Source: Sporosarcina ureae DSM 2281 (GTDB lineage: Bacteria > Bacillota > Bacilli > Bacillales_A > Planococcaceae). From it: a DNA stretch of 64,000 nucleotides. Where the stretch lies: assembly GCF_000425545.1 (NCBI RefSeq), contig NZ_AUDQ01000008.1, positions 83,705-147,704 of the forward strand. The letters are read 5' to 3'. The notes under the pieces are model-generated. The model made no database searches, was not told the DNA's origin, and worked only from the letters and a program-made list of their open reading frames with translations. Each line of letters opens with the position of its first letter. The first letter of the stretch is position 1. The position numbers were made by a program, and so were the translations under genes. Below are positions 1-64,000 of this stretch, in pieces.

Positions 1-1
1 G

Positions 2-577
2 TATGAGCAAGCGCGAAAAGGACTAGACGAACAATTTGATATGACGTTCCTGACACCTATGTCCTTCAACAATACGTACACACTCGCTGTCTCCAAAGCA
101 TTCCAAAAAGAGTACGGACTGAAAACGATATCTGATCTGGCCGCGGTCGAAAAGGCTGTAAAAGCAGGTTTCACTCTCGAATTTAATGATCGCGAAGATG
201 GTTACCTAGGCATTCAAAACCTTTACGGTATCACGTTCCCTTCCATCCAAACGATGGAGCCGAAGCTACGCTATCAGGCAATAGAAGCAGGTGAGATCAA
301 CTTAATGGATGCCTATTCGACAGATAGCGAACTACGCGAATATGAATTGACAGTTCTCGAAGACGACAAAGAACTGTTCCCTCCATATCAAGGTGCGCCA
401 TTGCTTCGTAAAGAGACGCTTGCGAAGTATCCAGAGCTTGAGGATGCGTTAAATAGCCTTGCTGGTATTGTGACAGATGATGAGATGCGTGAAATGAATT
501 ATCAAGTAAACGCGGAAGGTGCCAAAGCGAAGGAAGTTGCAAAGGCATTTTTGAAAGAACAAGGTTTGTTGGAGTAG
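2..577 (+). CDS. Glycine betaine/carnitine/choline ABC transporter substrate-binding protein, C-terminal part (5' end outside window)
   Basis: The reading frame is open from base 2 to the stop at 577, so the gene enters from the left edge and the first ATG at 41 is internal. The visible 191 residues are the C-terminal lobe of a type II periplasmic-binding fold of the OpuBC/OpuCC/ProX osmoprotectant family. Recognisable segments are the N-N-T-Y-T-L-A-V hinge, an acidic D-R-E-D-G-Y loop, the D-A-Y-S-T-D segment and a P-P-Y-Q-G-A-P-L-L-R motif. The protein would sit outside the membrane and deliver compatible solutes to an Opu permease. Whether it is a free lipoprotein or the tail of a permease fusion cannot be told. 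No terminator hairpin follows the stop directly; the 21-bp repeat block begins 35 bases later. Confidence 0.85.
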   Translation, partial: YEQARKGLDEQFDMTFLTPMSFNNTYTLAVSKAFQKEYGLKTISDLAAVEKAVKAGFTLEFNDREDGYLGIQNLYGITFPSIQTMEPKLRYQAIEAGEINLMDAYSTDSELREYELTVLEDDKELFPPYQGAPLLRKETLAKYPELEDALNSLAGIVTDDEMREMNYQVNAEGAKAKEVAKAFLKEQGLLE

Positions 578-612
578 TAGTCCGGGTGGCGTGACTGACC
601 AGTGTACGCATT

Positions 613-758
613 GAGCGGTTATACGACCAGTATGATCGCCTACGGAGCGAGATAGAGCGGTTATACGTGTTAATAGAGCACTTAGACACTGTCTTAGAGC
701 GGTTAACCAAACACTATGATCGCTTATACGAATTAATGAGCGAAACTGTACAGCGCTC
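613..758. repeat. 21-bp phased tandem repeat, short locus (about 7 units)
   Basis: The pentamer GAGCG, or a one-base variant, starts at 613, 634, 655, 676, 697, 718 and 738. This gives a 21-bp period with one single-base slip at the end. The best units begin GAGCGGTTATAC followed by nine variable bases. Right after it, inverted copies (CGCTC near 754 and 762) lie in the same gap. The same unit occurs in the longer array near the other end of the window. Open frames across it are by-products of a stop-free 21-bp unit. Confidence 0.75.
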
Positions 759-795
759 TCCCGCTCACTACGCGCTATCAATATAAGACAAAAAA

Positions 796-828
796 CAGTC
801 ACCGACAGATATACCCTGCCGGTGACTG
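796..828. terminator. Rho-independent terminator, convergent genes
   Basis: CAGTCACCG pairs with CGGTGACTG, extended inside by CAG/CTG. On the minus strand the hairpin is followed by TTTTTTG, so it fits the end of the acyl-CoA dehydrogenase-like gene. The plus side has a weaker T-rich tail. Confidence 0.8.
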
Positions 829-844
829 CTTTAATTTGATTTAA

Positions 845-2077
845 TTAATCCATCCAAGGAACTTCGATCATTGTACGGCCGATCCACTCACGCAACACTT
901 CGTTTGTTGGTCCCATAATAGCACCAGCACGCCCGTCGCGTACGAACTTCTCTACCTGACCTGTCATATAACCACGACCACCAGAAACTTGCAACGCCGA
1001 ATTCGTAACGTCAATCACCATATCCGCTGCATGCGTCTTCAGCTGCCACAATGGATACAAACACTCCGACAATTCCTTGCCTTCTTTAGTGCAACGATCC
1101 AACGCTTCTGCTGTACGATACAACATACTACGTGCGCTATCTACTTTGATCTGCGCCTTCGCCAACTCATGACGAATGACTTGGTAATCTGTAACGGATG
1201 ATCCCGTATCTGCGTGTACTCTCCGTTTAGCACCATCTGTTGCCATATTTAGAGCACCTTGTGCAATACCGACCCAGCAAGCTGCTGAACCTAGTAAGAA
1301 TAGAGGATCGATCGTGTTGTCGTTGAAATAGCCCATACCGCCTTCGCTACCGATACGGTTTTCAAGAGCCACTTGTACATTTTTAAAGTTCATCGGACCA
1401 CTTGCGTTTCCACGTAGTCCCATTGCATCGAATGGGAATGCTTCGACACCTCGCTGATCATTTTCGACCAATAAGAACATCAAATTATCAGGGTCATCAG
1501 TTTCGGGAGACGTCGTTGCAACTAAATAAAAGTCTGCTTCTCCACCACTTGTGACAAATGACTTTTCTGCGTCCAGCAAATAACCATTAGCATTTCGTAT
1601 TGCTTTACTACCGATATTCCAGAAGTGGCCTCCTGTCGCTCGTTCACTAAATGCTAGGCCACCGATTTGTCCATCACGCAAGCGTGGCAATAAACGTTGA
1701 CGCTGTTCTTCTGTTCCCGCTTCATAAATCGTATGCGCTGTTGTCATATGCATAACCCAGCACATCGTCGTAGACGGGCAATAATGTGCAAAGCTTTCGG
1801 AAAGTACTGCGAATGCTGTGAATCCGTCTTTCAGACCACCCGCTTCAACCGGGATGGTAACAGCTGAATAACCAGACTTCGCAACTTCACGTAAACTTTC
1901 ACGCGGGTAACTTCTCTGTTGATCAGAAATAAGTGCACGTGGCAGCAGTTCTTTCTTGCCTAACGCATGTGCAGCTTTTTGTAATTCTTCATGCCCTTCT
2001 GGACAAGTCCACCATTCGGGAATTTGCATAATTCCTTCTTGTTGTTTTTGTTTTTCCATCATAGCACTTTTTACCAA
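845..2077 (-). CDS. Acyl-CoA dehydrogenase family flavoprotein (non-canonical active site)
   Basis: The product (about 410 residues) has the acyl-CoA dehydrogenase fold: an N-terminal helical domain, a central FAD-binding beta domain with A-F-S-E-R-A-T-G-G and a K-S-F-V-T-S-G strand, and a C-terminal four-helix domain with Q-V-S-G-G-R-G-Y. It should bind FAD and an acyl-CoA or similar substrate in the cytosol. The C-terminal motif where medium-chain enzymes carry Y-E-G-T reads I-M-G-P-T, so the usual catalytic glutamate is glycine. It may use a glutamate elsewhere, as isovaleryl-CoA dehydrogenase does, or do different chemistry. I place the start at TTG 2077, eight bases after GGAG; a GTG at 2086 overlaps that ribosome site. 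No catabolic partner genes are adjacent. Confidence 0.8.
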   Translation of the reverse strand: MVKSAMMEKQKQQEGIMQIPEWWTCPEGHEELQKAAHALGKKELLPRALISDQQRSYPRESLREVAKSGYSAVTIPVEAGGLKDGFTAFAVLSESFAHYCPSTTMCWVMHMTTAHTIYEAGTEEQRQRLLPRLRDGQIGGLAFSERATGGHFWNIGSKAIRNANGYLLDAEKSFVTSGGEADFYLVATTSPETDDPDNLMFLLVENDQRGVEAFPFDAMGLRGNASGPMNFKNVQVALENRIGSEGGMGYFNDNTIDPLFLLGSAACWVGIAQGALNMATDGAKRRVHADTGSSVTDYQVIRHELAKAQIKVDSARSMLYRTAEALDRCTKEGKELSECLYPLWQLKTHAADMVIDVTNSALQVSGGRGYMTGQVEKFVRDGRAGAIMGPTNEVLREWIGRTMIEVPWMD

Positions 2078-2454
2078 AATTACCACTCCATTTTATCATT
2101 TACCTACCTTTTCACTAGCTAGCAAGCAGGCTGTTCTCTATCAACAATATCATGTTTTATGAAATAGTAAAGATTAATCCATTTAATAACTATTATTTTC
2201 ATTTTAAGTAAAAATAAAATATCTAATAAATCCATTCAATTCATCACAAAAACTATTAACTCTCACTCAAGACTTGTATATATAAAACGTTGTAAACACT
2301 ATGAAGCATCAGCGTTAACAGTCATTTCAATTTCCTCATATCTACCCTACCAATTATCATTTTTTATTTAAGTATTATTTATTCAATAAAATTAGACACA
2401 TTTCAATTGAAATTTATAAAGCACTCGATTATTTCAGGTAGTACTATAAAATGC
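2078..2454. other. AT-rich intergenic region between divergent genes
   Basis: This stretch separates the minus-strand dehydrogenase-like gene from the plus-strand lipoprotein gene. It is very AT-rich with scattered TATAAT-like and TTTACA-like hexamers, so it probably holds promoters for both directions. No ORF with a ribosome site and no stable hairpin was seen. Confidence 0.5.
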
Positions 2455-2460
2455 TATAAT
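2432..2460 (+). promoter_or_regulatory. Sigma-A promoter with extended -10 for the lipoprotein gene
   Basis: TATAAT at 2455-2460 is preceded by TG-N (extended -10). Seventeen bases upstream lies a weak -35, TTTCAG. The start codon follows 28 bases later behind GGAGG. Confidence 0.55.
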
Positions 2461-2488
2461 AAAATGTAAAGAGAAGGAGGCGTATGCG

Positions 2489-3091
2489 ATGAAAAAATGG
2501 ATGAGTATCACGATTTTAAGCTGCCTATTATTTCTCACTGCATGTGCGGCAACAGATACGAATAAATTGACGATACCTGAACTTTCAGATCGTGAAAAAC
2601 AAATACTTGAAACAGCTGCCAATACTGCATTTGTTTTTGATTATACAGCCGATCAAAACTATAAAAAGGTAACTCTATGGGTAGAAAAGTATGAAAAAGG
2701 CAAGAAGGTTGCAGAACCAATTAGTGAGCTATCCACTCCAATGCCTGGAGAGTCAACGAAGGGTAGCATCGTTTTGACAGTCACACAAACTCTCGAAGAA
2801 GAACTATTATTCTCTGCAAGTGTAAGTGACGATAAGGGCGCTGCAAGTGTTAGTAATCAAGAAGAGCTGAAAACACTGAAAGACATGGCGACTCTATTTA
2901 ATACCAATCCACAAGAAGGTTTACTTCTTTCGGATAACATGTTGTTGGCAGGTATCATTTACACATCTACAGCAGATGGTTCGCCGACAAGTACATTATC
3001 TTCCGATTTCTATGAACAAAAAGAAGGCTACTTGGACGAATTAAAAGAATATGACGTGGTCTACGTGTTACGGGCTTCATTTGAAAAATAA
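2489..3091 (+). CDS. Predicted lipoprotein, function unknown
   Basis: The 200-residue product starts with a lipoprotein signal: positively charged M-K-K-W, a hydrophobic stretch, and the lipobox L-T-A-C with the cysteine near residue 19. It should be lipid-anchored on the outer face of the membrane. The mature part is acidic, with several beta-like segments, and matches no family I recognise. The start is supported by GGAGG eight bases upstream and an extended -10 promoter. It is a single-gene unit ending at a convergent hairpin shared with yqeY. Confidence 0.7.
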   Translation: MKKWMSITILSCLLFLTACAATDTNKLTIPELSDREKQILETAANTAFVFDYTADQNYKKVTLWVEKYEKGKKVAEPISELSTPMPGESTKGSIVLTVTQTLEEELLFSASVSDDKGAASVSNQEELKTLKDMATLFNTNPQEGLLLSDNMLLAGIIYTSTADGSPTSTLSSDFYEQKEGYLDELKEYDVVYVLRASFEK

Positions 3092-3092
3092 A

Positions 3093-3131
3093 AGAACTGG
3101 CCGACAAGCATACTACTTGTCAGCCAGTTCT
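3093..3131. terminator. Bidirectional terminator hairpin
   Basis: AGAACTGGC-x-GACAAG pairs with CTTGTC-x-GCCAGTTCT around a 7-base loop. The T-rich tail is on the minus strand (TTTTATTTTT), which fits the end of yqeY. It also sits directly behind the lipoprotein stop. Confidence 0.75.
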
Positions 3132-3142
3132 ATATCCGTAAC

Positions 3143-3580
3143 TCAATTCTGCAAATACTCTTTAACTGCCTGCGAAACAGTCTTCCCTTCGGCACGACCA
3201 GCGACTTCCTTCATTACAACGCCAATTGTCTGACCCATTGAGGCATCTTTTGAAATGCCTAATGAAGCAATCAATTCTTTCACTTCTTCCACATTCATCT
3301 GTTTTGGCAAATAGGATTCGACAATTGCAATCTTCGCTTTTTCTGCTTCCACAATGTCTTCTCGATTAGCTTTTATCCCTTCATCGAGTGATTGTTTTGT
3401 TTGCTTTAGCTCACGCTGAACGATTTTGATTTCTTCTTCTTTCGTCAGTTCGCGCTTTAATTCAATCGATTCATTTTGTAGACCTGCACGCAATAAATTA
3501 ATGACACCTTTCTTCATTGTGTCTTTTTCCTTCATCGCAGTTCTTATATCGGCCATTAAACGATCTTGTAATTCTGACAT
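3143..3580 (-). CDS. yqeY: GatB/YqeY domain protein
   Basis: The 145-residue protein matches the full length of the YqeY family. It has an N-terminal helical region (M-S-E-L-Q-D-R-L) with long charged helices and a small C-terminal domain ending in V-K-E-Y-L-Q-N, related to the tail of the GatB subunit of tRNA amidotransferase. The K-I-A-I-V-E-S-Y-L-P-K-Q-M motif is typical. The family is suspected to act with tRNA or tRNA-like substrates, but the reaction is not established. In many Bacillales yqeY lies beside rpsU; here no rpsU is adjacent and the gene stands alone. The start follows GAGG. Confidence 0.9.
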   Translation of the reverse strand: MSELQDRLMADIRTAMKEKDTMKKGVINLLRAGLQNESIELKRELTKEEEIKIVQRELKQTKQSLDEGIKANREDIVEAEKAKIAIVESYLPKQMNVEEVKELIASLGISKDASMGQTIGVVMKEVAGRAEGKTVSQAVKEYLQN

Positions 3581-3876
3581 GGAAATCCCTCGTTTCTATA
3601 GTGTTACGTATAGTATACAAAAAAATCATACATTCAGTCTTGTATTCTTACTCCGTCTGAAATACCGCCCCCTTTTTAGAGTTAAACTTTACTTTCCTCT
3701 TTGCAACTCCTAAACCTCTATTAATGAACTCACAAAACGTATACATCCGCCTTAATTGACGAAACTTCCGGTCTGGTTTACACTTTTTAGTAAGTAACTC
3801 CTTCATATAGTATAAGGACAGAACCCTTATCTGTTGGAGGAGTTTTTCGACATGTATATAAAAAGGAGTTCATTGT

Positions 3877-6069
3877 ATGAAAAAAAGTGTAGTACTGGCG
3901 GAGAAACCTTCCGTAGCGCGGGATATTGCCCGTGTGCTGAACTGCAATAAAAAAGGTAACGGCTATTTAGAAGGCGATAAATATATTGTGACGTGGGCAC
4001 TCGGACACCTAGTAACGCTCGCTGATCCAGAGAATTACGATACGAAATTCAAGACATGGAAACTAGATGATTTGCCGATGATGCCTAAGGATTTAAAACT
4101 AACGGTCATCAAACAAACGAGCAAACAATACAATGCTGTAAAAGCGCAACTGCTTCGCACGGACGTTTCAGATATTATTATTGGTACAGATGCTGGACGT
4201 GAAGGAGAATTAGTTGCTCGGTGGATTATTGAAAAAGCGAAGGTAAATAAGCCAATCAAACGTCTGTGGATTTCATCTGTCACGGACAAAGCAATTAAAG
4301 ATGGTTTCGCCCAGTTAAAGCCAGGTAAAGCATATGAAAATTTATTTGAGGCAGCAGTCGCACGTTCTGAAGCCGATTGGTATATCGGTCTTAATGCCAC
4401 GCGTGCACTGACAACCAAGTTTAACGCACAACTTAACTGCGGACGTGTGCAGACGCCTGTCGTTGCAATTATTGCACAGCGCGAAGAAGAGATTAATACT
4501 TTCCGGCCTAAAACATTTTACGGAGTCGAAGCGCAGTCTGATTCGAAATTAAAACTGACTTGGCAGGATGCAAAAACAGGCGATACACGTTCATTTGACC
4601 GCGACAAACTGTCTGCTATCGTCAAAAAAGTCGATGGGAAACAAGCTATAATTGAAAATGTTGAGAAGAAAGCGAAAAAATCCTTCTCACCAGGTCTATA
4701 CGATTTGACTGAATTACAACGTGACGCCAATAAAATGTTTGGCTACTCAGCAAAAGATACACTCAACATTATGCAAAAATTATATGAACAACATAAAATA
4801 CTAACCTATCCACGCACCGACTCTCGTTTCCTTTCAAATGATCTCGTCGCAACACTTCCCGAGCGCTTGAAAACAGTCGGTATAGGCGAATATCGTTCCC
4901 TTGCGAATAAAATATTGAAGAAACCAATTAAAACGAGTAAATCATTCGTTGACGATAGCAAAGTATCTGATCACCACGCAATCATTCCGACAGAAGAAAT
5001 CGTATTTCTTGATAAATTGTCTGATCGCGAGCGAAAAATCTATGATTTGGTCGTCAAGCGATTCTTAGCTGTTCTGTTCCCAGCACATGAATACGAACAA
5101 TTAACAGTTCATGCAAAAATAGCAGACGAACGGTTCACAGCACGCGGAAAAACGATTTTGGCTGCTGGTTGGAAAGAAGTGTATGACAACCAATTCGACG
5201 AAGAAGAAACTGAACAGGATACGAAAGAACAATTATTACCTAAGCTAGTAGCAGGTGATCAGCTCGACATCAAGCTCATCAAAGAGACATCTGGTCAAAC
5301 GAAGCCCCCTGCACGTTTCAATGAAGCCACACTATTATCCGCCATGGAAAACCCAACGAAGTATATGGGATTACAGGATAAAAAACTCGCAGACACATTG
5401 AAATCAACAGGCGGACTAGGGACAGTGGCAACACGTGCTGATATCATCGACAAGCTATTCAACTCCTTCTTAATCGAAAAACGTGGGAAAGACATCCACG
5501 TCACGAACAAAGGAAAACAGTTGCTCGAGCTAGTACCGGACGAATTGAAATCTCCTTTGCTAACAGCTGAGTGGGAACTAAAATTAGAGAAGATTGCCAA
5601 AGGGCAGTTAAAAAAAGAAGCGTTCATTAATGAAATGAAAGGCTATACGAAAGAAATTGTTTCAGAGATTAAAGCGAGTGAAGCAAAGTTTAAGCATGAT
5701 AATATTTCAACAAAAACATGTCCAGACTGCGGGAAGCCGATGCTTGAAGTAAACGGCAAGCATGGCAAGATGCTTGTTTGTCAGGACCGCGAGTGTGGTC
5801 ACCGTAAAAACGTTTCTCGCGTCACGAACGCTCGTTGTCCGCAGTGTAAGAAGAAGATGGAGCTGCGCGGTGAAGGTGAAGGACAGATCTTTACGTGTAA
5901 GTGTGGTTATCGCGAAAAGCTTTCTACATTTAAGGCTCGTCGCGAGAAAAATTCAAAAGGTAAGGTCAACAAGCGTGATGTACAGAAGTATTTGAAGAAG
6001 AATACTGATGATGAGCCGATCAACAATCCATTTGCGGATGCGTTGAAAGGTTTGAAGTTGGACGACTAA
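3877..6069 (+). CDS. topB: DNA topoisomerase III (type IA)
   Basis: The 730-residue enzyme relaxes negatively supercoiled DNA and decatenates strands through a 5'-phosphotyrosine. The TOPRIM domain opens with V-L-A-E-K-P-S-V-A-R and contains G-T-D-A-G-R-E-G-E near residue 105. The catalytic tyrosine lies in T-Y-P-R-T-D-S-R-F at residue 311. A C-terminal region carries paired cysteines of a zinc-ribbon type (C-P-D-C-G-K, later C-P-Q-C-K and C-K-C-G). The length fits Bacillus TopB. The start is fixed by AAAGGAG shortly upstream. A second, divergent type IA enzyme is encoded near 55.0-57.1 kb. Confidence 0.95.
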   Translation: MKKSVVLAEKPSVARDIARVLNCNKKGNGYLEGDKYIVTWALGHLVTLADPENYDTKFKTWKLDDLPMMPKDLKLTVIKQTSKQYNAVKAQLLRTDVSDIIIGTDAGREGELVARWIIEKAKVNKPIKRLWISSVTDKAIKDGFAQLKPGKAYENLFEAAVARSEADWYIGLNATRALTTKFNAQLNCGRVQTPVVAIIAQREEEINTFRPKTFYGVEAQSDSKLKLTWQDAKTGDTRSFDRDKLSAIVKKVDGKQAIIENVEKKAKKSFSPGLYDLTELQRDANKMFGYSAKDTLNIMQKLYEQHKILTYPRTDSRFLSNDLVATLPERLKTVGIGEYRSLANKILKKPIKTSKSFVDDSKVSDHHAIIPTEEIVFLDKLSDRERKIYDLVVKRFLAVLFPAHEYEQLTVHAKIADERFTARGKTILAAGWKEVYDNQFDEEETEQDTKEQLLPKLVAGDQLDIKLIKETSGQTKPPARFNEATLLSAMENPTKYMGLQDKKLADTLKSTGGLGTVATRADIIDKLFNSFLIEKRGKDIHVTNKGKQLLELVPDELKSPLLTAEWELKLEKIAKGQLKKEAFINEMKGYTKEIVSEIKASEAKFKHDNISTKTCPDCGKPMLEVNGKHGKMLVCQDRECGHRKNVSRVTNARCPQCKKKMELRGEGEGQIFTCKCGYREKLSTFKARREKNSKGKVNKRDVQKYLKKNTDDEPINNPFADALKGLKLDD

Positions 6070-6188
6070 TTCAAAAAGGATTAAACAACATTTCTGTTGT
6101 GTAGCGCCAATTCCTTCAGTGTCAGTGGTCATACTTATTGTTGCTCATTAAAGTTATACTTGTAAAGAGTTCTATAATTAAATTAGAT

Positions 6189-6232
6189 GTAGAACTGCCC
6201 TTGAATTTAACTAAGTTCAAGGGCAGTTCTAC
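6189..6232. repeat. Perfect 17-bp inverted repeat without T-tract
   Basis: GTAGAACTGCCCTTGAA at 6189-6205 is exactly reverse-complemented at 6216-6232 around a 10-base loop. Neither flank has a T-run, so it is not a classic intrinsic terminator, although it lies about 120 bases after topB. It could be an RNA 3' stabiliser or a miniature repeat. Confidence 0.6.
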
Positions 6233-6283
6233 TTCACATACTATTGCCAATGAGTGTTTTAAATCTAATCACTATGAAAGTTA

Positions 6284-6364
6284 GATTGAAGCGGAAGCTG
6301 GCGGCGAATCCCGATGGCTCACCGCGGGCCCATAGGAAAGCGTTCGCCAGCTGGAGCTTCAATC
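6284..6364. repeat. GC-rich palindromic intergenic repeat (81 bp)
   Basis: The outer arms GATTGAAGC and GCTTCAATC enclose inner arms built on AGCTGGCG and CGCCAGCT, forming a long interrupted hairpin. Its GC content is far above the flanks. It resembles the dispersed GC-rich hairpin elements found between genes in Bacillaceae; this relationship is inference. Confidence 0.55.
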
Positions 6365-6407
6365 CACACCACTTCACTCTCTACAGTATTTGCACTTAAA
6401 ATCACTA

Positions 6408-6445
6408 AAAAAGCTGTCCCACAAAACTTCGTGGGACAGCTTTTT
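6408..6445. terminator. Intrinsic terminator of proS
   Basis: AAGCTGTCCCAC pairs perfectly with GTGGGACAGCTT around an 8-base loop, with A/T runs on both sides. It lies ten bases past the proS stop and is functional-looking in both directions. Confidence 0.85.
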
Positions 6446-6454
6446 ATTGCTCTA

Positions 6455-7891
6455 TTAGTAAGCTCTTGCAAACCAAACTGTATGCTTCGATTCATTTCCA
6501 CAGTTAATACAAGCGGATTTCTCTGCCGGTGGGTTGAATGGAATATTACGTGTTGTAAATTTCGTTTCATCTTTGACATGTTCTTCGCACGCGTCATCGC
6601 CACACCAGCCTGCAAGGATCCAGCCTGGAGTTACTTCGTTCGTCGCACTATCTTCAATATGCTTCTTCAACTCGTCTAACGTATCGATATTCGTATGAGA
6701 GTTTTCGTCACGGAACGTACGAGCATTCTCAAGTAAACGCTTCTGCATCGTCTGTAGTTCTTGCTCAATGCTAGCCACAGCTTCAGTCAGATCAACTGCT
6801 ACTTTCTCACCGCCGTCACGCGCTTTCATCAATGCTTGATTGTTGTCAAGATCACGTGGTCCAAGCTCTAGACGTACCGGAACACCTTTTAATTCGTACT
6901 CGTTAAACTTGAAGCCTGGAGACTGATCCGAATCATCCAAACGGACACGAATGCCTTTAGATTTTAATTCAGCGTAGATCTCGTCTAGCTTTTCCATAAT
7001 CGCTGGATTCTTCTTCCAAGGTCCAACTGGGATTAGCACGACTTGTGTCGGTGCAACGCGCGGAGGCAATACAAGACCTTGCTCGTCGCCATGTACCATA
7101 ATAACGGAACCGATCAAGCGTGTTGACGTTCCCCATGATGTTGTATGCACGAACTGGTGCTTATTTTCTTTTGTTAAATATTTAATATCGAATGCTTCCG
7201 CAAACTTTGTTCCAAGATAATGTGAAGTTCCAGCTTGTACCGCTTTACCATCTTTCATCATCGCTTCAATCGAGAATGTATCAACTGCGCCCGCAAAGCG
7301 CTCAGAAGGTGTTTTCTGACCGTCATATACAGGAATTGCCAGTAATTCTTCTACAACTTCTTTGTAGATTTCTAACATTTGCATCGTTTCATGACGCGCT
7401 TCTTCTTCATCTACGTGTGCAGTATGTCCTTCTTGCCATAAAAATTCTGATGTACGAATGAATGGTAGCGTCTTTTTCTCCCAGCGGAATACGTTTGCCC
7501 ACTGGTTGATTAGTACTGGAAGATCACGATAGCTCTTGATCCAGTCAGAATACAAATGACCAATCATCGTTTCAGACGTCGGACGCAGCGCCAAACGTTC
7601 TTCCAATTTCTCGCCCGCCGCTTCTGTCACCCATGGCAATTCTGGAGAGAATCCTTCGATATGATCTTTTTCTTTTTCGAAAAATGACTCTGGAATTAGC
7701 ATTGGGAAATAGGCATTACGGTGACCTGTTTCTTTAAAACGACGATTCATTTCATCCTGAATATGCTCCCAGATTTCATAGCCGTCTGGTTTAAAAGCGA
7801 TACATCCACGTACTGGTGTATAATCCATCAAATCTGCTTTCTGAATCGTATCGATATACCACTTCGTAAAATCATTTTGCTGATTGCTCAT
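6455..7891 (-). CDS. proS: Prolyl-tRNA synthetase, short archaeal/eukaryotic-type
   Basis: The 478-residue class II enzyme charges tRNA-Pro with proline. Motif 2 and 3 features are visible (R-P-T-S-E-T near residue 103, F-R-W-E near 136, and a GlyGly-poor motif 3 region). There is no editing insertion between motifs 2 and 3, which marks the short, archaeal/eukaryotic-like class rather than the long bacterial form. The extra C-terminal domain has cysteine pairs (W-C-G-D-D-A-C and C-I-N-C-G) that would bind zinc, and the protein ends in aromatic-tyrosine (A-R-A-Y), usual for this class. The start follows AAGGAGG. The leader is only about 120 bases and shows no T-box. Confidence 0.93.
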   Translation of the reverse strand: MSNQQNDFTKWYIDTIQKADLMDYTPVRGCIAFKPDGYEIWEHIQDEMNRRFKETGHRNAYFPMLIPESFFEKEKDHIEGFSPELPWVTEAAGEKLEERLALRPTSETMIGHLYSDWIKSYRDLPVLINQWANVFRWEKKTLPFIRTSEFLWQEGHTAHVDEEEARHETMQMLEIYKEVVEELLAIPVYDGQKTPSERFAGAVDTFSIEAMMKDGKAVQAGTSHYLGTKFAEAFDIKYLTKENKHQFVHTTSWGTSTRLIGSVIMVHGDEQGLVLPPRVAPTQVVLIPVGPWKKNPAIMEKLDEIYAELKSKGIRVRLDDSDQSPGFKFNEYELKGVPVRLELGPRDLDNNQALMKARDGGEKVAVDLTEAVASIEQELQTMQKRLLENARTFRDENSHTNIDTLDELKKHIEDSATNEVTPGWILAGWCGDDACEEHVKDETKFTTRNIPFNPPAEKSACINCGNESKHTVWFARAY

Positions 7892-8014
7892 TACTTCATT
7901 TCCTCCTTAGTAAAAACCGCACTCTTGTTATTCCATACTGCTAATCATATAACAAATCAAGCATTCCTACAATTGAATGTCGTCACTATGCCTGTCTGTC
8001 TCCATAAACTCCAT

Positions 8015-8043
8015 AAAAAAACTGCCCTCAATTAAGAGGACAG
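8015..8043 (-). terminator. Intrinsic terminator of the symporter gene
   Basis: Read on the minus strand, CTGTCCTC pairs with GAGGGCAG (one G-T pair) and is followed by TTTTTTT. It lies just past the symporter stop. Confidence 0.8.
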
Positions 8044-8050
8044 CGTTCAA

Positions 8051-9340
8051 TTAAACTAATTTCTCTTCTGCAAAGACATATTGAGGTTCGCTTTCTGTCT
8101 TCACTGATTCCTCACCGAAGCGACCTTCCCACTTCGACAAAACTACGGTTGCAAGAGCGTTTCCAATTACGTTAACTACCGTACGTGCCATATCCAGCAA
8201 ACGGTCGATACCCGCGATAAACGCCAAGCCTTCAAGCGGAATGCCTACTGTTCCAAGTGTCGCAAGTAACACGACGAATGAAACGCCAGGTACGCCCGCA
8301 ATTCCTTTAGAGGTAATCATCAACACTAATACCAATGTGATTTGTTCCGTAATACTCAACTGGATTCCATACATTTGTGCAATGAACATGGCCGCCAATG
8401 CTTGGTAAAGTGTAGATCCATCTAGGTTAAACGAATAACCTGTCGGTACCACGAAAGATACGATGTCTTTCGGACTTCCGAACTTCTCCATTTTCTCCAT
8501 CACTTTCGGCAACACCGTTTCCGAACTGGATGTTGAAAATGCTAGAATTAATTCGTCTTTCAAGATCTTCATGAAGTGGAAGATGTTCACGCCGACCATC
8601 TTCGCGATCCCACCTAACACAACGATGATGAAGAATATCATCGTGGCATATACAAGTACCATTAATTTACCCATTGGAATGAGTGATTCCAAACCAAATT
8701 TAGATACCGTTACACCAATTAACGCGAATACACCAAACGGTGCGAATTTCATAATCATATTCGTTACCCAGAACATCGCGTCTGCGACTCCTTGGAAAAC
8801 TTCTAGAACCGGTTTGCCTCGCTCTCCGATTGCAGCTACACCTAAACCGAATAACACAGAGAAGAAAATGATTGGCAACATATCTCCATTCGCCATCGAG
8901 TCTACGATATTACTTGGTACGATGCCGACTAACACATCCATGAAGCCGCCATTCTGCACTTCTTCTGTCGTTTCTACATATTGCGAGATGTCACCCTTTT
9001 CAAGAGAAGACATATCGATGCCTTCACCTGGCTTGAAAATATTAGCTGACATAAGTCCCACAATAATCGCAATCGTTGTTACAATTTCAAAATATAAAAG
9101 CGTTTTACCGCCAAGTTTACCTAATTTCTTAATATCACCTGTACCTGCTACTCCGATGACTAGCGTTGAAATAATAATAGGTACCACAATCATTTTAATC
9201 ATATTGATGAACATCGTGCCGATTGGCTGTAAGTATCTCTCTACATTAGGATTACCATAAAAGATTGCACCGACTGCAATACCTAAAACCAATCCAATTA
9301 ATATTTGGTAAGCCAAAGACAATTTAAATATCTTTTTCAT
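8051..9340 (-). CDS. Dicarboxylate/amino acid:cation symporter (DAACS family, GltT/DctP-like)
   Basis: The 429-residue integral membrane protein imports glutamate/aspartate or C4-dicarboxylates with Na+ or H+. It has about eight hydrophobic helices, the serine-rich re-entrant loop S-T-S-S-S-E-T near residue 270, and N-L-D-G-S-T-L-Y, the family's cation-site motif. The R-L-L-D-M-A-R-T-V-V-N-V segment in the last helix is where substrate is bound; an arginine there is typical of acidic-substrate carriers. It lies 98 bases downstream of a GlnK/GlnL-like two-component pair. The gap carries three 10-bp-spaced regulator half-sites and a cre-like site, so the neighbours and carbon status probably control it. 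The exact substrate is not resolved. Confidence 0.9.
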   Translation of the reverse strand: MKKIFKLSLAYQILIGLVLGIAVGAIFYGNPNVERYLQPIGTMFINMIKMIVVPIIISTLVIGVAGTGDIKKLGKLGGKTLLYFEIVTTIAIIVGLMSANIFKPGEGIDMSSLEKGDISQYVETTEEVQNGGFMDVLVGIVPSNIVDSMANGDMLPIIFFSVLFGLGVAAIGERGKPVLEVFQGVADAMFWVTNMIMKFAPFGVFALIGVTVSKFGLESLIPMGKLMVLVYATMIFFIIVVLGGIAKMVGVNIFHFMKILKDELILAFSTSSSETVLPKVMEKMEKFGSPKDIVSFVVPTGYSFNLDGSTLYQALAAMFIAQMYGIQLSITEQITLVLVLMITSKGIAGVPGVSFVVLLATLGTVGIPLEGLAFIAGIDRLLDMARTVVNVIGNALATVVLSKWEGRFGEESVKTESEPQYVFAEEKLV

Positions 9341-9363
9341 CGATAATCCCCCTTTGACGTTCT

Positions 9364-9379
9364 CTGAAAACGCTTTCTT
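9364..9379. promoter_or_regulatory. CcpA cre-like site
   Basis: CTGAAAACGCTTTCTT matches the Bacillus cre consensus WTGWAARCGYTTWCWW at 15 of 16 positions. It lies 24-39 bases before the symporter start codon, a position that would block transcription by CcpA-HPr(Ser-P). Confidence 0.6.
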
Positions 9380-9411
9380 TCAGTGACTTATTCATATCTT
9401 ACGGGGACCCT

Positions 9412-9437
9412 ACAAAATTCTACAATATCCTACAATA
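9412..9437 (-). promoter_or_regulatory. Tandem GlnL-type response-regulator half-sites
   Basis: On the minus strand three hexamers, TATTGT, TATTGT and TTTTGT, follow each other at exactly 10-bp intervals and each is followed by A-G. This fits the TTTTGT-N4-TTTTGT arrangement I recall for B. subtilis GlnL. They end 72 bases before the symporter start, and the first overlaps the end of the response-regulator gene. Confidence 0.55.
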
Positions 9438-9438
9438 A

Positions 9439-10314
9439 TTATTTTCGTTCTTCTATTACCTCCATATACAACACATGAAGAAACTTCTTACTATTCACTT
9501 TGACAGGCCTAATATCGAAACTTTCTTCTTGAATCTGTTTCATTCTCATACTAATCTCCTGGAAATCAAAGAAGCGTGGTGCATAGTATTCGAATTCATC
9601 GATTGTATAATCCACTGCGCCAAGTGAGGCCAAATGTTCCATTGCGGTAAGGATTGACCGACGGATTCTTTGCTCCATCGCCTTACTTTCTTTGGAGATG
9701 TCTCCATCTGGCACACCCAGTTTGGTCAACGCGGATTCATACAGCCCCTTTAAAGGCGGTAGTTGAACAGCTCGCTGCTCGTTCAAGACTTCCATGATGG
9801 CTACGATGTCGCGACTCGCGCTGTCACTGAAGATTCCCATATCATGCAGCTTCTTTAGAACAATATCTTTCACCGATTGTTGCACTTTAGGTTGTTCAAC
9901 AGAACCGAATTGCGCCAGTGATTCCCGAATCGTCAATAAGGAGTTTTTTAGACGTAATTGTTCAGCTGTACGTCGCACGATGCTCTGTACTTCTATTTGA
10001 TTGATCGGCTTATGTATGAAAAATTCGACGCCGACTTGATAGGCCTCGCCAACCATCTCTTTGTTAACTACTTGGCTCAGCATAATGAATTGTCCGCAGT
10101 AGCCTTGCGATTTCAACTGTTGAATCGTTTCGATCCCGTCGAGTTCGGGCATCAATAAATCGATCAATACAACGTCGGGTGCCAAGGATAGTATTTGAGG
10201 AATAGCTTTCACTCCACTGTCAGCCTCGCCAATCACAATCCCTTCTTGCTCTGCTAGAATATTTTTTAGCATCACACGGCTTGCTTTATCATCATCTACG
10301 ATAAAATATCTCAT
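9439..10314 (-). CDS. glnL: Response regulator, GlnL (YcbB) family
   Basis: The 291-residue protein has an N-terminal receiver domain (acidic pocket V-D-D-D at residues 6-9, phospho-acceptor Asp52 in L-I-D-L-L-M-P, conserved Lys in F-I-H-K-P-I). The C-terminal domain is of the YcbB type, with E-Q-R-I-R-R-S-I and a Y-Y-A-P-R-F-F-D-F segment, a DNA-binding module not found in OmpR or NarL regulators. In B. subtilis the orthologue activates glutamine uptake and glutaminase genes. Here the downstream gene is a DAACS symporter, so the regulon may be glutamate or dicarboxylate uptake. It overlaps the kinase gene by four bases (ATGA). Confidence 0.85.
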   Translation of the reverse strand: MRYFIVDDDKASRVMLKNILAEQEGIVIGEADSGVKAIPQILSLAPDVVLIDLLMPELDGIETIQQLKSQGYCGQFIMLSQVVNKEMVGEAYQVGVEFFIHKPINQIEVQSIVRRTAEQLRLKNSLLTIRESLAQFGSVEQPKVQQSVKDIVLKKLHDMGIFSDSASRDIVAIMEVLNEQRAVQLPPLKGLYESALTKLGVPDGDISKESKAMEQRIRRSILTAMEHLASLGAVDYTIDEFEYYAPRFFDFQEISMRMKQIQEESFDIRPVKVNSKKFLHVLYMEVIEERK

Positions 10315-11585
10315 GCTTCTATCTCCTTCATAATGGATTCCATGGGGATTTCCACTAGTACATTCAGTCCTTTATCTAGGCGTTCTACAGCAATTGTACC
10401 TTGCATCGCATCGATAATTGTGCATACATGCGATAACCCGATACCTGTTGCTGCTGTTCCTTGATCCGTAAATTTCGTCGTATATCCTGGTTCAAATATT
10501 ACGTCTTCATGTTCAAAAGGAATACCTTTTCCTGTATCACACACACTAAAACGCACCCACGCTCCATCCCTCTCGACTGTAATGTGTACATGACCTTTTT
10601 CTTCAATAGCTTCTACCGCGTTCGCCGTCAAATTGTTCAACACGGCAAGCAAAGGTACATGCTGTCCTGTTTGGAAGTCCGCATCAATTGTTTTTTCCAC
10701 CATGCATTCCTTACCGATCATATCACTGTACTTTTCATTCGCAGTGACGACCATGTCGAGTAAATCAGATAGATAAAATGCCTCTACTTGTTGCCGCGTA
10801 GTCCACTTTGATAATCCCGCCAGAATTCGTTGGGAATCTTTTTTCACTTCGTGGATTTCCTGCGCAATATGCAACGCCTGGGTGCTAAGCTCGCGTTGAT
10901 TCTCCTTTTTGAGCTTGCGGTACAAGTCATGACTTGACGCGGTGATCTGTTCTATATGGTTCATGGATTTTTGCAAATACAGTGCTTCCGCATACAACTC
11001 ATAACCTACCCCAAGCATCTCCTCTACACGATGCTTCTCTTTTGATAATGCCACAGAACTATATAACCCCACCGTGAAGAAACTACGCAATAGTGCCACC
11101 CCAACTAGAATGCCCCACTCTTTACCATTAAGTAGTGAACCATGTTGCCACCAATTACGCAGTGCATGCTCGGACGTGTTGCTCACTACTTCAAATAAGA
11201 AAGCTAATGCACCCAGTCGAAGTGGTAAAGATTTATATTTTTCAAGACCGACGAAGTGCCAGCCGACCGCCACGATAAAGTAAAATAAAAAGACGGGTAC
11301 ATGCATCTGTAAACTCTCAAGCAACTCAGCGCCAAGCCACATCTCTTTCGTTACGCGAAATACTACTACGGTAACTGCTGTTACAAATCCTGTGCGCAAA
11401 ATGGAAACAGGTGGATAAATAAGAATCAGTAAAAAGAACAATATACCGCCTAACGCAAAACGGAACATTTCTCCGTCAAACGGCATCACTTTCAATTCAC
11501 CGGTAAGAGCTGTCAAGATTGCAATAAATGCAATTCTTGCCGCTTCTGATTGATATACATGGCGCCACATTAATTTTGCATTCAT
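10311..11585 (-). CDS. glnK: Sensor histidine kinase, GlnK (YcbA) family
   Basis: The 424-residue membrane kinase has about six N-terminal hydrophobic helices with very short outside loops and no large extracellular domain, so it probably senses within the membrane or from the cytosol. The phospho-acceptor is likely His245 in E-I-H-E-V-K-K-D. The ATPase domain shows N-N-L-T-A-N-A-V-E-A-I (N box), D-T-G-K-G-I (G1) and G-I-G-L-S (G2). It is translationally coupled to the downstream regulator. The start is near AGGAGAAAAATA. The ligand cannot be read from sequence. Confidence 0.85.
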   Translation of the reverse strand: MNAKLMWRHVYQSEAARIAFIAILTALTGELKVMPFDGEMFRFALGGILFFLLILIYPPVSILRTGFVTAVTVVVFRVTKEMWLGAELLESLQMHVPVFLFYFIVAVGWHFVGLEKYKSLPLRLGALAFLFEVVSNTSEHALRNWWQHGSLLNGKEWGILVGVALLRSFFTVGLYSSVALSKEKHRVEEMLGVGYELYAEALYLQKSMNHIEQITASSHDLYRKLKKENQRELSTQALHIAQEIHEVKKDSQRILAGLSKWTTRQQVEAFYLSDLLDMVVTANEKYSDMIGKECMVEKTIDADFQTGQHVPLLAVLNNLTANAVEAIEEKGHVHITVERDGAWVRFSVCDTGKGIPFEHEDVIFEPGYTTKFTDQGTAATGIGLSHVCTIIDAMQGTIAVERLDKGLNVLVEIPMESIMKEIEA

Positions 11586-11724
11586 TATTTTTCTCCTAAT
11601 AAAATAAGTAATCGTACACGTATTATAGCAACCTGGAAAGCAATGTACAGTTTTGGACTTGGATATTACGGGTACAGTAAGAAGGGATATTTATTATATT
11701 TATATATTGAAAGGATGAAAAAAA

Positions 11725-12375
11725 ATGAAAGTTTTAGTTGTAGGTGCAAACGGTCAGATCGGAAAACAGTTAGTATCATTGATTCAAGATAGCAACACAC
11801 TTGAAGCAAAAGCAATGATCCGTAAGCAAGAACAAGCAGAACATTTCGAGAAAATCGGTGCGGAAACCGTGCTTGTAGATCTTGAAGGCGAAGTAGAAGA
11901 CATTGTAAAAGCAGCAGATGGTGTAGATGCTATCGTTTTCACAGCCGGCTCCGGCCCAAAAACCGGTCCAGATAAAACGATGATGATTGACCTCGACGGT
12001 GCTATTAAAACTATACAAGCAGCGGAGAAAGCCGACGTTAAACGTTTCATCATGATTAGTTCGTACGACACAACACGCAAAGCAATCCAGGAAGCGTCAG
12101 AATCATTTGCTCCGTACGTTGTAGCAAAACACTACGCAGATGAATGGTTACGTTCAACTGATCTAGACTATACGATGATTCATCCAGGTGCTTTAACAAA
12201 CGACAAAGGAACAGGCAAAGTAAAAGCCGCGAATACTGTCGAACCAAACGAAGTACCACGAGATGATATCGCAGAAGTCATTTTCGCTTGTTTGGAAAAC
12301 GACTCAACAATTGGAAAAGAGTTTCAAGTCATTGGTGGCTCTACACCGATTAGAGAAGCGATCGATGCGCTATAA
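11725..12375 (+). CDS. Atypical short-chain dehydrogenase / NAD(P)-binding protein (YhfK-like)
   Basis: The 216-residue protein is a compact Rossmann protein of the atypical SDR (NmrA/BVR-B-like) group. The nucleotide motif G-A-N-G-Q-I-G-K starts at residue 7, followed by an acidic/basic selector region. The segment F-I-M-I-S-S-Y ends strand five, and Y-x-x-x-K appears as Y-V-V-A-K-H-Y. P-G-A-L-T-N is the post-catalytic turn. It resembles B. subtilis YhfK; the substrate is unknown and it may act on flavin or quinone-type compounds. It is a single-gene unit with a strong terminator behind it. Confidence 0.8.
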   Translation: MKVLVVGANGQIGKQLVSLIQDSNTLEAKAMIRKQEQAEHFEKIGAETVLVDLEGEVEDIVKAADGVDAIVFTAGSGPKTGPDKTMMIDLDGAIKTIQAAEKADVKRFIMISSYDTTRKAIQEASESFAPYVVAKHYADEWLRSTDLDYTMIHPGALTNDKGTGKVKAANTVEPNEVPRDDIAEVIFACLENDSTIGKEFQVIGGSTPIREAIDAL

Positions 12376-12431
12376 AGGCAAAGCAATAGAATCAACAATT
12401 TAGATAGTAACTATAATCACGGAATAAAAAT

Positions 12432-12470
12432 AAACTAAAGACCAACTCCCCATGAGTTGGTCTTTAGTTT
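12432..12470. terminator. Strong bidirectional terminator
   Basis: A perfect 17-bp stem, AAACTAAAGACCAACTC with its complement, around a 5-base loop. T/A-rich tails lie on both sides. It separates the SDR gene from the convergent phn operon. Confidence 0.85.
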
Positions 12471-12520
12471 ACAAATCATTTTAATTACTACTCCTCTTCC
12501 ATTTACACGGAGCAGCAAAC

Positions 12521-13369
12521 TCAATTTTTTATACTTGCAGGAAAATAGCGGTTTTTCAGCAAAGTGGATATGACCTCCAGTATGATCGCCAATACTAGAA
12601 TCATATATGTAATCATTCCTACTTCACGCAAATCGAAGTAGAAGCTCGAAGCCATAAACAGCTCGAAACCGATCCCCCCGGCTCCGGCTGCCGCTCCCAT
12701 TGCAACTGCTACCGCAAAGTTAATTTCAAACCGCAGAAAAGTCCAGGACATAAGATATGTAAATGTCGAAGGAAGTATGGCATGTACTACAATGTGCCAC
12801 CAACCCGCGCCCGTAGCCCTTAACGCCTCGATAATTCCTTTGTCCACTTCCTCAAACGCTTCAGAAAAAGCTTTTACTAAATATGCAATTGAATGAAACA
12901 GCATGCCAAGCACTGCAGCTTCACTCCCTAATCCAGCCGCAATAGCAAAGATCAAAACCCATAAAACCGTAGGAACTGCACGGATAAAGGCCAAGAAAAT
13001 GCGAACTATTTTGGTAATCCATTCATTGGTCAAATTAGTCGCTGCAGATAATGCTAGAAAAAACGAAAGAACGGCTCCTAGAATTGTAGATAAAAAGGCG
13101 AGTCCGAGTGTAATACCCACTTGATAGATGGCTTCTCCCCAACCGAAATGACTGAGAGCAGGTTCTAAAAACATAACCTTCAAATTATAGGCTGTTTCTT
13201 GGATAGCTCGTTGAATGTCGAGCCCTGTATAGTCAAAGAACAGGAAAGCTAAGACAGTCAGCACGGTTAGAATGAGGATGGTTAACTGCATGATTAGCTG
13301 TACTTCATTGCCCGACTTTATGCTAATACGACCATCACTCCGTCGCTTCATATGTGTTGTCGCTTGCAT
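12521..13369 (-). CDS. phnE: Phosphonate ABC transporter permease, second subunit
   Basis: The 282-residue inner-membrane protein has about six hydrophobic helices and the binding-protein-dependent permease motif E-A-L-R-A-T-G-A-G-W-W (EAA loop), which contacts the ATPase PhnC. It is the last gene of the phn locus. Its start overlaps the stop of the first phnE by one base, with GAAGG-type SD upstream, so the two are made in equal amounts and probably form a heterodimeric channel. Tandem, diverged phnE genes are common in Gram-positive bacteria. Confidence 0.92.
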   Translation of the reverse strand: MQATTHMKRRSDGRISIKSGNEVQLIMQLTILILTVLTVLAFLFFDYTGLDIQRAIQETAYNLKVMFLEPALSHFGWGEAIYQVGITLGLAFLSTILGAVLSFFLALSAATNLTNEWITKIVRIFLAFIRAVPTVLWVLIFAIAAGLGSEAAVLGMLFHSIAYLVKAFSEAFEEVDKGIIEALRATGAGWWHIVVHAILPSTFTYLMSWTFLRFEINFAVAVAMGAAAGAGGIGFELFMASSFYFDLREVGMITYMILVLAIILEVISTLLKNRYFPASIKN

Positions 13370-14157
13370 TAGAGAATCACCTTCCGTACATGGTTTGAAA
13401 GTAGTTCAATGAGGATGACAGCCACGACGATACTGACAGTAACTAATGCCACCCCGTGATAGTTGAGTGTTTTATAATACAAGTCAAATGTGTAGCCGAT
13501 CCCTGTTCCTGTCAAGATTCCTACTAACGTAGCATTGCGTATATTTGTTTCAATCATAAACAGTATCCAACTAATTATTTGCGGCAAGCACTCAGGAATG
13601 ACTGCTTTCATAATAATTTGGATATATGTTGCACCTGTTGCTTGTAACGCTTCTACCGCACTTTGGCTGGACTCGTCAATGACCTCAATGAAAGCCCGAG
13701 TTAGAAAACCGACCGAACCAACGAATAAAGCGAGATATCCTGTTAAAGAGTTCTGCCCGAACGATAGAAGTAAAATCAATGCCCAGGCTACCACAGGAAT
13801 ATTTCTTGATAGCGATGCTATAAACCTCGCCAAGATGCCAAGTAACTTGCTCGTCCCCACCGATTTTGAGCCCATCACTCCCAAGAAAAGTGAAAGAATA
13901 GTAGCTGTTGTAGTTGCCGCAATAGACATGAGAATCGTTTCAACTAATTTGTCTAGAATGGTTGGCATACGTTCAAGTGATTCCTCAGTGACTACCAAGT
14001 TGGAAAATATCCATATAAAAGCTTCAGGTAACGTCGCGAGTCCATGTAAAATATTAAAGTCGGTGAGCACGGATGACAGATACGTTACTAACGCAAGAAG
14101 AAGGACCACTATTATCATCTGTTGGTTTTTCTTGTATCGTATTCTATTTTCATTCAC
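13369..14157 (-). CDS. phnE: Phosphonate ABC transporter permease, first subunit
   Basis: The 262-residue permease carries the EAA-type motif E-A-L-Q-A-T-G-A-T-Y and five to six membrane helices. It starts at GTG 14157, nine bases after GGAG, and lies 13 bases past the phnC stop. It pairs with the adjacent phnE to form the membrane channel for phosphonates captured by PhnD. Confidence 0.92.
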   Translation of the reverse strand: MNENRIRYKKNQQMIIVVLLLALVTYLSSVLTDFNILHGLATLPEAFIWIFSNLVVTEESLERMPTILDKLVETILMSIAATTTATILSLFLGVMGSKSVGTSKLLGILARFIASLSRNIPVVAWALILLLSFGQNSLTGYLALFVGSVGFLTRAFIEVIDESSQSAVEALQATGATYIQIIMKAVIPECLPQIISWILFMIETNIRNATLVGILTGTGIGYTFDLYYKTLNYHGVALVTVSIVVAVILIELLSNHVRKVIL

Positions 14158-14170
14158 AATAGTTAGCTCC

Positions 14171-14953
14171 TCATACCGTTGCTAGTTCTCTTACTACTGG
14201 CACGGGCTTTGTCTTGGTACCGTAAATGACATCCGTACGTTCCAGAGTCAAGCGATGACTCACATCATCAAAGACCACTTGTCCTTGCCTGAGCCCTATA
14301 ATACGATCTGAATAATCACGTGCAACCTCCACTTGATGCAGATTCACGATGCATGTAATCCCAAGTTCCATCGTGATGGACTTTAAATGATCCATGATGA
14401 TTTTGGAGGCATTCGGATCAAGAGAAGCAATAGGTTCATCGCATAAAACAATTTTAGGTTCTTGGATCAACGCACGTGCAATTCCCACTCGCTGTTGCTG
14501 TCCACCACTTAGTTGATCACAGCGCTTATAGGCATGTTCAACAATCCCCAGTTTTTCCAATAAGAAAAACGCTCGCTCTTTTTCTTCCTCAGTAAATCTG
14601 CCCATAACTCCCTGCAATGTCGTTTTGTAACCAAATCGACCATGCAGAACATTTTCAATGACAGATAATCTTGGCACCAAATTATAATGCTGAAAAACCA
14701 TACCAATATCCGTTCGTAACTTTCGTAATTCCTTTTTGTTCAACGTTCCTACATCTGCTCCATCAAAGATTACCGCACCTTCATCAATATCAACCATTCG
14801 ATTGATGCATCGAAGTAAGGTAGACTTTCCCGCGCCTGAAGGACCAATGATCGAAATAAATTCACCAGCATCCACTTCAAAGTTTACATTTTGCAAGACT
14901 TTATTTTGATTGTTATATGATTTCCCAAGTTGTTGTACTGTTAATAAAGACAT
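14171..14953 (-). CDS. phnC: Phosphonate ABC transporter ATP-binding protein
   Basis: This ATPase of about 260 residues energises phosphonate uptake. Walker A is G-P-S-G-A-G-K-S, the Q loop is V-F-Q-H-Y-N-L-V, the signature is L-S-G-G-Q-Q-Q-R-V and Walker B is I-V-L-C-D-E-P. I place the start at 14953, where M-S-L-L-T-V follows GAGGAG by about 8 bases. The frame is open to 15013, but the extra 20 residues are not PhnC-like. It lies between phnD and phnE. Confidence 0.93.
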   Translation of the reverse strand: MSLLTVQQLGKSYNNQNKVLQNVNFEVDAGEFISIIGPSGAGKSTLLRCINRMVDIDEGAVIFDGADVGTLNKKELRKLRTDIGMVFQHYNLVPRLSVIENVLHGRFGYKTTLQGVMGRFTEEEKERAFFLLEKLGIVEHAYKRCDQLSGGQQQRVGIARALIQEPKIVLCDEPIASLDPNASKIIMDHLKSITMELGITCIVNLHQVEVARDYSDRIIGLRQGQVVFDDVSHRLTLERTDVIYGTKTKPVPVVRELATV

Positions 14954-15030
14954 ATCTTCTCGCTCCTCTTTTATTCGAATATATATACAATCAAAGCGTA
15001 CAATTCCATGCACGCCCTGACTGAACTCAC

Positions 15031-16083
15031 CTATTCATTAAAAAGATTTCGGACCGGGGTAAACCAAGCGTCTTCAACTGGCACAAAACGCTCTTCTTCC
15101 GTTTTAAAGAATAAGCCTGCTGCATTAGAATCTTTTGGTACGAAAATCTCTTCGTTATCGGCAAACTCATCTGAAGTGAATAGTGTTTGTAATTTATCAA
15201 AGTCTTCTTGACCAAGAACATTTGTATTCGCAACAAATGGAGCGTTAAGTACAGGCGTTACTTCCATCAGAGTGAATTCCTTGCCTGCTACACGATTAAA
15301 TGGTTCCGCTGCATCTTTTTTCACTTTATATACAGATCCCACTTCATTCTCTTCGCCTTCTACTACGTCTACATAGGATTCAACACACGTATCACAAAAA
15401 GCCGCCACATCTGTACTGCCATTCAATACATTCACTGCTGAACCTTGATGGGAATTACCGAATAAGACTTGTGAAAATAGAGGGCCACCTTCCATTAGAT
15501 CTTCGGTATTCAATTCTCCATATTTCTTGTTGTTAGCAAAATGATCGATTATCGTGGAGGAAGGAATGACAAATCCTGAAGTGGAGCTATTTGAAACAAA
15601 TGAAATGCTTTTCTCCGCTACTGTATCTAAGGAGAATTCACCGTTTACTTTAAAGGTTTCTTGATCCTCTACGTCAACTGCAAGCCAACTATAATATAAG
15701 GCGTCGTCCAATGTACCAGACGGGCCAGTGGAAACTACTAACGGCTTATTTGCTTCATTTCCTTTATTAGCTTGGACATACCCTTGCGCACCCATGTAGG
15801 CGAGATCCGCGTTATCATTCACCATAGTTTCAATTGCGATTGCATAATCAGTCGTCAACTTGTGCTCTACCGATTTTCCGGTTGTTTCCTCGATGGCTTT
15901 TCCAATTTCATCTCGTGAAGTTTTCATATCATTTCCTGATTCATTGGGATACCAGACAATACTGATGACGTCATCCACTTCTGTTTTTTCCGCTCCCGCT
16001 TGGCTACTTGAACACGCAGACAGTAGTAAAGTGGCTGACGCAAGTATTGCGAAGACCGAATTCAATTTCTTCATCAAGTTCAC
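15031..16083 (-). CDS. phnD: Phosphonate ABC transporter substrate-binding lipoprotein
   Basis: The 350-residue protein has a lipoprotein signal (L-L-L-S-A-C, cysteine near residue 24) and the PhnD fold, with W-Y-P-N-E near the start of the mature region, L-A-Y-M-G-A-Q-G-Y and the S-T-S-G-F-V-I-P segment that caps the phosphonate group. It captures alkylphosphonates outside the cell. Its start follows GAGGAG. A 104-base gap separates it from the C-P lyase genes, and this gap carries a Pho-box-like repeat. phnDCEE may thus have its own promoter as well as readthrough from upstream. Confidence 0.92.
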   Translation of the reverse strand: MNLMKKLNSVFAILASATLLLSACSSSQAGAEKTEVDDVISIVWYPNESGNDMKTSRDEIGKAIEETTGKSVEHKLTTDYAIAIETMVNDNADLAYMGAQGYVQANKGNEANKPLVVSTGPSGTLDDALYYSWLAVDVEDQETFKVNGEFSLDTVAEKSISFVSNSSTSGFVIPSSTIIDHFANNKKYGELNTEDLMEGGPLFSQVLFGNSHQGSAVNVLNGSTDVAAFCDTCVESYVDVVEGEENEVGSVYKVKKDAAEPFNRVAGKEFTLMEVTPVLNAPFVANTNVLGQEDFDKLQTLFTSDEFADNEEIFVPKDSNAAGLFFKTEEERFVPVEDAWFTPVRNLFNE

Positions 16084-16142
16084 TCCTCTTCAACTAGTTA
16101 ATCAACTTTATTGAAACATAGAAAGATAACGCAATGTGGGTA

Positions 16143-16170
16143 TTTACAGGATCTTCACAGACTCTTTACA
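16143..16170 (+). promoter_or_regulatory. Pho-box-like triple direct repeat upstream of phnD
   Basis: TTTACA at 16143, TTCACA at 16154 and TTTACA at 16165 lie on the plus strand at exactly 11-bp spacing. Each matches the Bacillus PhoP hexamer TT(A/C/T)A(C/T)A completely. The block lies 60-87 bases before phnD, on the strand opposite to its transcription. Confidence 0.5.
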
Positions 16171-16187
16171 CCGTTTTGATCCATCCA

Positions 16188-16994
16188 TTAAAAATCGGAA
16201 GGACTCACAATATCGCCAATATCAATTTCTTTCCCAAATACACCGTGATAGTCTGTGCCACCTGTCATTAACAGATGATACTGTTCGGCTAGTTCTTCAA
16301 CTCGTCTACTATCTTCGGCTGTATGATCAAAGTGATTGCGTTCAATACCGTCAAGTCCAGCTTCCACCAATTCAACGATCAAATCATATGAATCCAATTG
16401 TCCAGGATGCGCAACTACAGCCAATCCGCCGTCAGCTTTAATGGCTTCCACCGCATCATACACATCGATGTATTCTATATCTCCTGAAGCGACGCCCTGT
16501 CCTTTAAATAACTCTTTGTACAATTGTTGATAGGCAACTGAAGTAAAGGGATCTTTCGTCAGCTCTTTCATAATATGTTGTTTGTAAACCGTTCCAGAAG
16601 GTTTCGCAGATTCAAGGACTCTGTCCTCATCCAGCACATAACCGGCTCTTACTATTTGTTCTATTTGCCAAAGCGAGTGAGCGTGCCTTCTCTCTAGCAA
16701 TGGTTGGCAAATCGATTGGATATGTATTGCAGTGGGATCATAGTTGTAGCCAAGCACATGTACTTTCCGTTGCCGCTGGAAGTCATATGCTGATATTTCA
16801 ACGCCGGGTAGTGCTATGATGCCGAAATTCTCACTTACAGTTCGGATTTCCTCCCAGCCGGCTACCGTATCATGATCGACAAAACTGATATGTGTTAAGC
16901 CGGCCTGTGCAGCCTTTTGAAAAACAGTAGAAATCGAATCCGAGCCATCTGAATAGTGACTATGAACATGTAGATCAGCTTTCAGAACCAACAC
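16188..16994 (-). CDS. PHP-domain phosphoesterase of the C-P lyase pathway (PhnPP-like)
   Basis: The 268-residue protein is a PHP metal-dependent phosphoesterase: D-L-H-V-H-S-H-Y-S-D near residue 7, F-V-D-H-D-T-V near 38, G-V-E-I-S near 64, V-A-H-P-G near 191 and G-G-T-D-Y-H-G near 245 supply the metal ligands. It overlaps phnL by 20 bases in an operon that has no phnP or phnN. A PHP enzyme from Eggerthella lenta hydrolyses 5-phosphoribosyl 1,2-cyclic phosphate, the PhnJ product, through both ester bonds to ribose 5-phosphate and phosphate. By context I infer the same role here. The start is uncertain: GTG 16994 or a nearby TTG, both close to AAGGTGG. Confidence 0.8.
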   Translation of the reverse strand: MLVLKADLHVHSHYSDGSDSISTVFQKAAQAGLTHISFVDHDTVAGWEEIRTVSENFGIIALPGVEISAYDFQRQRKVHVLGYNYDPTAIHIQSICQPLLERRHAHSLWQIEQIVRAGYVLDEDRVLESAKPSGTVYKQHIMKELTKDPFTSVAYQQLYKELFKGQGVASGDIEYIDVYDAVEAIKADGGLAVVAHPGQLDSYDLIVELVEAGLDGIERNHFDHTAEDSRRVEELAEQYHLLMTGGTDYHGVFGKEIDIGDIVSPSDF

Positions 16995-17703
16995 CCACCT
17001 TATTGTCCAGCACGATTTTTTTCGCCTTCATGTCGAATACTTTGTCACATAACCCTTCCATGAACTCTATATCATGGAAAATCCCTACGAGCGTTGTCCC
17101 ATTGTTCTTCAGCTTTTCTATCATTTCACGAACTCTTACTTTTGATTGCTGATCTAAACTAGCAGTCGGCTCATCAAGCAATAATAGTCTAGGTTTTTTC
17201 ACAGTAGCCATGGCAATGTTCAAGCGTAGTTTTTCGCCGCCCGAGAAAGTATTTGGATAACTGTCCCATAGCTTAGGATCCAGTTCGAAATGAGCTAACG
17301 TTTTTTCAGTTTCAACATTGGCTGTTATTTCAGATTCCCCCATCTCCAACAGCGCATTGGTCACTAGCTGTCGGCAGGTTGTCCTAGGCATAACATTTAA
17401 AAATTGAGATACATAACCAATTTCGTATTTACGCAAGTACAGCATTTGTCGATCGCTCACTTGAGATAAATCTACAAGCCCAAAGCGCTGCGAGTCGTAT
17501 AGGATCTTACCTTCATCCGGTAAATACGTACGATAAATACTTTTTAAGATCGTTGATTTTCCACTTCCGCTTTTTCCCACAATGCCAATAAACTCACCCG
17601 CTTCTAAGGAAAAATGAATGTTTTCTGTAGCTGGCATGGTTTTGTCTAAATGATGAATAGTGAAACGTTTTCCGAATCCGGCAATTTCCAGTATAGACAT
17701 CAC
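16975..17703 (-). CDS. phnL: C-P lyase complex ATP-binding protein PhnL
   Basis: The 242-residue ABC-type ATPase has Walker A G-K-S-G-S-G-K-S, signature F-S-G-G-E-K-L-R-L and Walker B L-L-L-L-D-E-P. With phnI it is thought to help form the ribose-1-phosphonate triphosphate intermediate; it has no membrane partner of its own. It starts at GTG 17703 or ATG 17700 behind GGAG. It lies 23 bases after phnM and overlaps the PHP gene. Confidence 0.93.
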   Translation of the reverse strand: MMSILEIAGFGKRFTIHHLDKTMPATENIHFSLEAGEFIGIVGKSGSGKSTILKSIYRTYLPDEGKILYDSQRFGLVDLSQVSDRQMLYLRKYEIGYVSQFLNVMPRTTCRQLVTNALLEMGESEITANVETEKTLAHFELDPKLWDSYPNTFSGGEKLRLNIAMATVKKPRLLLLDEPTASLDQQSKVRVREMIEKLKNNGTTLVGIFHDIEFMEGLCDKVFDMKAKKIVLDNKVGVGSES

Positions 17704-17726
17704 GATGATGCTCCTCTCCGATTACA

Positions 17727-18908
17727 TTAGTTTGTGCGATAATTAGTTTTTGTGGTCAGCATTCCGTTTACCATTGTTGTCGTCAACATAGGATAGCCGT
17801 CATCCATTCTCTCAATGATTAGTAGGTCGGCTTTCTTTCCAATTTTAATCGATCCCAATTCGTCATCTATTCGGACTGCCTTCGCCGGATTCAACGTAAC
17901 CATCATGAACATTTGGTGCAGATCATTTCCATATTGTTCATGTAATGCAAAGACCGCATGCAACAGCCCCGCAGGATAATAGTCACTGCATAAAATATCA
18001 ATACAGCCATGATCAATTGCTTCTGTTGCAGATAAATTGCCAGAATGAGAACCACCAAGTAAAACATTCGGAGCACCCGCAATCGTATGCAAGCCAAGTT
18101 CTTTCGCTCTCTTCGCAACTTCCAACGTAATCGGAAATTCGCTAATGGTCGTACCAAAGGTTTTCACTAATTCCAGTTTTTGAACATTATCGTCATCATG
18201 AGATGCAATAGCAATGCCTTTTTCCGTAGCAATCTCTGCAATTTCCTTCATGTTTTCAGTCGTTAGAGACTCTGTAGTTTGCCTTTCAGCGATCAGCACA
18301 TTGATGTCTGAATCTGATAGATCTCGATATCCTTTCAATGTTTCACGATACACTTCTAAATTTCGATACTGCCCTTGTCCCGGTGTATGGTCCATAAAAG
18401 AAAGCAAATGAACTTTGTCATCTTCTATATTCCGCACAAGACTCGCCACGCCATCCATATTGTCAATCTCAAATCGCGCATGTAAACGATGACGAATCAA
18501 GTGTAAATTCCCATGTGTTGAATGGATAGCATCGATCATACGCTGGATATTCTTTGGATGATGCATCGTTTTCTGTGTAAAGACGTCTTCCCCATAAAAG
18601 GACAGTGAGTGAAACATAGTGGTAATCCCGTGACTGATCAATACTTTTTCAGCCTCTCGCAAACTTATATCGAAATCCATCATGCAAGAAGGTCTTGGCG
18701 ATGCAATTGTTTCAATATAATCAGAATGAATATCAATAAACCCTGGAGAAATAAGTCCACCACCGGCATCAATCCGGTTAGCTTCAGGAAATCTCATTAC
18801 GTCTTCCTGCGGGATAATATCTTGAATAAATTCCCCTTCTACAACAACTGCAAAGCCTTCAAGAATTTCGTTTTCTGTTATGATATTCCCATTGTGGATT
18901 ACATACAT
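17727..18908 (-). CDS. phnM: Alpha-D-ribose 1-methylphosphonate 5-triphosphate diphosphatase PhnM
   Basis: The 393-residue amidohydrolase-fold enzyme removes pyrophosphate from the ribosyl-phosphonate triphosphate made by PhnGHI(L), giving the substrate for PhnJ. The metal motif is S-P-G-F-I-D-I-H-S-D-Y near residues 53-63, followed by A-S-H-D-D-D-N and C-S-D-Y-Y-P, where later ligands lie. The start follows AGGAGG. The gene is 14 bases after phnK. Confidence 0.93.
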   Translation of the reverse strand: MYVIHNGNIITENEILEGFAVVVEGEFIQDIIPQEDVMRFPEANRIDAGGGLISPGFIDIHSDYIETIASPRPSCMMDFDISLREAEKVLISHGITTMFHSLSFYGEDVFTQKTMHHPKNIQRMIDAIHSTHGNLHLIRHRLHARFEIDNMDGVASLVRNIEDDKVHLLSFMDHTPGQGQYRNLEVYRETLKGYRDLSDSDINVLIAERQTTESLTTENMKEIAEIATEKGIAIASHDDDNVQKLELVKTFGTTISEFPITLEVAKRAKELGLHTIAGAPNVLLGGSHSGNLSATEAIDHGCIDILCSDYYPAGLLHAVFALHEQYGNDLHQMFMMVTLNPAKAVRIDDELGSIKIGKKADLLIIERMDDGYPMLTTTMVNGMLTTKTNYRTN

Positions 18909-18922
18909 GTCAGCAGTTCCTC

Positions 18923-19762
18923 CTATAGTAATGAGTACACTAATTGTTGTGTGTACGCATGTTGTGGGTCTTCCAATACTTGATCCGTCAAACCTTCTTC
19001 AATTATTTCGCCGTTTAACATAACAATAGTACGGTCCGCCAGCATCCGAATCACTGCCAAATCATGTGACACCACGATCATGCTGATTTGTAGTTCCCTT
19101 TGAATTTTTTTAATTAAATCTAGTACATTTGCTTGCACCGACAAATCTAGCCCAGTCGTTACTTCATCCAAAAATAAAATAGGTGGGTTATTCGATAACG
19201 CTTTAGCAATTTGCACGCGCTGCTGCATCCCCCCCGAAAACTTTTCGGGTTCTTCTTTCATACGGTGCAAAGGAATATGAACATTCGTAAGCAATCTTTT
19301 CCCTGTTGCCTCCATATCCGACACATTCCGATTTCCAGCCGCAATTAATTTTTCCGCTATGTTGCCAATCGATGAAAAGTTCATTTTCAGTCCATGAACT
19401 GGATTTTGATACACCATGCCGTAATCATGATTTCGAATCATACGCTTTTGCTGAGAAGACAATTCAAAAACATTTTCATTTTCTTTCCCCGGTCGGTTAA
19501 TGTATGCAGCTCCAGACGTGATGTCGGTATCAAAATACAAGCACTGCATCATCGTCGATTTGCCACTTCCGCTTTCTCCAACAATCCCTAAAATCTCTCC
19601 ACGATAAAGATCTAAAGAGATATCCCGCACGGCAAAGACCGTTCCGCAAGATTTGCAGTAATTTTTCTCTACACTATTTCGCTCTTTATCTTGGCATTCT
19701 TGACAACCCGTACCATATTGTTTGCATAGATTCTCAACCCGTAAAATCGGTGTTTCATGCAT
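18923..19762 (-). CDS. phnK: C-P lyase complex ATP-binding protein PhnK, with N-terminal zinc-ribbon insertion
   Basis: The 279-residue ABC-type ATPase binds the PhnGHIJ core. It has Walker A G-E-S-G-S-G-K-S, signature F-S-G-G-M-Q-Q-R and Walker B I-L-F-L-D-E-V. Compared with E. coli PhnK it has about 25 extra residues near position 20 carrying two CxxC pairs (C-Q-E-C and C-K-S-C), a likely zinc ribbon that I have seen in PhnK proteins outside enterobacteria. The Walker B ends D-E-V-T-T-G instead of the usual D-E-P-T. It overlaps phnJ by eight bases. Confidence 0.92.
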   Translation of the reverse strand: MHETPILRVENLCKQYGTGCQECQDKERNSVEKNYCKSCGTVFAVRDISLDLYRGEILGIVGESGSGKSTMMQCLYFDTDITSGAAYINRPGKENENVFELSSQQKRMIRNHDYGMVYQNPVHGLKMNFSSIGNIAEKLIAAGNRNVSDMEATGKRLLTNVHIPLHRMKEEPEKFSGGMQQRVQIAKALSNNPPILFLDEVTTGLDLSVQANVLDLIKKIQRELQISMIVVSHDLAVIRMLADRTIVMLNGEIIEEGLTDQVLEDPQHAYTQQLVYSLL

Positions 19763-20621
19763 ACGTGCTTTCCACCTCGACTTTCTCTTGTTTGTTTAAT
19801 TGTTCTATACAATAAGCCGAATCGTTGCACTGATAAATCGTTGCACCCTTTTCGTGATCTATGAGTTCATCCAAGAAAACATCTACTGCTCCACACAAAT
19901 GACAATGAGCTCCTTCAAATGATTCAACAGTAAATGGATAATCTTCAAAAGCTAACGATTTGACGGATGTATAGGGCGGTACAGCATAAATTTTCTTTTC
20001 TCTTCCTGCTCCGAGAAGGATCAAGGCTTCAGAATGATCCATTTTGGGATTGTCGAATCGAGGAATTGGGCTTGGTGCCATTACATAACGATCGTGAACC
20101 GATACGGGATGATCAGCAGTTGTCGCCGTTTTTCCGAACTTCATAATTTGCTCAAACAACATCAGCCAAGCACCACTATAATCATCTTCCGCATGCATAC
20201 GTTTTGTCATATATTCCCTTTCTTCAATGGCACGCAACGGCTCTGGTATCGGAACTTGTAACACAAGAATCTGCTCTTTCGTCAATGAACATTCCGGAAT
20301 CCGGTGCCTTGATTGAATGATATCCGCTTCTTCTGTACACTCTGTCAGTTGAACGCCCGTTGTATCTTGGACAAGCTTTTTTATACTCACTGCATTGACA
20401 GATTCATCGGAGCCTTGGTCAATCACTTTTAGCACATCTGTTTGTCCTATAAGGGAAAGTGTAAGCTGCAATCCACCTGTTCCCCAGCCTCGTGCAATGG
20501 GCATTTCCCTAGAAGCAAACGGCACTTGATAGCCTGGAATCGCTACAGCTTTTAGAGTAGCGCGACGAATTTCCTTTTTTGAACCTTCATCGAAAAAAGC
20601 AAAATGCGTGTTAGCTTTCAT
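19755..20621 (-). CDS. phnJ: Carbon-phosphorus lyase PhnJ (radical SAM)
   Basis: The 288-residue enzyme cleaves the C-P bond of ribose 1-phosphonate 5-phosphate by radical SAM chemistry, releasing methane from methylphosphonate and leaving the 1,2-cyclic phosphate. The cysteines are Cys240, Cys243, Cys265 and Cys271 with C-x2-C-x21-C-x5-C spacing. This is the E. coli pattern (241/244/266/272) shifted by one; three hold the 4Fe-4S cluster and the last is the catalytic thiyl cysteine. The glycine-radical region A-I-P-G-Y-Q-V-P-F is at residues 27-35. All key residues are present, so the enzyme should be active. Confidence 0.96.
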   Translation of the reverse strand: MKANTHFAFFDEGSKKEIRRATLKAVAIPGYQVPFASREMPIARGWGTGGLQLTLSLIGQTDVLKVIDQGSDESVNAVSIKKLVQDTTGVQLTECTEEADIIQSRHRIPECSLTKEQILVLQVPIPEPLRAIEEREYMTKRMHAEDDYSGAWLMLFEQIMKFGKTATTADHPVSVHDRYVMAPSPIPRFDNPKMDHSEALILLGAGREKKIYAVPPYTSVKSLAFEDYPFTVESFEGAHCHLCGAVDVFLDELIDHEKGATIYQCNDSAYCIEQLNKQEKVEVESTYA

Positions 20622-21726
20622 TGACCTGCACCCCTTTCTTCACTTGCCGTATACTGTCTAATTTAGATTGGAATGTCACGTAATGCGGTAGCTTCAAGTG
20701 GGAAATAAATCCACTAGATTCCACTGAATCAATGTGAAGCAGTACAAATTCTTCATCATGTGTTGGAAATTCATCATTTAGATGTTCTAGGCACTGATCG
20801 AGAATACTCATGGCAATCGTCTTGGTTTCATTTTGTCCATAACAAATTCCATATCCAATCTCAAATTCCAGTTCTTCTTCATTGTTTTCATTTTTCACAT
20901 GGACGGGCACAAACGATTCTACTTCCGTTACTTGAATGTCTCCGATATAAAACTCTTCGTCCTCTGAACCGTCTTCTTCGTTGGGATGCTTAACGTAAAT
21001 TGGCAGCGAACCTACGCGCACTTCACCTACAGTCGGATGAACTTCTCCATATCCGCGCAACGAGGCATATGCCAAAGAAGTCAATGCACCTGTTTGTCCG
21101 CGGGTCAGGACTTGTAATCTCGCGCTACGGCTCGCCGGAAACTCCAAGTTTTGTTTTGTAATATCTTCAGGTTCTGTATTGTCCATTTCATATTGTTCAA
21201 ACAACCCTTCTTTACGAAGGTACTCTACAACTTTCGGATAGCGTTCAACCGTTTCTTCCACTTTCACCTCTTGAAGTTCTTCGGCATAGCTCTGCAGCCA
21301 CTGCGTATTATCCGCCTTTTTTTCATTGATTAAATTAAAATCTAGAAGACGATGTGTGTAGTCATACGTGGCACCCAGTAATTGACCCCCAGGTATATCT
21401 TTAAAGCTCGCAGAAATTCTTCTTTCTACAAACATTGCATCTGTCTCGACTGACTCGCTGTAATACAATCTTGGCAATGTGGATCGGTGAGCTCGCATAA
21501 GGAATACTGCTTCTTCCATACTTCCCTCCGCCTGCTTGATGGCCAATGCCGCTAATTGCGGAGAATATAAACTACTTTCCGACATAACTTGATCGACCAA
21601 AGCTCTCATCGTCGACAAAATCGTTTCAATTTCCAGAATCGCTTGCCCTTTGAGCCGTTCGAACTTCACTCGTTTGATAGAAGCATCTATCGCCTGAGTA
21701 CCTCCTTTTACAGGAACATACCCCAC
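20611..21726 (-). CDS. phnI: C-P lyase core subunit PhnI
   Basis: The 371-residue protein is the nucleosidase subunit that, with PhnGHL, exchanges adenine of ATP for the phosphonate. It starts with M-G-Y-V-P-V-K-G-G, typical of PhnI, at GTG 21726 behind AAGGAGG, one base after the phnH stop. It overlaps phnJ by 11 bases. C-terminal S-H-L-K-L-P-H-Y-V-T-F-Q is conserved. Length and order match other C-P lyase operons. Confidence 0.95.
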   Translation of the reverse strand: MGYVPVKGGTQAIDASIKRVKFERLKGQAILEIETILSTMRALVDQVMSESSLYSPQLAALAIKQAEGSMEEAVFLMRAHRSTLPRLYYSESVETDAMFVERRISASFKDIPGGQLLGATYDYTHRLLDFNLINEKKADNTQWLQSYAEELQEVKVEETVERYPKVVEYLRKEGLFEQYEMDNTEPEDITKQNLEFPASRSARLQVLTRGQTGALTSLAYASLRGYGEVHPTVGEVRVGSLPIYVKHPNEEDGSEDEEFYIGDIQVTEVESFVPVHVKNENNEEELEFEIGYGICYGQNETKTIAMSILDQCLEHLNDEFPTHDEEFVLLHIDSVESSGFISHLKLPHYVTFQSKLDSIRQVKKGVQVNES

Positions 21727-22323
21727 TTATCCCACCTCCTTATGTGCAATTGCTGTTGTTCTAGGTACGCAAGCAATTTGTGAAGCTTGATCGATAAAAA
21801 TTAAGTCGATTCCCATCGGAAATTCGTTCGTCCGCTGATTTCTAGCTTGCCATAACGTCACTGGAAACCCTGTTTGTAAGGACACTTCTGATTGAATACC
21901 CGGACCTTTTAATACGATTTCACCATCATTTTCTAATACAGAACTTTCAATGAGCCAAGTGGAAGATTGCTGTGGATCAATAAGAGATCCGACTTTACAC
22001 TGTTCCAAAGCGTGTCGTATTTCTTGCTCTTTATCTTCGCGAAGGACTATGACAAAATCCGCTTCATGAATGGATGCATATTTAGCAGAAGTATATTCCG
22101 ATATCTTTTCTATTAGCTCCTGGTGTTCATCAGATACAATATGGAAAGTGACTTCTCCATCCAATAATGCCATTGCAGTTAAAAGTAAAGCTTCACTGCA
22201 AGGAATAGAATAATCCATTCGGTTCACCGGTTCAGTAATGGATGAAATCGTGCCCGGCCGCGACATACTATGCAGTAATTTACGATAGACATATTGCAAA
22301 TCATGTACTTGATCAATCGCCAT
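21727..22323 (-). CDS. phnH: C-P lyase core subunit PhnH
   Basis: The roughly 198-residue protein is the PhnH subunit of the C-P lyase core complex, a PLP-transferase-like fold without PLP. The N-terminal M-S-R-P-G-T-I motif and the later G-P-G-I, F-P-M-G-I-D-L-I-F and P-R-T-T segments are family marks. I choose ATG 22323, seven bases after GGAG; a GTG at 22341 lies upstream of that ribosome site. It follows phnG by about 36 bases. Confidence 0.93.
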   Translation of the reverse strand: MAIDQVHDLQYVYRKLLHSMSRPGTISSITEPVNRMDYSIPCSEALLLTAMALLDGEVTFHIVSDEHQELIEKISEYTSAKYASIHEADFVIVLREDKEQEIRHALEQCKVGSLIDPQQSSTWLIESSVLENDGEIVLKGPGIQSEVSLQTGFPVTLWQARNQRTNEFPMGIDLIFIDQASQIACVPRTTAIAHKEVG

Positions 22324-22359
22324 ATTCTCTCTCCTGTCCACTTTGTTTCTAGTAAGTAA

Positions 22360-22782
22360 TTATATTTCCATCGTTTCAAAATTAACTTTTGTACCGATTA
22401 ACTCTGCCTGTCGTCTTGTTTTCGCTTTCCTGATTTCATCCTCAGCAGCGATCAACTGGGGTTCCCATAGAAACGCTTCCGGCAAATCGGCTTTATACGC
22501 TGCATCGATGATCGCCAAATGCTTAGCGAGCTCTTCTTCCATTCCCGTGACGATGCCGATCCCGATACGATTGGCAATCTCTACCTTTGCTTCTGTAACT
22601 AGGACTTCACCCATATAAAACAAGGAATTCTTAGAGGTTTCACGCATTTTGATCATCGTCATTCCATATTGAGGTGCTGTAATTTCACGACACTCATATA
22701 CAGCCGTGATAGTTTCCGCAAATGTTTTAGCAAGATGACCATTATCTTGAATGAGAATTTCAGTTCTTCTTCTTCTTTTCAT
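22360..22782 (-). CDS. phnG: C-P lyase core subunit PhnG
   Basis: The 140-residue PhnG subunit is the first structural gene of the C-P lyase operon. It contains M-x-E-T-S-K-N-S-L-F-Y-M-G-E-V-L-V-T-E-A, the conserved central block, and R-I-G-I-G-I-V-T-G. The start follows AAGGAGGGAG. Upstream lie a palindrome at 22858-22876 and the terminator of phnF, so the gene is probably driven by its own promoter under PhnF control. Confidence 0.93.
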   Translation of the reverse strand: MKRRRRTEILIQDNGHLAKTFAETITAVYECREITAPQYGMTMIKMRETSKNSLFYMGEVLVTEAKVEIANRIGIGIVTGMEEELAKHLAIIDAAYKADLPEAFLWEPQLIAAEDEIRKAKTRRQAELIGTKVNFETMEI

Positions 22783-22857
22783 ATGTGCTCCCTCCTTTTC
22801 TATAAATTAATAGTAACTTGTCGCCAAGTTGGTGTGTTTTAAGATACGGTTAGTATA

Positions 22858-22876
22858 TTGTAAACACTCTTTACAA
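22858..22876. promoter_or_regulatory. Palindromic operator before phnG (PhnF candidate)
   Basis: TTGTAAA-N5-TTTACAA is a perfect 7+5+7 palindrome in the 137-base gap between phnF and phnG. Its position fits repression of phnG by the adjacent GntR-type PhnF. Its right half, ACTCTTTACA, recurs exactly in the region before phnD (16161-16170). Confidence 0.6.
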
Positions 22877-22890
22877 TTGGACATAAAAAA

Positions 22891-22919
22891 ACAAGCAAGG
22901 ATGAGAGACCCTTGCTTGT
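22891..22919 (-). terminator. Terminator directly after phnF
   Basis: Read on the minus strand, ACAAGCAAGG pairs with CCTTGCTTGT, followed by TTTTTTT. It touches the phnF stop codon and separates the regulator from the phnG-started operon. Confidence 0.85.
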
Positions 22920-23648
22920 TTATGAATTCATCGTAATATCATATTTGAACTTATCACTGCGATATAGCACTTTAGTATATTCAAGCACCTTACCAGTTTT
23001 CTGGTCTACACAGTCGCTTTCAACCATAATGAGCGGGACCATACTTTTGCAAGATAACAACTGTTGCTCACCAGCAGTTGGAAATGTGATGCTTAGTAGA
23101 GATTTGCGACTGTTAAATTCTCCATAGCCAAGTTTCCGATAATAGGCAAACATCGATTGGATTTTGAAGCAATCTTTTTTAATGCGCGGTATGGTCGTTT
23201 CGCTAACAAAAGAATAATGAATAGCGATCGGCTCACCGTCAATCAAACGCAATCTTCCAATTTTGTAGATAGCGTCTGATTTCCTCGTTTCTAATACGTG
23301 ATACGTATGTTCATCGTAAGGAATTTGTTCACAATTTATCGTGCGCGTTTCTAACTCATACCCTAATGCCTTCATCTTTTCAGTAAAGCTCGTCCCTGCA
23401 GTTAGAGACAGCTGAATTTGTATCGCCTGCTCTTTTAGAAACCGTCCTTTGCCTTGTTTGGAATAAATAAAACCCCGTTCTTCCAACTTGGTTAATGCAT
23501 TTCTTGCAGTCATCCTCGGTACATTGTATTTTTTCGCCAGAATATTTTCAGAAGGTAATCTATGTCCATATGTGAAGGTCTTTGAAACAATTTGTTCCAT
23601 TAGTTCATCAATAATCTCTGTTTCCTTTTCCGCCGAAATGATAGCCAT
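22920..23648 (-). CDS. phnF: GntR-family regulator of phosphonate utilisation
   Basis: The 242-residue repressor has an N-terminal winged helix (L-P-S-E-N-I-L-A-K-K-Y, then T-A-R-N-A-L-T-K-L, residues about 30-62) and a C-terminal UTRA ligand-binding domain of the HutC/PhnF subfamily (I-Y-K-I-G-R-L-R-L-I-D-G-E-P-I-A). It lies first in the phn locus, with its own terminator, and most likely represses phnG onward until a phosphonate or a pathway product binds. The ligand is not deducible. Confidence 0.88.
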   Translation of the reverse strand: MAIISAEKETEIIDELMEQIVSKTFTYGHRLPSENILAKKYNVPRMTARNALTKLEERGFIYSKQGKGRFLKEQAIQIQLSLTAGTSFTEKMKALGYELETRTINCEQIPYDEHTYHVLETRKSDAIYKIGRLRLIDGEPIAIHYSFVSETTIPRIKKDCFKIQSMFAYYRKLGYGEFNSRKSLLSITFPTAGEQQLLSCKSMVPLIMVESDCVDQKTGKVLEYTKVLYRSDKFKYDITMNS

Positions 23649-23869
23649 CTCCCTCTAAGAACTGTTATAGAAGACATATTTTCAATTATATTGTACTATA
23701 CTTCCTATTTTGAAAGACGAAAGACAGTGTTTAAGAATTCAACAGGTTGCATATTAACTAAACAGCTTGCCGTATGAACCACCTCTGCACGAAGCAAATA
23801 TTTCACGTAAGCTTTTGATTATTTTATGATACGCGGATTATTAGGATAGTAACTCTTCATCACCCCTTA

Positions 23870-24766
23870 CTATTTGTATCCATCCGCATGAATAGTTTCC
23901 TTCTTGTGGTAATTGACAAAGCAGATACTGACAACGACAAGTAACAAGCCCACCCACAACGTATGCGTCATCGGCTCACCGACAAACACCGTACTGATGA
24001 ACACCGAAATAACAGGCACTAAAAAGGTAAAGACCGCCACCTTACTTGCCTCTCCCGCACGAATGAGCGAGTAATAAATGATATAGGCAACCGGAATACC
24101 CATTGTTGCACCGAATCCAAGCCCAAATAGATACATAGGATGCCACTCTATCGCAGACCAGCTCTCTGTAACGGCACTGAGTACAAGCAGCACTACACCC
24201 CCTATAGTAAATTGCATTGCCACCATCCAATATGCATCGACTTCCTCACTTACTTTCTTCACATATGCAACGCCAATTGCCCAAAAGAATGCTGTCAGCA
24301 CACCTAATATGACGCCGAGTATGGAAATCTGGGTAGTGAAATGTTCCACACTAACTACAGTTATTCCGATGAACCCAATCAACAGACCCGTTATTTTAGT
24401 TGCAGTCATACTTTCTCCCAGCCACATCCAAGCAAATAATCCGAGAAGGACCGGCTGGAAGTATACAAGTACAGAGAATAGCCCACCCGGCAAATAGTGT
24501 AGCCCAATCGTATGCAATCCAAAAAACAGAACGGTGTTGAACAAAGCTGAAATACAATATTTGCGCCAATGCTGACGCCATTGCAATCTGTCACGCAGTC
24601 TTATCATCAGTAATACAATGAAACAACCACCTAGCAACGCACGCATACCCGAAAATAATAGTGGCGGTGCATACACGATCGATAGTTTATAAATCGGCCA
24701 ACTAATGCCCCAAATCATGACTAAAACTGCCAACGCGACGGTAGATTTTGTAAATAGCTTGTTCAC
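23870..24766 (-). CDS. EamA/DMT-family transporter
   Basis: The 298-residue protein has ten hydrophobic helices arranged as two EamA repeats of the drug/metabolite transporter superfamily, with W-G-I-S-W-P-I-Y-K in the first helix and a repeat at A-F-F-W-A-I-G-V-A. It probably exports amino acids or other small metabolites; the substrate is unknown. It starts at GTG 24766 close behind GGAGG. No terminator was recognised in the 220 bases before phnF, where I see nothing else. Confidence 0.85.
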   Translation of the reverse strand: MNKLFTKSTVALAVLVMIWGISWPIYKLSIVYAPPLLFSGMRALLGGCFIVLLMIRLRDRLQWRQHWRKYCISALFNTVLFFGLHTIGLHYLPGGLFSVLVYFQPVLLGLFAWMWLGESMTATKITGLLIGFIGITVVSVEHFTTQISILGVILGVLTAFFWAIGVAYVKKVSEEVDAYWMVAMQFTIGGVVLLVLSAVTESWSAIEWHPMYLFGLGFGATMGIPVAYIIYYSLIRAGEASKVAVFTFLVPVISVFISTVFVGEPMTHTLWVGLLLVVVSICFVNYHKKETIHADGYK

Positions 24767-24900
24767 TCCTCCATCCTTTCTAATTATATTGATCCTTTAA
24801 ATCTAGTCTATTCTCACAATCTTTTTATTGACTTTAATTCAAGACAAAGGTTTTCTTTTTTGCAAAAGTTCCTTATGATTATTATTGGAGGCGATTTTAC

Positions 24901-25335
24901 GTGAAAAAATTATTTGCAATGATGATAACTGCTGCTATATTAGCGGCTTGTAGCAATGATGAACCGAAGGAACCGATCGAATCAACGGAACCAGTAGAAG
25001 ATACAGCTCCGGTAGAACAAGCAAGTGACGAAGTAGAAAATGGTCTAAAAGCAGATACGGTAGAACATGAGTATGCTGCTTTTGCTGATGATCAAGTACC
25101 TGTCAATTCCAAAGTGAAGTTTCTTGGAACCGTGACAGCTGTTAATGAAGGAACTCTAACTGTGCAAAATAAAACAGATAAATCCTCGAATGAAATCATT
25201 TACGTGAAAGATATCCGACTAGGGGAGCGTACCGATATTTTGGAAGACTTTGATGTATCCGTTTACGGTACGTATGAGGGGAAAGACGACGAGGATGTGC
25301 CTGTTATTAAAGGGATTTTCATTGACGTAGACTGA
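24901..25335 (+). CDS. Predicted lipoprotein with OB-like domain
   Basis: The 144-residue product starts at GTG 24901 behind TTGGAGG. A lipobox L-A-A-C places the cysteine near residue 17. A low-complexity linker rich in Glu, Pro and Thr follows. The globular part (about residues 60-144), V-K-F-L-G-T-V-T-A-V-N-E-G-T-L-T-V, has the pattern of a small beta-barrel as in OB-fold or tRNA-anti-like lipoproteins. The function is unknown. It is divergent from the DMT transporter. Confidence 0.7.
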   Translation: MKKLFAMMITAAILAACSNDEPKEPIESTEPVEDTAPVEQASDEVENGLKADTVEHEYAAFADDQVPVNSKVKFLGTVTAVNEGTLTVQNKTDKSSNEIIYVKDIRLGERTDILEDFDVSVYGTYEGKDDEDVPVIKGIFIDVD

Positions 25336-25480
25336 AAATCTAAAGGAACAACCATAACTAGTTAATTTATATGTTTTGATCGAAGGACCAACAGGTATAG
25401 TGCATTTACAGTAGAAACTTCATGGGAAGCACAGAAGCGGCATACTACAGTATGTCGCTATTTCGGAAAGAGGGGATTAT

Positions 25481-26323
25481 ATGCAACGAACACTACTTGA
25501 TTATGCCGCTTTAATCTTAGGGTCATTCATGTTCGCAATTGGGATTAACTACTTCGCGATTCCAAATATGCTATCTGAAGGCGGCGTCATCGGGATTACC
25601 ATCATTACATACTATTTATTCGAATGGTCACCTGGACTTGTCAGTTTTGTAATCAACTTAGCACTCGTTGCGATCGGGTATAGGTTCTTCAGTAAACGAA
25701 CGATTATTTATACTGTCATCACCATCATATTCTCATCCATTTTCCTTGAGTTAACGAAGAATTGGGGAGAACAGTTAGGCAGCGATACATTGCTTGCCGC
25801 GTTATTTGCCGGTTTATTTGTTGGTGGGGGTCTCGGAATGATCTTTCGTGTTGGCGGCACTTCCGGCGGCGCGACTACTATTGCTCGGATGCTTCAGCAA
25901 TGGCTTGGCTGGAGTGTTGGGAAAGCGGTGCTAGTTATTGATATTTCCGTCATTTTATTGTCAGCCTTTGTTATCGGTAAAGAAAAAGCAATGTTTACGC
26001 TCGTTGCTGTGTATGTGGGTGCAAAAGTGATTGACAAAATAGTAGACGGCGCAGATGATAGAAAAGCCGTGATGATCATTTCGAAACACCAAGAAGATAT
26101 TCGACATGAATTACTCACGACAATGGGCAGAGGCGTAACGATTCTTGACGGTCGCGGCGGCTATACGCTCGAGAAGCAAGCGATTTTATATATTATTATC
26201 AACCAGACAGAAATCGTTCAGTTGCGACGTATTTTAGAGCGGGTAGACGAAGATGCATACGTTACCATCAATAATGTACAAGAAATTTTCAAGCGCGGAT
26301 TTAAGGAACAACGACCAAAATAA
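25481..26323 (+). CDS. YitT-family membrane protein (DUF161/DUF2179)
   Basis: The 280-residue protein has five to six N-terminal membrane helices with glycine-rich turns (N-M-L-S-E-G-G-V-I-G-I and R-V-G-G-T-S-G-G). The cytosolic C-terminal domain begins near residue 190 (V-M-I-I-S-K-H), with G-R-G-V-T-I-L-D-G-R-G-G-Y, the DUF2179 pattern. The family has several paralogues per Bacillales genome; transport activity is assumed but not assigned. It starts at ATG behind AGAGGGG. Confidence 0.88.
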   Translation: MQRTLLDYAALILGSFMFAIGINYFAIPNMLSEGGVIGITIITYYLFEWSPGLVSFVINLALVAIGYRFFSKRTIIYTVITIIFSSIFLELTKNWGEQLGSDTLLAALFAGLFVGGGLGMIFRVGGTSGGATTIARMLQQWLGWSVGKAVLVIDISVILLSAFVIGKEKAMFTLVAVYVGAKVIDKIVDGADDRKAVMIISKHQEDIRHELLTTMGRGVTILDGRGGYTLEKQAILYIIINQTEIVQLRRILERVDEDAYVTINNVQEIFKRGFKEQRPK

Positions 26324-26360
26324 AATTTGTTTCCTAACAGTTCATTTCCATACTATCATG

Positions 26361-26398
26361 AACTCTCTCCCATACCATTACAGGTAAAGGAGAGAGTT
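26361..26398 (+). terminator. Probable terminator of the yitT-like gene
   Basis: AACTCTCTCC pairs with GGAGAGAGTT around an 18-base loop. A T-rich stretch (TACTTATTTTT) follows a few bases later. The long loop lowers confidence. Confidence 0.5.
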
Positions 26399-26418
26399 AT
26401 CCTACTTATTTTTCATGC

Positions 26419-26544
26419 TTAAATCAGTGGCGGCGGCATGCAATTTGCTACCGAGAAGCCGCCAGGAAAGAATATAGTGGATGCTTTGTCACTAGTACAC
26501 TTCCCTACCCAATACTTGGCTATCTTTATCTCCTGTTTCCACAC
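26419..26544 (-). CDS. Small ORF of 41 codons with perfect Shine-Dalgarno, function unknown
   Basis: On the minus strand AAGGAGG stands seven bases before GTG 26544, and a TGA lies just upstream in frame, so this is the only possible start. The 41-residue product is basic at the N-terminus (W-K-Q-E-I-K-I-A-K), has a middle segment with one cysteine (G-K-C-T-S-D-K), a hydrophobic F-F-P-G-G-F stretch and ends N-C-M-P-P-P-L-I. It could be a secreted or signalling peptide precursor or a small regulatory protein. I recognise no family. It lies alone between two plus-strand genes. Confidence 0.45.
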   Translation of the reverse strand: MWKQEIKIAKYWVGKCTSDKASTIFFPGGFSVANCMPPPLI

Positions 26545-26704
26545 TATTCAACCTCCTTGCAATAGTCACAACTATCTTCCAATTTAATTATTTCAATAAA
26601 GCGTTTCACTCAACCGAGTTCTTCTATATACTTGATAATATCTGAAAAATTCATACCTTTTCGTGATGGATTGAATAGTATTTTTCAAGTGGGAGGAGAT
26701 TATC

Positions 26705-28237
26705 ATGGATAAACAGAAAAAAGGATTTTTCCAGAAGTTTTTGGATATGATTGAGAAAACCGGTAACCGATTGCCACATCCGGTTACATTATTTGCTGTT
26801 TTGGCTTTATTGGTAATCGTCATCTCGGCAGTAGTCTCTTACTTCGGGGTTAGTGCAGAACATCCGGGTAAAGAAGGCGAAATGATTGAAGTAAATAATT
26901 TACTGAGTAGTGAAGGTATTCATTACATCATTACGAATATGACCGATAACTTTATCGGTTTCGCTCCGCTTGGTGTCGTGCTGATCACGATGCTTGGTAT
27001 TGGTGTCGCAGAAGGTTCAGGATTGATCAGTGCTTTACTTCGCGGCTTTGTAATGTCTGTTCCAAAACGAATGATCACGCTTGGATTAGTATTTGCAGGC
27101 GTTATGTCGAGTGTAGCTTCTGACGCAGGCTACGTTGTCTTGCCGCCACTTGGTGCGGTATTGTTCGCAGCACTTGGAAGACACCCTCTTGCGGGTCTAG
27201 CAGCTGCTTTTGCCGGGGTCTCCGGTGGGTTCAGTGCAAACTTGCTACTTTCGGGTACTGATGCATTACTCGGCGAATTGACGATCATGTCCGCAGCGAT
27301 CATCAATCCCGAATATGCAGAAGGTATGAATATTGCCATGAACTACTACTTCATCGCATTTTCTGTTATCGTTCTGACATTCGTTGGTGCGTGGGTCACA
27401 GAAAAAATCGTAGAACCTCGTCTTGGCGAATATAACGGTGAATTCCGCGAGAAAGTTGAAAAGCTAACTCGTCTTGAAAAGAAAGGCTTGATTTTGGCAG
27501 GTGTTTCTGTCGTTATTGCAGGAGCATTGGTTGCGCTTCTTGTTATATTCCCAGGTGCTCCGTTGCGTGGAGATGAAGCAGATATGCCGATTATCAAATC
27601 ACCATTCATGAAATCGCTCGTGCCGATCATTGCATTTATGTTCTTTGTGCCAGGTCTTGTCTACGGTAGAGTAACGAAATTGATTCGTAATGACAAAGAC
27701 GTAGCCGCCATGATGTCGACGACGATGTCTGCAATGGGGATGTTTATCGTCCTTTCATTCACAGCAAGTCAGTTCGTCGCATTCTTCTCTGAGTCAAATA
27801 TGGGCTTAGTGTTAGGTGTTTATGGTGCAAACTTCCTTGACAGTATTAGTTTAACAGGGATTCCTTTGTTACTGATGTTCATTGTCATTGCGGCGTTCAT
27901 TAACTTGTTCATCGGTAGTGCATCAGCGAAGTGGGCCATGATGGCACCGGTTTTCGTACCGATTATGATGCAACTTGGCTATTCTCCTGAACTGACACAA
28001 ATGGCGTATCGCGTGGCGGATTCTTCAACTAATATCATTTCACCGCTCATGACTTATTTTGCGATCATCATTGCCTTTGCGCAGAAGTACGATAAGAAGA
28101 TGGGAATCGGGACGCTCGTTTCCGTTATGTTCCCATACTCCATGTTCTTCTTGCTGTTCTGGAGCGTAACGTTAATTATCTGGATGTTGCTAGGTATCGA
28201 CCTCGGACCTGGCTCCCCTATTTATTACTTGAAATAA
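26705..28237 (+). CDS. AbgT-family transporter
   Basis: The 510-residue membrane protein has about nine to eleven helices and belongs to the AbgT family, whose E. coli member takes up p-aminobenzoyl-glutamate and whose other members export sulfonamides and related antimetabolites. Conserved stretches include G-N-R-L-P-H-P-V near residue 20, P-L-G-V-V-L-I-T-M-L-G-I-G-V-A-E near 85-100 and R-V-A-D-S-S-T-N-I-I-S-P-L near 440. The start follows GGGAGGAG. A strong terminator lies just behind the stop, so it is monocistronic. Confidence 0.9.
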   Translation: MDKQKKGFFQKFLDMIEKTGNRLPHPVTLFAVLALLVIVISAVVSYFGVSAEHPGKEGEMIEVNNLLSSEGIHYIITNMTDNFIGFAPLGVVLITMLGIGVAEGSGLISALLRGFVMSVPKRMITLGLVFAGVMSSVASDAGYVVLPPLGAVLFAALGRHPLAGLAAAFAGVSGGFSANLLLSGTDALLGELTIMSAAIINPEYAEGMNIAMNYYFIAFSVIVLTFVGAWVTEKIVEPRLGEYNGEFREKVEKLTRLEKKGLILAGVSVVIAGALVALLVIFPGAPLRGDEADMPIIKSPFMKSLVPIIAFMFFVPGLVYGRVTKLIRNDKDVAAMMSTTMSAMGMFIVLSFTASQFVAFFSESNMGLVLGVYGANFLDSISLTGIPLLLMFIVIAAFINLFIGSASAKWAMMAPVFVPIMMQLGYSPELTQMAYRVADSSTNIISPLMTYFAIIIAFAQKYDKKMGIGTLVSVMFPYSMFFLLFWSVTLIIWMLLGIDLGPGSPIYYLK

Positions 28238-28248
28238 GATGACCCATA

Positions 28249-28285
28249 CCCCGTAAGTGCATTCATTGCTCTTACGGGGTTTTTT
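28249..28285 (+). terminator. Intrinsic terminator of the AbgT-family gene
   Basis: CCCCGTAAG pairs with CTTACGGGG and is followed by TTTTTT. Confidence 0.9.
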
Positions 28286-28302
28286 ATGATAGTATAGTAG
28301 TT

Positions 28303-28321
28303 GATAATGGTTTTCATTTAG
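28303..28321 (+). promoter_or_regulatory. Fur-box-like sequence before the nitroreductase gene
   Basis: GATAATGGTTTTCATTTAG matches the 19-bp Fur consensus GATAATGATTATCATTATC at 14 positions; the left arm TGATAAT is perfect and the right arm is degenerate. It lies 34 bases before the start codon. Fur-family control is possible only. Confidence 0.3.
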
Positions 28322-28354
28322 AATGATTCTATCTATCAAAAGGAGTTTTTAATT

Positions 28355-28924
28355 ATGAATTATGAAGGAAAGAATGCTGTAGAGAAATCGATCATGGGCA
28401 GACGCTCCATCAAGAAATTTAAAAAAGACCCGGTCGATATAGATGAACTAATAGAATTACTCAACGTCGCAAAATGGGCACCGAATCATAAATTGACCGA
28501 GCCGTGGCGCTTTCAGTTATATGTTGATGAAGGCAAAGAAAGATTTATAGAGGCGTTTTTAACGTCCCAAGAAAGAGATGGCAATATACCTGATAAAGCA
28601 CAGAATAAAGCAGCATATTTCCGCGACATTCCTCTACATTTAGTCGTCATCATGCCGGAGGACTCACGTAAAAAACGTTGGGATGAAGATTACGCTGCAA
28701 TTTCTGCGATGATCCAGAACTTTCAGCTGGCTGCATGGGAACGCGGTATCGGCATGATCTGGCGCACGAATGACTGGACACATGACCCGATATTTAAAGA
28801 TGCGATCGGTGTGAAATCAGATGAAAAGATTGTCGGAACACTAATGATCGGCTATCCGAAACATGTACCTAAGCCTGAGGAACGTAAGGATATTCGAAAC
28901 GTACTGACTGTTATCGATGAATGA
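28355..28924 (+). CDS. Nitroreductase-family FMN oxidoreductase
   Basis: The 189-residue protein has the nitroreductase fold: R-R-S-I-K-K-F at residues 17-23 for FMN phosphate binding, A-K-W-A-P-N-H near 40 and L-A-A-W-E-R-G-I-G near 125. Such enzymes use NAD(P)H to reduce nitro compounds, quinones or flavins, usually as dimers. The physiological substrate is unknown. The start follows AAAGGAG. A degenerate Fur-like box upstream hints at iron or metal control. Confidence 0.88.
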   Translation: MNYEGKNAVEKSIMGRRSIKKFKKDPVDIDELIELLNVAKWAPNHKLTEPWRFQLYVDEGKERFIEAFLTSQERDGNIPDKAQNKAAYFRDIPLHLVVIMPEDSRKKRWDEDYAAISAMIQNFQLAAWERGIGMIWRTNDWTHDPIFKDAIGVKSDEKIVGTLMIGYPKHVPKPEERKDIRNVLTVIDE

Positions 28925-28975
28925 ACTACTATAACGTTTATATGTAAATTCATGTTATGGCTTTAAATATAAAAC

Positions 28976-29001
28976 GCTTGCCCTCAAAATTGAGAGCAAG
29001 C
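28976..29001 (-). terminator. Intrinsic terminator of the nitronate monooxygenase-like gene
   Basis: GCTTGC-x-CTC pairs with GAG-x-GCAAGC around a short AT loop; on the minus strand GTTTTATATTT follows. It lies between convergent genes. Confidence 0.7.
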
Positions 29002-29026
29002 TAATTTTATATTAATCAGTATTCGT

Positions 29027-29974
29027 TCACAGCAAATCTGCAGTGCGCTTGCACGCTTCCTTCGCTTCTTCCATCATACGCTCAATAAGCTCTTGAACGG
29101 TTGGAACATCGTCTATTAATCCAGCCACCTGACCGCTATTGATATATCCGTTCTGCATGTCTCCTTCAATAGCACCTAACTTATGCTGTTCTTCAGTTGT
29201 TGCTTTATTAAACTCTTCTAGCGTCATTCCTTCTTTTTCACGCTTTTCTAAAGTTGCTACATAATCGTTTGTTAATACTCTCCTTACTCGCCCCACTTTA
29301 CGGCCAATAATTCTCGTTTCTACGTCTGATGCGTCTACTAGACGTTGCTTATAGCGTTCGTGTGCCTGCATTTCCTGAGTAGCTATAAAGCGCGTGCCCA
29401 TCTGAACACCTTCAGCACCTAAAACAAGCGCTGCAGCCAAACCTTTTCCATCGCCTACTCCCCCTGCTGCTACGACCGGAATCTGAACATTTGCAGTGAT
29501 TTGTGGGATCAATGTCATGGTAGTTAATTCAAGCGGTGAGTTAATTCCAGCAGCTTCAAACCCTTCTGCCACTACTATATCTGCTCCAGCCTCTTCCGCT
29601 TTCACAGCATGTTTAACAGATGCTATGATCGCTATAACCTTGATTCCATGATCGTGTAAACGTTGAATATATGGTGACGGATTTCCTGCTGATAGTGATA
29701 TAACCGGTACCTGGTGTTTAATAACTAATTCTATAAACTCTTCGACGTAAGGAGTTACATTAATCGCAATATTTACCGCAAAAGGACGCGAAGTTATAGA
29801 CTTCAAATCAGTAATTTTACGATCAACCTCTGCTATAGTGGAGGTTCCACAACCAATTGTGCCTAAGCCACCAGCTTCTGAAATAGCCGCTGCCAATTTA
29901 GGGCTACTAATATCGCCCATCCCTCCTTGAATGATTGGATATTGGATAGATAATACATTACATAACGAATTCAT
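29027..29974 (-). CDS. Nitronate monooxygenase / FabK-like FMN barrel protein
   Basis: The roughly 315-residue TIM-barrel flavoprotein belongs to the 2-nitropropane dioxygenase/FabK group. Q-G-G-M-G near residue 17 and A-A-G-G-V-G-D-G-K-G with G-A-E-G-V-Q-M-G-T-R-F (phosphate site) bind FMN. Where nitronate monooxygenases and FabK have a catalytic His in E-A-G-G-H, this protein reads E-A-A-G-I, so the normal base is missing. The actual reaction is therefore open. I start at ATG 29974, eight bases after GGGAG; the GTG three codons earlier overlaps that site. It is next to the phenylacetate island but transcribed alone. Confidence 0.8.
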   Translation of the reverse strand: MNSLCNVLSIQYPIIQGGMGDISSPKLAAAISEAGGLGTIGCGTSTIAEVDRKITDLKSITSRPFAVNIAINVTPYVEEFIELVIKHQVPVISLSAGNPSPYIQRLHDHGIKVIAIIASVKHAVKAEEAGADIVVAEGFEAAGINSPLELTTMTLIPQITANVQIPVVAAGGVGDGKGLAAALVLGAEGVQMGTRFIATQEMQAHERYKQRLVDASDVETRIIGRKVGRVRRVLTNDYVATLEKREKEGMTLEEFNKATTEEQHKLGAIEGDMQNGYINSGQVAGLIDDVPTVQELIERMMEEAKEACKRTADLL

Positions 29975-30037
29975 ACAATACACTCCCTTTTATGTTATAC
30001 TTTATCATATATTTCATTATTTTGAAGGAGGAAACTC

Positions 30038-30565
30038 ATGATTATACCTTATAATAAGAAAAGTCCGGTAATTGATGCATCCGCTTTCATTGCCCCAGGT
30101 GCTTATCTGATTGGCGATGTGACAGTTGGTGAAGAATCTACAATATGGTTCAACTCTGTACTACGCGCAGACGAGGGTGCGATTGTAATTGGCAAGCGCT
30201 GTAGTATACAAGATAATTCTACAATCCATCTATATGAAGATGCACCTGTTGAAATTGAAGATGAAGTGACCGTCGGACATAATGTGGTATTGCATGGTTG
30301 CAAAATCCAAAAACGTTCTATTATTGGCATGGGTTCAACTATTCTCGATCACGCCGACATTGGAGAAGAGTGTATTATTGGTGCGAACACTTTAATTCCT
30401 TCTGGAAAGGTTATTCCGCCACGTTCATTAGTGATCGGTTCTCCTGGAAAAGTTGTCCGACAATTGAATGACCAAGATCTGGAAATGATTCAGCTGTCTA
30501 TTGATACGTATGTTCAAAAAGGAAAAGACTTCAACCTTATTTTACAAAATGAACTGAGTGTTTAA
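30038..30565 (+). CDS. Gamma-carbonic-anhydrase-fold protein, PaaY-like
   Basis: The 175-residue protein is a left-handed beta-helix made of hexapeptide repeats (I-G-D-V-T-V, I-E-D-E-V-T, I-G-E-E-C-I). Zinc-type histidines are visible in T-I-H-L-Y and G-H-N-V-V-L-H-G. E. coli PaaY, of the same fold, is a thioesterase that recycles CoA from dead-end phenylacetate intermediates. The convergent paaX and the downstream paa genes make that role plausible here, but a general carbonic-anhydrase homologue (YrdA-like) is equally possible by sequence alone. The start follows GAAGGAGG. Confidence 0.8.
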   Translation: MIIPYNKKSPVIDASAFIAPGAYLIGDVTVGEESTIWFNSVLRADEGAIVIGKRCSIQDNSTIHLYEDAPVEIEDEVTVGHNVVLHGCKIQKRSIIGMGSTILDHADIGEECIIGANTLIPSGKVIPPRSLVIGSPGKVVRQLNDQDLEMIQLSIDTYVQKGKDFNLILQNELSV

Positions 30566-30584
30566 TAAATTGTGCATCAGAAAT

Positions 30585-30615
30585 GCCGTGAGCGTAAATA
30601 TGCTCACGGCTTTTT
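30585..30615 (+). terminator. Terminator between the PaaY-like gene and paaX
   Basis: GCCGTGAGC pairs with GCTCACGGC around an 8-base AT loop and is followed by TTTTT. It can also end minus-strand transcription from paaX. Confidence 0.88.
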
Positions 30616-30618
30616 CCG

Positions 30619-31572
30619 TCATTTTATAATCAATGGATTATCTTCAGCATCATAAGTAGCATCTTTTCTACTTATATCATTATCTTTTTCAAATATATGT
30701 TCGAAAAAACGATTGGCAGGTTCAGCAAGTAGCTTATAATATTGTGCAAATAAATGAGCTGAGTGTGTTCCGCTCCACATCTCAGGAAGAAGTTCCTTTG
30801 GCAAACCAGGATCAATGAACAAGAACTTTCGATATTCATGCACTAAATTAGTGCGTTCTACAAAACACTGAGCGTCCGACAACAAACCACTTTCCATTTC
30901 ACTCGTTGCCACGACAAACTTTTGACTGTATATCGAAATAAATTCTCCATACTTCTTCTCGATCTCTTCAAGAGGCCAACTCTTGGCAACCAACTCTTGG
31001 TTTGACCTTGGTCCCGTGTACTTTGAGAGAAATAAGTCAGCATGCTCTTCAATCTTATATTTTGCTATTAATAAGCGTACTTCTTTTGCCAAATCATTCG
31101 GCGTAATCCAACAACCATTTGTAAAAGTACCGAATCCGCTCCATAAAAGCTCTTTTCGCAATTCATCACGGAGTTGTCGTTTATCTTCAGGTATGTTGTA
31201 CATCAACATACGCCATTGACCATCCCACTCATGAGGCTCTAATTTAAAAATACGCGATGCAGCTTCCTCGATACGAGAAACTCCACGGTCCGTTAAGTAA
31301 TAATAACTTTTTCTTCCTTCACGTTCTGTTTCAAACCAGCCTTGTTTCATCATACGAGACAAAACAACGCGTACAGCTTGTTCATTATGGCCAAACTCTT
31401 TCATCAACCGAATCAAGCTACCGATCCAGATTTTATTTCCATAATGGCGAACGTAATCACCAAAAATTGTAAATATCATAGATTGTGTATTAGAGATAGA
31501 AAAAACCACTCTTTCTATAAAATTATTCGGTTCCTTCTCTCCATTATAACCGTTGGCCAATAATGATGACAA
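30619..31572 (-). CDS. paaX: PaaX-family transcriptional repressor
   Basis: The product (up to 317 residues) has the PaaX layout: an N-terminal winged helix (S-M-I-F-T-I-F-G-D-Y, then G-S-L-I-R-L-M-K-E-F-G, Q-A-V-R-V-V-L-S-R-M), the central W-R-M-L-M-Y-N-I-P-E domain and a C-terminal helical domain. PaaX binds its operators until phenylacetyl-CoA releases it. It is the last gene after the crotonase, three bases on. The start is uncertain: TTG 31572 gives 317 residues, but TTGTCA at that very point and TATAAT 18 bases further form a good promoter, so translation may begin downstream (GTG 31509 or ATG 31479). Confidence 0.88.
   Translation of the reverse strand: MSSLLANGYNGEKEPNNFIERVVFSISNTQSMIFTIFGDYVRHYGNKIWIGSLIRLMKEFGHNEQAVRVVLSRMMKQGWFETEREGRKSYYYLTDRGVSRIEEAASRIFKLEPHEWDGQWRMLMYNIPEDKRQLRDELRKELLWSGFGTFTNGCWITPNDLAKEVRLLIAKYKIEEHADLFLSKYTGPRSNQELVAKSWPLEEIEKKYGEFISIYSQKFVVATSEMESGLLSDAQCFVERTNLVHEYRKFLFIDPGLPKELLPEMWSGTHSAHLFAQYYKLLAEPANRFFEHIFEKDNDISRKDATYDAEDNPLIIK
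31543..31572 (-). promoter_or_regulatory. Possible internal promoter for paaX
   Basis: On the minus strand TTGTCA (31572-31567), an 18-base spacer and a perfect TATAAT (31548-31543). It overlaps the longest reading of paaX, so it would fit only a downstream start codon. Confidence 0.4.
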
Positions 31573-31574
31573 GC

Positions 31575-32351
31575 TTATGTGCCTTGGAATTCCGGTTCAC
31601 GCTTTTCATTGAACGCTTGTAAGGCCTCAACGCGGTCCTCGGTCGGGATGACTAATTCGTATGCTTTCGTCTCAATTGCAAGACCTGTACGAAGGTCAGT
31701 ATTTAAACCCTCATTAATTGCATATTTAGCTTGTTTAATTGCAACAGGGCCATTTTTCATAATAGCTTCTGCTAATTCTTCGCAAGATACCAATAAGTTA
31801 TCTGATTCTACTACTTTTAATACAATACCTAGCTCTAATGCTTCAGCAGCAGTCAAGCGTTTGGCTGTGAATATAAGCTCTTTTGCTTTCATCACTCCAA
31901 CTAATCGAGGTAGCCGTTGTGTGCCTCCCGCCCCTGGAATGATAGCCCAACTCGTTTCAGTTAAGCCTAACGTAGCGTGACTAACAGCGATCGAGAAATC
32001 GCAAGCCAGCATCAATTCAAAACCACCACCAAGTGCATGACCATTTACAGCGGCGATTGTAGGCTGTGGTAATTCTGCAATACTGTTGAACACGTCACGA
32101 ATAGCTTTTACGTTACGGCGCACTTCCGATTCGTTAAGTGTCTTACGTTCTTTTAAATCCGCTCCAGCACTGAATGCCCTTTCCCCTTCTCCTCTAAAAA
32201 TTACAGCTCTGATATCAGGGGCAATATGGAGAGTCTCTACTATTTGTTGTAATTCTTTTAAGGCAGGGTAATTAAAGCAATTCAAAGATTCGGGCCGATT
32301 GATTGTTACATAAGCGATACGGTTTTCAATTTCCAATAAAACTGGTTTCAT
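31575..32351 (-). CDS. Enoyl-CoA hydratase/isomerase (crotonase)
   Basis: The 258-residue crotonase has the oxyanion-hole segments F-S-A-G-A-D-L-K-E near residue 62 and G-H-A-L-G-G-G-F-E near 105. It carries both catalytic glutamates of true hydratases (G-F-E-L and T-E-T-S-W near residue 133), followed by P-G-A-G-G-T-Q-R. It should hydrate an enoyl-CoA in the lower phenylacetate pathway. It follows the thiolase gene by 36 bases, with its own AAAGGAG, and is upstream of paaX. Assignment to one step (PaaF-like) is inference. Confidence 0.88.
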   Translation of the reverse strand: MKPVLLEIENRIAYVTINRPESLNCFNYPALKELQQIVETLHIAPDIRAVIFRGEGERAFSAGADLKERKTLNESEVRRNVKAIRDVFNSIAELPQPTIAAVNGHALGGGFELMLACDFSIAVSHATLGLTETSWAIIPGAGGTQRLPRLVGVMKAKELIFTAKRLTAAEALELGIVLKVVESDNLLVSCEELAEAIMKNGPVAIKQAKYAINEGLNTDLRTGLAIETKAYELVIPTEDRVEALQAFNEKREPEFQGT

Positions 32352-32387
32352 TATCCAAGCTCCTTTACGCGTAAATTGTGAGTAGTT

Positions 32388-33593
32388 TTAGACTTCAGGC
32401 TTTTCTACGATCATTGCTATACCTTGTCCGACACCTATACACATAGTTGCCAAACCGTATTGCGTATCACGCTTATTCATTTCATATATTAACGTCATTA
32501 AAATACGTGCTCCGCTGGCTCCGAGTGGATGTCCATATGCAATTGCTCCACCATTGACATTTACTTTCTCTGCATCCAACTCTAGTTGTCGAATACATTC
32601 AAGCGACTGGGAAGCAAATGCTTCATTCAATTCTACCAAGCCCATATCATCCGCCGTTAAGTCTGCGCGTTGTAAAGCTTTGCGTGACGCAGAAATTGGA
32701 CCAAGACCCATCACCGCTGGCTCAAGACCTGCTACTGCACCTGTAACGTACTTCGCAAGTGGCTTCAGTCCGAGCTCTTTCGCTTTCTCTGCACTCATTA
32801 CTAGAAGTGCTGCTGCCCCATCGTTTACCCCTGATGCATTACCTGCTGTAACTGTACCATCTTTAAATATCGGTCGTAGTTTCGCTAAAGCTTCAATAGA
32901 TGACTCTGGACGTGGATGTTCATCTCGCTCTACAATAATTTCATTACCTTTACGATCTTTATATACGACCGGTACAATTTCTTTGCTGAATGCACCTGCC
33001 TCCATTGCCTTTTTTGCTCGACGTTGACTTTCATATGCAAAAGCATCTTGTTCTTCACGTGAAATGTTATAACGTTCCGCTACATTTTCCGCTGTTTTCG
33101 GCATAGTGTCAGATCCGTACATTTCTTCTAATTCTTTATTCGTAAAGCGCCATCCAATAGTCGTATCATACATTTTCATATCTCCGCGCGGGTACTCCAC
33201 TTCAGGTTTACCCATTACAAATGGCGCGCGTGTCATACTTTCCGTACCACCTGCGATGAAGACATCCCCTTCCCCAGCCATGATCGCCCTTGCTGCATAC
33301 ATAACTGCATCGATACCGGACCCACATAGGCGGTTAATTGTTGTTCCGCCCACTTCTATAGGCAAACCGGCAAGTAATGCAGACATACGAGCCACATTAC
33401 GATTATCTTCACCTGCCTGATTCGCATTGCCAAAAATCACTTCTTCAATTTCTTCAGTAGGAAGACTTGGGTTTCTTTCAATTAGGGCTTTGATTACTGT
33501 AGCACCCAAATCGTCGGGACGAACTGCTTGTAATGCTCCCTTATATCTTCCAAATGGTGTACGTACTGCGTCAACGATTACAACTTCCCTCAT
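32388..33593 (-). CDS. paaJ: Acetyl-CoA acyltransferase, 3-oxoadipyl-CoA thiolase type
   Basis: The 401-residue thiolase should cleave 3-oxoadipyl-CoA to succinyl-CoA and acetyl-CoA at the end of phenylacetate degradation. The nucleophile is Cys90 in N-R-L-C-G-S-G; the His of Y-G-H-P-L-G-A-S-G-A-R (about 356) and the Cys of C-I-G-V-G-Q-G (about 386) complete the site. Conserved N-E-A-F-A is near 325. The start overlaps the end of the dehydrogenase gene by four bases. A general beta-oxidation thiolase is possible by family, but position favours PaaJ. Confidence 0.88.
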   Translation of the reverse strand: MREVVIVDAVRTPFGRYKGALQAVRPDDLGATVIKALIERNPSLPTEEIEEVIFGNANQAGEDNRNVARMSALLAGLPIEVGGTTINRLCGSGIDAVMYAARAIMAGEGDVFIAGGTESMTRAPFVMGKPEVEYPRGDMKMYDTTIGWRFTNKELEEMYGSDTMPKTAENVAERYNISREEQDAFAYESQRRAKKAMEAGAFSKEIVPVVYKDRKGNEIIVERDEHPRPESSIEALAKLRPIFKDGTVTAGNASGVNDGAAALLVMSAEKAKELGLKPLAKYVTGAVAGLEPAVMGLGPISASRKALQRADLTADDMGLVELNEAFASQSLECIRQLELDAEKVNVNGGAIAYGHPLGASGARILMTLIYEMNKRDTQYGLATMCIGVGQGIAMIVEKPEV

Positions 33594-34462
33594 GATTTCA
33601 CCATCTCCTTGTTATCCGTATAATCATAGATCCCTTTTCCACTTTTTCTACCAAGTCGTCCAGCTTTAACGTATTGTTCTAGCAGAGGGGCAGGACGATA
33701 TTTTTCACCCAGTTTCTCATGGAGATATTTCAAGTTGTTCAAGCGTGCATCCAGCCCGACTAAATCTACTAATTCAAATGGTCCCATAGGATAGTTGAGA
33801 CCTAGTTTAATTGCTTTATCAATTTCTTCAGGTGAGCCTAAGCCTTCTTGCAACATATAGAACGCTTCATTTCCGACTAGGGCGCTAATTCGGCTTGTGA
33901 CAAACCCAGGGAATTCATTGATAACAACCGTTTCTTTCCCCATTTTAACGGCTACATTTCTAATGACCTCTGCTGTTTCATCACTTGTCTCTAGCCCGCG
34001 TATAATTTCTACAAGTGGCATTTTATGTACGGGATTAAAAAAGTGCATAGCAATAGTGCGTTCAGGACGCTGACCGTACGATGCAATTTCAGTAGGACTC
34101 ATAGTTGACGTATTTGTTGCAAAGTAACAAGAAGCAGGTGCATTTTCTTCAATCGTTTGGAAGACTTGCTTTTTAATATCCGCAACTTCAGGCACCGCTT
34201 CAATTACTAGATCCGCTGTTTTTGCTGCTAATGATAACTCTGTTTCAAAATGAAGATGACTACGAATCTCTTTTGCCACTTGTTGCGTAATTTTCTGTCG
34301 TTCCAAACCTTTAGTGATGATTAACTCGATTTCTTTCTCTGCATTTTCCAATGCTTTTTTATTAATATCAACGATGGTGACGGAATATCCACCTAGTGCA
34401 CTTACGTAAGCAATACCTCTACCCATCACGCCAGAACCAACAACTACGATATTTTCAATCAT
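33590..34462 (-). CDS. paaH: 3-hydroxyacyl-CoA dehydrogenase (PaaH-type)
   Basis: The 290-residue enzyme oxidises 3-hydroxyadipyl-CoA with NAD+. The Rossmann motif G-S-G-V-M-G-R-G begins near residue 8, the catalytic His is in M-H-F-F-N-P-V near 140, and G-F-V-T-S-R-I and G-L-N-Y-P-M-G-P-F-E-L-V-D complete the family pattern. It begins a new unit after the terminator behind the aldehyde dehydrogenase gene; the start follows GGGGGAAATAAA. Confidence 0.92.
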   Translation of the reverse strand: MIENIVVVGSGVMGRGIAYVSALGGYSVTIVDINKKALENAEKEIELIITKGLERQKITQQVAKEIRSHLHFETELSLAAKTADLVIEAVPEVADIKKQVFQTIEENAPASCYFATNTSTMSPTEIASYGQRPERTIAMHFFNPVHKMPLVEIIRGLETSDETAEVIRNVAVKMGKETVVINEFPGFVTSRISALVGNEAFYMLQEGLGSPEEIDKAIKLGLNYPMGPFELVDLVGLDARLNNLKYLHEKLGEKYRPAPLLEQYVKAGRLGRKSGKGIYDYTDNKEMVKS

Positions 34463-34502
34463 TTTATTTCCCCCTTAAATGGCTATTTCCTATTTATAGT
34501 AA

Positions 34503-34540
34503 GAAAGAACAGAGGCATGCTAACTAGCCCCTGTTCTTTC
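34503..34540 (-). terminator. Terminator between the aldehyde dehydrogenase gene and paaH
   Basis: GAAAGAACAG-x-GGC pairs with GCC-x-CTGTTCTTTC around a 10-base loop. On the minus strand a T-containing tail follows. It divides the catabolic genes into two units or attenuates the second. Confidence 0.65.
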
Positions 34541-34555
34541 TTAACGTAATGTATT

Positions 34556-36070
34556 TTACAGTCCGAATGGATTTAATGGGCGAGATCCATAATAAGACAT
34601 AATACTCTTTGTCTCAGAGTAAAGATCTAATGTTTCAATAGCTAACTCGCGTCCGAATCCTGACTGCTTGTATCCACCGAATGGCGTTCCAGGGAAAGCA
34701 GAGAACGGTGAGTTGATCATAACGATACCTGCTTGAATTTTATTTGCTACACGTGTTGCACGCGCACCGTCTTTAGACCAAACAGAAGATGCCAGACCGA
34801 ATTCCGAGTCATTCGCCAATGCAATCGCTTCTTTTTCATTCGAGAACTTGGATAGTACAACAACAGGGCCAAAGATTTCTTCACGTACTACGCGCATTTC
34901 TTGTGTGACGTTTCCGATGACTGTTGGTGCATACCAGAAACCTTTTTCAAAGCCTTCAGGGTGTATTTGCTCACCGCCAGCTAAAATTTCCGCTCCTTCA
35001 TCAATTGCTGATTGTACGTATTCTTTTACAGTATCCAACTGTCCTTGGTCAATTACTGCTCCAACATGCGTTTCTTTGCTGAACGGATCGCCAAGAACGA
35101 TACGATTGGTCTTTTCAATGAATTTCTCAACGAACTCATCATACACGTCTTCATGAATATAAATACGTGAACGTGCATCACAAGACTGTCCAGTATTATT
35201 ATAAATACCATAGATTGAGCAATCTACCGCTTGATCAATATCCGCATCTTCAAAGATTAAGCTTGGTGATTTTCCACCTAACTCTAATGTGACACGCTTC
35301 AATGTGCCAGAAGCACGTGCCATAATATCTTTACCAATCGGAGTAGATCCCGTGAATGCTACTTTGTTTACTAAATCATGTTCCACTAGATAGTTTCCGA
35401 TTTCAGCACCTGATCCAGGTAAAATGTTCACTACACCTTCTGGAACTCCTGCTTCATGACAAATTTCTCCTAAGATAATTGCTGTCAGTGGTGTAAGGGA
35501 TGCAGGTTTAATAATTACAGAACAACCTGCCGCAAGTGCCGGTGCAACTTTCCAAGCTGCCATCATCAGTGGATAGTTCCATGGAATGATTTGAGCACAT
35601 ACACCAACTGGCTCTTTTTCTGTGTAGTTGTGGAACTGGCCAGGTACGTTATTTACAGAGCCACGGTGTGAAACTAACGCTCCTGCATAAAACTCAAAGT
35701 CTTCTACCGCTTGGTTAAGCTGAGCTTGTGCTGCCGCAATAGTTTTTCCTGTATTCAGTACTTCTAATTCTACTAATTCGCTAAAACGACTTCTCATGAT
35801 CGCTGCAATTTTATTAAGTACACGAGCGCGTTTTCCTGTAGGCGTGATCTTCCACTTTCCATTATCAAATGCATTACGCGCCGCTTCAATTGCGCGCTGT
35901 GCATCCTCTTGAGTTGCTTTTGCGACTTCTGCTAAGAACTCTCCGGTTGCCGGATTATACACTTTTGTACGAGCTCCATTGCTGCTCTCTACTTGCTCTC
36001 CGTTGATAAATAATTTATAGAAATCACGCTTCATAGTTTGTGCTACTTCTTGCTCTTGAATTTTCGTCAT
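34556..36070 (-). CDS. Aldehyde dehydrogenase family protein
   Basis: The 504-residue enzyme oxidises an aldehyde with NAD(P)+. The coenzyme loop F-T-G-S-T-P-I-G is near residue 245, the catalytic Glu in L-E-L-G-G-K-S-P near 267 and the nucleophilic Cys in T-G-Q-S-C-D-A-R-S-R near 301; the late E-E-I-F-G-P-V-V motif is present. Within the paa island two roles fit: phenylacetaldehyde dehydrogenase feeding the pathway, or the aldehyde-oxidising half of the ring-opening step performed by PaaZ in E. coli. No hydratase domain is fused. Sequence alone does not decide. The start follows GAGGAGG. Confidence 0.85.
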   Translation of the reverse strand: MTKIQEQEVAQTMKRDFYKLFINGEQVESSNGARTKVYNPATGEFLAEVAKATQEDAQRAIEAARNAFDNGKWKITPTGKRARVLNKIAAIMRSRFSELVELEVLNTGKTIAAAQAQLNQAVEDFEFYAGALVSHRGSVNNVPGQFHNYTEKEPVGVCAQIIPWNYPLMMAAWKVAPALAAGCSVIIKPASLTPLTAIILGEICHEAGVPEGVVNILPGSGAEIGNYLVEHDLVNKVAFTGSTPIGKDIMARASGTLKRVTLELGGKSPSLIFEDADIDQAVDCSIYGIYNNTGQSCDARSRIYIHEDVYDEFVEKFIEKTNRIVLGDPFSKETHVGAVIDQGQLDTVKEYVQSAIDEGAEILAGGEQIHPEGFEKGFWYAPTVIGNVTQEMRVVREEIFGPVVVLSKFSNEKEAIALANDSEFGLASSVWSKDGARATRVANKIQAGIVMINSPFSAFPGTPFGGYKQSGFGRELAIETLDLYSETKSIMSYYGSRPLNPFGL

Positions 36071-36084
36071 TATAATTCCTCCTC

Positions 36085-36858
36085 TTATTTTCCAATAAAT
36101 TCAGGATTTCTTTTGTCTTTAAATGCTTCGATACCTTCTACATGATCTTTAGTCAATCCGGCAATTCGCTGACTTTCTGCTTCGCGTTGAAGATACTCTT
36201 CAAACGGTAGTGTCTGAACATCATTCAATCCTCTTTTAATCAGTCCAATTGCTTTAGTTGGCTTCGCGGCAATCCCTTTTGCAAACGCTTCCACTTCTGC
36301 TACGAAATCTTCTGGAGAGAATACTTTCGTTGCGAGACCTAATTCCAATGCCTGTGCTGCAGTGATTTTCTCACCTAGAATTGAAATTTCCGCCGCTTTT
36401 GCTGCACCAACTAATTGAGATAGATAAAATAGATTGCCAGAGTCGGGAATGAGCCCTACATGTATAAATGCATTTATGTAGCTGGCTTTCTCAGACATCA
36501 AACGGAAGTCACATGCTAGAGCTAGACTAAAGCCAGCCCCAGCGGCTACTCCATTGACTGCTGCTATGATGGGCTTTTCTGTTTTCTTTATTTCCAAAAT
36601 CATTGGACCGTAGTGATCTCGTAGTACTTGCCCATGATCCATTTGTTCATCCACTTCCGATAGATCTTGGCCTGAACAGAACGCTCTACCTTCACCTGTT
36701 ACGACGATGCATCTTGCATTGTCATCCTTGGATGCCATACGCAGCGCTTCTTTAATTTCGCGATTCATCTGCGCTACGAATGCATTTAATTTATCAGGAC
36801 GATTCAATGTAAGCCAAGCAATACCTTCTTTCAATTCGTATTGAATTGTTTCAAACAT
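36085..36858 (-). CDS. paaG: Ring 1,2-epoxyphenylacetyl-CoA isomerase (PaaG-type crotonase)
   Basis: The roughly 257-residue crotonase matches PaaG, which converts the ring epoxide to oxepin-CoA and also shifts double bonds later. The oxyanion-hole segments are F-C-S-G-Q-D-L and G-V-A-A-G-A-G-F-S-L. The catalytic aspartate lies in G-L-I-P-D-S-G, where hydratases have P-G-A-G. I take ATG 36858, ten bases after GGAG, rather than ATG 36876, which overlaps the stop of the upstream gene and precedes the ribosome site. Confidence 0.9.
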   Translation of the reverse strand: MFETIQYELKEGIAWLTLNRPDKLNAFVAQMNREIKEALRMASKDDNARCIVVTGEGRAFCSGQDLSEVDEQMDHGQVLRDHYGPMILEIKKTEKPIIAAVNGVAAGAGFSLALACDFRLMSEKASYINAFIHVGLIPDSGNLFYLSQLVGAAKAAEISILGEKITAAQALELGLATKVFSPEDFVAEVEAFAKGIAAKPTKAIGLIKRGLNDVQTLPFEEYLQREAESQRIAGLTKDHVEGIEAFKDKRNPEFIGK

Positions 36859-36872
36859 AGAAAATCGTCTCC

Positions 36873-37649
36873 TCATTTTCCTTTATATACCGGCTTTCTC
36901 TTTTCGACAAAAGCTTTCATTCCCTCTTTTTGATCCTCCGATGAAAACAGAAGATAGAAGTTCTTTCGTTCATACTGCATACCTTCATACAGTGGATAGT
37001 CAACCGCCTTGTTCACTGAATCTTTAATCATTCGAATGGCAAGTGGCGGCATGCTAGCGATCTTATTTGAAAACCGTAAAGCCTCTTCACGCAACAGCTC
37101 TGGAGAAACGATCCGGTTAATCACTCCATGTTTTTGTAATTCATTAGCTTGGATTCGCTCACCTGTCCACAACCACTCTATCGCTTTCGCACGTCCAACT
37201 AACTTAGTTAAGCGTTGCGTCCCGCCAGCTCCTGGCATAACACCTAAAGTCACTTCAGGAAATGAAAACTCTGTGCCATCCGCGGCTAATAGAACATCGC
37301 AACAAAGAGCAAGTTCAAAACCTCCACCAAAAACAAATCCATGAACTGCACCGATGACGGGCTTTTTGATGAGAGGAATCTGATCCCAGTCAGCAAACTG
37401 ATTCAATAATTCAAGGCTCATTGAATCTGCTTCAGCCATCTCATCTATATCAGCACCGGCAGAGAAAGCTTTTCCTTTGCCTACTAGCAAAATTACTCGT
37501 ACTTCGTCATTTCGATCAAATGATTGCATCGCCTCAAGAATTTCACCAACCATATTGCGATTTAAAGAGTTAAGTTGCTTAGGTCTGTTTAATTCAATTA
37601 CGCCGATTTGTTGATCGACCGATGTTTCTATGAATTTGTAAGCTGTCAT
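36873..37649 (-). CDS. paaF: Enoyl-CoA hydratase (PaaF-type)
   Basis: The 258-residue crotonase has A-F-S-A-G-A-D-I-D-E near residue 62, F-V-F-G-G-G-F-E-L near 105 and F-P-E-V-T-L-G-V-M-P-G-A-G-G near 130, with both hydratase glutamates. It should hydrate 2,3-dehydroadipyl-CoA. It overlaps the EthD-like gene by four bases and the paaG frame lies next to it, so translation is coupled. Confidence 0.88.
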   Translation of the reverse strand: MTAYKFIETSVDQQIGVIELNRPKQLNSLNRNMVGEILEAMQSFDRNDEVRVILLVGKGKAFSAGADIDEMAEADSMSLELLNQFADWDQIPLIKKPVIGAVHGFVFGGGFELALCCDVLLAADGTEFSFPEVTLGVMPGAGGTQRLTKLVGRAKAIEWLWTGERIQANELQKHGVINRIVSPELLREEALRFSNKIASMPPLAIRMIKDSVNKAVDYPLYEGMQYERKNFYLLFSSEDQKEGMKAFVEKRKPVYKGK

Positions 37650-37951
37650 TCGCTGTCTTCGCCAATCATTAAAGTGACTAGCTTACCAGCGAAGCCCATC
37701 AAGTCTTTTCCAGAAGCTTTTCCTTCATCAGAGCTCAAGCCCGCTTTTAATGATGCTGCATCGTCATAGATCATTTCACACATCAAGTAATACGGTGGTT
37801 CTCCACCCATTGGGCTACCAGTGAACTTAGTTACTTTCATTTCACGCAAGCCAGGAATCTTCGCTGTGATTGGTGAATGAACATTGAAGTAGTGCTCATC
37901 AAATTCCTCTTTATTTTCAGGGTGTTTGTATAACGCGATTAATTTAGCCAT
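37646..37951 (-). CDS. EthD-family small protein
   Basis: The 101-residue protein is a dimeric ferredoxin-like alpha/beta-barrel of the EthD type (L-I-A-L-Y-K-H-P near the start, then F-D-E-H-Y-F-N-V-H-S-P and Y-Y-L-M-C-E-M-I-Y-D). EthD relatives accompany oxygenases in several aromatic pathways. Here it sits between paaD and paaF in a tight operon (14-base gap, four-base overlap), so a role in oxygenase function or in handling the epoxide is likely but unproven. Confidence 0.85.
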   Translation of the reverse strand: MAKLIALYKHPENKEEFDEHYFNVHSPITAKIPGLREMKVTKFTGSPMGGEPPYYLMCEMIYDDAASLKAGLSSDEGKASGKDLMGFAGKLVTLMIGEDSE

Positions 37952-37965
37952 TTAAATTCCTCCAA

Positions 37966-38469
37966 TTACATTATTGTTGATACTGGTTTCATTGCTTCGA
38001 AAGGAGTTTTACAACTCTTGCAATATAAAATACTTCTACAAGCCGTTGGTCCGAATATATTTTCCATCGTTACGTAGGTTGAATCACAATACGGACAATC
38101 CACGTGCCAAGATCCATCTTCTTCTAAATGACGCGGTGGAGCAGCGATCCCAAACTCTTTCAATCCTTTTTGTCCATTTTCCGTTACTCGATCTGATGTC
38201 CAAGGTGGACTGAAAATAAATTCTACTTCGACGTTTTTGGCACCGGGCAGCCCCATCACTGCATTCTTAGTATTTGTTCGGATGATTTCAAGTGCCGGGC
38301 AACCTAAAAACGTAGGCAATAATGTTACCTTGATCTGTTCGGGTTCGATATCCACTTTCTCCACCATTCCAAGATCTACTATACTTACCGTATCAATTTC
38401 AGGGTCCTTGACGCTTTCAAGCACCTTCCACACTTCTAAGTTTTGTGAGTTTTTTGCTAGAGCTACCAT
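37966..38469 (-). CDS. paaD: Phenylacetyl-CoA epoxidase maturation subunit PaaD
   Basis: The roughly 167-residue protein has an N-terminal DUF59/MIP18 domain (V-W-K-V-L-E-S-V-K-D-P-E-I-D-T-V-S-I-V-D) and a C-terminal zinc-type domain with C-P-Y-C, later C-R and C-K-S-C. PaaD is required for an active PaaABC(E) epoxidase and resembles Fe-S or metal-centre maturation factors. I place the start at ATG 38469 behind GAGGTG; a TTG two codons earlier is too close. It follows paaC by 18-24 bases. Confidence 0.9.
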   Translation of the reverse strand: MVALAKNSQNLEVWKVLESVKDPEIDTVSIVDLGMVEKVDIEPEQIKVTLLPTFLGCPALEIIRTNTKNAVMGLPGAKNVEVEFIFSPPWTSDRVTENGQKGLKEFGIAAPPRHLEEDGSWHVDCPYCDSTYVTMENIFGPTACRSILYCKSCKTPFEAMKPVSTIM

Positions 38470-38493
38470 TTCCAAAACACCTCTTTCTTTCTA

Positions 38494-39303
38494 TTACCAG
38501 TTTGTAGCTGTATCGAGTCTGTACACCTCAGAAAGTGTATCGATTGCCGTTTGCAATTCATCTGTGTGTTGTCCATTACGTCCATTTAATTTCGGTTCAG
38601 GGATGATCGGTAAATCCAATTTCAATTTTTCGAAAGTCGGGCGCAATGCTTCAAGCCAATTATTTTGTATCTTTTCTTCCGAATCTATTAAGTCAAATCG
38701 TTCAATCAATTCTTTTTGTTCTCCATAAGAGAATAGATCTCCCATATCATCTACAACTAGTTTAAGCGCGCTAACCATTTTACTTTTCGCTTCTTCTGTT
38801 GAGCTTAGTAGTTGTTCGAACCACAACTTCCAATGCATGACGTGGTAATAGAGTTCCATGCTTACTTTCACAGCAATATCGCGAAGTGGTTCGTATGAAC
38901 TTTCTCTAAGTGAGTTGATTTTTGCTCTTTTCGCTTGTGTATAGAAGTAACTTCTAACTACTGTATAGGCCCAATCATATTGAGGTGTGTCCATATAATA
39001 ACCGTCACCGTTAACACGTTCAGTCAAAACACTATTCTTTCGTTCTTGCGCAGGACGTAAGTGAGCGAGATCATCTGCTTTACCTAATCCCAAGTCCTCT
39101 AGCAACTTATAATACATAGCTGCATGACCCATCGAATCTTGTGTAATGGAGGATGACGCAACATCTTCTTCTATATGTGGAGCTAGCCCCAACCATTCAG
39201 AGCCACGATATGAAAACAGAAAATCATCATCCGCTAATTGGAATATAAGTGCCTCTAAAGCCTTTTTCTCTTCCGCACTCATCATTCTTTCTATGTTACT
39301 CAT
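38494..39303 (-). CDS. paaC: Phenylacetyl-CoA 1,2-epoxidase structural subunit PaaC
   Basis: The 269-residue protein is the catalytically inactive ferritin-like partner of PaaA in the heterodimeric core. It shows the PaaC helices (L-A-D-D-D-F-L-F-S-Y-R-G-S-E-W near residue 22, Q-D-S-M-G-H-A near 56, and Y-H-V-M-H-W near 157). The start overlaps the paaB stop by four bases. Confidence 0.93.
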   Translation of the reverse strand: MSNIERMMSAEEKKALEALIFQLADDDFLFSYRGSEWLGLAPHIEEDVASSSITQDSMGHAAMYYKLLEDLGLGKADDLAHLRPAQERKNSVLTERVNGDGYYMDTPQYDWAYTVVRSYFYTQAKRAKINSLRESSYEPLRDIAVKVSMELYYHVMHWKLWFEQLLSSTEEAKSKMVSALKLVVDDMGDLFSYGEQKELIERFDLIDSEEKIQNNWLEALRPTFEKLKLDLPIIPEPKLNGRNGQHTDELQTAIDTLSEVYRLDTATNW

Positions 39304-39647
39304 TTCTCTTTACCTCCAGCCCAAGATAAGATTTCCTTCTCATCTAGCATTTCTTGTTCGTACTTACGCCATTTTTTACGTAAGTATCCATAACCTTTTG
39401 TAGTACGGTACTCTTTGTTGTCGAGACGTTTCAAAGAAAGACGTTCTTCTTCATCCATACCGTGAATATTCTTTTTATTTACGACCCATATATCCACAAC
39501 AGGTTCACGGCGCATAAAGTTTTCTTGTGCCATCATAAGTGCCATGTCTTCATTTGGCGCTAGCAAATCAAATTGGTGCTGGAATGACGCAGCATGGGTA
39601 CGCTTACTGAATACTTCAAATTCCTGATAAAATGTTTTCTCTGACAT
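39300..39647 (-). CDS. paaB: Phenylacetyl-CoA 1,2-epoxidase subunit PaaB
   Basis: The roughly 115-residue subunit bridges PaaA/PaaC dimers. Conserved parts are Y-Q-E-F-E-V-F-S-K-R near the start, A-P-N-E-D-M-A-L-M-M-A-Q-E-N-F-M-R-R and V-D-I-W-V-V-N. The frame is open to 39680, but that overlaps paaA. The start M-S-E-K-T-F at 39647 fits the family and has GGAG sequences upstream. It is longer than E. coli PaaB because of a basic C-terminal tail. Confidence 0.92.
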   Translation of the reverse strand: MSEKTFYQEFEVFSKRTHAASFQHQFDLLAPNEDMALMMAQENFMRREPVVDIWVVNKKNIHGMDEEERLSLKRLDNKEYRTTKGYGYLRKKWRKYEQEMLDEKEILSWAGGKEK

Positions 39648-39663
39648 ATTCTCCATCGCTCCT

Positions 39664-40617
39664 TTATTCAACAACTGCACTTAACGCTTCACGTACCCAC
39701 GCATTGTTCTCGTATGACGAACGGCGAAGATTAAGACGCGCTTGTGATTTCGGCCCATTATTTTTAATAATGTTTTTAAATTCTGTCCAGTCGGGTTGCT
39801 GGTAAACCCAATGTTTTTTCTCCTGATCGAAATGCAATGTATCGTCCGGAATTGTTAAACTTAGCGATAAAATTCTTGGAATGTATTTATCCAGGAAGCT
39901 TTGGCGTAATTCTTCATTTGTGTTCTTCCGGATACGATATTTAATAGTTGCTTCTTGCTTCGATGCACCTGTCGTAGCTTTACTTGGAGGTCCAAAGAAC
40001 ATAAGAAGTGCTGGCCACCAGCGGTTAAGTGCATCTTGCACCATTGCTTGCTGTTCTTTCGTTCCTTCAGCAAGTGCCATGATAATCGATTCTCCGTGCT
40101 GCGCGTGGAATACCTCTTCTGCACAAATACGTTGTAGTGCCTTAGCATACGGCCCGTAAGATGCATCTAGCATATTCGTTTGTGTAATAATTGCGGCTCC
40201 ATCTACTAACCAACCGATCAATCCTGCATCTGCCCAAGTCTTCGTTTCCATATGAAACACATTATGAAATTTTAAATCCTCATTAAATAAATCCTGCATG
40301 ATATCACCGCGAGTTTTACCATATGGCTTCATCAAATCTTCTGCTACGCGTAACAATAGTTGTCCGTGGCCCATTTCATCCTGTACTTTCGCCATAATTC
40401 CAAGTTTGCGGTATAGTGAAGGTGCTTTAGGTACCCACTCTTTCTCAGGGAGCGCTCCCATAATTTCACTAATTCCGTGCATGGAAATAAGCTTAATTAA
40501 TGTTTGGCGATACTCTTCCGGCATCCAATCATCTGCCTGGATCTTATCGCCACTCTCTATGCGCTCCATGAAATACTCCATTTTTTCATCTGCGGTCATC
40601 GCTCTCATCGTTACCAT
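39664..40617 (-). CDS. paaA: Phenylacetyl-CoA 1,2-epoxidase catalytic subunit PaaA
   Basis: The 317-residue di-iron subunit epoxidises the ring of phenylacetyl-CoA with O2. The two ExxH motifs of the ferritin-like site are visible in D-E-M-G-H-G-Q near residue 80 and A-E-E-V-F-H-A-Q-H-G near 168, with additional glutamates on partner helices. It is the first of the oxygenase genes; GGGAGG precedes the start. Upstream lies a copy of the TATAACGTA motif that also marks the reductase and paaK promoters. Confidence 0.95.
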   Translation of the reverse strand: MVTMRAMTADEKMEYFMERIESGDKIQADDWMPEEYRQTLIKLISMHGISEIMGALPEKEWVPKAPSLYRKLGIMAKVQDEMGHGQLLLRVAEDLMKPYGKTRGDIMQDLFNEDLKFHNVFHMETKTWADAGLIGWLVDGAAIITQTNMLDASYGPYAKALQRICAEEVFHAQHGESIIMALAEGTKEQQAMVQDALNRWWPALLMFFGPPSKATTGASKQEATIKYRIRKNTNEELRQSFLDKYIPRILSLSLTIPDDTLHFDQEKKHWVYQQPDWTEFKNIIKNNGPKSQARLNLRRSSYENNAWVREALSAVVE

Positions 40618-40710
40618 TTATCTAATTCCTCCCTTAGATTATGAAAAGTTACTATCTCTCGTTACGTCTTCACAAAGGACAAATATAACAAATTTAACCG
40701 AAGTTTCTAA

Positions 40711-40726
40711 ATTACGTTATACTTAA
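40711..40726. promoter_or_regulatory. Shared regulatory motif upstream of paaA
   Basis: On the minus strand TTAAGTATAACGTAAT. The 12 bases AAGTATAACGTA are identical to the plus-strand site at 42094-42105 before the ferredoxin reductase gene. It lies about 95 bases before paaA and just behind the ferredoxin stop. Confidence 0.5.
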
Positions 40727-40739
40727 CTTCAAAAAAATA

Positions 40740-40994
<255 letters not shown>

Positions 40995-41016
40995 TTATTC
41001 TAATTGAGTCAAGCAT

Positions 41017-42051
41017 TCAAGAGATGACCGGGACTTTTTTCTGATCTTGCTTTTCCTTTTTCTCCATCAATGTCGTACTATGCGTTGCTTGAACTTTAGC
41101 CGTTGGATCAAGGTAGACCTTCGCGTTACTAACGGCTGTTGGTGCTTCTCCAAATCCGCTAGCTATAAGTTTAACTTTTCCTTCATACGTACAAATGTCG
41201 CCAACAGCATAAATACCTTCAATATTAGTTTCCATTTTTGAGTTGACGACAATACTGTTCTTTTCAATTTCTAGTTCCCAATCTTTGATAGGACCGAGGG
41301 AAGACACGAAACCGTAGTTGACTATCACTTCGTCAATTGCAATTTCTTCTACCTCTTCTGATTTCATCTTACTAAGAACAATCTTTTCGATCTTATCTTC
41401 ACCAATAAACAATGATGGTGTATATGGTGTTTTAATTTCTACTTTGGAATTCATTAAATTTTCTACACTAGCTTCATGCGCTCGGAATTTATCACGGCGG
41501 TGAACGAGTGTTACTTTATTCGCAATTGGCTCAAGCATAAGAGACCAGTCTACAGCAGAGTCTCCACCACCAAAAACCTGTACATTCTTTCCTGCAAAGT
41601 ATTGTAGGTCTTTAATGAAGTAATGTAGGTTTTTGTCTTCATATCGTTCTGCATTTTCAACATCAAGTTTTCTAGGTTGAAACGCACCATTTCCCGCTGT
41701 AATGATAATTGCCTTAGAGTAATGAGTTTCTTTATTTGTTTTGATTTTGAAGTTCCCATCTTCTTGCTTAATCACTTCACGTACCTCTTGTTCAAGGGTG
41801 ATCTTCGGTTCGAACTGCGACATTTGCTCAACCAGATTATCAATAAGCTTTTGACCGGTGATCTTGGGGAATCCTGCAATATCGTAAATATACTTTTCAG
41901 GATACAAAGCTGATAGTTGACCACCAAGTTGCGGAAGGCTTTCAATTAAGTTTACTGACATTTGGCGCATACCTGCATAAAATGATGTAAACAACCCTAC
42001 AGGGCCACCACCAATTATTGTTAAATCATAGATTTTCTGTTCATTACTCAT
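41017..42051 (-). CDS. Ferredoxin-NADP+ reductase, YumC (TrxR-like) type
   Basis: The 344-residue flavoenzyme has FAD motif G-G-G-P-V-G at residues 14-19 and NADPH motif G-G-G-D-S-A-V-D near residue 161, with G-D-I-C-T-Y-E-G-K (FAD ribityl) near 292. It lacks the CxxC of thioredoxin reductase, which marks the YumC class of ferredoxin reductases. E. coli uses PaaE (a fused flavin/2Fe-2S reductase) for the epoxidase; no paaE is present here, so this gene plus the adjacent ferredoxin likely replace it. Its promoter region carries at least two copies of the shared paa motif. Confidence 0.9.
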
Positions 42052-42093
42052 ATGCTGTACTCTCCTCTCTTTCGGAAGGAAATTAATCCTTTT

Positions 42094-42139
42094 AAGTATA
42101 ACGTATAATTAACGTCGTTATCGATTTTTGTTATACTTA
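42094..42139. promoter_or_regulatory. Paired regulatory motifs before the ferredoxin reductase gene
   Basis: AAGTATAACGTATAATT at 42094-42110 is nearly palindromic around ACG (AA-k-TATA / TATA-m-TT). A half-copy, GTTATACTTA, lies at 42130-42139 in the opposite direction. Between them is TTAACG-T-CGTTAT. This is the densest cluster of the motif in the island. Confidence 0.5.
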
Positions 42140-42276
42140 GTATCTTAAATCAATGTGTAAGCGTTGTCAACAATATATTCAGAATAATATATTTCCATTT
42201 TAAAATTTCATGGTATTGCGGCTGTACCGTATATTCCTAGATAGATTAGTCATTTCTCAAAGAACTTTTCATAAAA

Positions 42277-42302
42277 AAAGCACTGCTATGGCGCAGTGCT
42301 TT
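42277..42302 (-). terminator. Terminator of the paaK-liv operon
   Basis: GCACTGC pairs with GCAGTGC, extended by A/T pairs, and TTTTTTT follows on the minus strand. It lies just after the binding-protein stop. Confidence 0.85.
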
Positions 42303-42308
42303 TCTATC

Positions 42309-43484
42309 TCATTCAATATATGTCCATTTCCCATCCTTAACAGTTGCCATTACAAAGCTCTCCGGTCCAAGCCCATTATGATCATCAGCTGTATAATTAT
42401 AAACTCCTGTTGTACCGATCCAGTCTTTAATATTCTCTTCTAAATAATCACGGATAGCTTCACGGTCGGTAGCTCCGTTCTTTAATGCTTCTACCGCTAA
42501 CATCACATTGTCATAGCCATAAGAACCAAAGTTAGTCGGTTCGCTATCATACTTTTCTGTGTACTCCTTGTAGAACTCTGATACTACACTGTACTGTATA
42601 TCGTCCTCAGGAATCTGATCTGGGAATAATAGCTTACCAGTAGGAATTACTACACCTTCTGCAGCTTCTCCCGCCAAAGAGATAAAGTTTTGATTTGCAA
42701 TGCCATGACTTCCAAACACCGGTAATTTTATTCCTAAATCATGTGCATTCTTTGCAATTACAGCTGGTCCAGGATTAGTTCCCCAAACGACAATTGCTTC
42801 AGCTTTTGCACTATTAATTTTTGTCACTTGCGTACTCATATCAGGATCTTGCGTATTGTAACTTTCCTTTGCTACGATTTTAATATCATATTCATCTGCT
42901 AAAGCTTCCAATTGCTCTAAACCGCTGGAACCAAACGCATTAGAATCACTAATAGTACCAATTTTATTAATTCCTTGTTCATTCAAATACATATAAATTC
43001 GTTCAACTGCTTGTCTATCCGATTGCGGTGTTTTAAACACCCATTCCGCATCTTCAACAGGCTCAACGATATGCGTACTTGCTGCAGCCGAAATCATCGT
43101 AACTTTTTGTTGCGTGGCGATTCCTTTGATTGCAAGGCTTTCACCACTTCCTGAAGAACCAATTAAAGCTAATACATTTTCGTCGTTCACTAATCGATTA
43201 GCTTCTTGTGTTGCTTTTTCCTGACTAGATTCGTCATCTGCTAAAATTATCTTTAGAGGAATACCGTCAATACCGCCATCTGCATTAATTTTCTCTTCCA
43301 ATAATTTCGCTGCATTCCATTCAGGTTCACCTAACGGACTGTTTGGACCTGTTTTTGAATAAATCGCACCAATTTTATACTCTGTCAGTTCTCCATTTTC
43401 AGACCCCGCGTCTGCGTCACTACATGCAGCTAACACCAATGAAATCATAGCTGCCAGAATTAGCATAGGTATTTTTTTGAACAT
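42309..43484 (-). CDS. Branched-chain-amino-acid-type ABC transporter substrate-binding lipoprotein
   Basis: The roughly 391-residue protein has a lipoprotein signal (V-L-A-A-C, cysteine near residue 20) and the LivJ/type I periplasmic-binding fold, starting Y-K-I-G-A-I-Y-S-K-T-G-P. Its genes for permeases and ATPases lie directly upstream in one operon headed by paaK. The ligand is therefore more likely phenylacetate or a related aromatic acid than leucine, which is inference. I start at ATG 43484, eight bases after GGAGG. Confidence 0.88.
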   Translation of the reverse strand: MFKKIPMLILAAMISLVLAACSDADAGSENGELTEYKIGAIYSKTGPNSPLGEPEWNAAKLLEEKINADGGIDGIPLKIILADDESSQEKATQEANRLVNDENVLALIGSSGSGESLAIKGIATQQKVTMISAAASTHIVEPVEDAEWVFKTPQSDRQAVERIYMYLNEQGINKIGTISDSNAFGSSGLEQLEALADEYDIKIVAKESYNTQDPDMSTQVTKINSAKAEAIVVWGTNPGPAVIAKNAHDLGIKLPVFGSHGIANQNFISLAGEAAEGVVIPTGKLLFPDQIPEDDIQYSVVSEFYKEYTEKYDSEPTNFGSYGYDNVMLAVEALKNGATDREAIRDYLEENIKDWIGTTGVYNYTADDHNGLGPESFVMATVKDGKWTYIE

Positions 43485-43501
43485 CTTCTCATCCTCCATC
43501 A

Positions 43502-44242
43502 TCAATGTACTGTGTGCCCTAAATAAGCTTCTTTTACTTCTGGATCATTCAGTAATTCACTTGAACTGCCGCTCTTAATGATTTCACCATGAGAAATGAC
43601 ATACCCTCGATCAGCCACTCTAAGGGATGCATGTAAATTTTGTTCTATTAATAATATTGTTGTTCCAAACTGCTTACGTAAATCGCCAACGAGTTCTAAT
43701 ACATCTTTCGCTACAAGAGGAGCGAGTCCTAATGTAGGTTCATCTAATAGCAATAAATCAGGCTCTGCCATCATTCCCCGTGCAATCGCAAGCATTTGTT
43801 GCTGACCACCAGACATCGTTCCGCCCATTTGATCTTTTCGATCACTTAATATAGGAAATAATTCGAAAACTTTTTTGATGTTTTCTTCTATTGCTTGCTT
43901 GTTTGTAGTTTTACGATGATGGTAAGCACCTAAATATAAATTATCCAACACAGTCATTGTAGAAAAAATTTGACGATGTTCAGGTACATGAATTAAGTGT
44001 TTCTCAACAATCTTTTCTGCTTCCATTCCTGTAACATCAGTACCTTGATAAATAACCTGGCCGCTTGTCGGTCGAAGCAATCCGGACACAGTTTGTAAAA
44101 GAGTGGTCTTACCCGCTCCATTTGCACCTAGTAAAGCGACAATTTCTCCCTGATTAACAGACAGTGATACACCATTCAATGCTTGAATCGGCCCATAGCT
44201 GACAGAACAATCGAGTACATCCAGTAGCTTTTGTTCACTCAT
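43502..44242 (-). CDS. livF: LivF-type ABC transporter ATP-binding protein
   Basis: The 246-residue ATPase has Walker A G-A-N-G-A-G-K-T, signature M-S-G-G-Q-Q-Q-M-L and Walker B L-L-L-L-D-E-P-T-L-G-L-A-P. The T-L-G-L-A-P ending is typical of LivF. It overlaps livG by four bases. With LivG it drives the importer of the paaK operon. Confidence 0.92.
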   Translation of the reverse strand: MSEQKLLDVLDCSVSYGPIQALNGVSLSVNQGEIVALLGANGAGKTTLLQTVSGLLRPTSGQVIYQGTDVTGMEAEKIVEKHLIHVPEHRQIFSTMTVLDNLYLGAYHHRKTTNKQAIEENIKKVFELFPILSDRKDQMGGTMSGGQQQMLAIARGMMAEPDLLLLDEPTLGLAPLVAKDVLELVGDLRKQFGTTILLIEQNLHASLRVADRGYVISHGEIIKSGSSSELLNDPEVKEAYLGHTVH

Positions 44243-45015
44243 ACGACTTCCTCCTCGATCTCGGCGCCTAAGTAAGCCGCAATTACCGCTTCATTCGCTT
44301 GAATTTCTTTTGGGGTTCCCTCTGCAATCTTCATTCCCTGATCCAAAACAACAAGTTTGTCGCAAATACTCATGACTAGATCCATATCATGCTCGACGAC
44401 TAGAATGGTTACACCAGACTCACGTACTCTTTTAATCAACTCGCTCATTTCAGATGTCTCACTATGATTTAAGCCTGCTGCAATTTCATCCAGTAGAAGC
44501 AGTTTAGGTTCTGTAGCGTAAGCACGAGCAAATTCCAATAGTCGCAATTTCCCTAATGACAAACTGGATGCTTTCTGATCGTAAAGTGATTCTAGATTGA
44601 AGAAACGTAAGATGTCCATCGCCTCTTCATATACTTTGCGTTCTTTTCTAGTTATGCCAAGCAACATGGAAGTAACTCCTGAAAGGTTTTGCTTTGTTCT
44701 CATATGCTGGCCTACCATGACATTCTCAATCACTGTCATATTTTTAAATACTTGTAGGTTTTGGAAGGTACGTGAAATGCCTAATGGAGCTACTTTATAT
44801 GAAGGAAGAAGATCAATCTTCTTCCCACAAAACAGAATACTTCCTTCAGTCGGTGGAAATATAGAAGATATCATGTTGAACATTGTGCTTTTCCCTGCTC
44901 CATTGGGGCCTATCAACCCGACGATTTGTCCTTCATCGACAGAGAAGCTGACTTCGCTATTTGCTACAACTCCACCAAATCTTTTTGTAATTGACTCTAC
45001 TTGCAACAATGTCAT
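44239..45015 (-). CDS. livG: LivG-type ABC transporter ATP-binding protein
   Basis: The roughly 258-residue ATPase has Walker A G-P-N-G-A-G-K-S-T, L-S-L-G-K-L-R-L-L-E as signature, Walker B L-L-L-D-E-I-A-A-G-L-N and V-V-E-H-D-M-D-L-V, all LivG marks. The start is unclear: ATG 45015 and ATG 45018 lie right behind GAGGAG, a TTG lies slightly further, and the frame is open to GTG 45036. It follows livM closely. Confidence 0.9.
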   Translation of the reverse strand: MTLLQVESITKRFGGVVANSEVSFSVDEGQIVGLIGPNGAGKSTMFNMISSIFPPTEGSILFCGKKIDLLPSYKVAPLGISRTFQNLQVFKNMTVIENVMVGQHMRTKQNLSGVTSMLLGITRKERKVYEEAMDILRFFNLESLYDQKASSLSLGKLRLLEFARAYATEPKLLLLDEIAAGLNHSETSEMSELIKRVRESGVTILVVEHDMDLVMSICDKLVVLDQGMKIAEGTPKEIQANEAVIAAYLGAEIEEEVV

Positions 45016-45022
45016 CATCTCC

Positions 45023-46060
45023 TCATTCTGAAACACTTCGTTTTATCGGTGTGACGGCTACAGAAGCTTTCTTTTCTACTCTCTTTATAGTTGTATTTTT
45101 TAACCAGTCTACTACTGTTGGGAATAGACCCCTTGGCATAAAGATAACGACTAATATCAAGATCAATCCATAAATCACGTGTTCCGAATCACTAGTGATG
45201 AATGTGAATTGCTCACCAAGTGTATGAACAGTAATACCAATCATACGTATTAGTAAAGCTCCTATTAATGCCCCCCACACACTTCCACTTCCGCCGAGAA
45301 CGACCATTGCCAGGAAAAGTATGGATGCATCAAATGTAAAGGCAGAAGGAGATATGCTATAGCTCATGTGGGCAAACAACCAGCCAGCCAGTCCTGCAAA
45401 TACTGCGCTCAAGATAAACACCTGCATTTTATACCTGCCTGTATTTACCCCCATCGAGCTGGAAGCAATTTCGCTGTCGTGTATAGAACGGAGTGCACGT
45501 CCAACCCGAGAATGAACAATGTTAAGCGAAAGAATTAAAACTAGTAAAACAAAAAACCATACTAGAAAATAATAGGGAACTCCTTGATTGATTGTCATGC
45601 CGAACAATGTCAGCTGCGGGATACCGTAAAATCCTGATGCCCCCATTGTAATTCCCTTACCTTCAACAAGAAGGCCATGAACGATAATACCAAGAGCCAA
45701 TGTTGCCATAGCTAAGTAATATCCACTTAATCGAGACATCGTATATCCCATGAAGAAAGCTAGAAGAGCTGGAACTAGTAAAGCTATAGGCAAGCTAAGC
45801 CAAGGACTCCACCCCCACGTAGCTGTCAAAATAGATGTAGTATATGCTCCCACTCCATAAAACGCTGCTTGCCCTAAGGATATTTGCCCCGCATAGCCCA
45901 TTAATAGACCTAGACCAATGGCTATAATAGCGTATATACCTGCAAAAGTAGCCTGTGTAATGAAAAATGATTGGGTGACTATCATTGGAAATATAAGGAT
46001 GGCGACAATGAATACAACTACGCCCCACCACTTCGTCTGTTGAACGCCTTGTAATTTCAT
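45023..46060 (-). CDS. livM: LivM-type ABC transporter permease
   Basis: The 345-residue permease has about ten hydrophobic helices and the family motif R-A-L-R-S-I-H-D-S-E-I-A-S-S-S-M-G (cytosolic loop for the ATPase, about residue 190-206). G-Y-A-G-Q-I-S-L-G-Q-A-A-F lies near 55. Its ATG overlaps the livH stop (TAATG). Confidence 0.92.
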   Translation of the reverse strand: MKLQGVQQTKWWGVVVFIVAILIFPMIVTQSFFITQATFAGIYAIIAIGLGLLMGYAGQISLGQAAFYGVGAYTTSILTATWGWSPWLSLPIALLVPALLAFFMGYTMSRLSGYYLAMATLALGIIVHGLLVEGKGITMGASGFYGIPQLTLFGMTINQGVPYYFLVWFFVLLVLILSLNIVHSRVGRALRSIHDSEIASSSMGVNTGRYKMQVFILSAVFAGLAGWLFAHMSYSISPSAFTFDASILFLAMVVLGGSGSVWGALIGALLIRMIGITVHTLGEQFTFITSDSEHVIYGLILILVVIFMPRGLFPTVVDWLKNTTIKRVEKKASVAVTPIKRSVSE

Positions 46061-46938
46061 TATAAACCTCCCTTTCCAATAGTTTTTTCACCCAAAATTC
46101 CATTGGGTCTTATTATCAATATAAGCAAGAATATTGAAAAAGTAATAATATCTTTCATTCCTGAACTAACATAGCCCGCTCCCATGGATTCGAATAGTCC
46201 AATTAGCAAACCACCTATAACAGCTCCAGGTGCACTACCTAGTCCTCCTAAAATTGCCGCTGAGAATCCTTTAATTCCTAACATAGCACCCATATCATAT
46301 GCTGGGAAAATGATTGGTGCGATCGCAAGGCCCGCGATTGCTCCAAGCGCAGCGCTCAACACAAAGGAGAAGGAAGACATTCTTTTTGGACTTATTCCCA
46401 TTAATCTTGCAGCCATTGGATTAACAGAGGATGCTTGGAATGCTTTTCCAAGCATTGTTTTATCGATAAACATGTACATGAGACCGACAACTAACAGCAT
46501 AATCAAGACAACCCAAATTGATTGAGGTGTAATGGAAGCGCCTCCAATAGTAACAGGAGTATTCTCGGTGAAAGGTGCTACCGTATGCTGGTCTTTCCCC
46601 CACACCATGCTACTGATTCCACGGATGAATATCGAAGTTCCAATCGTCAAAATGATTAAGCTGATCGCATCAGCACCTTTGGCTCTTCGTATCAAGAGGA
46701 ATTCCATTAGCCAACCGATAAGTGTCACAAAGAGAATCGTAGCAATAAAGGAAAGCCAATATGGCACACCCACTGATACGAGTGAAAACATAGTCAATCC
46801 GCCAAGCATGACGAATTCTCCTTGAGCTAAGTTAATTACTTTTGTGACACTATATATGGTGACGAAGCCAAGGGCGACAATTGCGTAAATACTTCCAATC
46901 GTAATTCCCGTTAATGTGAACTGTAATAAATCTTGCAC
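46060..46938 (-). CDS. livH: LivH-type ABC transporter permease
   Basis: The 292-residue permease has about eight helices, N-L-A-Q-G-E-F-V-M-L-G near residue 36 and A-F-Q-A-S-S-V-N-P-M-A-A-R-L-M-G-I near 168, the LivH coupling loop. It starts 30 bases after the paaK stop with no terminator between, so ligase and transporter are co-transcribed. Confidence 0.92.
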   Translation of the reverse strand: MQDLLQFTLTGITIGSIYAIVALGFVTIYSVTKVINLAQGEFVMLGGLTMFSLVSVGVPYWLSFIATILFVTLIGWLMEFLLIRRAKGADAISLIILTIGTSIFIRGISSMVWGKDQHTVAPFTENTPVTIGGASITPQSIWVVLIMLLVVGLMYMFIDKTMLGKAFQASSVNPMAARLMGISPKRMSSFSFVLSAALGAIAGLAIAPIIFPAYDMGAMLGIKGFSAAILGGLGSAPGAVIGGLLIGLFESMGAGYVSSGMKDIITFSIFLLILIIRPNGILGEKTIGKGGL

Positions 46939-46968
46939 TCACTTCACGCCCTTATCCAGTTGTTATTG

Positions 46969-48297
46969 TTATACACTTACAGGCGAACTATTACGCTTAT
47001 CTACAACACGAGTTGCTTTTCCTTCAGATCTTGGAAGAGCTTTCGGTGCATTGCATACAACATCTACTGAAATTAAACAGGAATTTTTCAATTTGTGCTG
47101 GATCTTTCGCTTCATATTCATGATGGATTCATGAAGTAAGTCACACCCAACTTGTTCGTATAGAGAAATCTCAATCTCGATATGTAATTCAATAGCATCC
47201 ATAACTCCTTTGCGAATTAATCGAATTTGATAAACAGGTGACAATCCTTCTATTTGAAGTAATTCTCGTTCAATCTCAGATGGAAAAACATTTACTCCAC
47301 GCACGATGATCATGTCGTCTGTTCTTCCTTTAACACGTGACATACGAGTCGTTGTTCTTCCACACTTACATTTCTCATGAGTAATTGATGCAATATCTCC
47401 TGTACGGTAACGGATGACTGGAAGCGCTTCCTTTTGCAAGCTAGTAAACACTAATTCACCTAATTCTCCATCAGCTACAGGTTCGAGGGTATCGGGGTTA
47501 ATTACTTCTACAAAGAAATGATCATCTGCGATATGCAGTCCATCTTGAGCTTCATGACATTCAGACGCAACACCAGGTCCCATAATTTCGCTTAATCCAT
47601 AAATATCTACAGCTTTAATTCCTAGTTTGTTTTCTAATTTTAGACGTATTTCTTCAGACCAAGCTTCTGCCCCAAATATCCCATAGTCTAGATTTGTATC
47701 ACGAGGATCCATTCCTAGTTCTTCCATTTTTTCGATAATACTCAAGACGTAAGATGGAGTCCCGCAAATTCCACGTGGCTTAAGATCATTGATGACCGTG
47801 ATTTGACGTTCTGTGTTTCCTCCAGAAATCGGTATTGTAGCTACACCTAACTCATCTGCACCTTGATGAAGACCAAGCCCTCCTGTAAACAAGCCATAAC
47901 CATATGCATTATGGAAAACATCAGACTTCCTTCCGCCTGCTGCGACGATAGCGCGTGCCACTAAAATCCCCCAATTTTTAAGATCACGCTCTGAATAACC
48001 GACAATCGTTGGCTTTCCACTTGTTCCAGATGAGCCATGAATCCTTGCAACATCGTCTACAGGAATCGCAAATAGTCCATATGGGTACTGATCGCGGAAA
48101 TCTTTTTTCTTTGTGAAAGGTAGTTTCTTAATATCCTCTAACGATCGAATATCTTTGGGCTTAATTTGCAATTCATCAAACTTTTGTTTATAAAAACCAA
48201 CGTTTTCATATACGTTTTCCACCGTCTTCTTTAACCCTATAAGTTGTAGTTCTCGCTTTTCGGAAATGGATGCGCTTTCAATCTCTGGATTGTACAT
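46969..48297 (-). CDS. paaK: Phenylacetate-CoA ligase
   Basis: The 442-residue adenylate-forming enzyme activates phenylacetate with ATP and CoA, the first committed step. It has the P-loop H-G-S-S-G-T-S-G-K-P near residue 88, the Y-G-L-S-E-I-M-G-P-G adenine loop near 235, R-Y-R-T-G-D-I near 301 and the C-terminal hinge with R-G-V-N-V-F-P-S-E. Length and motifs fit PaaK. It heads an operon with livHMGF and the binding protein; the start follows GGGAGG. A copy of the shared paa motif lies 37-55 bases upstream. Confidence 0.95.
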   Translation of the reverse strand: MYNPEIESASISEKRELQLIGLKKTVENVYENVGFYKQKFDELQIKPKDIRSLEDIKKLPFTKKKDFRDQYPYGLFAIPVDDVARIHGSSGTSGKPTIVGYSERDLKNWGILVARAIVAAGGRKSDVFHNAYGYGLFTGGLGLHQGADELGVATIPISGGNTERQITVINDLKPRGICGTPSYVLSIIEKMEELGMDPRDTNLDYGIFGAEAWSEEIRLKLENKLGIKAVDIYGLSEIMGPGVASECHEAQDGLHIADDHFFVEVINPDTLEPVADGELGELVFTSLQKEALPVIRYRTGDIASITHEKCKCGRTTTRMSRVKGRTDDMIIVRGVNVFPSEIERELLQIEGLSPVYQIRLIRKGVMDAIELHIEIEISLYEQVGCDLLHESIMNMKRKIQHKLKNSCLISVDVVCNAPKALPRSEGKATRVVDKRNSSPVSV

Positions 48298-48333
48298 AGA
48301 TAAATCCTCCCTTTTCTCTCATACTACTCTATT

Positions 48334-48352
48334 CGAATATAACGTATATAAA
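48334..48352. promoter_or_regulatory. Shared regulatory motif upstream of paaK
   Basis: CGAATATAACGTATATAAA contains TATAACGTATA, the same core as at 42097-42107 and partly at 40711-40726. It lies within 55 bases of the paaK start, a position that suits control of initiation. Confidence 0.5.
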
Positions 48353-48785
48353 ACGATAACTCCTCTATCCGTTCTACATAGCAATACATTAATACAACCT
48401 TTTCATTAAGTCAACACTAATTTCTGAATATTCTCTTTCAATAAACTTTATAAACTATTAATTAGTGGACAAGATACTAAGTAAGTAGGTGTGTATAAAT
48501 GAAATCCTATTTTATGAAATTAATGTATTTATTAATAACGATATAAGTTATGCCGTATGAATTGCGTTATATTAATTATGCTTCTTCTTATAAGAGGAAT
48601 AGTTTATAGGTCTATTTATTATAAAAAAATAAATATTCTGTATGTAAATATACGTGATAAATAATATTGCACAGGTGTTTTTTTGAATAAAATAGATATA
48701 CCCAATCATCTCACACCTCTAATGAAATATTAGTCCATTCCTTCCTTTTTAATAAAATATTATTTTTTTCTTAGAATGTTCACAC
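48353..48785. other. AT-rich intergenic region between divergent paaK and tsuA
   Basis: This very AT-rich stretch contains two further ATAACG / CGTTAT-containing segments near 48535-48546 and 48566-48573, reminiscent of the paa motif but weaker. A 15-codon frame starting at 48499 has no convincing ribosome site. No stable hairpin or RNA gene was recognised. Confidence 0.4.
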
Positions 48786-48813
48786 TTGATTTCTGCAAAA
48801 TTAGGAATACACT
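48786..48813 (+). promoter_or_regulatory. Possible promoter of the thiosulfate-uptake genes
   Basis: TTGATT, a 16-base spacer and TACACT, about 33 bases before the start codon. Confidence 0.4.
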
Positions 48814-48845
48814 AGAAAAAGAACTTTTATAAGGGGCAACTACAC

Positions 48846-50054
48846 ATGAAAAGAATCATTCAACCTATTTTCCAACACTATTGGAACCCCTATGTCGTCT
48901 TATTAATGGCTGGTATTCTTAGTGCTATGTATTATGGCTTAACTTCCACCGTCTGGGCAGTAACTGGTGAATTCACAAGACTCGGAGGCGACCTCCTGTT
49001 ATTACTCGGAGTCGATATCTCGGGCTGGCAATACTTTGATATGGTGCATCTACAAGGTGAGACGTGGAACCGACCAGATGGCTGGATTGTCTGGGGAATG
49101 TTCGCAGGTGCGCTCATTATGGTGTTGCTTAGCAATAACTTCAAAATCCGTCTGCCGCAGCAAAAGAGACGCTATGTACAAGGATTAATTGGCGGAATCA
49201 TCGCAGGATTCGGAGCGCGCCTAGCACTCGGCTGTAACTTAGCCGCGTTTTTCACAGGCGTTCCGCAATTCTCTTTTCACTCATGGATTTTCATCGTAGC
49301 AACAGGTATCGGGACTTTCTTCGGTGCCAAACTGACGAAAACACGTTGGTGGAAAGGCAAACCTTCATTGATTCGGGGGAATGCAAAGCCCACGCAACTT
49401 AAAAAACGTATAATCCAACCGTATATCGGTGCAGTGATTGCCGTACTTTACATCGGACTCACTATGTACTTCTTCACGTCGGGACAAAGACTGCTTGGCT
49501 TAGGTGCGCTATTTGGTCTCGCATTCGGTATTCTAATCGAGCGTGGACAAATTTGTTTCACTTCTGCATTTCGTGATTTATTTCTCGTTGGACGTAGTAT
49601 TATGGCAAAAGCAATTATTGTAGGAATGGCCGTCAGTTCTATTTTGACGATCATTGTTATTTCGATCTATGATCTAACACCAATCACACAAATCGCAGCA
49701 CTTAGCACGTTTGTAGGCGGTACATTATTCGGACTAGGCATCGTGATGGCGTCAGGCTGTGAAACAGGTATGATGTATCGCTTGATGGAAGGCCAGTTGC
49801 TATTTTTACCGGTATTTGTGGGTAATATCATGGGTGCTACGTTTCTTGCCTACGCATGGGATCATCTTGGTGTCTATAATGTATTGGTCAAGGGTGGAGC
49901 AAAAATCAATCTACTCGATACAATTGGACCGATTGGCGCAATTTCTGTCACCCTCCTTATGCTTGGTGGTCTTTATGCTTTAACAGTATATGGAGAAAAA
50001 CGCTACCATCGTAAACTTGCTATTAAGAGAGGAATGAATATACATGCAAGCTAA
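48846..50054 (+). CDS. YeeE/YedE-family transporter, TsuA-like (thiosulfate or sulfur compound uptake)
   Basis: The 402-residue membrane protein has about nine or ten helices in two repeats. Conserved cysteines lie in L-G-C-N-L-A-A-F near residue 128, G-Q-I-C-F-T-S-A-F near 235 and A-S-G-C-E-T-G near 302. In TsuA, such cysteines pass thiosulfate through the membrane by transient S-S-H hydrogen bonds. It overlaps the downstream TusA-like gene by 11 bases, the same pairing as tsuA-tsuB (yeeE-yeeD) in E. coli. Selenium or other sulfur transport (YedE proper) remains possible. Confidence 0.85.
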   Translation: MKRIIQPIFQHYWNPYVVLLMAGILSAMYYGLTSTVWAVTGEFTRLGGDLLLLLGVDISGWQYFDMVHLQGETWNRPDGWIVWGMFAGALIMVLLSNNFKIRLPQQKRRYVQGLIGGIIAGFGARLALGCNLAAFFTGVPQFSFHSWIFIVATGIGTFFGAKLTKTRWWKGKPSLIRGNAKPTQLKKRIIQPYIGAVIAVLYIGLTMYFFTSGQRLLGLGALFGLAFGILIERGQICFTSAFRDLFLVGRSIMAKAIIVGMAVSSILTIIVISIYDLTPITQIAALSTFVGGTLFGLGIVMASGCETGMMYRLMEGQLLFLPVFVGNIMGATFLAYAWDHLGVYNVLVKGGAKINLLDTIGPIGAISVTLLMLGGLYALTVYGEKRYHRKLAIKRGMNIHAS

Positions 50055-50283
50055 AGTAGAAGCGGACTTCACACTCGACCTTCGCGGCGAGTCCTGTCCC
50101 TATCCTGTTATTTACACATTGGAAACACTCGAAGGTATGAATAAGGGAGAAATGCTACAAGTCATCACCGATTGTCCCGGCTCTTTCCGGAATGTGCCAG
50201 AAGAAGCGATTGCTCACGGTTACAAATTTGCGCAAGATCCGGTAAAGAACGGTCAGGAATATTTATTTCATATTTACGCATGA
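50044..50283 (+). CDS. TusA/SirA-like sulfur carrier (TsuB-like)
   Basis: The 79-residue protein has the C-P-Y-P motif with Cys18 (L-R-G-E-S-C-P-Y-P), the persulfide-carrying cysteine of the TusA family, and a second cysteine in T-D-C-P-G-S. It lies in an overlapping operon with the YeeE-type transporter and probably accepts or processes the imported sulfur species on the cytosolic side. The start follows AGAGAGG. Confidence 0.9.
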   Translation: MQAKVEADFTLDLRGESCPYPVIYTLETLEGMNKGEMLQVITDCPGSFRNVPEEAIAHGYKFAQDPVKNGQEYLFHIYA

Positions 50284-50284
50284 G

Positions 50285-50320
50285 AAAAGGCAGCTATCTT
50301 TTAACTGATGGCTGCCTTTT
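50285..50320. terminator. Bidirectional terminator between tsuB-like gene and leuA
   Basis: AAAAGGCAGC pairs with GCTGCCTTTT around a 16-base loop that has some inner pairing (ATC/GAT). A- and T-runs serve both strands. Confidence 0.82.
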
Positions 50321-50330
50321 CTATTTCAAA

Positions 50331-51917
50331 TTAAATATTTACAGTTAGTTTTTGTGCAGACTTTCCCTTTATTTTCGCTACGATTACGCTATTAATCGCA
50401 TTCACGTAGGCCAGTGCACTGGCTTTCAAAATATCTGTGTCAGCTGCCTTCGCGATATAATTTTCTCCTTCATGTGCAATGGTAATTTTCACTTTGCCTA
50501 GCGCGTCTTTGCCACGTGATACACTGCTAATATCATAGCCAATCAACTTCACTTGAATCTTCGTAATTTCAGCAATCGCTGAATACAGGGCATCGATTGG
50601 ACCCGTTCCAACAGCACTCGACTTGAAAACTTCTTCCCCTTTTCGAATTTTGACGCTAGCGGAAGGGAAACTAGAATTGCTGACGACTTGCAGATCTTCA
50701 AATTCAAAGAAATGATCGCTGTAATTCGTTGCATTTTCTTTATCATGTTTTTCATAATAACTTTCAACTATTACATATAAATCATGATCATATACTTCCT
50801 TCTTGAGGTCTGCTAATTTTAGGAATCCTTCAAATATCCCTTCGAACTCTTCAGGTTTCATATACGTAAAACCAAGCTTTTCAAGTGCGTTTTTCACCGC
50901 ATGGCGACCTGACCGTGCTGTCAAGATCAATTCCATATCATCTAGTCCAACGTCTCCCGGATGAACAATTTCGTATGCATCGCGGGATTTCAATAGGCCA
51001 TCTTGGTGTATACCTGACGAATGGGCAAAAGCATTGTCTCCCGTAATGGCTTTGTTCACTTGCACATCTAATCCCATAAAGCTAGATACAAGACGAGATG
51101 TATTCATAATTTCTTTTGTATTAATTTGTGTGTTTACATTATAAATGGAGCTTCTAGTTTTCAATGCCATGACCACTTCTTCAAGCGCTGCATTGCCTGC
51201 TCGTTCTCCAATTCCATTAATTGTACACTCTACTTTATCCGCACCATTCTTGACTGCAGCTAATGTGTTTGCAGTCGCCATTCCTAAATCATTATGACAG
51301 TGAACGCTTAATAATACGTCCGGGTTCAAGTTCTTCATGCGGTCATTTAATTTATAGATCATCGCACCAAATTCTTCAGGCTCTGCAAAGCCTACTGTGT
51401 CAGGCACATTAATCATGGTCGCACCCGCTTTCATAACAGATTCGATTGTATGCCATAAATACTCAAACTCTGAGCGTGAAGCATCTTCTGTTGAATACTG
51501 TACTTGAGGCAATAATGTTTTTGCATATTTCACGGCATCTACACCAATTTGTAGGATCTGGTCCTTTGATTTATTGAATTTTTTCTCTACGTGAATATCA
51601 GAAGTACCTAGCACCATATGAATCATCGGATTTTCTGCGTACTTTACTGCGTTATAAACTGAATCAATGTCTGCCTGAACTGCGCGCGCCAATGCTGTGA
51701 TCATGATGTCATTTGTATTGCCTACTTTCTGCGCAACAGCCTTCACCGCATCAAAGTCGCCTTGAGATGAAGCAGGAAAACCAGCTTCGATTATATCAAC
51801 GCCAAGCTTCTTCAGTTGCTGTGCAATTTCTACCTTTTCATAAAGATTCAATTTAGCACCAGGTACCTGTTCTCCATCACGTAATGTCGTATCAAAAACC
51901 CAAATTTTTCTGCTCAT
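50331..51917 (-). CDS. leuA: 2-isopropylmalate synthase
   Basis: The 528-residue enzyme condenses acetyl-CoA with 2-oxoisovalerate, the first step of leucine synthesis. The barrel shows D-T-T-L-R-D-G-E-Q at residues 9-17, the metal motif H-C-H-N-D-L-G near 208 and G-I-G-E-R-A-G-N near 238; the C-terminal regulatory domain (about 400-528) gives leucine feedback. A citramalate synthase is a theoretical alternative, but the CUC-specifier T-box upstream argues for leucine. It stands alone; no leuBCD or ilv genes are adjacent. The start follows AAAGGAG. Confidence 0.92.
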
Positions 51918-51951
51918 CTCTTTGCACTCCTTTTTTTAAAAAAATAAATAC

Positions 51952-52226
51952 AAAAAACCCCGTCTCTATATCGAAATATAGAGACGAGGTTATACTCGCG
52001 GTACCACTCTAATTGATTCGCCATACTTGGCCAATCCACTTATCGACAGCTATTACTGTCTATCCCGTTAACGGAGGAAACCGACGTCCCTTACTGTAGT
52101 TCTTTCAGGGAGTGACTCATGGATGAGTTCAAAATGTGCGCCTGCTGATTTTCACCAACCATCAGCTCTCTACAAAGACACAAAACATTTTTACTGGTTC
52201 CATTCTTAGTCTACAATGTAATATTA
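51952..52226 (-). ncRNA. T-box riboswitch (leucine, CUC specifier) of leuA
   Basis: Read on the minus strand, the T-box AGAGTGGTACCGCG is at 52010-51997. It is followed by the terminator stem CCTCGTCTCTATAT with its complement and TTTTTT (51990-51952). Upstream, the Stem I region contains GGTTGGTGAAAATCAGC, and the specifier-loop sequence GAACTCATCC has CTC (leucine) at 52127-52125. Uncharged tRNA-Leu should pair with the T-box bulge and favour the antiterminator, turning on leuA. The 5' end is taken from the promoter at 52233-52261. Confidence 0.93.
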
Positions 52227-52242
52227 AACGTAATACTACATT
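52215..52242. promoter_or_regulatory. Palindrome over the leuA transcription start
   Basis: AATGTAATATTA and TAATACTACATT are 12-bp arms with one mismatch around AACG. The palindrome covers the -10 element and the expected start point, the place for a repressor operator. Confidence 0.5.
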
Positions 52243-52261
52243 GCGCAGAGCAACTTGTCAA
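52233..52261 (-). promoter_or_regulatory. Sigma-A promoter of leuA
   Basis: A perfect TTGACA (52261-52256), a 17-base spacer and TAGTAT (52238-52233). Confidence 0.75.
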
Positions 52262-52397
52262 CCATTTTCAAATAATTCCATGTATTCAACAAAATAATTT
52301 GCGAGAAATATATTATCATTCCTTGATAAATATGCTTTTTGATGTGTATCTATTAACAATTACTCAAGTCCAAAAACCTATACTTTTCTATTTTCAT

Positions 52398-52427
52398 TTG
52401 ACATCACTTCCATTCATTCACTAGTAT
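52398..52427 (+). promoter_or_regulatory. Sigma-A promoter of the AGCS symporter gene
   Basis: A perfect TTGACA (52398-52403), an 18-base spacer and TAGTAT (52422-52427), about 80 bases before the start codon. Confidence 0.6.
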
Positions 52428-52506
52428 AGTAGACAACTAATTCGTAAACCGAAACACAACAACTAGATGATTGAGTAGTCTCAAACTACAAAAGGAGTCG
52501 GTGCCA

Positions 52507-53883
52507 ATGAATGCGTTTACCAAATGGGTGGAAATTATCTCAGATTTTTTATGGGGATTACCCATCATTATTTTACTAATAGGAGGTGGAATGTTCCTCA
52601 CAATTCGTCTGAAGTTCTTTCAGTTCCGCTATATGCCTCACATTTTTCGTCAAACCTTCGGAAAGATCATGTCGAAAGGCTCTGGAGACGGTACACTAAC
52701 CCCTTTCCAAGCAACAACCTCAGCACTTGCTTCCACAATGGGAGCAGCAAATATTGTCGGAGTTCCCGTAGCCATCGCACTCGGTGGACCTGGCGCGATC
52801 TTCTGGATGTGGGTAGTCGCACTAATTGGAATCGGCACGAAATATTCCGAGGTCGTGCTCGGCATTAAATATCGTGAAAAGAACGCTGCCGGTAATTACG
52901 TCGGCGGTCCGATGTATTACATAAAAAAAGGACTTGGCTGGAAAAAGATTGCGTATATCTTTGCATTCGCCCTCATGTTAGAAGTTATGGCGAGTACTAT
53001 GGTGCAATCTAACTCTATCGCTACGACCCTGGAAGGTTCATTCGGTTTATCTCCAATTATAACGGGAATTTTCGTCGCTATACTTGTTGGACTCATTTCA
53101 TTTGGTGGAATTAAAGCAATTGGGCGCGTAACGGAACGTCTAATTCCATCAATGGTCGTAATCTATATTTTAACTGCTCTCATTATTATCGGCTTTCATG
53201 TCGATGCAGTGCCTGCAGCATTTGGATTGATTTTCACACATGCATTCCAGCCGATTTCAGCAGCAGGCGGATTCGCAGGTGCTGGTGTGGCCGCGGCCAT
53301 TCGTTGGGGACTCGCCCGTGGATTATATTCCAATGAAGCCGGTATCGGTACCGCGCCGATTGCCCACGCAGCTGCGGTGAATAGTCATCCCGCCAAACAA
53401 GGTTTCTGGGGCGTCTTTGAAGTCGTTGTGGATACATTGATTGTTTGTACTATGACCGCGCTAGTCATACTGACAACAGGCGTCTGGAAAGTCATTGACG
53501 CAGACAACGCGGCGAACATGGTGACAGAAGCTTATAGTACGGTATTTGGAGCTTCTCTAGGCGGGATTATTATATCCGTCGTATTATTCCTATTTGTTAT
53601 TACAACGATTGTAGTCATCATTTATTACGGTGAAAAACAAGCAGAGTTTTTATTCGGACCCAACTTCTCCATTGTCATACGCATCGCATATATTGCGGCT
53701 ATTATAATCGGAGCACTTGGTGGATTGCAGTTCGTCTGGAAATTCCTTGACCTACTACTCGCAATTGTAGTGATTCCTAACGTGATTGCGGTACTATTCT
53801 TAAGCGGACAAGTACGTGACATAACGAACGATTACTTTACAAACCTCTATCCAACAGAAAAGAAACAAAAGAAGAAGTCTTGA
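52507..53883 (+). CDS. Alanine/glycine:cation symporter (AGCS family)
   Basis: The roughly 458-residue membrane protein imports alanine or glycine with Na+ or H+. It has about ten or eleven helices. Family marks are F-Q-A-T-T-S-A-L-A-S-T-M-G-A-A-N near residue 65, G-G-P-M-Y-Y-I near 135 and R-W-G-L-A-R-G-L-Y-S-N-E-A-G-I-G-T-A near 260. I place the start at ATG 52507, nine bases after AAAGGAG; the frame is open to a TTG at 52471 without a ribosome site. It is a single-gene unit. Confidence 0.9.
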   Translation: MNAFTKWVEIISDFLWGLPIIILLIGGGMFLTIRLKFFQFRYMPHIFRQTFGKIMSKGSGDGTLTPFQATTSALASTMGAANIVGVPVAIALGGPGAIFWMWVVALIGIGTKYSEVVLGIKYREKNAAGNYVGGPMYYIKKGLGWKKIAYIFAFALMLEVMASTMVQSNSIATTLEGSFGLSPIITGIFVAILVGLISFGGIKAIGRVTERLIPSMVVIYILTALIIIGFHVDAVPAAFGLIFTHAFQPISAAGGFAGAGVAAAIRWGLARGLYSNEAGIGTAPIAHAAAVNSHPAKQGFWGVFEVVVDTLIVCTMTALVILTTGVWKVIDADNAANMVTEAYSTVFGASLGGIIISVVLFLFVITTIVVIIYYGEKQAEFLFGPNFSIVIRIAYIAAIIIGALGGLQFVWKFLDLLLAIVVIPNVIAVLFLSGQVRDITNDYFTNLYPTEKKQKKKS

Positions 53884-53898
53884 TGTAAATGGCAGAAA

Positions 53899-53931
53899 AG
53901 GCAGAAGTCCGCGGACTCCTGCCTGTTTTTT
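53899..53931 (+). terminator. Terminator of the AGCS symporter gene
   Basis: AGGCAG-x-AGTCC pairs with GGACT-x-CTGCCT, followed by GTTTTTT. Confidence 0.85.
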
Positions 53932-53942
53932 ATATGATTTGA

Positions 53943-54830
53943 TCACTTCATCATTTCTTCAATAAGCCCTACCGGTACATAAGTCTTCCTCGGTTCGAGT
54001 AGCTCCGGTGCCGCTTCAAATTGCAACAATGATTTATTGTAGCCATATTCCTTCTGTCCGCGAGTAATCGTATAAGATGGTGCACCTTTTGATATGACCG
54101 CACCCACACCAGTCGAATCCACGACATATCCGAGTTTCTCAGCAAGCAAGCGAAGTGGTACCATCTTCACACCGTCGACCATATAATGATCGTCTTTTAT
54201 AATTTGTTCTACGGTGGCATCTTCATCTACTGTATTTATGTCTAGTACCACTACTTTCTCCGGCGTTGTCTGGGCTGGAATACTTCGAGTTGTTTCTTTG
54301 TAGAATACTAGCAAGTCTTCGCCTTTCAAGTCGTCAGCGTTCACTTTATTACCCGAAGCACTGGAAATGTCCGTACTATCATCTACATTCAACTGAAGTT
54401 TCAAATATGGATCCACCAGTTCATCGTCAAACAATCCTACGACCGCTGTGTTTGCTTCATCTTCCTCGACAATAACAGCATCTGGAGTGTACTGCGGTGG
54501 GTAAATCATAACCATTGGTTTATCTGCATGGGTATAGGCAGACACTTTATCACCTTTTTTTAACTTTGTCTTTTGCCCGGTATTATCGAAAATCAGTGTT
54601 TCATCTGTAATAGCCAAGACAGGAGAATCTTCATCCCCTTTAACCGTATAAAGCGTTAACTCATTACTTTTCTCTATACCATCGATGGTTCCCTCTACTT
54701 TAATAAATGCTTTTTCCTCTGATGTCACTTCGGCTTTCACTTCCTCTTTCGCACTAACTGCTTCAGGTACCGCCACGCCACCAATAAGCAATGCTGACAT
54801 AGCAAATGGTATCATCTTATTCCATTTCAT
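53943..54830 (-). CDS. Secreted protein with copper amine oxidase N-terminal-like (stalk) domain
   Basis: The roughly 295-residue protein starts with a signal peptide (M-K-W-N-K-M then a hydrophobic core, with V-S-A-K as likely cleavage). It continues with a beta-rich middle (about residues 40-200, G-T-I-D-G-I-E and L-T-L-Y-T-V) and ends in a stalk-like domain (V-D-G-V-K-M-V-P-L-R-L-L-A-E-K-L-G-Y) as found in many Firmicute surface proteins. I start at ATG 54830, with AAGGAG ten bases upstream; the 45 residues that the open frame offers before it are not signal-like. Function is unknown; wall or carbohydrate contact is plausible. It is divergent from the second topoisomerase gene. Confidence 0.8.
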   Translation of the reverse strand: MKWNKMIPFAMSALLIGGVAVPEAVSAKEEVKAEVTSEEKAFIKVEGTIDGIEKSNELTLYTVKGDEDSPVLAITDETLIFDNTGQKTKLKKGDKVSAYTHADKPMVMIYPPQYTPDAVIVEEDEANTAVVGLFDDELVDPYLKLQLNVDDSTDISSASGNKVNADDLKGEDLLVFYKETTRSIPAQTTPEKVVVLDINTVDEDATVEQIIKDDHYMVDGVKMVPLRLLAEKLGYVVDSTGVGAVISKGAPSYTITRGQKEYGYNKSLLQFEAAPELLEPRKTYVPVGLIEEMMK

Positions 54831-55007
54831 AAAAAATCCGCTCCTTACTTTAGGTTCTATGTAGTAGTTCGTTTGTGAGTCAAAAAGGTTACCATACTTT
54901 TCATGAAAACCTTTCTTTCTACAGACGCCTAATAGCCAGCCATCCCAAAATATGAGATAATACAACTAACAGAACGAACGTACCATTAACGAAATTGAGG
55001 TGTTCCC

Positions 55008-57146
55008 ATGAAACCGGTCATCCTAGCTGAGAAACCAAGCCAAGCAAAAGCATATGCAGATGCATTCACCACTCGTAAACATGACGGCTATACAGAAATC
55101 CAGCCATGTCAAACGTTTCCACAAGGCGCCTTCATTACGTGGGGCGTTGGTCATCTCGTGGAATTAAAAGAACCGCATACATACAATCCCGCCTGGAAAC
55201 GCTGGTCGCTCGGTAGTTTGCCTATTTTGCCAGAGCGCTACGAGTTTCAAGTTGCCCCGGGTAAGTATAAACAATTTCAAGTCGTTAAGAAGCTCATTCG
55301 TGCAACGGATCATGTCATTAACGCATGTGACGTAGATCGCGAAGGATCTAATATCTTTTACTCCATCTACTACATGACGGGAGCTCGCAACCAGAAGATT
55401 GAGCGACTATGGATTAACTCGCTGGAATCCGATGAAGTACGCAAAGGCTTCCAGAATCTACGGGATAATCGACAAGATCTACAACTGTATGAAGAAGCAA
55501 AGGCGCGCCAAATCAGCGACTGGCTCGTAGGCATGAATGGTTCTAGGCTTTATACACTGCTGTTGAAAGCCAAGGGAGTTCAGGAAGTGTTCCCTATTGG
55601 ACGTGTGCAATCACCGACCGTTTATTTGATTTATCAGCGCCAACGCGAGATCGAGACATTCGTGTCAGAGCCGTTTTTCGAAGCAGAAGCTATTTTCACT
55701 GCCGAAAAAGGGACATATAAAGGAAAAGCCAAATTAAAAGAACCAAAGCGAGAATTAATTGCGGAAGCCTTAAACAGTCGCAACATCACCAAGCGGACTC
55801 CTGGCGTGATTACCGAGTTAACGAATACAGATAAACGAACGCCGCCGCCACAGTTACACTCCCTTTCTACCTTGCAGGCAACAGCCAATAGACGTTGGAA
55901 AGCGAGTCCCGCAACTGTCTTAAAAACGATGCAGACTTTGTATGAAAAGAAGCTCGTCTCTTATCCAAGAACCGATACAAGGCATATTACACCGAGTGAA
56001 TTCACATACTTAGAAGCGGCCATAGAAGACTATCAAAAGTTAATCGACCATCCATTTGAGGTAGCTTCGCGTTCACCGAAAAAGCGCTATGTAGACAGCT
56101 CAAAAGTACAAGAACACTATGCGATCATTCCAACGAAGAAACTGCCTACACTAGCAGCACTGACAAAGTTGTCACCACTCGAACGTAATCTATATGAAGA
56201 AGTCATTCGAACGACGCTTGCTATGTTCCACCGTGATTATTTGTATACTGAAACAAAAGTCACTACGGACGTCAATGGTTTGCCGTTCTTTACGACGGGT
56301 AAAACGGAACGTGATACAGGTTGGAAAGAGCTTTTCGCTACACCAAAGAAAGCAAAAGATTCGGAAGAACCGGCCTTACCACCACTTGAGCGTGAGGAAA
56401 CCGTGCAAAGTGAAATCGGCATAAAAGAAGGCGCAACCCAGCCGCCCAAACCATATACTGAAGGTCAGCTCATTGCGATGATGAAAACATGTGGGAAATT
56501 AGTGGAAGATCAGAGTGAGACGAATATTTTAAAAGAAATAGAAGGTCTTGGAACCGAAGCTACACGAAGCGGGATTATCGAGACGATTAAAAAACACGGC
56601 TATATTTCCGTGACAAAAAACATCGTATCCATCACCGACAAAGGACGTGTACTATGCCAGACCATCGAAGGTAGTCTGCTTGCCAGCCCTTCCATGACAG
56701 CGAAGTGGGAAACATACTTGAAGAAAATAGGAAATGGCGAAGGAACAGGTCAACACTTTCTGGGCAGCGTATCAAAGTTTATCCAAAAACTGATTGAAGA
56801 TGTACCTGTTCAGCTCGAAAAACAAACGATCGATATCGTGCTACCACCACGCCCCTCATCGGGCAAAGGCTCGTATACACGAACTGAAGTTGCTCCCTGT
56901 CCACGATGCGGTAAAGGAAACATTATTGAACATCCAAAATTCTATGGCTGTAGTAACTATAAAAATGGTTGTAAGCAAACTTTCCCAGGGCTCTTCTTGA
57001 AAAAGAAACTAACGGTGCCCCAAGTGAAATTGCTCTGTACTAAAGGTCAAACGAACGTCATCAAAGGCTTCACCTCAGCTGACGGGAAAAAGTTTGATGC
57101 TTCTTTGGAGCTAAAAGACGGTAAACTAAACTTAGTCTTTATGTAA
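55008..57146 (+). CDS. Second type IA DNA topoisomerase (divergent TopB-like)
   Basis: The 712-residue protein has the topoisomerase III layout: TOPRIM start I-L-A-E-K-P-S-Q-A-K, acidic motif C-D-V-D-R-E-G-S near residue 108 and the catalytic Tyr319 in S-Y-P-R-T-D-T-R. The canonical form has Glu after Arg-Glu-Gly; here it is Ser. The C-terminal region holds one zinc finger (C-P-R-C-G, C-S, C) and a following basic segment. It is well diverged from the topB at 3.9-6.1 kb, so it is not a recent duplicate. Enzymes of this branch are frequent on Firmicute plasmids and in their chromosomes. The start follows GAGGTG. Confidence 0.9.
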   Translation: MKPVILAEKPSQAKAYADAFTTRKHDGYTEIQPCQTFPQGAFITWGVGHLVELKEPHTYNPAWKRWSLGSLPILPERYEFQVAPGKYKQFQVVKKLIRATDHVINACDVDREGSNIFYSIYYMTGARNQKIERLWINSLESDEVRKGFQNLRDNRQDLQLYEEAKARQISDWLVGMNGSRLYTLLLKAKGVQEVFPIGRVQSPTVYLIYQRQREIETFVSEPFFEAEAIFTAEKGTYKGKAKLKEPKRELIAEALNSRNITKRTPGVITELTNTDKRTPPPQLHSLSTLQATANRRWKASPATVLKTMQTLYEKKLVSYPRTDTRHITPSEFTYLEAAIEDYQKLIDHPFEVASRSPKKRYVDSSKVQEHYAIIPTKKLPTLAALTKLSPLERNLYEEVIRTTLAMFHRDYLYTETKVTTDVNGLPFFTTGKTERDTGWKELFATPKKAKDSEEPALPPLEREETVQSEIGIKEGATQPPKPYTEGQLIAMMKTCGKLVEDQSETNILKEIEGLGTEATRSGIIETIKKHGYISVTKNIVSITDKGRVLCQTIEGSLLASPSMTAKWETYLKKIGNGEGTGQHFLGSVSKFIQKLIEDVPVQLEKQTIDIVLPPRPSSGKGSYTRTEVAPCPRCGKGNIIEHPKFYGCSNYKNGCKQTFPGLFLKKKLTVPQVKLLCTKGQTNVIKGFTSADGKKFDASLELKDGKLNLVFM

Positions 57147-57161
57147 ATTAAATACTGATAC

Positions 57162-57193
57162 AAAAAGAAGCAGCACAAAGCTGCTTCTTTTTT
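57162..57193 (+). terminator. Terminator of the second topoisomerase gene
   Basis: AAGAAGCAGC pairs with GCTGCTTCTT around a 5-base loop, followed by TTTTTT. Confidence 0.9.
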
Positions 57194-57241
57194 ACATGAT
57201 ATTGTTATTACCTATACTAGTGTAGTACTCTCATTACACCT

Positions 57242-58726
57242 TTAAAGTACAGGAGATAATAACCGAGATATCGATTGCTTAAACTTAATCAGCAATGATC
57301 GCTCCTCATAACGTTCTTTCGTCAACTCAGAACTAAGCTTCGTATCTTGACTAAACAAATCTGTCAGTTGTTTTGCTACTTTCTCATCATAGACAATCGC
57401 AGTCACTTCAAAATTCAAACGGAAGCTTCGTGAATCGATATTCATAGTACCTACTACTGACACTTCTTCATCCACTACAATCGTCTTCGCGTGCAAAAAG
57501 CCATTCTCATATAATAATATTTTTGCACCATAATCTAGCAAATCCCCGACATACGACCAAGTAGCCCAGTAGACAAAAGGATGATCTGGCTTACACGGAA
57601 TCATAATCTGTACATCAATCCCTGATAACAATGCAATTTTGCAAGCATCCATAAAACTTGTGTCTGGAATAAAGTATGGTGTCTGTATGTAGACACTTTT
57701 TTTAGCAGATAATAATAACTTTATATACATGTTCTTCAGATGTTCCGTCTCGGAATTCGGCCCACTTGAGACGATCTGTACTGGGCTTGTGCCGTTCTGT
57801 TTTTCAGTCTGGAATATGAAATCTCCCAAGTCCCCCAGCTCTTTTTTACTTGCTTGGTGCCAATCTAGAACGAATTTCCCTTGAATATGATTGACCGCAC
57901 CACCCCTAATTCTGAAATGGGTATCGCGCCAATAACCAAATTTCTTATCCAGGCCAAGATACTCATCTCCGACATTGAATCCGCCAATGTACGCTATTTC
58001 TCCATCAATGATACAAAGCTTCCGGTGATTTCTATTATTCACACGAAAATTTATTAGTCGGAACATTGATGGAAAGAATACTTCCACACTTCCACCCGCT
58101 GCCCGTAATTCGTTATAGAATCTAGGCGGTGTTTTCTTCGAGCCTACCTCATCATACAAGAGCCGTACTTTTACTCCCTCTTTCGCTTTTTGAATCAATA
58201 GATCACGCAACCTAATGCCAAGCGAATCGGACTGAATAATATAATACTGGATATTGATCTCTTTCGTTGCAGATCTAATATCCTCAAATAATGCCGCAAA
58301 CTTTTTATGTCCGTCGTCAAAGATTTCAATATGATTATCTTTGGAGAGTAGAGCGTGAGACGATTTCAAATTCATATGGATTAATTCAGTATGTTCTTTT
58401 AATAATGGATTGCTTTCCAGTCTGGCCAAGTTTTCCGGTCGCAGTTGTTTGTCCACTTCGGTTTTCTCAGCCTTTCTTTCTGCAACGGAAAGATTATAGA
58501 AGTTTTTCTGTTTTAAACTACGTCCAAAGAACAGATAAATAAAGAAACCGACAATAGGAATGAACACTAGAACCATAATCCACGCCCACGTATTTCCTAC
58601 ATCTCTTCTTTCGATAAATAAAACCGATGCCAATAGCAGGATATTGAGAATTGTGACGATAGATAAGAGCAGTGTAAGGATATTACCAAATTCCATACCG
58701 AACAATATCCCTTGAAGTTCTATCAT
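57242..58726 (-). CDS. cls: Cardiolipin synthase
   Basis: The 494-residue membrane enzyme joins two phosphatidylglycerols to give cardiolipin and glycerol. Two N-terminal membrane helices (about residues 14-35 and 48-68) precede two phospholipase-D motifs: H-R-K-L-C-I-I-D-G near residue 231 and H-A-K-T-I-V-V-D-E near 411. Both HxK(x)4D sets are intact, as is the I-D-x-R-S-F-x-x-N-F-E block. The start has GGAG eight bases upstream. Confidence 0.92.
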   Translation of the reverse strand: MIELQGILFGMEFGNILTLLLSIVTILNILLLASVLFIERRDVGNTWAWIMVLVFIPIVGFFIYLFFGRSLKQKNFYNLSVAERKAEKTEVDKQLRPENLARLESNPLLKEHTELIHMNLKSSHALLSKDNHIEIFDDGHKKFAALFEDIRSATKEINIQYYIIQSDSLGIRLRDLLIQKAKEGVKVRLLYDEVGSKKTPPRFYNELRAAGGSVEVFFPSMFRLINFRVNNRNHRKLCIIDGEIAYIGGFNVGDEYLGLDKKFGYWRDTHFRIRGGAVNHIQGKFVLDWHQASKKELGDLGDFIFQTEKQNGTSPVQIVSSGPNSETEHLKNMYIKLLLSAKKSVYIQTPYFIPDTSFMDACKIALLSGIDVQIMIPCKPDHPFVYWATWSYVGDLLDYGAKILLYENGFLHAKTIVVDEEVSVVGTMNIDSRSFRLNFEVTAIVYDEKVAKQLTDLFSQDTKLSSELTKERYEERSLLIKFKQSISRLLSPVL

Positions 58727-59051
58727 TTTTTCCGCTCCATTTCATTTGAAAGTAGTCTTAAATATAGCATATAGCACAAATTCTCGCCGTTATTTCTATA
58801 AAATTCATTCAGGCGAAAATTCAGCTTATAGTATGAAAACACTTTCAAAAATGGAGACTAGTAAAACTTAAGATCTATTTGTCCTTTTCACACATATCGC
58901 TAGTATATAGAGAGAGATAGTATTTGAATCAAGTAAATATTCCCCGAGAAATAATATAGCAATATCTAACCATCTTCAATTGAAATAGAGATGACAAGAA
59001 TACCAAAAATGATCCCAAATTTTCTTTATAACCGATATAACTAATAAATTT
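58727..59051. other. Intergenic region without a recognisable gene
   Basis: An AT-rich gap of about 325 bases between cls and the next minus-strand gene. The half next to cls probably holds its promoter. I see no ORF with a ribosome site and no strong terminator behind the 224-codon gene. Confidence 0.5.
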
Positions 59052-59708
59052 CTATGCGGAATCTTCTGTACTACTGAAAAACTCTTCTTTTAATCGTTTT
59101 CCATAGGCTTGTCCACTTTCACCACGCTGCCTGGGAAACTCTTGCATCACAATTGGCAATACTCTTTCCCACAAAACATTCATCACATAGATATCTCGAT
59201 CAAATTGATAGTCCAGTTCATTTAGCGTTAATTGTAGCGATTTCGCATATCTTCGTTTTTCTGCATCCCAAATCGTCGAGACATTCTCTTTAATATATGC
59301 ATCTATCTCATCTTCGGTTACCGTAATTCCGTAAGCTTCTTCCGCAATATCTAAAGCATCTTCATAATGATCTGTTTGCTTCTCCGCGATACCTCTAAGA
59401 AATGGGGAAGAGTGCTCTTGCTCTGTCAGATTATTATTCACGCGTAAACGAAACTCTGTCTTATTTGTGGAAAACGATTGATCTAGCTGATTATTATGAA
59501 TTCCCGATTGGATAGATTTCAGCTCCTCTGCAATTTCCGGCATATCTTTCAGCACTTTTTCCACGGATTGATTCATCTGGGCGTAATCTATTCCTATTGT
59601 TTCAATCTTTTGTTGTTCCGAACTAGCCGTTTGTTTAATCAACAACGTCCCAGCAATCAAGACAGTAAAACAAATCATAATGAGGTGAAACCGATTGCGA
59701 GCAGTCAT
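59052..59708 (-). CDS. Membrane-anchored protein of unknown function
   Basis: The roughly 218-residue protein has one N-terminal hydrophobic helix (about residues 10-25, signal anchor or uncleaved signal) and a helical, charged outside domain. The segment A-Y-G-I-T-V-T-E-D-E-I-D-A-Y-I resembles the SurA/PrsA N-terminal chaperone helix (substrate-binding part without a rotamase domain), but this is weak. The start M-T-A-R-N at 59708 is nine bases after GGAG; two in-frame ATGs precede it. Confidence 0.65.
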   Translation of the reverse strand: MTARNRFHLIMICFTVLIAGTLLIKQTASSEQQKIETIGIDYAQMNQSVEKVLKDMPEIAEELKSIQSGIHNNQLDQSFSTNKTEFRLRVNNNLTEQEHSSPFLRGIAEKQTDHYEDALDIAEEAYGITVTEDEIDAYIKENVSTIWDAEKRRYAKSLQLTLNELDYQFDRDIYVMNVLWERVLPIVMQEFPRQRGESGQAYGKRLKEEFFSSTEDSA

Positions 59709-59818
59709 AGTCATTCGCTCCTTCATCTGTTAGGTCGCTCTAGTATGCCATAAGGGTTATGAAATATTTGTTGAAACTACTGATTATCCGTAAAAACTTT
59801 CCTTTATAATTCGACAAT

Positions 59819-59856
59819 AAAAAGCCCAAGAACCTGGTATGATCCGGATTCTTGGG
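59819..59856 (-). terminator. Terminator behind the HCO-like membrane protein gene
   Basis: CCCAAGAA-x-C-x-GG pairs with CC-x-G-x-TTCTTGGG. On the minus strand CTTTTTATT follows. Confidence 0.78.
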
Positions 59857-59862
59857 TAACTA

Positions 59863-60267
59863 TTAATGACGTGCAGTAGGTGTTTTTTCAATCATAAATG
59901 TTACAACTACGAATAAAGCAAAACTCACTAATAGCACGGTACCGCCTACTATATAGAATATGAGTGCGAATACTTCATTGACATTGAAGGGTTGCATGAA
60001 CTGTAACCACATACCCGCCGTTAAACCTATCGCACCGATAATCCCTGTCCAACCTTGCAATGTTAATAGCTTTCTAGCACGGACTCGGTAAATCTTGTAG
60101 AACACCCCCCACGAAAATACTGACAACCAACCTACAAGTAAAATATGTGCGTGAATGGGACGGAACGCGTATGAACCTGCACCCGCCATATGGGAACCGA
60201 GTACCGTTCCAATTAAACCGAAAATCGCCGCAATACGAATCAATCGTAAACTCCACTTTTCTTGCAT
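59863..60267 (-). CDS. Small four-helix membrane protein resembling a heme-copper oxidase subunit I segment
   Basis: The 134-residue protein has four membrane helices (about residues 9-28, 38-57, 69-90 and 100-126). Histidines sit in G-S-H-M-A-G-A-G and R-P-I-H-A-H-I-L-L-V-G-W, a pattern like helix II of NorB/cbb3-type oxidase subunit I, where such histidines bind heme. Full oxidases are four times longer, so this is a stand-alone module. It lies 75 bases after hssS, and its promoter has a perfect repeat of HssR-site form. I infer a heme-linked job such as heme sensing, storage or detoxification. The start follows AGGAGG. Confidence 0.7.
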   Translation of the reverse strand: MQEKWSLRLIRIAAIFGLIGTVLGSHMAGAGSYAFRPIHAHILLVGWLSVFSWGVFYKIYRVRARKLLTLQGWTGIIGAIGLTAGMWLQFMQPFNVNEVFALIFYIVGGTVLLVSFALFVVVTFMIEKTPTARH

Positions 60268-60315
60268 AAGATATTTCCTCCTGTCATCTTTCTACTACAA
60301 TTATCATAACACCTC

Positions 60316-60335
60316 AAGATGAACGGAAGATGAAC
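60316..60335 (-). promoter_or_regulatory. HssR-type direct repeat
   Basis: On the minus strand GTTCATCTT, two bases, GTTCATCTT (60335-60327 and 60324-60316). It ends seven bases before a TATGAT -10 (60308-60303) and so covers the -35 position, as expected for activation by an OmpR-type regulator. It lies between hssS and the four-helix membrane protein gene. Confidence 0.7.
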
Positions 60336-60341
60336 TGCCTG

Positions 60342-61721
60342 TTACAATTTAGGTAAATACACGATGAATGTCGTACCTATACCTAACTCACCGAGTACTT
60401 CTATACGGCCCTCATGAAGCCGTACCACTTGTTCAACAATAGATAATCCAAGGCCCGTCCCCTCTACTTCACGTGTTCTTGAGTGATCTTCACGATAAAA
60501 ACGGTCAAAGATTCGATTCTTTGTATCAGGTGAAAGACCGATTCCTGTATCTTTAATAGAGAAACAGATTACATGTTCCTGCTCAGTCAATCGGATATCG
60601 ATCGTTTCTCCATCCGGTGAATACTTCAGTGCATTCGACAATAAATTCTCCCATACTTTCTCAAGAAAAGCAGGATCCCCTTTAAACGTGATATCATCAA
60701 TTTCGAGCATGACCGACATCTCTTTTTCTTGAAATAACCATTGGAATTTCCGTACTGTTTCTCTCACTTGCTGATCAACTCGGAAGACTTTTTTCTGCAA
60801 TGGAGAGATTAGTTGATCGAGTGATGTCAGCAATAATAACTGCTTCGTCAACGTCGAGAGTCGTTCGGTTTCCGTTTGAATGATTCCTGCATAACGTATG
60901 CGTTCATTAGCGGGTAGCTCTTCATCCGATAACAAGTCTGCATAGCCTTTAATATTCAATAAAGGTGACTGAAAATCATGCGACACATCACTGACAAATG
61001 CCTTTCGAATCTGGTCGTTCTCACTCAAACGATCGACCATCTGTTGAAAGCTCATTGCAAGTTGCCCAATCTCATCACGTCGATCAATCGACAACTCACT
61101 CGTAAACTGCTCCTCACCTACCTTCTTAGTCGCTCTTGTCAATACAACAATTGGTGCAATCAGTTTGCGCGCAACGACAAGCATTGCGAGAATGCTGATA
61201 ATCGCCATGACAATGACCATACCACCAAGCAAATAGTGAATTTCAGTGAAAAGCATTTTAATATCTGGGCGCAAAAACAATGCATATATCTGACCATCGT
61301 ACATAAACGGTACACCTACTGTATTAGCTGACTCATTAGAGAAATATCCCGTCACGAACGTCTCCGCCCTTAGATCTCGCATGCCATGATAGACTTCGCC
61401 ATCATAGACTTTCTGAATCGCTTCATCCTCAAGGTTATCATCGCGAAACGCTTCACCATAGATAGTTGAATCACCTGAAGGCGGTTTGACGAGTAGTTTA
61501 TAACCCGTACTAGCAAGCATATCGAAGTATGCATGTAAATCTATACCGTTATTTGCTTCAATGAACAATGCAATTTGCTCAGCAACTCGAACATTCTTTG
61601 CATCATTCTCTTCTTTCAAGTAACGGTGATAATATGTATTAACGGAAAGAAACGCTAGAATCGCACTCACCAGCATGATTCCAACTGTTAAAACGAGAAA
61701 CTTTCCGTACAGCGACTTCAT
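60342..61721 (-). CDS. hssS: Heme sensor histidine kinase HssS-like
   Basis: The 459-residue kinase has membrane helix 1 (about 7-28), an outside sensor domain (30-163), helix 2 (about 165-187), HAMP, phospho-acceptor His248 in V-S-H-D-F-Q-S-P and an ATPase domain (N-L-L-S-N-A-L-K-Y, D-T-G-I-G-L, G-T-G-L-G-L). The sensor contains Y-G-E-A-F-R-D-D-N-L, V-Y-H-G-M-R-D and F-V-T-G-Y-F-S-N with N-T-V-G-V, which match from memory the S. aureus heme sensor HssS well beyond general kinase similarity. It overlaps hssR by four bases. No hrtAB efflux genes are in the window. Confidence 0.85.
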   Translation of the reverse strand: MKSLYGKFLVLTVGIMLVSAILAFLSVNTYYHRYLKEENDAKNVRVAEQIALFIEANNGIDLHAYFDMLASTGYKLLVKPPSGDSTIYGEAFRDDNLEDEAIQKVYDGEVYHGMRDLRAETFVTGYFSNESANTVGVPFMYDGQIYALFLRPDIKMLFTEIHYLLGGMVIVMAIISILAMLVVARKLIAPIVVLTRATKKVGEEQFTSELSIDRRDEIGQLAMSFQQMVDRLSENDQIRKAFVSDVSHDFQSPLLNIKGYADLLSDEELPANERIRYAGIIQTETERLSTLTKQLLLLTSLDQLISPLQKKVFRVDQQVRETVRKFQWLFQEKEMSVMLEIDDITFKGDPAFLEKVWENLLSNALKYSPDGETIDIRLTEQEHVICFSIKDTGIGLSPDTKNRIFDRFYREDHSRTREVEGTGLGLSIVEQVVRLHEGRIEVLGELGIGTTFIVYLPKL

Positions 61722-62389
61722 TCCGAAACCTCAAGCTTATAACCAACACCACGTACCGTTACAATTTTCACCTGATTCGTAAGCTTCTCAAGCTTGTCGC
61801 GTAAGCGTTTGATATGTACACTCAACGTCTGCTCATCCCCTTCATAATCAAAGCCCCATACACGTTCTACTAACACTTCTCGTGTAAACACCTGACTATG
61901 ACGCGAAGCTAACACTGACAACAATTCAAACTCCTTTAATGGAAGTAGTAATGACTTTTTACCAAGCACTACTTCATAACTCTGTCTATTAATCAATAAC
62001 GGACCGACTTGAATCATCCGGTCGACAGCTTTGTCATAACGCCGTAAAATTGCATGAATCCTGAACAATAACTCTTTTGGTTCAAACGGCTTTACCAGAT
62101 AATCGTCTGATCCAGCCAAAAAGCCTCGCTCCTTATCTTCCATCTCACCTTTAGCCGTCAACAACAACACGGGAATCTCCGTATCTTCACGAAGCTTCTT
62201 TGTCAGCGTATAACCGTCCATACCTGGCATCATCACATCTACCACCGCTAAATCTGGCCACTCTCTATCGACTACCTTAAGCGCCTCTAGCCCATTCATT
62301 GCCTTCACAACGGTATACCCCGCCTGTCGCAAATGAATACTAACTAACTCTAAAATATGTATATCATCATCTACCACCAAGATCTTCAT
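61718..62389 (-). CDS. hssR: Response regulator HssR-like (OmpR family)
   Basis: The 223-residue regulator has a receiver domain (V-D-D-D at 6-9, phospho-acceptor Asp51, K-P-F near 105) and an OmpR winged helix (E-F-E-L-L-S-V-L-A, W-G-F-D-Y-E-G-D-E-Q-T, V-H-I-K-R-L-R-D-K-L, V-R-G-V-G-Y). D-K-E-R-G-F-L-A-G-S-D-D-Y and W-G-x-D-Y-E-G-D-E fit HssR. It lies in a coupled operon between yihY and hssS (four-base overlaps on both sides), with GGAGG before the start. Its likely binding site is the repeat at 60316-60335. Confidence 0.88.
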   Translation of the reverse strand: MKILVVDDDIHILELVSIHLRQAGYTVVKAMNGLEALKVVDREWPDLAVVDVMMPGMDGYTLTKKLREDTEIPVLLLTAKGEMEDKERGFLAGSDDYLVKPFEPKELLFRIHAILRRYDKAVDRMIQVGPLLINRQSYEVVLGKKSLLLPLKEFELLSVLASRHSQVFTREVLVERVWGFDYEGDEQTLSVHIKRLRDKLEKLTNQVKIVTVRGVGYKLEVSE

Positions 62390-63192
62390 TTAGATCGCCT
62401 CCACTTTTTCCACTCTGCATTCAATAACCCAGAAAGAATAATAATCACTGCTGTTAGATAAAACCATAACACAAGCATAATAATCCCTGCCAATTGTCCA
62501 TATAGCCTAGAATAATCCACACGTGATACATACTCTCCGAATAGTAATGAAACGAACTGCCAGCCAAATGCTGAAAGTAAAGCGCCGGGCAATGCTTCTT
62601 TCCATTTCATCTTTCCTGTTGGCATAAGTTGATAAAATAATAGGAAGAACAAAAATAGAAAGCACGTACCAAGACCCCACTTTATATTAGGCCAAATATA
62701 CAACCAGCCTTCCCATGCATCGAGCACATCATAATACGCAATGACAGTATGTATATGTTTTTCAATCAATGGCAAAAATAGCGACATCGGAACGATAAGC
62801 ATGAAAAGAATTGTTACACCGAGATTGCGGATTATACTAATCCATAGCGGCTGCTGGTGAAGCTTCCGATTTGCCATGTCTAATGAACGGGCAAATGATT
62901 GCACGGCAACGGATGTCGTCCACAATGCAGCTAGCATACTGAGTGCAAGCAACTTGCCATGACTTTTATAGAGTACGGACTGAACACTTTGCTCAATCAA
63001 CTGAAAAGATTCATCTGGCACGAATGGACGTAGTAACGCTAAAATACTAGCCTCTTCCAAAGGTAGAAATTGCACAATTGACAATACTACTAGTAAAAAG
63101 GGCAATATGGAAAGTAACAAGTAATAAGCGTTCTGCGCTGCCTGATCAAAAAAGCGTTCTTTAAAGAAGCGTTTAACTATCATCATGATCAC
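62386..63192 (-). CDS. YihY/UPF0761 family inner membrane protein
   Basis: The 268-residue protein has six membrane helices. The N-terminal D-Q-A-A-Q-N-A-Y-Y-L-L-L-S-I-L-P block and S-V-A-V-Q-S-F-A-R-S-L near residue 103 place it in the YihY/BrkB family (formerly mis-called ribonuclease BN). Transport or lipid-related roles have been proposed for the family. It starts at GTG 63192, seven bases after GGAGG, and overlaps hssR by four bases, so it is the first gene of the heme-sensor operon. Its link to heme is unknown. Confidence 0.85.
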   Translation of the reverse strand: MIMMIVKRFFKERFFDQAAQNAYYLLLSILPFLLVVLSIVQFLPLEEASILALLRPFVPDESFQLIEQSVQSVLYKSHGKLLALSMLAALWTTSVAVQSFARSLDMANRKLHQQPLWISIIRNLGVTILFMLIVPMSLFLPLIEKHIHTVIAYYDVLDAWEGWLYIWPNIKWGLGTCFLFLFFLLFYQLMPTGKMKWKEALPGALLSAFGWQFVSLLFGEYVSRVDYSRLYGQLAGIIMLVLWFYLTAVIIILSGLLNAEWKKWRRSK

Positions 63193-63329
63193 GGAATCCC
63201 CTCCACTACTATCCTACGTGTCATACTACCAATATACCCCAACAAACCAGAGACTATTAGGGTAAATAAAATTTTATATAGAAATTTATTTTCTTTTATG
63301 TGGAGTAGTGGATAAGGGCTAAAAGTGGT

Positions 63330-63623
63330 GAGCTGTTGGTGTGAGACATTGAGCAGATTTGGAAGGTTATAGAGCGGTTACAGTGATTTATAGAGCGGAT
63401 ACGTGGTGCGATTGAGCGCTTCTCGTGACTCTTTGAGCGGTTAAGCAAGGTGATTGAGCGTTTGTCGTAACTCTTTGAGCGGGTATGCGGAGCGATTGAG
63501 CGCTCGTCGTGACTCTTTGAGCGGGTAAGTGGAACAATAGAGCACTCCCCCTGATACATTGAGCAGTTAAGCAGCACAATAGAGCGTTTATCATGTTAAA
63601 TAAAGCGAATAACCCAGATCTAT
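63330..63623. repeat. 21-bp phased tandem repeat, long locus (14 units)
   Basis: GAGCG, or a one-base variant, begins at 63330, 63351, 63372, 63393, 63414, 63435, 63456, 63477, 63498, 63519, 63540, 63561, 63582 and 63603, an exact 21-bp step without a slip. Alternate units read TTGAGCGGTTAAGC and TTGAGCGCTCGTC-like, so a 42-bp super-unit is also present. The apparent proteins from it are seven- or fourteen-residue repeats and have no ribosome site. The array lies between the yihY promoter region and the 3' end of the rRNA operon. Confidence 0.85.
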
Positions 63624-63682
63624 AAGTGCGTAAAGTACATAATACATCATCCTCAATTCAATCTCTTTCCACTATAAAACAC

Positions 63683-63710
63683 AAAAAAGCCACTCCCCAA
63701 AGGGAATGGC
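63683..63710 (-). terminator. rRNA operon terminator
   Basis: On the minus strand GCCATTCCC pairs with GGGAGTGGC around a 4-base loop and is followed by TTTTTT. It lies right behind the 5S gene. Confidence 0.9.
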
Positions 63711-63715
63711 TTCGT

Positions 63716-63831
<116 letters not shown>

Positions 63832-63904
63832 CTCTTTGAGTAAAGCTTGTTCACTCAAAACTGAATAAAAGACATTGTGTAGTTCAAGTAACTACTTTTT
63901 AAAA

Positions 63905-64000
63905 TAGGTTAAGTCCTCGATCGATTAGTATCTGTCAGCTACATACGTCGCCGTACTTACACCCCAGACCTATCCACCTCATCATCTTTGAGGGATCTTA
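63905..64000 (-). rRNA. rrl: 23S ribosomal RNA, 3' end only
   Basis: The minus strand ends in GATCGAGGACTTAACC, the conserved 3' end of Bacillales 23S rRNA. The segment TACTAATCG before it is also typical. The gene continues beyond the right edge. Confidence 0.92.

Follow-up and report, generated by a model that had tools for sequence, protein, structure and literature searches.

The textbook circuit for heme detoxification in Gram-positive bacteria is HssRS-HrtBA, in which the HrtBA pump is the target described. Lipids are a frequent cargo of MMPL pumps, and in heme-copper oxidase subunit I an H-x-H motif carries heme ligands. For Staphylococcus aureus HssS, F25, R94, F128 and R163 are described as heme-pocket residues (excerpts of PMC11237747). 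A repeat at the Listeria hrtAB promoter is described as the HssR site (excerpts of PMC6305404). In C. difficile, HsmA, which is under HsmR, is described as binding heme without exporting it (excerpts of PMC12670364 and PMC11442138). We analyzed a 64,000-nt stretch of Sporosarcina ureae DSM 2281 DNA (the window), in which hssRS is followed by a small gene, here called oxi:

61718..62389, minus strand: hssR, OmpR-type response regulator, 223 aa (Response_reg and Trans_reg_C domains)
60342..61721, minus strand: hssS, sensor histidine kinase, 459 aa (HAMP, HisKA and HATPase domains)
60342..60347, minus strand: TTGTAA element, separated from the box by 6 nt; in this locus identical to the last Leu codon plus stop of hssS
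60316..60335, minus strand: likely HssR-type operator (the box), GTTCATCTT-CC-GTTCATCTT (direct reading, genome scan, genus conservation)
60303..60308, minus strand: putative -10 element TATGAT (direct reading; TA...T at +7 across promoter sets)
60277..60282, minus strand: putative ribosome-binding site AGGAGG (sequence reading)
59863..60267, minus strand: oxi, 134-aa predicted four-helix membrane protein with invariant H39-x-H41 (ORF, alignment, model)

In seven loci from other families, the regulator adjoining hssS and hrtB is 45-61% identical to this HssR. By alignment to the S. aureus pocket residues given in the excerpted source, F24, R93 and F127 of HssS correspond to F25, R94 and F128. 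The R163 position is His162 here, which rules out retention of all four pocket residues; His occupies this position in 25 of 29 aligned sequences. The genome holds a single HssS-type sensor match. In three Staphylococcus-like genomes, assigned by gene order, hssRS is divergent from hrtBA, and the hrtBA boxes read GTTCATATT-GA-GTTCACATT, GTTCATATT-CA-GTTCATATA and, twice, GTTCATCTT-CA-GTTCACATT, the nearest box ending 47-48 nt upstream of hrtB. The initial annotation had given the HssR operator as two halves separated by two nucleotides, and these promoters have the same form; their box-to-start distance also agrees with that in S. ureae. One such hrtB promoter region carries two boxes 108 nt apart (L245, G461:C7, 3747 and 3639, minus strand).

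The repeat at the oxi promoter and its conservation

The 20-nt string on the minus strand at 60335..60316, GTTCATCTTCCGTTCATCTT, was both read directly and found by pattern search. It starts 6 nt downstream of the hssS stop codon (60344..60342), is separated from TATGAT (60308..60303) by the 7-nt spacer gaggtgt, and lies 48 nt upstream of the oxi ATG (60267) in a 74-nt gap between hssS and oxi. The direct repeat with a 2-bp gap, located after hssS and seven bases before TATGAT, is therefore present as originally annotated. With up to three mismatches allowed, the exact box is the sole match in the window (0.36 expected in shuffles), and it occurs once in the 3.32-Mb genome. Three genome matches have two mismatches, versus three for a reversed-pattern control; hence, by score alone no site but the exact one stands out, and weaker ones are not proven.

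The reality of the box is settled by its conservation at all 67 aligned oxi promoters of the genus (70 loci minus the duplicates L072-L074), with 0, 1 and 2 mismatches of 16 in 35, 29 and 3 promoters, respectively. Only 1 of 3,350 shuffled oxi promoters reaches two or fewer mismatches. One genome, G048, whose contig ends in oxi, was left out of the aligned promoters and of the HrtBA/MMPL comparison below; the box of this 68th genome was found by pattern scan, which gave 130 matches versus 15 for the reversed pattern. Of 48 hrtB orthologues in the genus, the promoters of 34 were read and 14 left out; all 34 have the box, with 0, 1 and 2 mismatches in 2, 20 and 12, and two mismatches are reached in 1 of 1,700 shuffled hrtB promoters. 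The comparison that the initial annotation had proposed thus recovers the repeat upstream of both oxi orthologues and hrtB in relatives.

The spacing to the -10 element is equally regular: TA...T starts 7 nt past the box in 67/67 oxi, 33/34 hrtB and 11/11 unlinked oxi promoters. With ties not favored, the TATAAT-like hexamer at offset 7 outscores all others in only 33/67 oxi and 22/34 hrtB promoters, and it is absent from the best hexamers in 5/67 and 4/34. On the other side, TTGTAA (0-1 mismatch) starts 12 nt before the box in 65/67 oxi, 28/34 hrtB and 10/11 unlinked oxi promoters, versus at most 12/67, 3/34 and 1/11 at any other tested offset (7 to 30). Since TTGTAA overlaps the hssS stop in linked loci, only the hrtB and unlinked oxi sets are independent. 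TTGTAA is possibly a degenerate third half-site of the box.

Several further boxes were noted. A CobW-like gene with a two-mismatch box (L004) was judged a chance match, with no -10 seen by eye at 7 nt past the box. One box lies upstream of a 62-aa frame resembling an oxi-copy remnant (L087, G018:C1:2517524-2517543). Genome G010 carries three boxes about 1.2 kb apart (L082, G010:C17:56000-64000), two of which precede 332- and 325-aa proteins that look alike by eye, and in G020 one box precedes a 366-aa ORF sharing a similar stretch with them (L089, G020:C1:2522600-2526600). These clusters may represent a local expansion of an HssR-type regulon.

We conclude that the repeat is likely an HssR-type operator, to which HssR would bind. 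We also regard it as fairly probable that HssRS, via this repeat, switches on oxi, a membrane protein predicted to bind heme, and that a heme exporter is switched on along with it.

Distribution of oxi and the variable putative exporter

We found oxi in all 68 genus genomes searched. Of 261 family genomes, 228 have a match at E <=1e-3, 7 of these being weak (E >1e-10); of 348 class genomes, 55 have one at E <=1e-8. Outside the family, an HssS-type sensor accompanies 18 of the 20 class genomes with a strong oxi match (E <1e-30); the overall figure for the class is 170 of 348. A scan of named genomes gave 486 stretches encoding oxi relatives, of which the best 80, many from Sporosarcina, were read. 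Enough upstream DNA was available for 79 of them, one being dropped from the count as too short, and the box (two or fewer mismatches) is present in 61 and missing in 18; none of 1,580 shuffles of these promoters has it at that level. In 54 of the 80, hssS lies directly upstream of oxi. In 21 loci the DNA read contains no hssS match of at least 200 bits; the box is present in 11 of these and missing in 9, the remaining one being too short to score. Retention at 11 of 20 scorable loci argues against read-through from hssS as the only cause. Together with the genus conservation, it upholds the original proposal that HssRS drives oxi, and we consider HssRS control of oxi well supported as judged from promoters and neighborhoods.

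The genome itself contains a second box (G000:C8:81699-81718), which deviates at one of the fixed positions and is followed after 47 nt by the gene for a 343-aa permease. The sole PDB match of this permease is 7w78_B (E 2.6e-16), an entry named putative ABC transport permease, which we take to be HrtBA of Corynebacterium. An ABC ATPase gene lies directly downstream. By its sequence, the boxed permease-ATPase pair is hrtBA, 62 kb from hssRS. Elsewhere the gene orders hrtB-hrtA-hssR-hssS-oxi, hssR-hssS-box-oxi-MMPL and MMPL-hssR-hssS-oxi were seen, the MMPL protein of one Sporosarcina locus matching Pfam PF03176 (E 7e-110). In the DNA read for the 80 named loci, HrtB is near 17, MMPL near 30, and both near none. 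The MMPL proteins of the S. ureae genome are only distant ones (26-33% identical).

All 20 genus genomes that lack an intact hrtB orthologue have MMPL within 600 nt downstream of oxi, as do 5 of the 47 that possess one (Fisher test, P-value 9e-13, before phylogenetic correction). On the HssS tree the two pump traits change 9 and 7 times. Only 6 independent pairs lie on supported branches; 2 to 3 differ in opposite directions, none in the same direction and the rest show no difference (P-value 0.25). With so few independent pairs, the exchange of HrtBA and MMPL is a strong pattern resting on few independent events. Overall, oxi is constant and the pump varies, and the association between hrtB and MMPL is not significant after phylogenetic correction. 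The initial annotation had placed oxi "instead of, or as well as" HrtAB, and both arrangements occur in gene neighborhoods. In two loci, the gene of an MFS-type transporter is preceded by a one-mismatch box, at a distance of 43 and 30 nt, respectively (L080, G004:C31:21815-21834; L084, G012:C6:43084-43103). This transporter is DHA2-like by eye and at least 489-490 aa long, and similar sites occur in G039 and G044; G012 has no hrtB orthologue, and MMPL adjoins oxi there. The boxed MFS transporter is possibly a third type of exporter under HssR control.

The constancy of oxi in 68/68 genus genomes whatever the pump, and its position directly after hssS, would also be expected if oxi were under HssRS control as a signaling accessory, a heme- or redox-reading partner tuning HssS by feedback rather than a store or carrier. 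We consider this unlikely, as the box is kept at oxi loci lacking a nearby hssS and oxi often runs into the MMPL gene, which is a better fit to heme handling.

The oxi protein and its relatives

Related in sequence to other H-x-H membrane proteins, oxi has H39-x-H41 invariant in all oxi sequences aligned. The predicted model is a four-helix protein of 134 aa, versus twelve helices, in three four-helix units, for heme-copper oxidase subunit I. Its best structural alignments are to residues 377-529 of the R. sphaeroides oxidase, presumably helices IX-XII, and to the matching part of other oxidases. In seven of eight oxi relatives a COX1 match, below the Pfam cut-off, falls within 313-407, and H39-x-H41 of oxi aligns to the H-x-H of these relatives; the match of the eighth (L168) is at 5-144 (E 0.016) and points the other way. 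The initial annotation had likened the oxi histidines to those of helix II. We reject this assignment on the structural alignment to 377-529 together with the COX1 matches within 313-407; the histidines probably correspond instead to the H-x-H of the helix X region. No single match is decisive, and together model and sequence point to a resemblance of oxi to the last four helices (IX-XII) of subunit I.

Database searches gave little else. DUF2871 (PF11070) was matched in 8 of 37 oxi family members (best E 0.033), under the Pfam gathering cut-off, and one relative, L167, is just over it (27.7 versus 27.4). A PDB sequence search with oxi had no match, a repeat of it gave three chance matches and no oxidase, and an NCBIfam search with oxi members returned chance matches only. 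A literature search on DUF2871 gave nothing of use among the papers listed. The genome also encodes a 125-aa oxi relative containing THAHINLLGW (L161:2715-3092, G000:C9), which starts 71 nt past an ORF that is MarR-type by eye, an arrangement recalling C. difficile hsmR-hsmA. No MarR-like ORF was seen upstream of the other seven relatives in the same-strand ORF list. The 224-aa ORF downstream of oxi (59052-59726) has no Pfam or NCBIfam match.

Among small proteins of solved structure, the top score for the predicted oxi fold goes to styrene oxide isomerase (PDB 8pnu), described as a trimeric enzyme with a catalytic ferric heme (excerpts of PMC11374702). Hence, oxi could itself be a heme enzyme of heme stress, with heme as a cofactor as in the isomerase, detoxifying for example peroxide, NO or epoxide/lipid products. 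The loci read, where no pathway genes adjoin oxi and the recurrent neighbors are the heme sensor and pumps, make this reading improbable.

A proposed circuit and its precedents

In the circuit that we favor, heme handling by oxi alongside an exporter, membrane heme would activate HssS, as reported for S. aureus. Phosphorylated HssR would then bind at the -35 region, where the direct repeat lies, and activate the promoter that begins 7 nt further on. The product would be a single four-helix unit on its own, equivalent to the C-terminal third of heme-copper oxidase subunit I. Its H39-x-H41 would ligate heme b, possibly where the subunits of a trimer meet, as described for styrene oxide isomerase. 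The likeliest job of oxi would be to catch surplus membrane heme and either store it or hand it over to a pump, which would transport it out of the cell. The exporter would depend on the species: HrtBA (in S. ureae under its own box, 62 kb off), the oxi-adjoining MMPL or, in a few genomes, possibly MFS. More tentatively, and with appreciably less confidence, we suggest that many Bacilli have a two-part heme disposal system of a constant, trimeric, single-repeat oxi carrier and an exchangeable exporter. The oxi-linked MMPL would then be a new class of heme exporter, and oxi would donate heme to HrtBA and MMPL alike.

The ligand deserves separate consideration. The His at the R163 pocket position, the similar repeats described for HitR and HssR (excerpts of PMC3968170) and the lipid transport often ascribed to MMPL pumps (excerpts of PMC7516205) would suit an HssRS relative with another ligand, HitRS-like and responding to cell-envelope stress, with oxi as part of that response. 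We give this little credence: the sensor is the only HssS-type match in the genome, three of four pocket residues are kept, the same box stands at hrtB, and hrtBA can share one gene run with hssRS-oxi. Least probable by far is that oxi owes its expression entirely to read-through from hssRS, past a chance or unrelated repeat: oxi does start 74 nt past hssS, and in some loci a gap of 17-24 nt, in which no box is found, separates the hssS match from oxi, but the box occurs at 67/67 promoters with fixed -10 spacing and also at oxi genes without a nearby hssS.

Among the matches listed in searches of the open-access literature, no paper connects HssRS to an MMPL pump or to an oxidase-like protein, none is relevant to heme efflux and MMPL or to an oxi-like protein, and none links heme-copper oxidase with styrene oxide isomerase. 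The oxi circuit of heme handling would be a variant of the HssRS-HrtBA system with no published account among those matches. If it is true, the HssRS circuit of many Bacilli includes an additional and more constant component as well as an alternative pump, which would explain how species with HssRS and without HrtBA cope. A constant oxi beside a differing pump suggests a missing part of a known bacterial defense against heme poisoning. As a single-repeat relative of heme-copper oxidases, oxi may moreover show the origin of their three-repeat core. With a presumed heme-responsive operator before a tiny protein, the questions of pump and oxidase origin are directly testable.

Compared with HssRS-HrtBA of Staphylococcus, Bacillus and Listeria, the S. 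ureae system shares a sensor of the HssS type, in which three of the four pocket residues are kept, an HssR-type repeat and a boxed hrtBA. The described target there is hrtAB, whereas here oxi appears as a second, more constant target, hrtBA lies 62 kb from hssRS, and relatives have the alternative MMPL pump. Mycobacterial MmpL3/MmpL11 are likewise MMPL transporters with a literature link to heme, but the excerpts of PMC7516205 describe heme uptake and lipid export, in contrast to the presumed heme-detoxification regulator here. With subunit I of cbb3-type heme-copper oxidases, oxi shares the predicted fold and the sequence region of helices IX-XII, probably including H-x-H, but it is a single four-helix unit and lacks the remainder of the oxidase active site. 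Styrene oxide isomerase has defining residues of its own (heme ligand H58; N64, D95, N99, Y103). The nearest functional precedent, compared by description in the excerpted sources, is HsmA, also a membrane protein of a heme response that is proposed to hold heme; HsmA is under MarR-type control, whereas oxi would answer to a two-component system.
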